Below, piece after piece: positions 1-20,151 of a stretch of DNA of 20,151 bases (positions are counted from its first letter, which is position 1; each line of letters begins with the position of its first letter). A model generated the notes under the pieces. The model saw only the letters and a list, made by a program, of their open reading frames with translations, ran no database searches and was not told where the DNA came from. A program made the translations under genes and the position numbers. Origin of the DNA: a virus. The stretch spans positions 1 through 20,151 of IMG/VR virus record IMGVR_UViG_3300046000_000513, one strand, 5' to 3'.

Positions 1-81
1 GATTAGGCGGTTATCTCTAATGACGGAATTTGAGATAACGGAAAAATTACTTTCTAATCTTGGGCTTCTTATGATGCTCAT
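1..81 (-). CDS. N-terminus of a winged-helix replication-type protein (cut by window edge)
   Basis: An ATG at 79-81 opens 27 codons that run off the left edge of the window. It is preceded by a strong ribosome binding site (AGGAGG, 5 bases upstream) inside the end of the upstream gene. The peptide begins MSIIRSPRLESNF and continues into VISNSVIRDNRLI. This opening is typical of helix-turn-helix or winged-helix proteins of phages and mobile elements in which IIR-x-x-R-x-x-NF and an invariant D-x-RL precede a 'kARGLL' helix; many are annotated as DnaD-like or replication-initiation proteins. Position after WhiB and the Cas4-like nuclease fits a DNA-replication operon. The start and reading frame are well supported; the family is recognised from a short stretch only, and the rest lies outside the window. 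Confidence 0.6.
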   Translation of the reverse strand, partial: MSIIRSPRLESNFSVISNSVIRDNRLI

Positions 82-540
82 TTATGCCTCCTGGTTTACA
101 ACAATGTTCCTAAAATAATTTTGAAAGTCAGCAACATTTACAAAAATTACAAAATCTGTTTCATTTGTATCTTTGCGCGTATGCAAAACTGGTTCTAAGT
201 GTGCAAGCGCTTTTGCTGGAACCATCATAAGACCATCTGAGAACCTAAAACAAATCCTGTTATAGGACTCAGGGTTATCTGTATATGGTGGCGAAATAAG
301 CATTTGCTGTAATTTATTGTATGGAAAAATGGCGGGATACTGACTAGAACTATTCAGCCATTTAATTTCTAAATCACCTATGTAATTCTCACGCCCGTTG
401 TCATACACGCGTTGAATATGAAAATCAGTAAAATAAAACTTTGGCGTGGCATATAACTTCCACGGCAAAATCTGACAAAGATGATTAGCCATGATGTGTT
501 CACGGCGGTTATCGCTATAAACCTGTCTGATTGGCTCCAT
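82..540 (-). CDS. Conserved phage protein of unknown function
   Basis: A 152-residue protein with no signal peptide or membrane segment. I take the ATG at 538-540 as start, 7 bases after an AAGGAG box; a TTG one codon upstream is also possible. The gene overlaps the end of whiB by 26 bases, so the two are probably translated together. The middle carries GDLEIKW (about residues 55-61) followed by an aromatic and proline-rich stretch (YPAIFPYNKLQQML). A D-x-E-x-K in a beta-rich context resembles the core of PD-(D/E)XK nucleases, but one motif is not enough to call that fold. I do not recognise the family. The location between a WhiB regulator and a replication-type gene suggests an early function. 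Confidence 0.75.
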   Translation of the reverse strand: MEPIRQVYSDNRREHIMANHLCQILPWKLYATPKFYFTDFHIQRVYDNGRENYIGDLEIKWLNSSSQYPAIFPYNKLQQMLISPPYTDNPESYNRICFRFSDGLMMVPAKALAHLEPVLHTRKDTNETDFVIFVNVADFQNYFRNIVVNQEA

Positions 541-871
541 CAATGCACTCCTTTATCTCTACATAAGTAATTCCAAATTCCTTCATGCTTTTTAGAGCGC
601 GTAAACGCTGGTTGGGATACTTGTAATAATTTTGCATAGATACGCGTTCAACTCCTGTAAGTCCACCCCATACACCGTAATCCTCATGTTCAAAAGCGTA
701 TGTCAGGCAGTCTTTCCATAACGGACATGCAGTGCAAATAGACCGTAATGAATTTATGTAGTCATACTGCATGATAGAGCGTTCTTCCTCTACTGAATAA
801 AATAAATCAGTAGGAATTGCAAGCGCTCTACATTCAGCCTGGTCCCAATCTATTTCGTCATACTTGGGCAA
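515..871 (-). CDS. whiB: WhiB-family iron-sulfur transcription factor
   Basis: A 118-residue WhiB-like protein. It has the four cluster-binding cysteines (C14, then C46-x2-C49-x5-C55) that hold a [4Fe-4S] cluster, followed by the family's GVWGG turn (residues 66-70). WhiB proteins bind the housekeeping sigma factor of Actinobacteria and redirect transcription; phage copies are thought to act on the host polymerase. The start is a TTG at 869-871, the only candidate after an in-frame stop at 890-892, and it lies 6 bases from an AGGAGA box. The basic tail after GVWGG (YPNQRLRALKSMKEFG) is where family members contact DNA. The start region overlaps the end of the Cas4-like gene by 22 bases. This gene is the best host indicator in the window: the family is confined to Actinobacteria and their phages. 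Confidence 0.95.
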   Translation of the reverse strand: MPKYDEIDWDQAECRALAIPTDLFYSVEEERSIMQYDYINSLRSICTACPLWKDCLTYAFEHEDYGVWGGLTGVERVSMQNYYKYPNQRLRALKSMKEFGITYVEIKECIDGANQTGL

Positions 872-1518
872 CCTACTTCTCCTGTCCTGTCAAAGTATGG
901 GCAATAGTCTGCACAAAATTTTGCAAACTTCTCTGGCGCTGGAGCAGGAGAATTGTTTTCAACAAGTTGCTTTATGTTTTCTAGCCACGCCAAACCTTCT
1001 TCAGCAAGTGCGCGGTCATAAGGTTCACGAAAAATTTTAATTTCTTCCATCTTGCCATCACGGGGAATTCCAACAAGAGAAACCTCTTTTACTTCATAGC
1101 CGTTTTTTTCTAAAAGCCAGCCATAAACATGTATTTGATAACGCTGTTGTTCTGACCCAAAGTAACGCAGGCCAGATTTTTTAATGCTTTTCCAATCCAC
1201 AACTAGGCCTTCATCTTTTACAAAAAGGTCACAATGGCCTTTCAAATCTCCATGCGACACTTCAATTTCAATCAGGTAATTGTCACCAAATGGGTCCTCA
1301 CGCTTAATTGCTTCTTCCATGCCAGCATGAATAAAAGTTCCAAGGATTGCCGCTAACTTCTCAGTTTCATTAACCTTTGGTGTGCGTTTTAAGTCATGCC
1401 ATACACGGCGAGAACAACCGCCAATACTGCTAGGCCCAATTTCTACCTGCTGTGACCTGTCACGGGAACCGTCATAAGCCGTAAGCGATTTGGTTACTAC
1501 GCTATGTAAGTCAATCAT
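850..1518 (-). CDS. Cas4/RecB-like PD-(D/E)XK exonuclease with Fe-S cluster
   Basis: A 222-residue nuclease. Visible motifs in order: C35 in SIGGCSRRVW, an H64 motif (GTFIHAGME), D97 in GHCDLF, D108-x-K110 in VVDWKS (the catalytic D/E-x-K), and a Q-x3-Y motif (Q128 and Y132 in QIHVYGW), then C202, C206 and C217 near the C-terminus. One N-terminal plus three C-terminal cysteines is the Fe-S arrangement of Cas4 and AddB nucleases, which process DNA ends. Phage members are usually tied to recombination and replication. There is no cas1/cas2 gene or repeat array here, so a CRISPR role is not supported. The start codon overlaps the stop of the upstream 58-residue gene (ATGA). The upstream neighbour at 2482-3081 may be its DNA-binding partner. 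Confidence 0.88.
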   Translation of the reverse strand: MIDLHSVVTKSLTAYDGSRDRSQQVEIGPSSIGGCSRRVWHDLKRTPKVNETEKLAAILGTFIHAGMEEAIKREDPFGDNYLIEIEVSHGDLKGHCDLFVKDEGLVVDWKSIKKSGLRYFGSEQQRYQIHVYGWLLEKNGYEVKEVSLVGIPRDGKMEEIKIFREPYDRALAEEGLAWLENIKQLVENNSPAPAPEKFAKFCADYCPYFDRTGEVGCPSMTK

Positions 1519-1691
1519 TTTTTGCGGTTCTCCATAACTCTTTTAATCATTATTTCTTGTGTATTTACATATCTATCAAGCCGTTCCATTGCTTCTTTGG
1601 CAATTGCTTTGGCTTCTTTTTTCTTAAACCCAAAACGCTTGTTTAAGGTTTCAGCAAAAGTTTCTATGCGTTCTTCTATTGTGTGGCTCAT
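1515..1691 (-). CDS. Small basic helical protein, unknown
   Basis: A 58-residue gene. The start ATG (1689-1691) overlaps the stop of the upstream gene and its own TGA (1515-1517) overlaps the ATG of the Cas4-like gene, so it sits in an unbroken ATGA chain that implies translational coupling. The peptide opens MSHTIEERIETFAETLNK, has a lysine-rich middle (GFKKKEAKAI) and ends ENRKK. It is predicted to be nearly all alpha-helix with alternating charge and no membrane segment. No family recognised. The gene-like evidence is the exact overlap at both ends and the agreement of strand with its neighbours. Confidence 0.7.
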   Translation of the reverse strand: MSHTIEERIETFAETLNKRFGFKKKEAKAIAKEAMERLDRYVNTQEIMIKRVMENRKK

Positions 1692-1867
1692 AAATCATCT
1701 TCTGTCCATTGACCACTTAGGTCCTCTAGGTCCCTAAAGATGCTTTCCATTTGAACGCGGATTGCTTCCATGCGAGCCATAGCCGCTATTACACCAAACT
1801 TAAATCCAATGTGAAAACAAAGATAGCCAACAATGATGCCAATTACTAAAGCAAGAATAGTCATCAT
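1688..1867 (-). CDS. Small single-pass membrane protein, unknown
   Basis: A 59-residue gene (58 if the second of two tandem ATGs is used). Its first ATG (1865-1867) overlaps the TGA of the upstream gene (1864-1866) and its own TGA (1688-1690) overlaps the next ATG. Residues 3-30 form one strongly hydrophobic segment (ILALVIGIIVGYLCFHIG, then FKFGVIAAM), followed by an amphipathic, acidic tail ending TEDDL. No clear Shine-Dalgarno box precedes it, which fits coupled translation. Function unknown; it could anchor a complex at the membrane. No lysis gene is adjacent, so holin is not the favoured reading. Confidence 0.68.
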   Translation of the reverse strand: MMTILALVIGIIVGYLCFHIGFKFGVIAAMARMEAIRVQMESIFRDLEDLSGQWTEDDL

Positions 1868-2232
1868 GTTAAATCCATACTTGTTCGCACTGATGTGCCA
1901 ATAGAGCGAGCAATTTCTACTTGGGTCTTAATGCGGGAAGCATTGGCGCGAGCGGCTTTAACAATGGCCTCTGTAATACCAATGTGCATGTGTAATTGTT
2001 CATTATCAATTAGGGCTAAATCATCACGCTCTTGGACTGTGTAATTCTTGCCAGTTGGTGAAGATTTAGAAGCATAAGTCATACGGCTTTTAGCCATAGA
2101 AATTTCATACTGAGATTTAGCCTGGTTGTAATCAGCCTCAGCCTTAGCCATTTCTTCATGCGCCTCATCAATTTCTTTTGATAGCGCATAAAGACGGGCC
2201 TCAATTTGTGCTGGTGTCACTATCTGAGTCAT
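1864..2232 (-). CDS. Coiled-coil protein, unknown
   Basis: A 122-residue soluble protein that is almost entirely alpha-helical. Residues about 8-50 have heptad-like spacing (LYALSKEIDEAHEEMAKAEA onward) and the second half is again helical (QLHMHIGITEAIVKAARA). The start ATG (2230-2232) has a good GGGAGG box and the gene overlaps its upstream neighbour by 32 bases. A charged break with SKSSPTGKNYTVQERD separates the two helices, suggesting a helical hairpin. I do not recognise the family. As part of the early DNA operon it may be an assembly or scaffold partner, which is inference from position only. Confidence 0.75.
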   Translation of the reverse strand: MTQIVTPAQIEARLYALSKEIDEAHEEMAKAEADYNQAKSQYEISMAKSRMTYASKSSPTGKNYTVQERDDLALIDNEQLHMHIGITEAIVKAARANASRIKTQVEIARSIGTSVRTSMDLT

Positions 2233-2482
2233 CAGATTCCTCCCTTACAACTTGTAGGCCTTCTGTTTCATGGCGGGCTTGTAGTTTGATAAGTCCAGTT
2301 GCATCACTGGTTAAATTAAATGGGTCTGCCGCAAACTGAAAACCTGCGCGGTCCATAGCCTCACCAAGAACTTCAGGAAAAATATCTAGTTCTTTAGCAA
2401 CGGCTCTAATACCTAATGAATTCATGTGAACCGCAACAACAAATCCTGCTGACGGTTGAAACTTGTTTTCTTTTTTACTCAT
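2201..2482 (-). CDS. Small acidic-tailed protein, possible HTH
   Basis: A 93-residue protein whose start overlaps the stop of the upstream gene by one base (TAATG), with an AAGGAAAA box inside that gene. Residues 11-48 (AGFVVAVHMNSLGIRAVAKE, then LDIFPEVLGEAMDRAGFQF) have helix-turn-helix-like spacing: a helix, 'AVAKELDI', a short turn, then a second helix. The C-terminal 15 residues are very acidic (EESDDSDSDTST), a feature of proteins that compete for or mimic nucleic-acid surfaces, for example the tails of single-strand-DNA-binding proteins. No family is recognised. A DNA-associated role is inference from the shape and the operon. Confidence 0.7.
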   Translation of the reverse strand: MSKKENKFQPSAGFVVAVHMNSLGIRAVAKELDIFPEVLGEAMDRAGFQFAADPFNLTSDATGLIKLQARHETEGLQVVREESDDSDSDTSTN

Positions 2483-3081
2483 TAAGCATTTTCCTTTGCA
2501 TCTAGTATGGATTTGCGTGTGTTAATTGCATCTTTCAATGTTCCTTCAGGTGTAGCCGCATCTAACAAATCAACATTTGTTTGCCAGATGGTGCGTAGTT
2601 GTTCAACATCATCACACACTGATACAGCAGTAATTGTTGCAACAGCCATATTTATTTCTTCATTAGTATAAACGCGGGCTACCGTAATCTTTTTTTCTAC
2701 TGGCGCAGGAGCAGAAGTCTGACGGTTGCGAACTTCTTCAGAAGATGCAATGCCTTTCTTTGTATCTACTGCAAGCGCCGCCACCATTGCGCGACCCCAT
2801 GCGGCTGTTTCTGCATTTTGTAATTCTGAGTCACGGGTAAAATTGGTTGGTCCTGGAATTGGTTCCCAGGCATAACCAACACCAGGCAGTTTGTCATCTG
2901 GTGAGCGATAAGCCGCCGCGCTGTAAACCATAAAAGATTTAATTTTGCCATCAGGCATTTCTACCTTTTCAACATAAGGGTCTTTCCATGGTTGTAATGA
3001 ACCCTGCGGAAACTTTTCACGGAATTCAACAATGCGGGTTGCCACATCAATGTAATCCAATGGTCCTTTGTAATTTGCCAT
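2482..3081 (-). CDS. Possible ssDNA-binding/recombination protein of phage early operon
   Basis: A 199-residue protein, first gene of the leftward operon, with ATG at 3079-3081 and GGAGG 8 bases upstream. The N-terminal half reads as a conserved beta-rich domain (YIDVATRIVEFREKFPQGSL; AAAYRSPDDKLPGVGYAWEP). It ends in the motif NAETAAWGRAMVAALAVD (about residues 89-106). A motif of the form E-T-x-x-x-G-R-A-x-A-x-L is shared by many phage proteins in recombination modules, some related to Erf or Rad52-like annealing proteins, and often found near Cas4/RecB-like nucleases as here. The C-terminal 80 residues are a helical domain after a proline-rich linker (SAPAPVEKK). The DNA-binding role is inferred from motif and context; I cannot assign one family. 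Confidence 0.6.
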   Translation of the reverse strand: MANYKGPLDYIDVATRIVEFREKFPQGSLQPWKDPYVEKVEMPDGKIKSFMVYSAAAYRSPDDKLPGVGYAWEPIPGPTNFTRDSELQNAETAAWGRAMVAALAVDTKKGIASSEEVRNRQTSAPAPVEKKITVARVYTNEEINMAVATITAVSVCDDVEQLRTIWQTNVDLLDAATPEGTLKDAINTRKSILDAKENA

Positions 3082-3130
3082 AATCTATTCCTCCATTTGT
3101 AGTGAGCCTGTGGCTCTGGTTAAGGCGTAA

Positions 3131-3157
3131 TGTATAGACCCCTACTGACAAATACAA
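3131..3157 (-). promoter_or_regulatory. Possible leftward promoter of the DNA-metabolism operon
   Basis: The 132-base divergent gap 3082-3213 separates the leftward operon from the rightward proteasome-like gene and must hold at least one promoter in each direction. On the minus strand TATACA (3131-3136) matches a -10 box in five of six positions; TTGTAT (3152-3157) could be the -35, but the 15-base spacer is short. The same -10 bases read TGTATA on the plus strand, so the two directions may share or compete for this site. No convincing rightward promoter or operator repeat was found. No other gene is visible in the gap. Confidence 0.3.
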
Positions 3158-3213
3158 GCACCTGCAAAAAACGGCGTGGCGTGAGAAGATTTACACCTAT
3201 TTAGGGAGGCCCA

Positions 3214-3801
3214 ATGACCACACTTGCCGCGTTCCAGGGCAACGGGTTTGCCATTATTGGCGCTGACTCACGGGCTACAGATGACAATGGAAGCCACATC
3301 ATTCTTTCTAATCCAAAAGTGTCTTGGGACAATGAAGGTGATTACATTTTTGCAATTACTGGCGCTACCCGTGGCGGCAATCTCATTCAACAAGGTTGGG
3401 TTCCACCCGCGCCACCTGAGTTTACTTCTATTCAAAAGTTAGATGAGTTTATGACCCAGGGTTTTATTCCTGAATTGCGTGACCATTTTATTGACTCTGG
3501 TTTTGACTCTAAATGGGAAGGTGAAGCGGCTTGGACCGACTCAGCATTTTTGGTTGCAGTGCAAGGAGTTATTTACCCAATAAATATTGATTACGGTTGG
3601 GATAGAGATATACGCGGAACTTATGTTTTTGGTAGCGGTGGAGATATTTCATTGGGCGTAATGGTTGCGTTGGGAATTGATAAATGCAAAGACAATCCTA
3701 AAGAAGCAAGAAAAATTGTTAAGAGAGCAGTTGAAATTGCTTGCCAATGGAACGCTTTTTGTGCGCCGCCAGTGGTAATTGAAATTCAATATGTGGACTA
3801 A
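3214..3801 (+). CDS. Proteasome beta/HslV-like Ntn-hydrolase
   Basis: A 195-residue protein of the proteasome-type Ntn-hydrolase superfamily, the only plus-strand gene here. It starts MTTLAAFQGNGFAIIGADSR: removal of Met1 would expose Thr2 as the N-terminal nucleophile, with no propeptide. Counted from Thr2, Asp18 falls at proteasome position 17 and Arg20 at 19 (the GADSRAT motif), and Lys35 at 34, one off the catalytic Lys33. Later come a beta strand pair (AFLVAVQGVIYPI) and YVFGSGGDISLGVMVALG (137-154), which matches the GSG...A-x-G-x-L helix of beta subunits and HslV. ATG at 3214 follows an AGGGAGG box. The length matches a mature beta subunit. No ATPase partner is nearby. It may cleave itself or host/phage proteins, or act without the proteasome; substrate and assembly are unknown. 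Fold and nucleophile assignment are strong, function is inference. Confidence 0.85.
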   Translation: MTTLAAFQGNGFAIIGADSRATDDNGSHIILSNPKVSWDNEGDYIFAITGATRGGNLIQQGWVPPAPPEFTSIQKLDEFMTQGFIPELRDHFIDSGFDSKWEGEAAWTDSAFLVAVQGVIYPINIDYGWDRDIRGTYVFGSGGDISLGVMVALGIDKCKDNPKEARKIVKRAVEIACQWNAFCAPPVVIEIQYVD

Positions 3802-4832
3802 TCAAGCCAAACTTTGTAAGCGGCAGTAACGCGGCCTTTTTCAGGGTCAATAAAATGCAAACGCTGTGATGGCGTAGCACTAGCGGCAAGCATTACACCT
3901 GCGTAGCGATTGTCCGACTCAGTAGAACCTGTCTGGTAAACAGAACCAAGCCCGTTAGGTAGCGCCCATTCATTGTGCGTGTGGTAATGCCCAATGTAAC
4001 AATCTCTAAAATTCCAGTCATAAGAACCTGAAAGCCAACGGGACACATGATTAACAATTGCACCAGGAGAAGCAAAACCATTGCGGCCTACTTCATCACC
4101 GTGAATAAGCAATGCGCGGTAATTGCCAATCTCAATGCGTTGAATATCTTCAGGGCAATCTTGCCAGGTAAGGCGTTTTTCTCCTGCTAATAGTTGCTTT
4201 GCTAGTTCATAGCACATGCGGTCAAAATTATCTGAGCGCGGAACATTGTCACGCTTGGAACCAATGCGCCCGTGATTTCCCCATTCAGGAACTACCGTAA
4301 CCTTTTCATAATTAGCCAGCGCAAAACGGACTACATCAACAATCAAACGCGACACATTTACATATTGTTCAAACAAAGTGCTATCAACTTCAAACGCTTG
4401 AGTAGGAAAATTAAACAAACCTTCAACCATGTCACCACCAAAAGCAATAGTTACATCTTTAACAGGGTGGTCTGCTCTTTGAATTTCTGTAATTGCAACA
4501 GCCTTTGTAGCAAATTGTAAAACGCGGTCACGCATAATCTCTGAGTTGTATGAAACGGTGCGTTTAGCACCTTGCCAATCTGTCATGTGCCATAGGGCTA
4601 TTTCACCTTTGGTTTTGCGTTTATCAATTTTGACTTCTGGCACTGGCATAACTTTGCCAAATGTCAGCATGGCATCATAAGCCGCTTGTTTTGTAGCAAA
4701 TACTAAATCTTCATTGCGTTCTTTAGATTGTTTTAATTGTTTTTGAACGCGCATTAACGCATTGCGTAATTCTTTTACATCTTCTGACTCAATGCCATCT
4801 GGCATTTCTTCAAATTGGTCTTTAAGACTCAT
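3798..4832 (-). CDS. Calcineurin-like metallophosphoesterase (SbcD/Mre11-type fold)
   Basis: A 344-residue two-metal phosphoesterase. Motifs in order: MTDWQ (D85; the usual D-x-H has Q87 in place of His), GGD (residue 134), GNHGR (185-189), LIHGDE (242-247) and GHYHTHN (281-287). The N-terminal 60 residues are a charged helix (coiled-coil-like) before the catalytic domain. The fold includes the DNA-end nuclease SbcD/Mre11, and phage copies are usually annotated as such, but the C-terminal capping domain of Mre11 is not evident, so a nuclease role is inference. Its stop codon (3798-3800) overlaps that of the convergent proteasome-like gene. ATG at 4830-4832 follows GGAGA and overlaps the upstream gene by 11 bases. 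The D-x-Q change could alter metal preference. Confidence 0.85.
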   Translation of the reverse strand: MSLKDQFEEMPDGIESEDVKELRNALMRVQKQLKQSKERNEDLVFATKQAAYDAMLTFGKVMPVPEVKIDKRKTKGEIALWHMTDWQGAKRTVSYNSEIMRDRVLQFATKAVAITEIQRADHPVKDVTIAFGGDMVEGLFNFPTQAFEVDSTLFEQYVNVSRLIVDVVRFALANYEKVTVVPEWGNHGRIGSKRDNVPRSDNFDRMCYELAKQLLAGEKRLTWQDCPEDIQRIEIGNYRALLIHGDEVGRNGFASPGAIVNHVSRWLSGSYDWNFRDCYIGHYHTHNEWALPNGLGSVYQTGSTESDNRYAGVMLAASATPSQRLHFIDPEKGRVTAAYKVWLD

Positions 4833-5073
4833 TGGCTATCTCCATGCCGTGATGGGTATAACCCGCCTTATCTAGCCAATTATCCTCATGTTGTGGGTTT
4901 GCTATACAACGCACTGATTTTCCAGCGTCATACATAAGTGCTACTACATGTGGAGGAATGTTTTCTATTTGCAAAAGCGCTCCCCAGATGCGCCCAATCA
5001 TTACAAAATTGGTGTGAGCATCTCCATGAATTTCTTGCCTATCAGCAAGAATGTCATTTACTCTTTTGGACAT
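4822..5073 (-). CDS. DUF6378-like phage protein
   Basis: An 83-residue soluble protein with the look of the DUF6378 phage family: an N-terminal R-x-x-G-D-A-H-x-N-F element (ADRQEIHGDAHTNF), a central helix IGRIWGALL, then LMYDAGKSVRCIANPQHEDN with a single conserved Arg-Cys, and an aromatic Gly-Tyr end (WLDKAGYTHHG). The family is common in phages next to nucleotide- or DNA-metabolism genes; its molecular function is not known. The ATG (5071-5073) lies inside the end of the upstream gene (16-base overlap) with an AAGGG box 9 bases away. Family assignment is from memory of the motif order. Confidence 0.7.
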   Translation of the reverse strand: MSKRVNDILADRQEIHGDAHTNFVMIGRIWGALLQIENIPPHVVALMYDAGKSVRCIANPQHEDNWLDKAGYTHHGMEIANES

Positions 5074-5297
5074 TTACATTGACCCTTAAAATGCGCTCGC
5101 ATACTATCGGCACTACATTTATAGCCTTCAGCCCTTAACGCTCTTACAATTACATTTTGAGAATAATTTAATTTAATTGCGCTATCTAATGCTTTTTGTT
5201 CCGTTATTGGAAGTGAGTCATAAAGAGCCTGATAAGAACATATACCTACAGGCTTTTGTGATTTTATTATTTCTTGCATACGGTCTGCTAAACCCAT
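5058..5297 (-). CDS. Small HTH-like DNA-binding protein
   Basis: A 79-residue basic protein, first gene after the putative promoter at 5325-5334. ATG (5295-5297) follows a GGAGG box 5 bases upstream. Residues 46-70 (SQNVIVRALRAEGYKCSADS, then MRAHF) have the spacing of a helix-turn-helix, and the tail KGQCKCPKE has two cysteines that with C20 and C61 might bind a metal. Comparable small proteins with 'I-x-R-A-L-R-x-E-G' recur in actinophages. It may be a regulator of the short leftward operon it opens. Promoter or operator targets are not visible, so the regulatory role is inference. Confidence 0.7.
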   Translation of the reverse strand: MGLADRMQEIIKSQKPVGICSYQALYDSLPITEQKALDSAIKLNYSQNVIVRALRAEGYKCSADSMRAHFKGQCKCPKE

Positions 5298-5324
5298 GAT
5301 TGCCTCCTAGCCTCAACCATAAGG

Positions 5325-5334
5325 TTACATCATA
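5325..5334 (-). promoter_or_regulatory. Candidate -10 promoter box (TATGATGTAA)
   Basis: The minus-strand decamer TATGATGTAA contains TATGAT, five of six bases of a -10 hexamer, about 28 bases before the ATG at 5297. No good -35 box lies 15-18 bases upstream. The same decamer occurs at 17726-17735, in the same setting: after a CTCCTTTT end of a hairpin and just before a gene. Promoter calling rests on the exact repeat and location; an extended -10 or factor-dependent promoter is possible, for instance one using phage WhiB. Confidence 0.4.
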
Positions 5335-5339
5335 AAATG

Positions 5340-5366
5340 AAAAAGGAGCAGTTTAGACACATGCTC
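5340..5366 (-). terminator. Weak terminator-like hairpin downstream of the lysis genes
   Basis: On the minus strand, GAGCA (5362-5366) can pair with TGCTC (5346-5350) across an 11-base loop, followed by C and five T (5340-5344). Further upstream a TTTCCC/GGGAAA pair (5389-5394 with 5375-5380) makes a second 6-base-pair hairpin. The stems are short, so it is a weak terminator at best, but it lies exactly between the late genes (through 5397) and the next operon. Confidence 0.35.
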
Positions 5367-5396
5367 AGGTGTGCTTTCCCATGGAGGCGGGAAACT

Positions 5397-5651
5397 TTAT
5401 GCCTTCTTCTTAACTGCTTTCTTTGCAGATTTCTTAGCAAGCGCTTTAATTTCTACATCTACTTTGTCAGCAATTAGACCAAATGCAGGGTCAGATGGAT
5501 TGATTGCGCGGATTGCAGGACCCGCAATAGCGGCTAGTCCAGCAATAGCAATTGCCTTAATGTCTGTTTCTCCAGCGCTGTAAACAGCAATAGCCGCTAC
5601 AACAAATGAGCGGGCGTATGACTCTAGGGCTAATTTAATTTTTGCGTTCAT
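5397..5651 (-). CDS. Small holin-like or membrane-associated protein
   Basis: An 84-residue protein with the ATG at 5649-5651 and an AAGGAG box, 2 bases after the endolysin stop. Residues 14-30 (FVVAAIAVYSAG) and 31-50 (DIKAIAIAGLAAIAGPAIRA) are weakly to clearly hydrophobic, and the C-terminus is strongly basic (KALAKKSAKKAVKKKA). A hydrophobic body with a lysine-rich tail beside a CHAP endolysin suggests a holin; a DNA- or membrane-binding protein is an alternative, as the hydrophobic stretches are Ala-rich and not long. It closes the late leftward transcript before the hairpin at 5340-5366. Similar short proteins are seen in aquatic phage lysis regions. Confidence 0.65.
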   Translation of the reverse strand: MNAKIKLALESYARSFVVAAIAVYSAGETDIKAIAIAGLAAIAGPAIRAINPSDPAFGLIADKVDVEIKALAKKSAKKAVKKKA

Positions 5652-5653
5652 TT

Positions 5654-6163
5654 TTACTCCTTAAATTTTGGCTTGCCAAAGCCTACTACGGATACGGGTT
5701 TTGAAGGAAGAACCTTGCTACCGTTCTTCTTTTTATAGGCGCGAACCTTTTTACAGACTTCCCCGCCGTTGCGTTGGCTACCTTTTTTATCAGAAGAAGT
5801 ATTACCTTCAACGCAAACAACAGTTCCGTCACCTTTGTCTTTAATTACAATACCTACATGGCTAATGCCAGTTACGCCGTCACCAGGAAAATCAAAAAAT
5901 ACAATATCTCCAGGCTCAGGAGTAGCGGTTTCAGCGTCTTGCCATCTGCCATTCTTTTGAAACGCAGTAGCGCCAGCAACAGTTGAAACGCAATTAGGAA
6001 TTTTAAGTCCTATCTCATTAGCGCACCACATAACAAAACTTCCACACCAAGGTAAGAAATTAGCCTTAGTAAATTTCCCATATTTTGTTTCATTATCTTT
6101 AGGGCCTTCAATGGTCCCTACTTCTGCAAGTGCAACAGCAATAAACTCATTTGCTTGAGTCAT
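5654..6163 (-). CDS. CHAP-domain endolysin
   Basis: A 169-residue single-domain cell-wall hydrolase. The CHAP triad is visible: C40 in PWCGSFVMW, H102 in SHVGIV and E119 in VEGNTS, the usual cysteine peptidase/amidase arrangement that cuts peptide bonds in peptidoglycan. The GD of EPGDIVFFDFP (85-93) and the lysine-rich end (CKKVRAYKKKNGSK) fit the family; there is no separate wall-binding domain. I start at ATG 6161-6163, 8 bases after GGAAGG; a GTG three codons upstream (6172) is too close to a box. The start overlaps the upstream membrane gene by 17 bases. With the holin-like gene next to it this is the lysis enzyme. Confidence 0.93.
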   Translation of the reverse strand: MTQANEFIAVALAEVGTIEGPKDNETKYGKFTKANFLPWCGSFVMWCANEIGLKIPNCVSTVAGATAFQKNGRWQDAETATPEPGDIVFFDFPGDGVTGISHVGIVIKDKGDGTVVCVEGNTSSDKKGSQRNGGEVCKKVRAYKKKNGSKVLPSKPVSVVGFGKPKFKE

Positions 6164-6431
6164 CAATTTCACCTTCCTTTGGCTTTGGCTTAGATTTTAA
6201 CCCATTGGCGCTGACTATGCCCGCGAGAGTTCCAGTTAAAAATACGGTTAGCGTGGAAACAAGGTCAATAAAAGCCGCATCATTAGGCGCTTGGGCCATT
6301 GGCTGTGTAATAAATAACAGCGCATACAACATACTGCTTACTGATACAGCAAACACAACCGCTAACACAATGCCAATAGTTACAATTAAACGGGCGTGTA
6401 ATTCTTCAGGAGTAAATCTCTTTCTAGCCAT
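6147..6431 (-). CDS. Two-helix membrane protein, possible holin
   Basis: A 94-residue protein with two predicted transmembrane helices, about residues 14-42 and 55-77, separated by QPMAQAPNDAA, and a basic C-terminus (KSKPKPKEGEIDDSSK). I place the start at ATG 6429-6431, 7 bases after a GGAGA box; an upstream in-frame ATG at 6522-6524 would add 31 residues that overlap the lipoprotein gene and has no clear box. Two helices, charged ends and location directly upstream of the endolysin fit a class II holin. Residues 1-13 are basic (MARKRFTPEE), so both ends are likely in the cytoplasm. Confidence 0.75.
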   Translation of the reverse strand: MARKRFTPEELHARLIVTIGIVLAVVFAVSVSSMLYALLFITQPMAQAPNDAAFIDLVSTLTVFLTGTLAGIVSANGLKSKPKPKEGEIDDSSK

Positions 6432-6615
6432 TGTTAATCTCCACTTCTGGAAGTAAGTCTTTTGTGCATTGACCAAGTGCCTCACATTGCGGCGGGTTAC
6501 ATTGTGCTTTTTCCCAGTTTTCATATTCTTGACATGGGTAACGCACCCACCCTTGATAACTGCAACCAGTGAGTAATGATGTTAATAATATGCCTCCCAC
6601 TAAAACCCTAAGCAC
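6424..6615 (-). CDS. Small Cys-rich lipoprotein (Rz1-like?)
   Basis: A 63-residue lipoprotein. It begins with a short signal sequence (VLVGGILLTSL) and a lipobox LLTGC at 14-18, giving a lipid-modified C18. The mature 45 residues carry four more cysteines (28, 39, 44, 50) and a pattern SYQGWVRYPC that recurs in lipoproteins of aquatic phages. The start codon is a GTG at 6613-6615, and translation is probably coupled to the upstream gene (8-base overlap). Location and small size look like an Rz1-type outer-membrane spanin subunit, with the 83-residue gene as the partner. In a single-membrane host the protein would sit on the outer face of the cell membrane instead. Confidence 0.8.
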   Translation of the reverse strand: MLRVLVGGILLTSLLTGCSYQGWVRYPCQEYENWEKAQCNPPQCEALGQCTKDLLPEVEINNG

Positions 6616-6859
6616 TTTTGGCTTTCAAAACCGCCAAGTCCGTAATTACTGCTTGTTGATTACGGTGAACTTCTTTTAATTGTTGTTCCATACCTCTGCC
6701 TTCATTAAATAAAGCGTATTCAATTCTTGCTAATTTTGTGTCTTGGGAGGTTAAACGCATGTCTATTTTGCGCCACGCTTTGAACGCTCCAGCAGGTAAA
6801 AGAATTACAAGCGAAATAAGTTGAGCAAGCGCAAGGGCAGTATCAAGCGTTAGGTTCAT
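6608..6859 (-). CDS. Membrane-anchored coiled-coil protein (spanin- or holin-like)
   Basis: An 83-residue protein with one N-terminal hydrophobic segment (residues 7-27, ALAQLISLVILLPAGAF) and a long charged helix with heptad spacing to the end (LTSQDTKLARIEYALF, QQLKEVHRNQQAVITDLAVL). Together with the overlapping lipoprotein gene it has the architecture of an i-spanin/o-spanin pair. Against this, the cluster KAWRK just after the segment would by the positive-inside rule place the helix in the cytoplasm. The ATG (6857-6859) has no good Shine-Dalgarno box. Role in lysis is inferred from the neighbours. Confidence 0.65.
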   Translation of the reverse strand: MNLTLDTALALAQLISLVILLPAGAFKAWRKIDMRLTSQDTKLARIEYALFNEGRGMEQQLKEVHRNQQAVITDLAVLKAKSA

Positions 6860-6878
6860 AAAAGTAATGTTAGCAAAA

Positions 6879-7106
6879 TCAATAAATTGATTGCGTTAAT
6901 TTATACCAATCAGTCCCATTCCAATACACCAATACTTCATCTTCTAAATCGTAATATATATCCCCAACTCTAGGGTTGTCAGGTTCATTGGTAGTAATGT
7001 TTACATTGGGAGCGGTAAAACGGGTAGCGTTTTCTAATTTAGTAATACGGTTGCTTAAATCAGTAAACAAAGAACGCAAATCAGCAGGTTGATTGATGTA
7101 TGCCAT
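6879..7106 (-). CDS. Short virion-associated protein
   Basis: A 75-residue protein: a short helical N-terminus with coiled-coil spacing (LRSLFTDLSNRITKLENAT), then a beta part (VGDIYYDLEDEVLVYWNGTDWYKL). The last stretch, D-x-Y-Y-D-x-x-x-x-x-x-x-x-W-N-G-T-x-W, is a small beta-hairpin motif common at the ends of phage tail-fibre proteins. Its ATG overlaps the stop of the hub gene by one base (TAATG), so it is probably made with the tail genes. I expect a minor tail or fibre-tip accessory protein, but no exact family is recognised. Confidence 0.65.
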   Translation of the reverse strand: MAYINQPADLRSLFTDLSNRITKLENATRFTAPNVNITTNEPDNPRVGDIYYDLEDEVLVYWNGTDWYKLTQSIY

Positions 7107-8227
7107 TACACAATTTCGCTTTCTGTTCCAGTAGTTAAAGATAGCGTAACGCGTTCAGGCCCATCTTCACCAGGTTCTACACTTGAACCCACAATACGGT
7201 AAATGGCATCTAAGCCGTTAGGAAAACGGTCATCAGTAATAATAATGCGGGCATCATCTCCTACTTCATAGGTCCCGTAAACAGGGTCCACATAAGCAGG
7301 CACTACAACTTTCATAGTAATTGGCGGTGTAACAAAAGCGTTGATTGCGCCCATAGCCAGATTATCTAAAACGGTTTGGTCAGTAACATCTGAGTAATTA
7401 ACTTGGTCCTCTAAAAGCGCCCAACCGTCTGTAAAAATAGTTGGGTGTTGAGCGTTAGAAATAAGTTTGCCTTCATTTGAACCAGCGCCAATTGCATAAA
7501 TTGAGTTAGCAGTAATTGAACCATCTTCAGGGTATTCATATTCAACAATGTTGCCAGCAGGTAAAGTAAATACAGGCACATTGATGTCACCAACGCTATA
7601 AACAAGGCCACTGCGCGGGTAGTAAGTGTTAAAAGATTTAATAGGCAAATCTGTAATAGCGTCATAGGCAATATCAATATGAAAATCAAAGCCATCTGAT
7701 TGACGGGATAGGTCTTGAATAGCCTGAAATACATTTTTTAATTCATAGTAATAGTAAACGCGGTCAATTAAAATGCCTGAAGTTGTTTCACCTTCTGAGT
7801 TATAGCCAATGCCAATGTCACCGTAAGGAACAGCCTGAGCATCTTCAATTAAAGTCTTAGCCACAACTAATTGGTCTATGCCAGCAAAATCAACTGTCTG
7901 CGTAATTCTTCTACGCTCAAAATATGAAATCCATTCACGGGCTGTAATGGAAAGAGTTTGTTCAGAACTGTTATATGTGCGGCCCCAAATAACCCCGCCC
8001 CATACCAAGATGCCATCACGGTCCACATAAAGGCCGCATTTGCCAGGAATGGTTGAGTTATCTACATTGAATTTATCTGTGTCAATGCCAGACAAAAGCA
8101 GGTGACCAGTAAAAGTTCCTGCTTGGTTTAATTGCTGTGTAAAAGCAACTCCTGTTAATGGGAGTTCACCAATAATTGTATTGCTTAGTAAATCTACAAA
8201 TAAATAACGGTAGGTAGTTGCCACCAT
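7106..8227 (-). CDS. Siph_Gp37-like tail hub/minor tail protein
   Basis: A 373-residue minor tail protein. Residues 1-115 follow the pattern of Siph_Gp37 (ReqiPepy6 gp37-like) and other tail hub proteins: a beta-rich opening (GELPLTGVAFTQQLNQAG), a 'LYVDRDGILVWGGVIWG' repeat that defines the plane of the hub, then SITAREWISYFERRRI. The rest is beta-rich with a central part INVPVFTLPAGNIVEYEYP and a C-terminal domain that ends RVTLSLTTG. ATG at 8225-8227 follows AAGGAGAG. It sits downstream of the tape measure, distal tail and fibre genes, where the tail tip hub is usually encoded. It probably links the distal tail protein to the fibres. Confidence 0.8.
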   Translation of the reverse strand: MVATTYRYLFVDLLSNTIIGELPLTGVAFTQQLNQAGTFTGHLLLSGIDTDKFNVDNSTIPGKCGLYVDRDGILVWGGVIWGRTYNSSEQTLSITAREWISYFERRRITQTVDFAGIDQLVVAKTLIEDAQAVPYGDIGIGYNSEGETTSGILIDRVYYYYELKNVFQAIQDLSRQSDGFDFHIDIAYDAITDLPIKSFNTYYPRSGLVYSVGDINVPVFTLPAGNIVEYEYPEDGSITANSIYAIGAGSNEGKLISNAQHPTIFTDGWALLEDQVNYSDVTDQTVLDNLAMGAINAFVTPPITMKVVVPAYVDPVYGTYEVGDDARIIITDDRFPNGLDAIYRIVGSSVEPGEDGPERVTLSLTTGTESEIV

Positions 8228-8239
8228 TCTCTCCTTAAA

Positions 8240-9087
<848 letters not shown>

Positions 9088-9088
<1 letters not shown>

Positions 9089-9459
9089 TACGCACCTTCA
9101 GTTGTTACTAGGTCCCACTCCTGATTATCTTCATTCCAAATGTATTTTTTGCCGTCTGTTGGGCAAGCAACTGGCGCTTCCCAAAGAGCATCATCATTCA
9201 ATACCCATGATGGGAATGGTTGTGGCGCATAAAAATGGTCAGCAATTGGGTCATAAGTAAAACCAATGCCTGCGTAATTTTTACGCTTGTTGCCGTTGTA
9301 AGAAGTTTGAACCCACTTAGTATCTTCACCAAATAAAGACTTGCAGAAAATAACGCCTTTAACTTCTGACTCTACTCCATCAAGAAGTAGTTCTTCATTA
9401 GCAACAACAATTACCTGTAAAACAGTATTGCTGTTATCTAATTGTGCGAAATGTGCCAT
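9088..9459 (-). CDS. Conserved virion-associated protein of aquatic phages
   Basis: A 123-residue soluble protein, acidic and rich in aromatic residues: MAHFAQLDNSNTVLQVIVVA, KWVQTSYNGNKRKNYAG, FYAPQPFPSWVLN and the end KYIWNEDNQEWDLV. This block (Phe-Tyr-Ala-Pro-Gln-Pro-Phe-Pro-Ser-Trp) is widely conserved in aquatic phage tail regions. I do not recognise a named family. Position directly upstream of a glycine-rich fibre gene, with the stop/start overlap, suggests a fibre-assembly or fibre-cap partner; that is inference. ATG at 9457-9459 has an AAGGAG box. Confidence 0.7.
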
Positions 9460-9491
9460 TGTTTATTCTCCTTAAAATAAAGTGCTAGTTA

Positions 9492-10193
9492 CTACTTGTA
9501 TTCTTTTTTAACCCACCAAAATTTTTTGTAACGGTCAAAGAATACAGTAAGAAACTTTCGCCAGTCGGCTTGATATTTCTCTCTTTCTTTCTTGCCGCCC
9601 AATCTTGATTGCCATGCCTCCCTCTTAAACGGGATAATCTGTAAAAATGGTGTGCCTGCGGGTATCATGCCTTCAAATTTAGGGTCCCGTAATTTAAGAA
9701 ACATGTTAAAAGGTAATGAAAAAGTGTCTGTATCTACTATTCCACTGGCACATTCTATAGGGCCTTGTTCATGGTGTTGAGGTTCCATCACCATAATTGA
9801 CCAACCTTTAGGAGTTTTAATGCTCCAAGGAATTTCAATACGCACTGCGTAATTTATGTCCCTTGAATAAGGGTGATTTTGAAATTGAGCCATAGCCTGA
9901 AACGCTACAGCAGGTTGTTCTACCCATTGAAAATAAGGCCCTGTTTCAGTTTGCCTTACATAAATGTCATACGGTGTTTCCATAATATATCCAGCAGTCA
10001 TCATGTCAAAAACAGGCATACACCTTTTTATAGTTGCTGTGGGTGTTCCGTCTAATGTTGGTGCTTTTTTTCCGTCAGGGGAAACATACGGTTTTGCTTT
10101 TTTATACCATTCAGGTATGTATTCTGATGCAGGTTTAGGTTTATTTAATACTCCATCAGGGTTGTGAATATCGGTAAATACAATCTTTTTCAT
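9492..10193 (-). CDS. DUF6065-like conserved phage protein
   Basis: A 233-residue protein. The start is ATG 10191-10193, 4 bases after AGGAGG; an earlier ATG would add 8 residues without a box of its own. It opens MKKIVFTDIHNPDGVLN, has KPASEYIPEWYKKAKPYV, then a block with W-x-x-K-x-P-x-G-W (IPWSIKTPKGWSIMVMEPQ) and DTFSLPFNMFLKLRDPKF, then IPAGTPFLQIIPFKREAW. The last parts, 'TPKGWS', 'VDTDTF', 'GTPFLQIIPFKRE', match the DUF6065 pattern seen in cyanophage and marine phage proteins of unknown function. It lies between two adhesin genes, set off by 64 bases on one side and 32 on the other, as an inserted cargo gene would be. Function unknown. Confidence 0.75.
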   Translation of the reverse strand: MKKIVFTDIHNPDGVLNKPKPASEYIPEWYKKAKPYVSPDGKKAPTLDGTPTATIKRCMPVFDMMTAGYIMETPYDIYVRQTETGPYFQWVEQPAVAFQAMAQFQNHPYSRDINYAVRIEIPWSIKTPKGWSIMVMEPQHHEQGPIECASGIVDTDTFSLPFNMFLKLRDPKFEGMIPAGTPFLQIIPFKREAWQSRLGGKKEREKYQADWRKFLTVFFDRYKKFWWVKKEYK

Positions 10194-10257
10194 AGCGCCT
10201 CCTAGGTTCATTATCAAAACTTACCTTCTTAAAGATGATAAGTAAAGAACCCCGCTT

Positions 10258-11172
10258 TTACCAAACTATTGAGCCTGATGTTAAAAAAGTATAAATCTTG
10301 TTGCCGCCTGAAGTAGTTAGAGTTCCGCCAGTAACGCTAGACGCGCTTGAATAAATATCAGAATAACTAATAACTATTATTCCTGAACCGCCATTACCGC
10401 CAGCAGAAGAACCGTTGCAACCTCTACCGCCACCACCACCGCCGCCTGAGCCTGTGTTTACTGTTCCAGCCGTTCCAGCAGTTAAGTTTGCAACTCCCCT
10501 ACCGCCTACTCCACCCCCGCCTGAACCGCCCAATCCGCCCAAATCACCGCACATAGAACCGCCGCCACCGCCACCTGCGCGGGTAACAGAAGTTCCAGTA
10601 ATTGATGATGCACTTCCAGCGCCACCGTTATATCCATAAGTGTTACAAGCCCGTGAAGTGCTTGCTCCTACAGCGCTAGAACCACCTCCACCACCTGCAC
10701 CGCCGTTACCACCAGTAGCCCTACCACCGCTACCTCCTGCAAAACCTTGACCTGATGTAGCAGTTCCGCCAGCCCTTACTGTGTTGTTGCCAGCCGCGCC
10801 ACCACCACCAGAACCGCCGTTTTGACCAACTCCAGCGTAACCGCCGCCGCCGCCACCAACAGAAGTTGTAGCACCTAAAGCAGAACTGTTATTTCCGTTT
10901 GCTCCTACGCCAGTATCTCTTGCTGTTCCTGCGCCTCCAGCACCAACTGTAATTGTGTAAGTAGTTCCAGAAGTTATTGAGGCTGTAGTAGAAATGTATC
11001 CGCCAGCGCCACCGCCACCGCCGCCTAATCCACCAGATGAAGAACCGCCAGCACCGCCACCACCACCTGCAATTTGCAAAAGTGTAACTGTTGGAGGAAC
11101 AGGATTATAGAAAGCGTTACCCGCTAAAAATTCATCAACAATCAAACCTGTTTTTACGCTAGAGATACTCAT
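10258..11172 (-). CDS. Glycine-rich tail fibre/adhesin protein B
   Basis: A 304-residue paralogue of the proteins at 8240 and 11182. The N-terminus MSISSVKTGLIVDEF plus GNAFYNPVPPTVTLLQIAGG is almost the same anchor as in protein A (the FYNPVPPTV block is identical). Poly-Gly runs occupy residues about 37-265 with interruptions of 8-20 residues that differ from A (for example GGYAGVGQNGGSGGGG and CNTYGYNGGAGS). The C-terminus (GIIVISYSDIYSSASSV, then GGNKIYTFLTSGSIVW) matches that of A in layout. Two cysteines in the loops are rare for this type. ATG at 11170-11172 follows GGGGA. Probably a second receptor-binding variant. Confidence 0.85.
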   Translation of the reverse strand: MSISSVKTGLIVDEFLAGNAFYNPVPPTVTLLQIAGGGGGAGGSSSGGLGGGGGGAGGYISTTASITSGTTYTITVGAGGAGTARDTGVGANGNNSSALGATTSVGGGGGGYAGVGQNGGSGGGGAAGNNTVRAGGTATSGQGFAGGSGGRATGGNGGAGGGGGSSAVGASTSRACNTYGYNGGAGSASSITGTSVTRAGGGGGGSMCGDLGGLGGSGGGGVGGRGVANLTAGTAGTVNTGSGGGGGGGRGCNGSSAGGNGGSGIIVISYSDIYSSASSVTGGTLTTSGGNKIYTFLTSGSIVW

Positions 11173-11181
11173 AGTTGTCCC

Positions 11182-12072
11182 CTAAACCGCATACTTAATA
11201 ATTACAACGCCTGATTGACCGTTACCACCAGTTAAACCTGATGCTCCTGCACTGCCACCGCCACCTGAACCATAAGAAGTTGCATTAGTTCCCCCTGATG
11301 TTGAAGAACCGTTACCTGCACCTGTTCCACCTGAAGATGCTGTGTAACCAGATTGCGCGCCTGCACCACCGCCTGAATTGATAACAGTCATTCCTGATAA
11401 AGAAGTAAAATTTGCACTTGTTAAATTAGCGTCAATTGCAGTTAAAGTGTAACCCTGACCACCTGCTCCTGAAGTGCTAGTAGAAGGAGCATTTGCTCCT
11501 GCGGCTGTTGCGCCACCACCACCACCGCTTGTGTAACCTGGCGCTCCTAATCCACTTCCACCAGCATTTGTATTGCTACCACTTGCGCTACCGCCAGCAC
11601 TAGGCGTTTGTGAACCGCCTCCACCTGAACCTCCAGCAATTCCATTTTTTGTAGTATCAGCACCACCACCACCACCACCAAGAGAAGTAACGCTTGATGC
11701 AAAACTTGAAGTATTGCCTGATGTTCCTCTTAAACCATAACTTGCACCACCAGCACCACCAGCACCAATGGTTACAGAATAACCAGTAGCAGTAATAGCA
11801 ACTGTTCCAAATAAATCTAATTCTCCAGCACCGCCGCCACCACCATAACCAGAACCGCCACCGCCACCGCTACCAGCAGACATAACACTAATTGTTCCTG
11901 GTCCAGCATTAGTTACAGTAAAAGTTCCTGATGAAGTGAACACATGATATTTAGTGCTACCAATTGTTTGTATTTCATTTCCACCAGTTGCGGCAACTAC
12001 AGGAATATATGCAGAATTACCCACTAGCATAGAAATGCTACGGGTTCCGTTTTTGATGGATTTAATAGACAT
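11182..12072 (-). CDS. Glycine-rich tail fibre/adhesin protein C
   Basis: A 296-residue third paralogue. The anchor MSIKSIKNGTRSISMLVGNS is shared with A, but the following part differs: GSTKYHVFTSSGTFTVTN comes before the first glycine run (GSGGGGG), whereas A and B carry the equivalent beta element at the C-terminus. C ends at SGVVIIKYAV without that hairpin. Poly-Gly runs span residues about 68-285 with Ser/Thr-rich interruptions. The start lacks a strong Shine-Dalgarno box. The domain order suggests that adhesin units were swapped or permuted among the three genes. Expected role: fibre tip or adhesin. Confidence 0.85.
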   Translation of the reverse strand: MSIKSIKNGTRSISMLVGNSAYIPVVAATGGNEIQTIGSTKYHVFTSSGTFTVTNAGPGTISVMSAGSGGGGGSGYGGGGGAGELDLFGTVAITATGYSVTIGAGGAGGASYGLRGTSGNTSSFASSVTSLGGGGGGADTTKNGIAGGSGGGGSQTPSAGGSASGSNTNAGGSGLGAPGYTSGGGGGATAAGANAPSTSTSGAGGQGYTLTAIDANLTSANFTSLSGMTVINSGGGAGAQSGYTASSGGTGAGNGSSTSGGTNATSYGSGGGGSAGASGLTGGNGQSGVVIIKYAV

Positions 12073-12075
12073 TGT

Positions 12076-12405
12076 TTAGGAAATCTCGCTACCAAACGCT
12101 GAGAAAGTAACGGTAGCAGTTGAAGCGTAAACAGAAAGAACATCTGCCGCGTTCATTGTGATACCTAGTGTAAGAACTGTTGAGTCAGATGCACCAACAG
12201 TGATGTCATAACCGACATATTGAGAGTTAGCAATTGAAGCACCGTCAGGGCGAACAGCAATTCTAAATGTTGCTGTTGTTGCCGCAAGGTTGGCTACAAC
12301 AATGCTAGAAATAACAGCCTCAGTTGCAGAAGGAACTGTGTAAAGAGTTGTAAGAGTTGTGGCGCTTGGGTTTGATTGCCCTAGCACTTTGTAATTTGTT
12401 GGCAT
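12076..12405 (-). CDS. Small beta-rich virion protein
   Basis: A 109-residue protein, Thr/Ala-rich, with alternating hydrophobic strands (TLTTLYTVPSATEAVISSIV, TATFRIAVRPDG, TVLTLGITMNAADVLSVYAS) and no Cys. It reads as a compact beta-sandwich, common as a phage decoration, collar or fibre-head protein in aquatic phages. The gene sits 3 bases from each neighbour within the fibre cluster. I do not recognise a named family; a role in the fibre base or tail decoration is inference. Confidence 0.65.
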   Translation of the reverse strand: MPTNYKVLGQSNPSATTLTTLYTVPSATEAVISSIVVANLAATTATFRIAVRPDGASIANSQYVGYDITVGASDSTVLTLGITMNAADVLSVYASTATVTFSAFGSEIS

Positions 12406-12408
12406 TTG

Positions 12409-13122
12409 TTATGCTCCCATCAGCATGAATACGGTTGGTGTTGCGTCTGTTGCGGCTACTCCTGTTGAAGCCGCAGTAATTCTACCTTGTGCATCAACAG
12501 TTATGTTGGCAGTAGTATAACTTCCTGCTGATACTGCTGTATTGGCTAAGTTAAGTGTAACTGCACCGCTTGTTCCACCACCACTTAAACCTGTTCCTGC
12601 TGTTACGGCAGTAATGTCACCAACAGGTAAATTGGTGGTTACTTCTACACGGGTATCCGTAATGTTTGCAGTAAGAATTGATGTAACTGCCGCTCCTACT
12701 GCGATTGTTGCAAGGCTAATTGAGTTTGCAGGAACGGCTGGCGCAGTTGGTGAACCAGCAGGAGTTCCAGCAAGAACTTGAAAAATCACATCATTAAAAG
12801 CGCCTGTGTAATAAGCATCACGAACTGTGACAACTACGCGGTCAATGCGTGGGTTTGTTGGGTCTGCTGTTGTAACGGTAAGAGTTGCTTGTGCGTCATT
12901 GTATGCAACATAAGCGCCCATGTTTGCTTGGGTTGTTCCAATAATTGCGGCCCACCCTGCCGCAACTCTGACGGACATACCAGCAGGAGAGTTTTGGGTT
13001 ACAGCAAGAGAAGAAGAACCAATGATGCCTGTTGTGGCATAAAGAGCCTGTGTAGTAAGACGGTCACTTTCAGCAGGATAACTTCCCGCTTGTAACCAAC
13101 TTGGAGGTGTAACAAGTGTCAT
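12409..13122 (-). CDS. Minor tail / fibre-base protein
   Basis: A 237-residue protein. The N-terminus (MTLVTPPSWLQAGSYPAESD, then RLTTQALYATTG) is followed by a beta-rich domain with TNPRIDRVVVTVRDAYYTG and DVIFQVLAGTPA, typical of tail-associated 'minor tail' proteins of actinophages. The C-terminal part has the fibre-shaft repeats GTGLSGGGTSGAVTLNL and ITVDAQGRITAASTG, a beta-prism motif seen in many tail fibres. It is thus a fibre or tail-tip base carrying a shaft repeat. The start ATG follows AGGAGA. Between the distal tail gene and the glycine-rich adhesins this is where the fibre base is expected. Confidence 0.75.
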   Translation of the reverse strand: MTLVTPPSWLQAGSYPAESDRLTTQALYATTGIIGSSSLAVTQNSPAGMSVRVAAGWAAIIGTTQANMGAYVAYNDAQATLTVTTADPTNPRIDRVVVTVRDAYYTGAFNDVIFQVLAGTPAGSPTAPAVPANSISLATIAVGAAVTSILTANITDTRVEVTTNLPVGDITAVTAGTGLSGGGTSGAVTLNLANTAVSAGSYTTANITVDAQGRITAASTGVAATDATPTVFMLMGA

Positions 13123-13130
13123 TTATTCTC

Positions 13131-13988
13131 CTAAACAAACGCTGATTGCCATGTGACAACCGCTTGGGTAGTGCCAGCCAATGTTCCTGTTCCAGTCAGG
13201 TAAAATTCATTATTACCTGGTTGTGCAGAAAACCATTCACCAGAGATTAGTGTATTACGCGCAGGGCTTCCATTGAGTGTGATTACTCTGTTATACAGGT
13301 CCACAAGCAAAATATCTGAAGAACTGTATGTGCCTACAAAATTAAGCGCCTTGTTCTCAGTTGTATTGCCTACGGTTGGGTTAGTAATAGGTCCACTAAT
13401 TGCAATAGTTGGATAAGTAGTTGCCCAACCTGTATTGCTAATTGTTGTGGAAATAATTACGGAACCGCCACCATAAGTTACATTGTAAGTGCGGTCATAG
13501 ATGCGGCCTGTAGGTGGTGTGTAAAGCAATGTGGCTGTTTGAATATTACTGTTGTAATAAAGCGGGTCAGGGCAAAAAAATTCAACTTGGGAAACAATGT
13601 ATCCGTAGGTGTAGTCAGGGTCCACGGTAGTCCTAAGACCGCGCACACGGGCGTTTATGACCTGTTCACCTGCCGCGTTAGACAATATGAAATAAAGAGG
13701 CGTTGTGCCGCTCTGTTGGGCTTGTAGGACCTGTTGAATGGTGTTGTAATTGGCTTGGGCTGAAGCGCCAGAAGAAGCCAAAGTAAGAAAGATTATGCTA
13801 ATAGTTCTGCCACCATAAAAATCACGGCCTGAGAACATGCCATCTGCGTAACCACGGTTGTCATCTTGATTACGGATACTAGGCAGGCTTTCTAAACCAT
13901 CTACAGATTGAATTTGATAAGGCGAACCAGTGCCACCAAAAACTTGTCCGTTAAAAGAAAATGAATAATTTTGAATTACGGCTGGCAT
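13131..13988 (-). CDS. Distal tail protein (Dit-like)
   Basis: A 285-residue tail-tip ring protein. Residues 1-130 match the distal-tail/minor tail type of actinobacterial siphophages: an opening (YSFSFNGQVFGGTG), the block SVDGLESLPSIRNQDDNRGY followed by GMFSGRDFYGGRTISIIFL, then LYFILSNAAGEQVINARVR and VSQVEFFCPDPLYYN. The C-terminal domain is a beta-sandwich (FVGTYSSSDILLVDLYNRV). It is encoded directly downstream of the tape measure (stop and start adjacent), its regular position. It forms the first ring of the tail tip on which the hub is assembled. Confidence 0.85.
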   Translation of the reverse strand: MPAVIQNYSFSFNGQVFGGTGSPYQIQSVDGLESLPSIRNQDDNRGYADGMFSGRDFYGGRTISIIFLTLASSGASAQANYNTIQQVLQAQQSGTTPLYFILSNAAGEQVINARVRGLRTTVDPDYTYGYIVSQVEFFCPDPLYYNSNIQTATLLYTPPTGRIYDRTYNVTYGGGSVIISTTISNTGWATTYPTIAISGPITNPTVGNTTENKALNFVGTYSSSDILLVDLYNRVITLNGSPARNTLISGEWFSAQPGNNEFYLTGTGTLAGTTQAVVTWQSAFV

Positions 13989-16715
13989 TTATCGGTCCCT
14001 TAAAGCGGCAATTTGTGAAGATGTTCTACTAGGTGTATTTACTGTTACTGCGCTACCGTATTTAATTCCGTTTACCACATCTGATGCAATCTTTTTTGGG
14101 TCAGCCATATTGACACCTGTAATTGCAATGTTGTTATTGGTTGTAGGCGCAGATTTGGTTGCGTTAGCGGCGGCATTTTTGAAACCAATGTCAGCGTATT
14201 TGTCAGTAGCAGATTTAGATGCTAAAGCCGCCGCATTTGCCTGAGCAGTTTGTAATGAAGCCATCAAAGCCGCTACTTCAGCAAGTTGAGTTTTAAGTAA
14301 CTTAATTTTTTGAGTTGTTGAAACGCTAGTAGCCTCAATAGATTTTTCAAAAGCCTTCATAGCCTCATTAAGAGATTTTTGTAAGGTAGCAGAAGCATCA
14401 GCAAGCGCTTCATCATATTTAGCCTTAGCCGCCGCAAGCGCTTCTTCCATTTTAGCCATAGACTCAGCAATGCGTTCATCACGAACAGTTGCCGCCTCAG
14501 TCATAGCCTTCAAATAATCAGCGTTAGCCTCAGCCATGCTTGTTTTAAGTTCAGCATCTACTTCAGCCAAAGAATTTTTTAGGTCAATTGCTACTTGGTC
14601 ATAAGCCTCACGCAATTGAGATGTAGCCAGGTTAGCGCCGTTATTCATAGACTTAGCAAGTGAGTCTAAACCTGTGTCTTGAATACTTTCCAAATCCATA
14701 AAAGTTTCTTGAATAACTTTTTGTTGTTCTGGCGTTGCCTTTTTAAGTTCATTTATCATGTCTAAGCCAGCAGTAGGGCCAGCCTTTACTACTTCTTCAA
14801 TAAATGTTTGTGCATAACCTTGCCCTGATAGAAAAGCCGCACCTTCTTGTAGCGCTTTAGCATCTGCTAATTGCTTCTTCATTGACTCTAAAAAGCCGCC
14901 AGATGTCTTGCCTTTGAATAAATCAGAAATACTAAACGCCGCACCCGTAGCAAATGCCCCACGCAAACGGTCAATAGATTGCTGAATAATAGACATTTGT
15001 TTGTCAGCCGCTTGCTTAGTCAGGTCAGCGCGTTTCTTATCTGCGTCAGCGCGTAGGCTTGTTAATTTCTCTTGAAGGTTAGCCTCAATGTCTTTAACTT
15101 TTGCAGAATAATCTTTTGCAATGTCAATAAGTTCTTTGGCATTGTCTTTGCGTATTTCTATTTGTGCTTTAGCGTAATCTTTTTCAGCATCAGCAATTTG
15201 TTCTGCGTATCTTTCTCTTGCTTTTAACATGTCCTCATCAAAAGCAGTTTGAGCCTTTTTGATAGCCTCTAAATCTTTAGTAGATACGCCGCCGCCTTTG
15301 CCTTTGCCAGCGCCTTTGTCTTTAACACCTTGGGTTGCATTGTTTACTTTATCTGCGGTTGTGCCTGCTTGCTTACCAACTTTATCCAAGGTTGCGATAA
15401 GGCCAGTTGCTTTCTTAGCCGCGCTATCAGCAAAATCAGAAATGCCATTTAAGCCGCCATTTATCATGTCTAAAGCGCCTTTAGCGTATTTACCCACTCC
15501 AGGTAATTTGGATAAAGCGCCTAAAAATAATCTCATAGGTCCTGTTACTATTTTAAGTATTGCTTCAAATACTTGCCCAACCATAGGCACAATAGAAGCA
15601 AAAGCCTTGATAGCAACTTTGGCTACAGAAATAATTACATTGCGAAATGTTTCACTGCGTTTCCATAGAGTTGCAATGCCAGCCGCAAGTAGAGCAACGG
15701 CTGTAATAATAAGGCCAATAGGGTTTGCTTTTGTTACTGCTGTCCAAACTTTAGTAGCGATTGTTGCCGCGTTAATAGCCAATGTGTAAACACCCCAGAT
15801 AACAGCGCCAGCCGCTAAGACCGCGCCAAATGTTGCAACTGCTGTGGAGTTTTCTTTGAGAAATTTTCCTACTGCTTTAAGAACAGGGACAATTCCAAAT
15901 TCCATAACTTTTAGAAGTGCGTTAAATACAGGAAGCAAGCCTTGACCAATTGCAACCTTAGCGTTATCCATTTCTGCGGCAACGCGGCGCATAGTGTTAG
16001 CGGTTCCTCCTGCGGTGCGGTCATAATCGCCTTGTTGTCTAGCAGTATCTTTCATAATCAATGCGTAAGCCGCTTGCGCTTTAGCCGCAGGGTCTAGCGC
16101 TTCTTTAGTATTTTTAATAAGCCCAAGAGATAAAGCCTCAGTTTTTAAGCGAGTTTCAGAAAGAACAGAACCAAACTTTTTCATAGGTTCTGTTTCACCA
16201 GATAAACCAGAACGCAAAGCCTGTAATGCGTCATCAACAGGCATATCATTGAATGAAGCCATATCAACGGCAAGTTCAGTTAATGATTTAGCAAAATTCT
16301 TTGTATCGCCTTCACCAAGGCCAAATGCGTCAAACAAGTTACCAAAAGTTCCAACGGCAGTAAGCGCACTACGCTCTGACATACCAAAATTAGCAGTTGC
16401 GCCAGCCGCCCATTCTTCAATTTCTTTAGAGTTATTGCCAAAGACAACGCCCACTTTAGAAAGTGCTTCAGCCGTATTTGATGCCGCCATAATTGATTCT
16501 TTAGCAAAAGAAACAACTTGGGTAGCGGCAAATGTGGCTCCCATAGCCGCGCCTACTCTTTTAAGATTGCCTACAAAAGAACTCATTTTGTTGCTTGTTG
16601 TAGCAACGGTTCCGTCTAAACCTTTAAGAGATGCCTCAGCCTGCGCCATTCCTGCTTTAAGTTGAGATACATCTGCTTGAAGTTGGACCAGGATTGGTGG
16701 GATTGATGATGCCAT
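13989..16715 (-). CDS. Tail tape measure protein
   Basis: A 908-residue tape measure protein that sets tail length and is probably ejected with the DNA. Residues 1-260 hold the conserved helical start with LSKVGVVFGNNSKEIEEWA and LQALRSGLSGETEPMKKFG. Two membrane-like helices lie at about 293-313 and 333-351, then a GAGKGKGGG linker (about 468-476) and long coiled coils to about 850. By the rule of about 0.15 nm per residue the tail would be near 135 nm. The ATG (16713-16715) follows a GGGGATAAGGA box. The gene is downstream of the chaperones and the gp10-like gene. It is the largest gene in the window and rules out a short-tailed podovirus. Confidence 0.95.
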   Translation of the reverse strand: MASSIPPILVQLQADVSQLKAGMAQAEASLKGLDGTVATTSNKMSSFVGNLKRVGAAMGATFAATQVVSFAKESIMAASNTAEALSKVGVVFGNNSKEIEEWAAGATANFGMSERSALTAVGTFGNLFDAFGLGEGDTKNFAKSLTELAVDMASFNDMPVDDALQALRSGLSGETEPMKKFGSVLSETRLKTEALSLGLIKNTKEALDPAAKAQAAYALIMKDTARQQGDYDRTAGGTANTMRRVAAEMDNAKVAIGQGLLPVFNALLKVMEFGIVPVLKAVGKFLKENSTAVATFGAVLAAGAVIWGVYTLAINAATIATKVWTAVTKANPIGLIITAVALLAAGIATLWKRSETFRNVIISVAKVAIKAFASIVPMVGQVFEAILKIVTGPMRLFLGALSKLPGVGKYAKGALDMINGGLNGISDFADSAAKKATGLIATLDKVGKQAGTTADKVNNATQGVKDKGAGKGKGGGVSTKDLEAIKKAQTAFDEDMLKARERYAEQIADAEKDYAKAQIEIRKDNAKELIDIAKDYSAKVKDIEANLQEKLTSLRADADKKRADLTKQAADKQMSIIQQSIDRLRGAFATGAAFSISDLFKGKTSGGFLESMKKQLADAKALQEGAAFLSGQGYAQTFIEEVVKAGPTAGLDMINELKKATPEQQKVIQETFMDLESIQDTGLDSLAKSMNNGANLATSQLREAYDQVAIDLKNSLAEVDAELKTSMAEANADYLKAMTEAATVRDERIAESMAKMEEALAAAKAKYDEALADASATLQKSLNEAMKAFEKSIEATSVSTTQKIKLLKTQLAEVAALMASLQTAQANAAALASKSATDKYADIGFKNAAANATKSAPTTNNNIAITGVNMADPKKIASDVVNGIKYGSAVTVNTPSRTSSQIAALRDR

Positions 16716-16718
16716 TCC

Positions 16719-17150
16719 TTATCCCCTCAGTTTAGATGCAAGTGCAAGTGTAAAGGTTCTAGACAATTTCCCACTGTCTTTCAGTGAGTTAGCCGCAGGA
16801 CCTAAGAATGGATATTTTACGCCAGGTTTCCAATTAGGGCCGCCTAATTCAACATGACGGGCGTAAGACATTGTTGCACTAACTTCAGCAATGTAAGTGC
16901 CAAATCCGTAACGGGATTGCGTTGTAATAGAACGGCGCAAATTACCTGTTACAACATTTGGGCCAGGGCCGCCAGAACGCGGTTCTCCTTTTTTATGTGT
17001 GCCAGTGTTGGCATTTATTTTTGCCTGCCGTTCAACAGCCAAACCAGTTATGGTAATTGCGTATTGCGCGGCTTTTTCATATTGGTCCTCTGTAGCATCA
17101 AAGCCTGCAAGCACTTGGGCTAGATTAGTAATACGGACTGAACCTGCCAT
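16719..17150 (-). CDS. HK97 gp10-like head-tail/tail component
   Basis: A 143-residue protein with the HK97-gp10-like pattern: a helical N-terminus, TGNLRRSI (about residues 67-74), then a beta strand before YARHVELGGPNW and PFLGPAANSL near the end. The family normally sits between the head-tail connectors and the tail tube gene and helps close the tail terminus. Here it lies between the second chaperone frame and the tape measure, an unusual place. The ATG overlaps the chaperone stop by one base (TAATG). The family call is good; whether it works at the connector or as a tape-measure partner is not known. Confidence 0.8.
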   Translation of the reverse strand: MAGSVRITNLAQVLAGFDATEDQYEKAAQYAITITGLAVERQAKINANTGTHKKGEPRSGGPGPNVVTGNLRRSITTQSRYGFGTYIAEVSATMSYARHVELGGPNWKPGVKYPFLGPAANSLKDSGKLSRTFTLALASKLRG

Positions 17151-17700
17151 TACTCACCTCTAGACCTGTCTGCCTTTACGCTCTCTACAGTATTAGCAAT
17201 TGCTAATAACCAATCTGCCGTTCCTGCTGGAAGATTATCTACCTGTTCTGGTGTCCACCCAAAGCGGTCAGCCATATTAAAGTAATACATCTGTTCATCA
17301 GGATATTCAAACGCTTCATGGCGTTCTCCACCCTCCAAAATCCACTTTAGGCGTTGGAGTTGCCTGAAAGCGCTTTTGGGTCTGCCTCTGTTTCTGGTGT
17401 TTCAGCCAGGTTAGGAAACAAAAACTTCTGAGCATCTTTAGTTTCATCAACTAAAGCGTCATAATCTTTCATTTCTAATTCATCAAGATTGTCAATTTTA
17501 ATTGCTGGAATAAGAAAATCAAATGACCAATCTTCAACAAGCATTGCAATAAGAGCATCACCTAAAGCAAGAGCGCGTGATAAATCGCCGCCTTCTACTT
17601 CTGCTGATTTAAGAACGCGCTTACGGTCTTTAACGCGTAGTGAAGATGGGTCTTTCAATGTAACTGTTGCGCCTGATGGCAGTGTAACTTTTTTTGACAT
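17150..17700 (-). CDS. Tail assembly chaperone, -1 frameshift fusion (G-GT type)
   Basis: The longer product of the chaperone pair. Translation starts at 17700 and reads the first frame through codon 109 (AAA, 17374-17376); a -1 slip on CCCAAAA (17374-17380) moves into the second frame, which stays open to 17150, giving 183 residues. The second part continues SAFRQLQRLKWILEGGE and then EAFEYPDEQMYYFNMADRFG, similar in type to second chaperone frames of other siphophages. Without frameshifting the second frame has only a TTG candidate start (17336-17338) and no box, which argues that it is reached by slippage. In phage lambda the GT fusion binds the tape measure and tail tube; here the tape measure follows one gene later. 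Confidence 0.85.
17347..17700 (-). CDS. Tail assembly chaperone, short form (G-type)
   Basis: A 117-residue protein, the normal product of the chaperone pair. The ATG (17698-17700) follows an AGGAGG box 6 bases upstream in a 108-base leader. The start VTLPSGATVTLKDPSSLRV resembles the first frames of actinophage chaperones; the body is helical and acidic (DNLDELEMKDYDALVDETKD). The last 8 residues (ALSGNSNA) lie past the slippery site and are unique to this form. It sits between tail tube and tape measure. It coats the tape measure during tail assembly. Confidence 0.85.
   Translation of the reverse strand: MSKKVTLPSGATVTLKDPSSLRVKDRKRVLKSAEVEGGDLSRALALGDALIAMLVEDWSFDFLIPAIKIDNLDELEMKDYDALVDETKDAQKFLFPNLAETPETEADPKALSGNSNA
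17374..17380 (-). other. Programmed -1 ribosomal frameshift site CCCAAAA
   Basis: On the minus strand the heptamer C CCA AAA fits the X-XXY-YYZ rule in the reading frame of the short chaperone (codons CCA and AAA), so both tRNAs can re-pair one base back. A purine-rich AGAGG lies 5-9 bases upstream, a possible internal Shine-Dalgarno stimulator. No stem is evident in the first 30 bases downstream. The site is 26 bases from the short form's stop codon. Confidence 0.85.
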
Positions 17701-17725
17701 TTTGCCTCCTAATAGTTTGCCTTCC

Positions 17726-17735
17726 TTACATCATA
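17726..17735 (-). promoter_or_regulatory. Candidate -10 promoter box (TATGATGTAA), second copy
   Basis: Exact repeat of the decamer at 5325-5334, located 26 bases upstream of the chaperone ATG and just after the CTCCTTTT end of the nested hairpin (17745-17799). TATGAT matches a -10 hexamer in five of six positions. A -35 box would fall inside the hairpin and no TTGACA-like sequence is seen there. It might give a separate transcript of the chaperone and tape-measure genes. Confidence 0.4.
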
Positions 17736-17739
17736 ACTT

Positions 17740-17799
17740 AAAAGGAGTAGATGGGCGGGATAGCGGGAAGGCGTTCGCTATCAACCAACCCATCTACTC
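17740..17799 (-). terminator. Nested hairpin with T-run between tail tube and chaperone genes
   Basis: On the minus strand GAGTAGATGGG (17789-17799) pairs perfectly with CCCATCTACTC (17745-17755), 11 base pairs. Inside it, GATAGCG (17776-17782) pairs with CGCTATC (17759-17765), 7 base pairs. The outer right arm is followed by C and TTTT (17740-17743). It could be a partial terminator that lets most transcripts stop after the abundant tail tube gene, or an mRNA-stabilising 3' structure. The T-run is short, so read-through to the chaperones is likely. No gene lies in 17701-17808. Confidence 0.65.
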
Positions 17800-17808
17800 T
17801 GGAACTAT

Positions 17809-18795
17809 TTAGGCGTATGTGCCAGATGCTTTAGCGTTCTGGAGAACCCACTTAATAGGTGAGAAACCGCCAGTTGAACCTGCATCTGTTGTATTGCCTT
17901 GACCGTTAAGGTCAATTGTTACTTGAACAAAATCTTCCCCACGCTCAATTACTGCGGCTGTGTAAGCACCCTTAGTAATTGTTGCTTGGATTTGAACTGC
18001 CGCCGCTCCTGCGCCGTAAGCCCAATTCAGAACAATTGCTGGTTGTGAGTTGCTTAGAAAGCGAGTTAGTTCTGTGTCATCTTCCATAATGAATGTAATT
18101 TTGCCCATAACTTCAATAGGACCAAGGAAGATGTTGTAAGGATTTTGTGTGCTTGAAATGCCGTAAACAGGTGTCACATTGCGCTTCATGTCAATGTTGC
18201 CTGTCATTGCATTAGACACTGCTGAACCACCGATTGAAACAGTGCCACGCCATACTGGTGTAGGAAGAACTGTTGAGAATGATGGTGTTGGGTCTGAAAC
18301 TGCTGTTGATGCCCAACCAGTTGTCTTTGTGTCATATTCCAACATGCCGTCTGCGTTGAACTTCAATGAGAAGTCTGAGAACTGGCAACCTGGGTATGAG
18401 CGAACATCTGCGGCATAGAAGTCAGTCAATGTGTAAGAAATTGGCTGGTCATCTGCGCCTGATACAAGGCTGTTCTTTAGAGAAATTGTGTGTGTATATG
18501 GTGCTGATGCGCCTGTAGTTGCAACTGAACCTAAAAGACCAGCAAGCCCATAACCGATTGTGTCAGCGAATACTGCGCCGCCAAAATCTACAGTTGAGCG
18601 TGTGCGCCCTGGAATGTAGTTGTAATTAACAACATTGGAACCGCGTAGCCCTGTGTCATAGAGCGGGTCAATGATGTCTTGTGGTTTTAGACTGTCTTTT
18701 GCTACTGGAATAAAATCTGTTGGTGCAACTATTGTTCCCTTAGTAACTTCTTTAGCAATACCAAGGTAGGACCTAACGGATTGTTGAACGGACAT
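17809..18795 (-). CDS. Major tail tube protein
   Basis: A 328-residue tail tube protein. The opening (YLGIAKEVTKGTIVAPTDFI) and the block DFGGAVFADTIGYGLAGLLG fit the Phage_tube_2-like family, followed by PYTHTISLKNS, SYTLTDFYAADVRSYPGCQF and LKFNADGMLEYDTKTTGW, and a second beta-domain ending VQVTIDLNGQG. It follows the tail terminator and a 71-residue gene and precedes the chaperones, which is the standard place. The ATG (18793-18795) overlaps the upstream stop by one base. As the tube subunit it will be among the most abundant virion proteins. The hairpin after it may raise its expression relative to downstream genes. Confidence 0.9.
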   Translation of the reverse strand: MSVQQSVRSYLGIAKEVTKGTIVAPTDFIPVAKDSLKPQDIIDPLYDTGLRGSNVVNYNYIPGRTRSTVDFGGAVFADTIGYGLAGLLGSVATTGASAPYTHTISLKNSLVSGADDQPISYTLTDFYAADVRSYPGCQFSDFSLKFNADGMLEYDTKTTGWASTAVSDPTPSFSTVLPTPVWRGTVSIGGSAVSNAMTGNIDMKRNVTPVYGISSTQNPYNIFLGPIEVMGKITFIMEDDTELTRFLSNSQPAIVLNWAYGAGAAAVQIQATITKGAYTAAVIERGEDFVQVTIDLNGQGNTTDAGSTGGFSPIKWVLQNAKASGTYA

Positions 18796-19010
18796 TACTT
18801 CACCTCTTTAGCGATTGTGTCTGACGCGGCAGACTGAGTTGTTGTGGTTTCTAGTTTTGGTGCTGTTGTAAATGATGGCTTAGCCTCTCCACCAACTGTG
18901 AAGTCAGGGTGACTAAAACCTTCTGGTGCGTCAATCACATCACCTGGTTTTACAGTGGTTCCAAGTGAAGGAAACACTCTTTCTTCTGTTCCTTTGTATG
19001 TTACTTTCAT
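18795..19010 (-). CDS. Small protein between tail terminator and tube genes
   Basis: A 71-residue protein. I start at ATG 19008-19010, 4 bases after TAGGAGA; a longer form from 19046 would overlap the tail terminator gene and add 12 basic residues with no box. It has a short beta domain (MKVTYKGTEERVFPSLGTTV, then KPGDVIDAPEGFSHPDF) and an unstructured Thr/Lys-rich end. Short proteins with an N-terminal KV-x-Y-x-G strand are common in this slot in actinophages and are of unknown function; a connector-chaperone role is possible. Confidence 0.75.
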   Translation of the reverse strand: MKVTYKGTEERVFPSLGTTVKPGDVIDAPEGFSHPDFTVGGEAKPSFTTAPKLETTTTQSAASDTIAKEVK

Positions 19011-19017
19011 GTTTCTC

Positions 19018-19518
19018 CTATGCTTGGACCATCTGTGTGACATCAAATTCTAGTTCAGCAAAAATATCTGTGGCTCCTTCACCTTCTGCTGTTGCGGGTT
19101 CGCCGTAACGCGCAGTGATGATTGGCTCAGCACCTTGCCAAACTAAGTTGCCGCTTTCATCACCAAAATTGTGATTAGAGCGCAACCGTTCTTTAATGTT
19201 GTCTATAAGGGTATCAAAATCAGCCATTACATCTTGTGAGTTTATGTGCATTGAATGGCAATAGACCTGAAGAATTACGGTGTAATCCACGCGCTTCCAA
19301 CCGCTAGTAGCACCACCAATTGCTAAACGGGTTTCATTTTCTGATGCGATAAATACAACAACTGCACTGCGGGTCATTTGTCCTGGTTGTGCATTTACTT
19401 GAAAATCAATGCGCTTAGGAAAAGAAGTAAAGACTTGATTGAGTGAAACAATAGGCGGGTTGTAAATAAAATCTGAAAGTTGAGCGCGAACGGCAGAACG
19501 GCCCGTAAGGTTTGTCAT
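19018..19518 (-). CDS. Tail terminator-like protein
   Basis: A 166-residue alpha/beta protein. The start of the gene reads LTGRSAVRAQLSDFIYNPPI; the centre has SAVVVFIASENETRLAIGG and KRVDYTVILQVYCHS; the later half has a helix DVMADFDTLIDNIKERLRSN and ends FAELEFDVTQMVQA. Layout (helix, central beta strands, amphipathic helix with D-x-L-I-D-N-I, terminal strand) is that of tail terminator proteins (lambda gpU type), which cap the tail tube and join it to the head. Its position, directly upstream of the tube gene and after the connector gene, agrees. ATG overlaps the upstream stop by one base. Confidence 0.75.
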   Translation of the reverse strand: MTNLTGRSAVRAQLSDFIYNPPIVSLNQVFTSFPKRIDFQVNAQPGQMTRSAVVVFIASENETRLAIGGATSGWKRVDYTVILQVYCHSMHINSQDVMADFDTLIDNIKERLRSNHNFGDESGNLVWQGAEPIITARYGEPATAEGEGATDIFAELEFDVTQMVQA

Positions 19519-20151
19519 TATCGGACCCTGCGATACTTACTAACCATATCCAAAGCAAGAGCAACGGAACCTGAATAGCGTTGATTGTTTGCAACATTGG
19601 CTGTTGGCTGTGTAGTTAAATTCATGGTCATTGAACTGTCGCCGCGAGCGCGGATAAATACTGTGGTCATTAAGATTGCGGCTTGCTTTAGAGCGGTTGG
19701 CATATTGCTAAATGCAACTGCGGCGTGGGTATAAACCAAAGGTGTAGCCAAAGTTACGGTGGTATTTCCGTAAACATAATTGGCTGAAACTGTGACTATT
19801 TCAGAATTAGCGCCATCATAAATGTGGTATCTCTCGCCTGGAATAATGCCTGAAGCATCTGTAACTACAAGACTAGAAGCCCCTAGTGTGCCTGTAGCCA
19901 AGGTGTTTACATAGCCGCCTACATAGGTGTATTTGGTGTAGATAACTTGGCCTGGAACGCCTGCTGGACCAAATGCCAATGGGCCTTGTGAAGAATAAGT
20001 TGTTTGGAACTGGCTAAGCGGAACAATTACTTGTTGGTTTTCAAACCAGCATTGTGATGGGTCTGTTAGCGCCTGAAGATTATTAGGCGTTGTGCCGTAG
20101 TAGAAAGACTCTAAGGAAAGAATTGGGTTTACATTTGGGTGTAGCGCATCT
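19518..20151 (-). CDS. Head-tail connector/adaptor protein (5' end cut by window)
   Basis: The frame is open from 19518 to the right edge with no stop, so the gene begins outside the window; at least 210 residues are visible. A TTG at 19977-19979 is not the start, because the frame upstream reads sensibly: HPNVNPILSLESFYYGTTPN, then LQALTDPSQCWFENQQVIVP. The rest has a beta region (GASSLVVTDASGIIPGERYH) and an alpha-helical end with ALKQAAILMTTVFIRARG and VALALDMVSKYRRVR. The C-terminal helix with basic residues and location upstream of the tail terminator fit a head-tail adaptor or completion protein. The role is inferred from position and layout more than from a clear motif. Confidence 0.7.
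   Translation of the reverse strand, partial: DALHPNVNPILSLESFYYGTTPNNLQALTDPSQCWFENQQVIVPLSQFQTTYSSQGPLAFGPAGVPGQVIYTKYTYVGGYVNTLATGTLGASSLVVTDASGIIPGERYHIYDGANSEIVTVSANYVYGNTTVTLATPLVYTHAAVAFSNMPTALKQAAILMTTVFIRARGDSSMTMNLTTQPTANVANNQRYSGSVALALDMVSKYRRVR

Follow-up and report, generated by a model that had tools for sequence, protein, structure and literature searches.

HslV is a hexameric double ring whose partner is the AAA+ protein HslU. Proteasome homologs of phages have been catalogued since 2021, and none of them has a known function. In that year Fuchs, Alva and Lupas described 22 new proteasome-like families, of which two, PPH and AAH, are common in phages; for none of the families is a function or an AAA+ partner known, and the survey reports no AAH from an actinophage (PMC8665760).

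In this study, we examine a viral gene of this type and its relatives. The window, by which we mean the whole stretch of DNA analysed, is a virus record of 20,151 bases and represents a genome fragment. Judging by its sequence, this virus of freshwater actinobacteria carries a proteasome-type enzyme with all catalytic residues intact. The original prediction had called the gene a hydrolase of the proteasome/HslV type with intact catalytic residues, and sequence profiles, the predicted fold and an alignment of 33 homologs bear this out. The protein falls within a large clade of actinophage sequences, one that went unreported in the 2021 survey. We consider it on balance probable that it is a self-activating, unfoldase-independent phage threonine peptidase of proteasome-like group I, which would form a small BPH-like homo-oligomer and act in infection.

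The hydrolase gene and its catalytic residues

The features of the locus are collected in Table 1. The hydrolase is the sole convincing plus-strand gene in the window, as had been noticed from the letters alone, and it is flanked by leftward genes. The exonuclease gene is convergent with it and overlaps it by 4 bases. The GGAGG sequence of the window also precedes the hydrolase gene in two further loci, L001 and L002. The promoter must lie in the gap that separates the gene from its divergent neighbor; the plus strand of this gap yielded no sigma-70-like match, and promoter and terminator scans gave nothing useful.

Table 1. Features at and around the hydrolase gene of the window
Feature	Position	Strand	Details
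WhiB-family regulator	515..871	-	PF02467, E=8.9e-12
132-bp gap	3082..3213	+	between gene 2482-3081 (-) and the hydrolase gene (divergent)
Ribosome-binding site GGAGG (gggaggcccaATG)	3205..3209	+	upstream of the hydrolase ATG, read from the sequence
Proteasome-like Ntn hydrolase gene	3214..3801	+	ATG start, 195 aa, Met-Thr-Thr N-terminus
Exonuclease (SbcD/metallophosphatase-like)	3798..4832	-	phrog_284, E=1.5e-39

The predicted nucleophile is Thr2, which becomes Thr1 once the Met is removed, together with Asp18 and Lys35. Counted without the Met, the residues in question are Thr1, Asp17, Ser18, Arg19 and Lys34, with Lys34 in place of the proteasome Lys33 owing to a one-residue indel in the S3-S4 loop. 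Gly50 occupies the oxyanion-hole position, and Ser141 lies inside a GSGG motif (window numbering). In the window protein and in the homologs that were read, the Thr is residue 2 and follows the start Met directly, with no propeptide. The placements of the original prediction thus hold, in that Thr1, Asp17 and Arg19 fall on proteasome positions and the Lys is one off, and its statement that a propeptide is absent was correct.

The alignment comprises 33 viral homologs whose identity to the window protein ranges from 22% to 80%. Thr2, Asp18, Lys35, Gly142 and Pro186 are invariant in all 33, and Gly50 (31/33) and Ser141 (30/33) are nearly so; Ser141 and the invariant Gly142 thereby substantiate the GSG block that had been pointed out. 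Arg20, also singled out at the outset, does stand at the proteasome position, but it is conserved in only 20 of the 33 sequences. Motifs specific to the family, such as RGGN and DYxWDRD, are strongly conserved. Nine of the 33 sequences, those of the subclade to which the window protein belongs, have Asn at the position that aligns with Asp166 of BPH and the proteasome, a substitution that, as read from the alignment, might lower activity, although HslV has a Cys aligned there, which softens the point. Where dS could be computed, dN/dS between the window gene and its relatives is about 0.11-0.22, and the gene is under purifying selection.

Family, predicted fold and partners

Searches of Pfam, NCBIfam and PDB with the single window sequence gave no match, so the initial call, made on motifs alone, was a good one. 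The window protein does match phrog_1040, annotated "peptidase HslV family" (E=1.3e-16). Far from being an orphan, it has about 300 relatives in IMG/VR: a single-sequence scan recovered 21 and a profile scan 294, and further queries brought in more distant ones. Among cellular genomes, window-family patterns found no relative in 84,980 bacterial and archaeal genomes, a scan by short motifs that distant relatives could escape, and a second genome scan with AAH-like motifs led to one WWE3 genome.

Against PDB sequences the family profile matched BPH over the whole BPH length (E=1.9e-11), HslV (5.5e-10) and 20S beta5 (about 4e-8). In hhalign comparisons the match was strongest with an AAH-like set of Streptomyces, Sinorhizobium, Paraburkholderia and phage proteins (E=8.5e-22), followed by BPH (1.1e-6) and HslV (9.6e-6); the AAH label of the Streptomyces and Sinorhizobium sequences derives from taxonomy and similarity rather than from published reference sequences. 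By sequence, then, the window family appears nearest to AAH and next to BPH within the group I proteasome-like proteins. In the tree the actinophage sequences, which include those of Planktophila phage E7, Arthrobacter phage Pitbull and DSL-LC01, group together in a single clade with support of 100/99 (90/82 with more outgroups), sister to a clade of AAH-like phage and bacterial sequences. The actinophage clade is a new group within a known type of phage proteasome homolog, and perhaps a new subfamily.

An AlphaFold2 model built on the 33-sequence alignment has a mean pLDDT of 91.3 and a pTM of 0.87, and its strands and helices follow one another as expected; an earlier run on a shallow alignment of 22 close relatives reached a pLDDT of 58 and was discarded. 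The model has the αββα Ntn fold whose absence had been named beforehand as grounds for refutation. Its top Foldseek match is BPH (5ovs, E=7.7e-11), and VIA-align superposes it on epoxomicin-bound BPH with Z 20.5 at 2.4 Å over 174 residues, as against Z 18.8 for both E. coli HslV and the M. tuberculosis 20S beta subunit. Of the structures with which the original prediction proposed a comparison, proteasome beta, HslV and BPH all match, BPH being the best solved match. In the predicted model residues 20 to 50 contain no helices, a short helix H1 (residues 52-59) leads into a Pro-rich loop, and helix H2 spans the 22 residues 73-94.

The short H1 and Pro-rich loop may mean, if the model is right, that ring assembly differs or fails. 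This H1-H2 region is unlike that of ring-forming relatives, and together with the conserved RGGN and DYxWDRD motifs it invites comparison with connectase, which sets the precedent of a monomeric ligase with the same fold (PMC8665760). The window protein might by this analogy be a processing enzyme or protein ligase of high specificity, possibly monomeric, with a single phage or host target. Connectase, in contrast, is missing the H1 and H2 helices and has a two-helix insertion between S3 and S4 (PMC8665760); the window model has both helices and no such insertion, and we regard this reading as rather unlikely.

No HslU/ClpX-type domain (PF07724) was matched in the window, in records G001-G004 and G007, or in phage E7, and a classical AAA domain (PF00004) was likewise missing from the window and from four relatives 31-40 kb long; the controls were detected in both searches. 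The missing ATPase of the original prediction is thus confirmed for these domain types in the window and its four longer relatives. PF00004 did match in phages E7 and DSL-LC01; the E7 match, in a 261-aa protein, resembles a RecA/DnaB-type ATPase more than an unfoldase. In the window family the residues that follow H2 form an acidic segment with a net charge of -2 to -5, and this segment and the lack of an AAA_2 or AAA match in the window and the four longer relatives both count for a peptidase that works without an unfoldase. A host ClpX, ClpC or Mpa could nevertheless serve the phage hydrolase as unfoldase.

It had been suggested that the phage protein might join, poison or otherwise act on the host proteasome, and the host lends this some weight. 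The WhiB gene points to an actinobacterial host, as expected from the start; Actinobacteria are a phylum in which a 20S proteasome is often present, and the fold resembles that of the M. tuberculosis beta subunit. That the protein is specifically tied to the host's 20S proteasome, by joining, poisoning or replacing its beta subunits, is nonetheless very improbable. The family profile matches AAH, BPH and HslV better than it does 20S beta, the nearest relatives being of AAH type, and the phage protein lacks a propeptide. The wider family, moreover, is found in phages whose hosts are Psychrobacter, Salmonella and E. coli, bacteria not known to have a 20S proteasome. Action on the host 20S is unlikely because related phages infect such hosts, and the family as a whole is therefore independent of the 20S.

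For a self-activating threonine peptidase, we infer catalysis, an oligomeric state, independence from host unfoldases and a protein substrate related to infection; we know of no biochemical activity for phage members of the family. The host methionine aminopeptidase would remove Met1 and expose the Thr as N-terminal nucleophile, which the equivalents of Asp17 and Lys33 would assist. Neither a propeptide nor an alpha subunit nor an AAA+ unfoldase from the phage would be needed. The protein would most likely assemble as a small homo-oligomer like BPH and would cleave unfolded or specific polypeptides during infection, be they host regulators, defense proteins or phage proteins.

Genome positions, head genes and cultured carriers

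Gene neighborhoods were compared in a sample of at least 120 loci that is partly redundant. The hydrolase gene lies directly behind the portal gene and on the same strand in 60 of 120 loci, beside the exonuclease gene as in the window in 12 of 120, and near whiB or a PD-(D/E)XK nuclease gene in 26 of 120. The exonuclease gene also adjoins it in L001, L002, L004-L008, L016 and L018-L020. The description of the gene as alone and on the opposite strand is accurate for the window's phage group but not in general, as the gene is co-directional behind the portal in half of the loci. Well-supported branches of the tree force at least five changes of the portal-adjacent state, which indicates that the gene moves as accessory cargo.

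The place behind the portal is the classical position of a prohead protease, and the 60 loci that show it include the cultured Planktophila phage E7. In the portal-adjacent group the head genes run in the order TerL, portal (phrog_104, E=4.1e-23), hydrolase, internal proteins, scaffold-like protein and major capsid protein, and the head proteins of this group that were tested included no other recognisable head protease. This arrangement suits a head-associated protease that processes the scaffold, portal or capsid protein, the gene having moved and kept its job in the window's group. We hold this to be unlikely. Streptomyces phage Immanuel3 has a portal that is 43% identical and the same head-gene order, yet no hydrolase homolog was found in its whole record, nor in Abafar. 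The gene also stands outside the head operon in the window and in many other loci, and a 39.7-kb genome, the longest among the window's close relatives, encodes its own head-maturation-protease-like protein among its head genes (phrog_3270, E=1.2e-8). Given the homolog missing from Immanuel3 and Abafar and the maturation-protease-like protein of the longest relative, it is improbable that the hydrolase of the window's group is dedicated to the head, though it could be in the portal-adjacent group, which showed no other head protease among the proteins tested. Quite unlikely, too, is an autonomous virus-encoded proteasome-like particle that would serve as an infection protease in freshwater actinophages and, in the one lineage with the gene behind the portal, in head assembly, a job for which this fold is not known to be used.

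Two other sets of probable structural genes were noted along the way. A protein of 1700-1850 aa follows the hydrolase in portal-adjacent phages (L041:7273-12516, L012:3153-8714, L139:8727-14021); it had no match in Pfam and PHROG for L041 or in PHROGs for L012, and from where it lies it may be an internal virion protein. In the window, three neighboring glycine-rich proteins of the tail region at 8240-9088, 10258-11172 and 11182-12072 (-) resemble one another at the N-terminus (SIKxG/NK...SMLVGN..Y.PV or similar) and are probably duplicated tail proteins.

A gene that is accessory, hops between positions and is under purifying selection across many different actinophages might also encode a counter-defense protease that destroys a host defense or cell-death protein, and in many loci it adjoins early genes, among them whiB and nuclease genes. 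We rate this narrower role as decidedly improbable and favor the more general unfoldase-independent infection peptidase.

The viral role can be tested in cultured carriers. Records OX376640 and OX376641 are apparently Planktophila phages E7 and F5, which were isolated on "Ca. Planktophila" LanE-43; the main text of the paper that describes them names no protease or proteasome (PMC10202952). They are the first cultured Nanopelagicales phages. The E7 homolog (L139:7500-8036) lies directly behind the E7 portal gene, and F5 has a homolog as well. Arthrobacter phage Pitbull and Microbacterium phage Pumpernickel are further cultured carriers. More distant relatives of the window protein occur in T5-like phages: in Salmonella phage S114 (L134:3001-3579) and related phages the homolog sits beside genes for nrdB, dihydrofolate reductase and thymidylate synthase, and some homolog-bearing T5-like phages grow on E. 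coli K-12 and are tractable for knockout. Outside phages, an AAH-like homolog annotated as hypothetical is present on plasmids of Sinorhizobium fredii and S. americanum (L131:4001-4546, L132:4001-4546), inside the nitrogen-fixation cluster between nifQ and iron-sulfur assembly/nifS genes. Knockout combined with N-terminomics in the cultured phages, from Planktophila E7/F5, Pitbull and Pumpernickel to the distant T5-like phages of E. coli K-12, offers a route to the function of viral proteasome relatives, and would also tell whether ring proteases serve viruses without unfoldases.

Comparison with known proteasome-like systems

With AAH the window protein shares the fold family, the catalytic residues, the lack of a propeptide and of a linked AAA+ protein, and an occurrence in both phages and bacteria. 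The AAH-like proteins are, in contrast, only about 22-32% identical to it, and it lies in the separate actinophage clade. BPH (5ovs/5ovt/5ovu) is the best solved match in both fold and sequence profile, and likewise has no known unfoldase. Its pore loop after H2 is acidic (PMC8665760), and an acidic loop follows H2 in both proteins. BPH differs in being only 18-20% identical, in the much shorter H1 of the window protein, and in being a bacterial protein that forms a double heptamer.

HslV has in common with the window protein the N-terminal Thr, Asp17, Lys33, the GSGG motif and a structural match of Z 18.8, whereas the window gene is without an hslU gene and outside any hslVU operon, and the profile match is weaker (9.6e-6). 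The phrog_1040 "peptidase HslV family" and the T5-like proteins so annotated are phage-borne like the window protein; the phrog_1040-type members of T5-like phages lie among nucleotide-metabolism genes and branch outside the actinophage clade. The 20S beta subunit (PrcB) has a cleavable propeptide and an alpha subunit as partner; the window protein has no propeptide, and its beta-like gene was the sole proteasome-type gene recognised. PPH, at about 140 residues and with H2 missing, contrasts with the 195 residues and intact H2 of the window protein, which stands closest to AAH in sequence and, among solved structures, to BPH.
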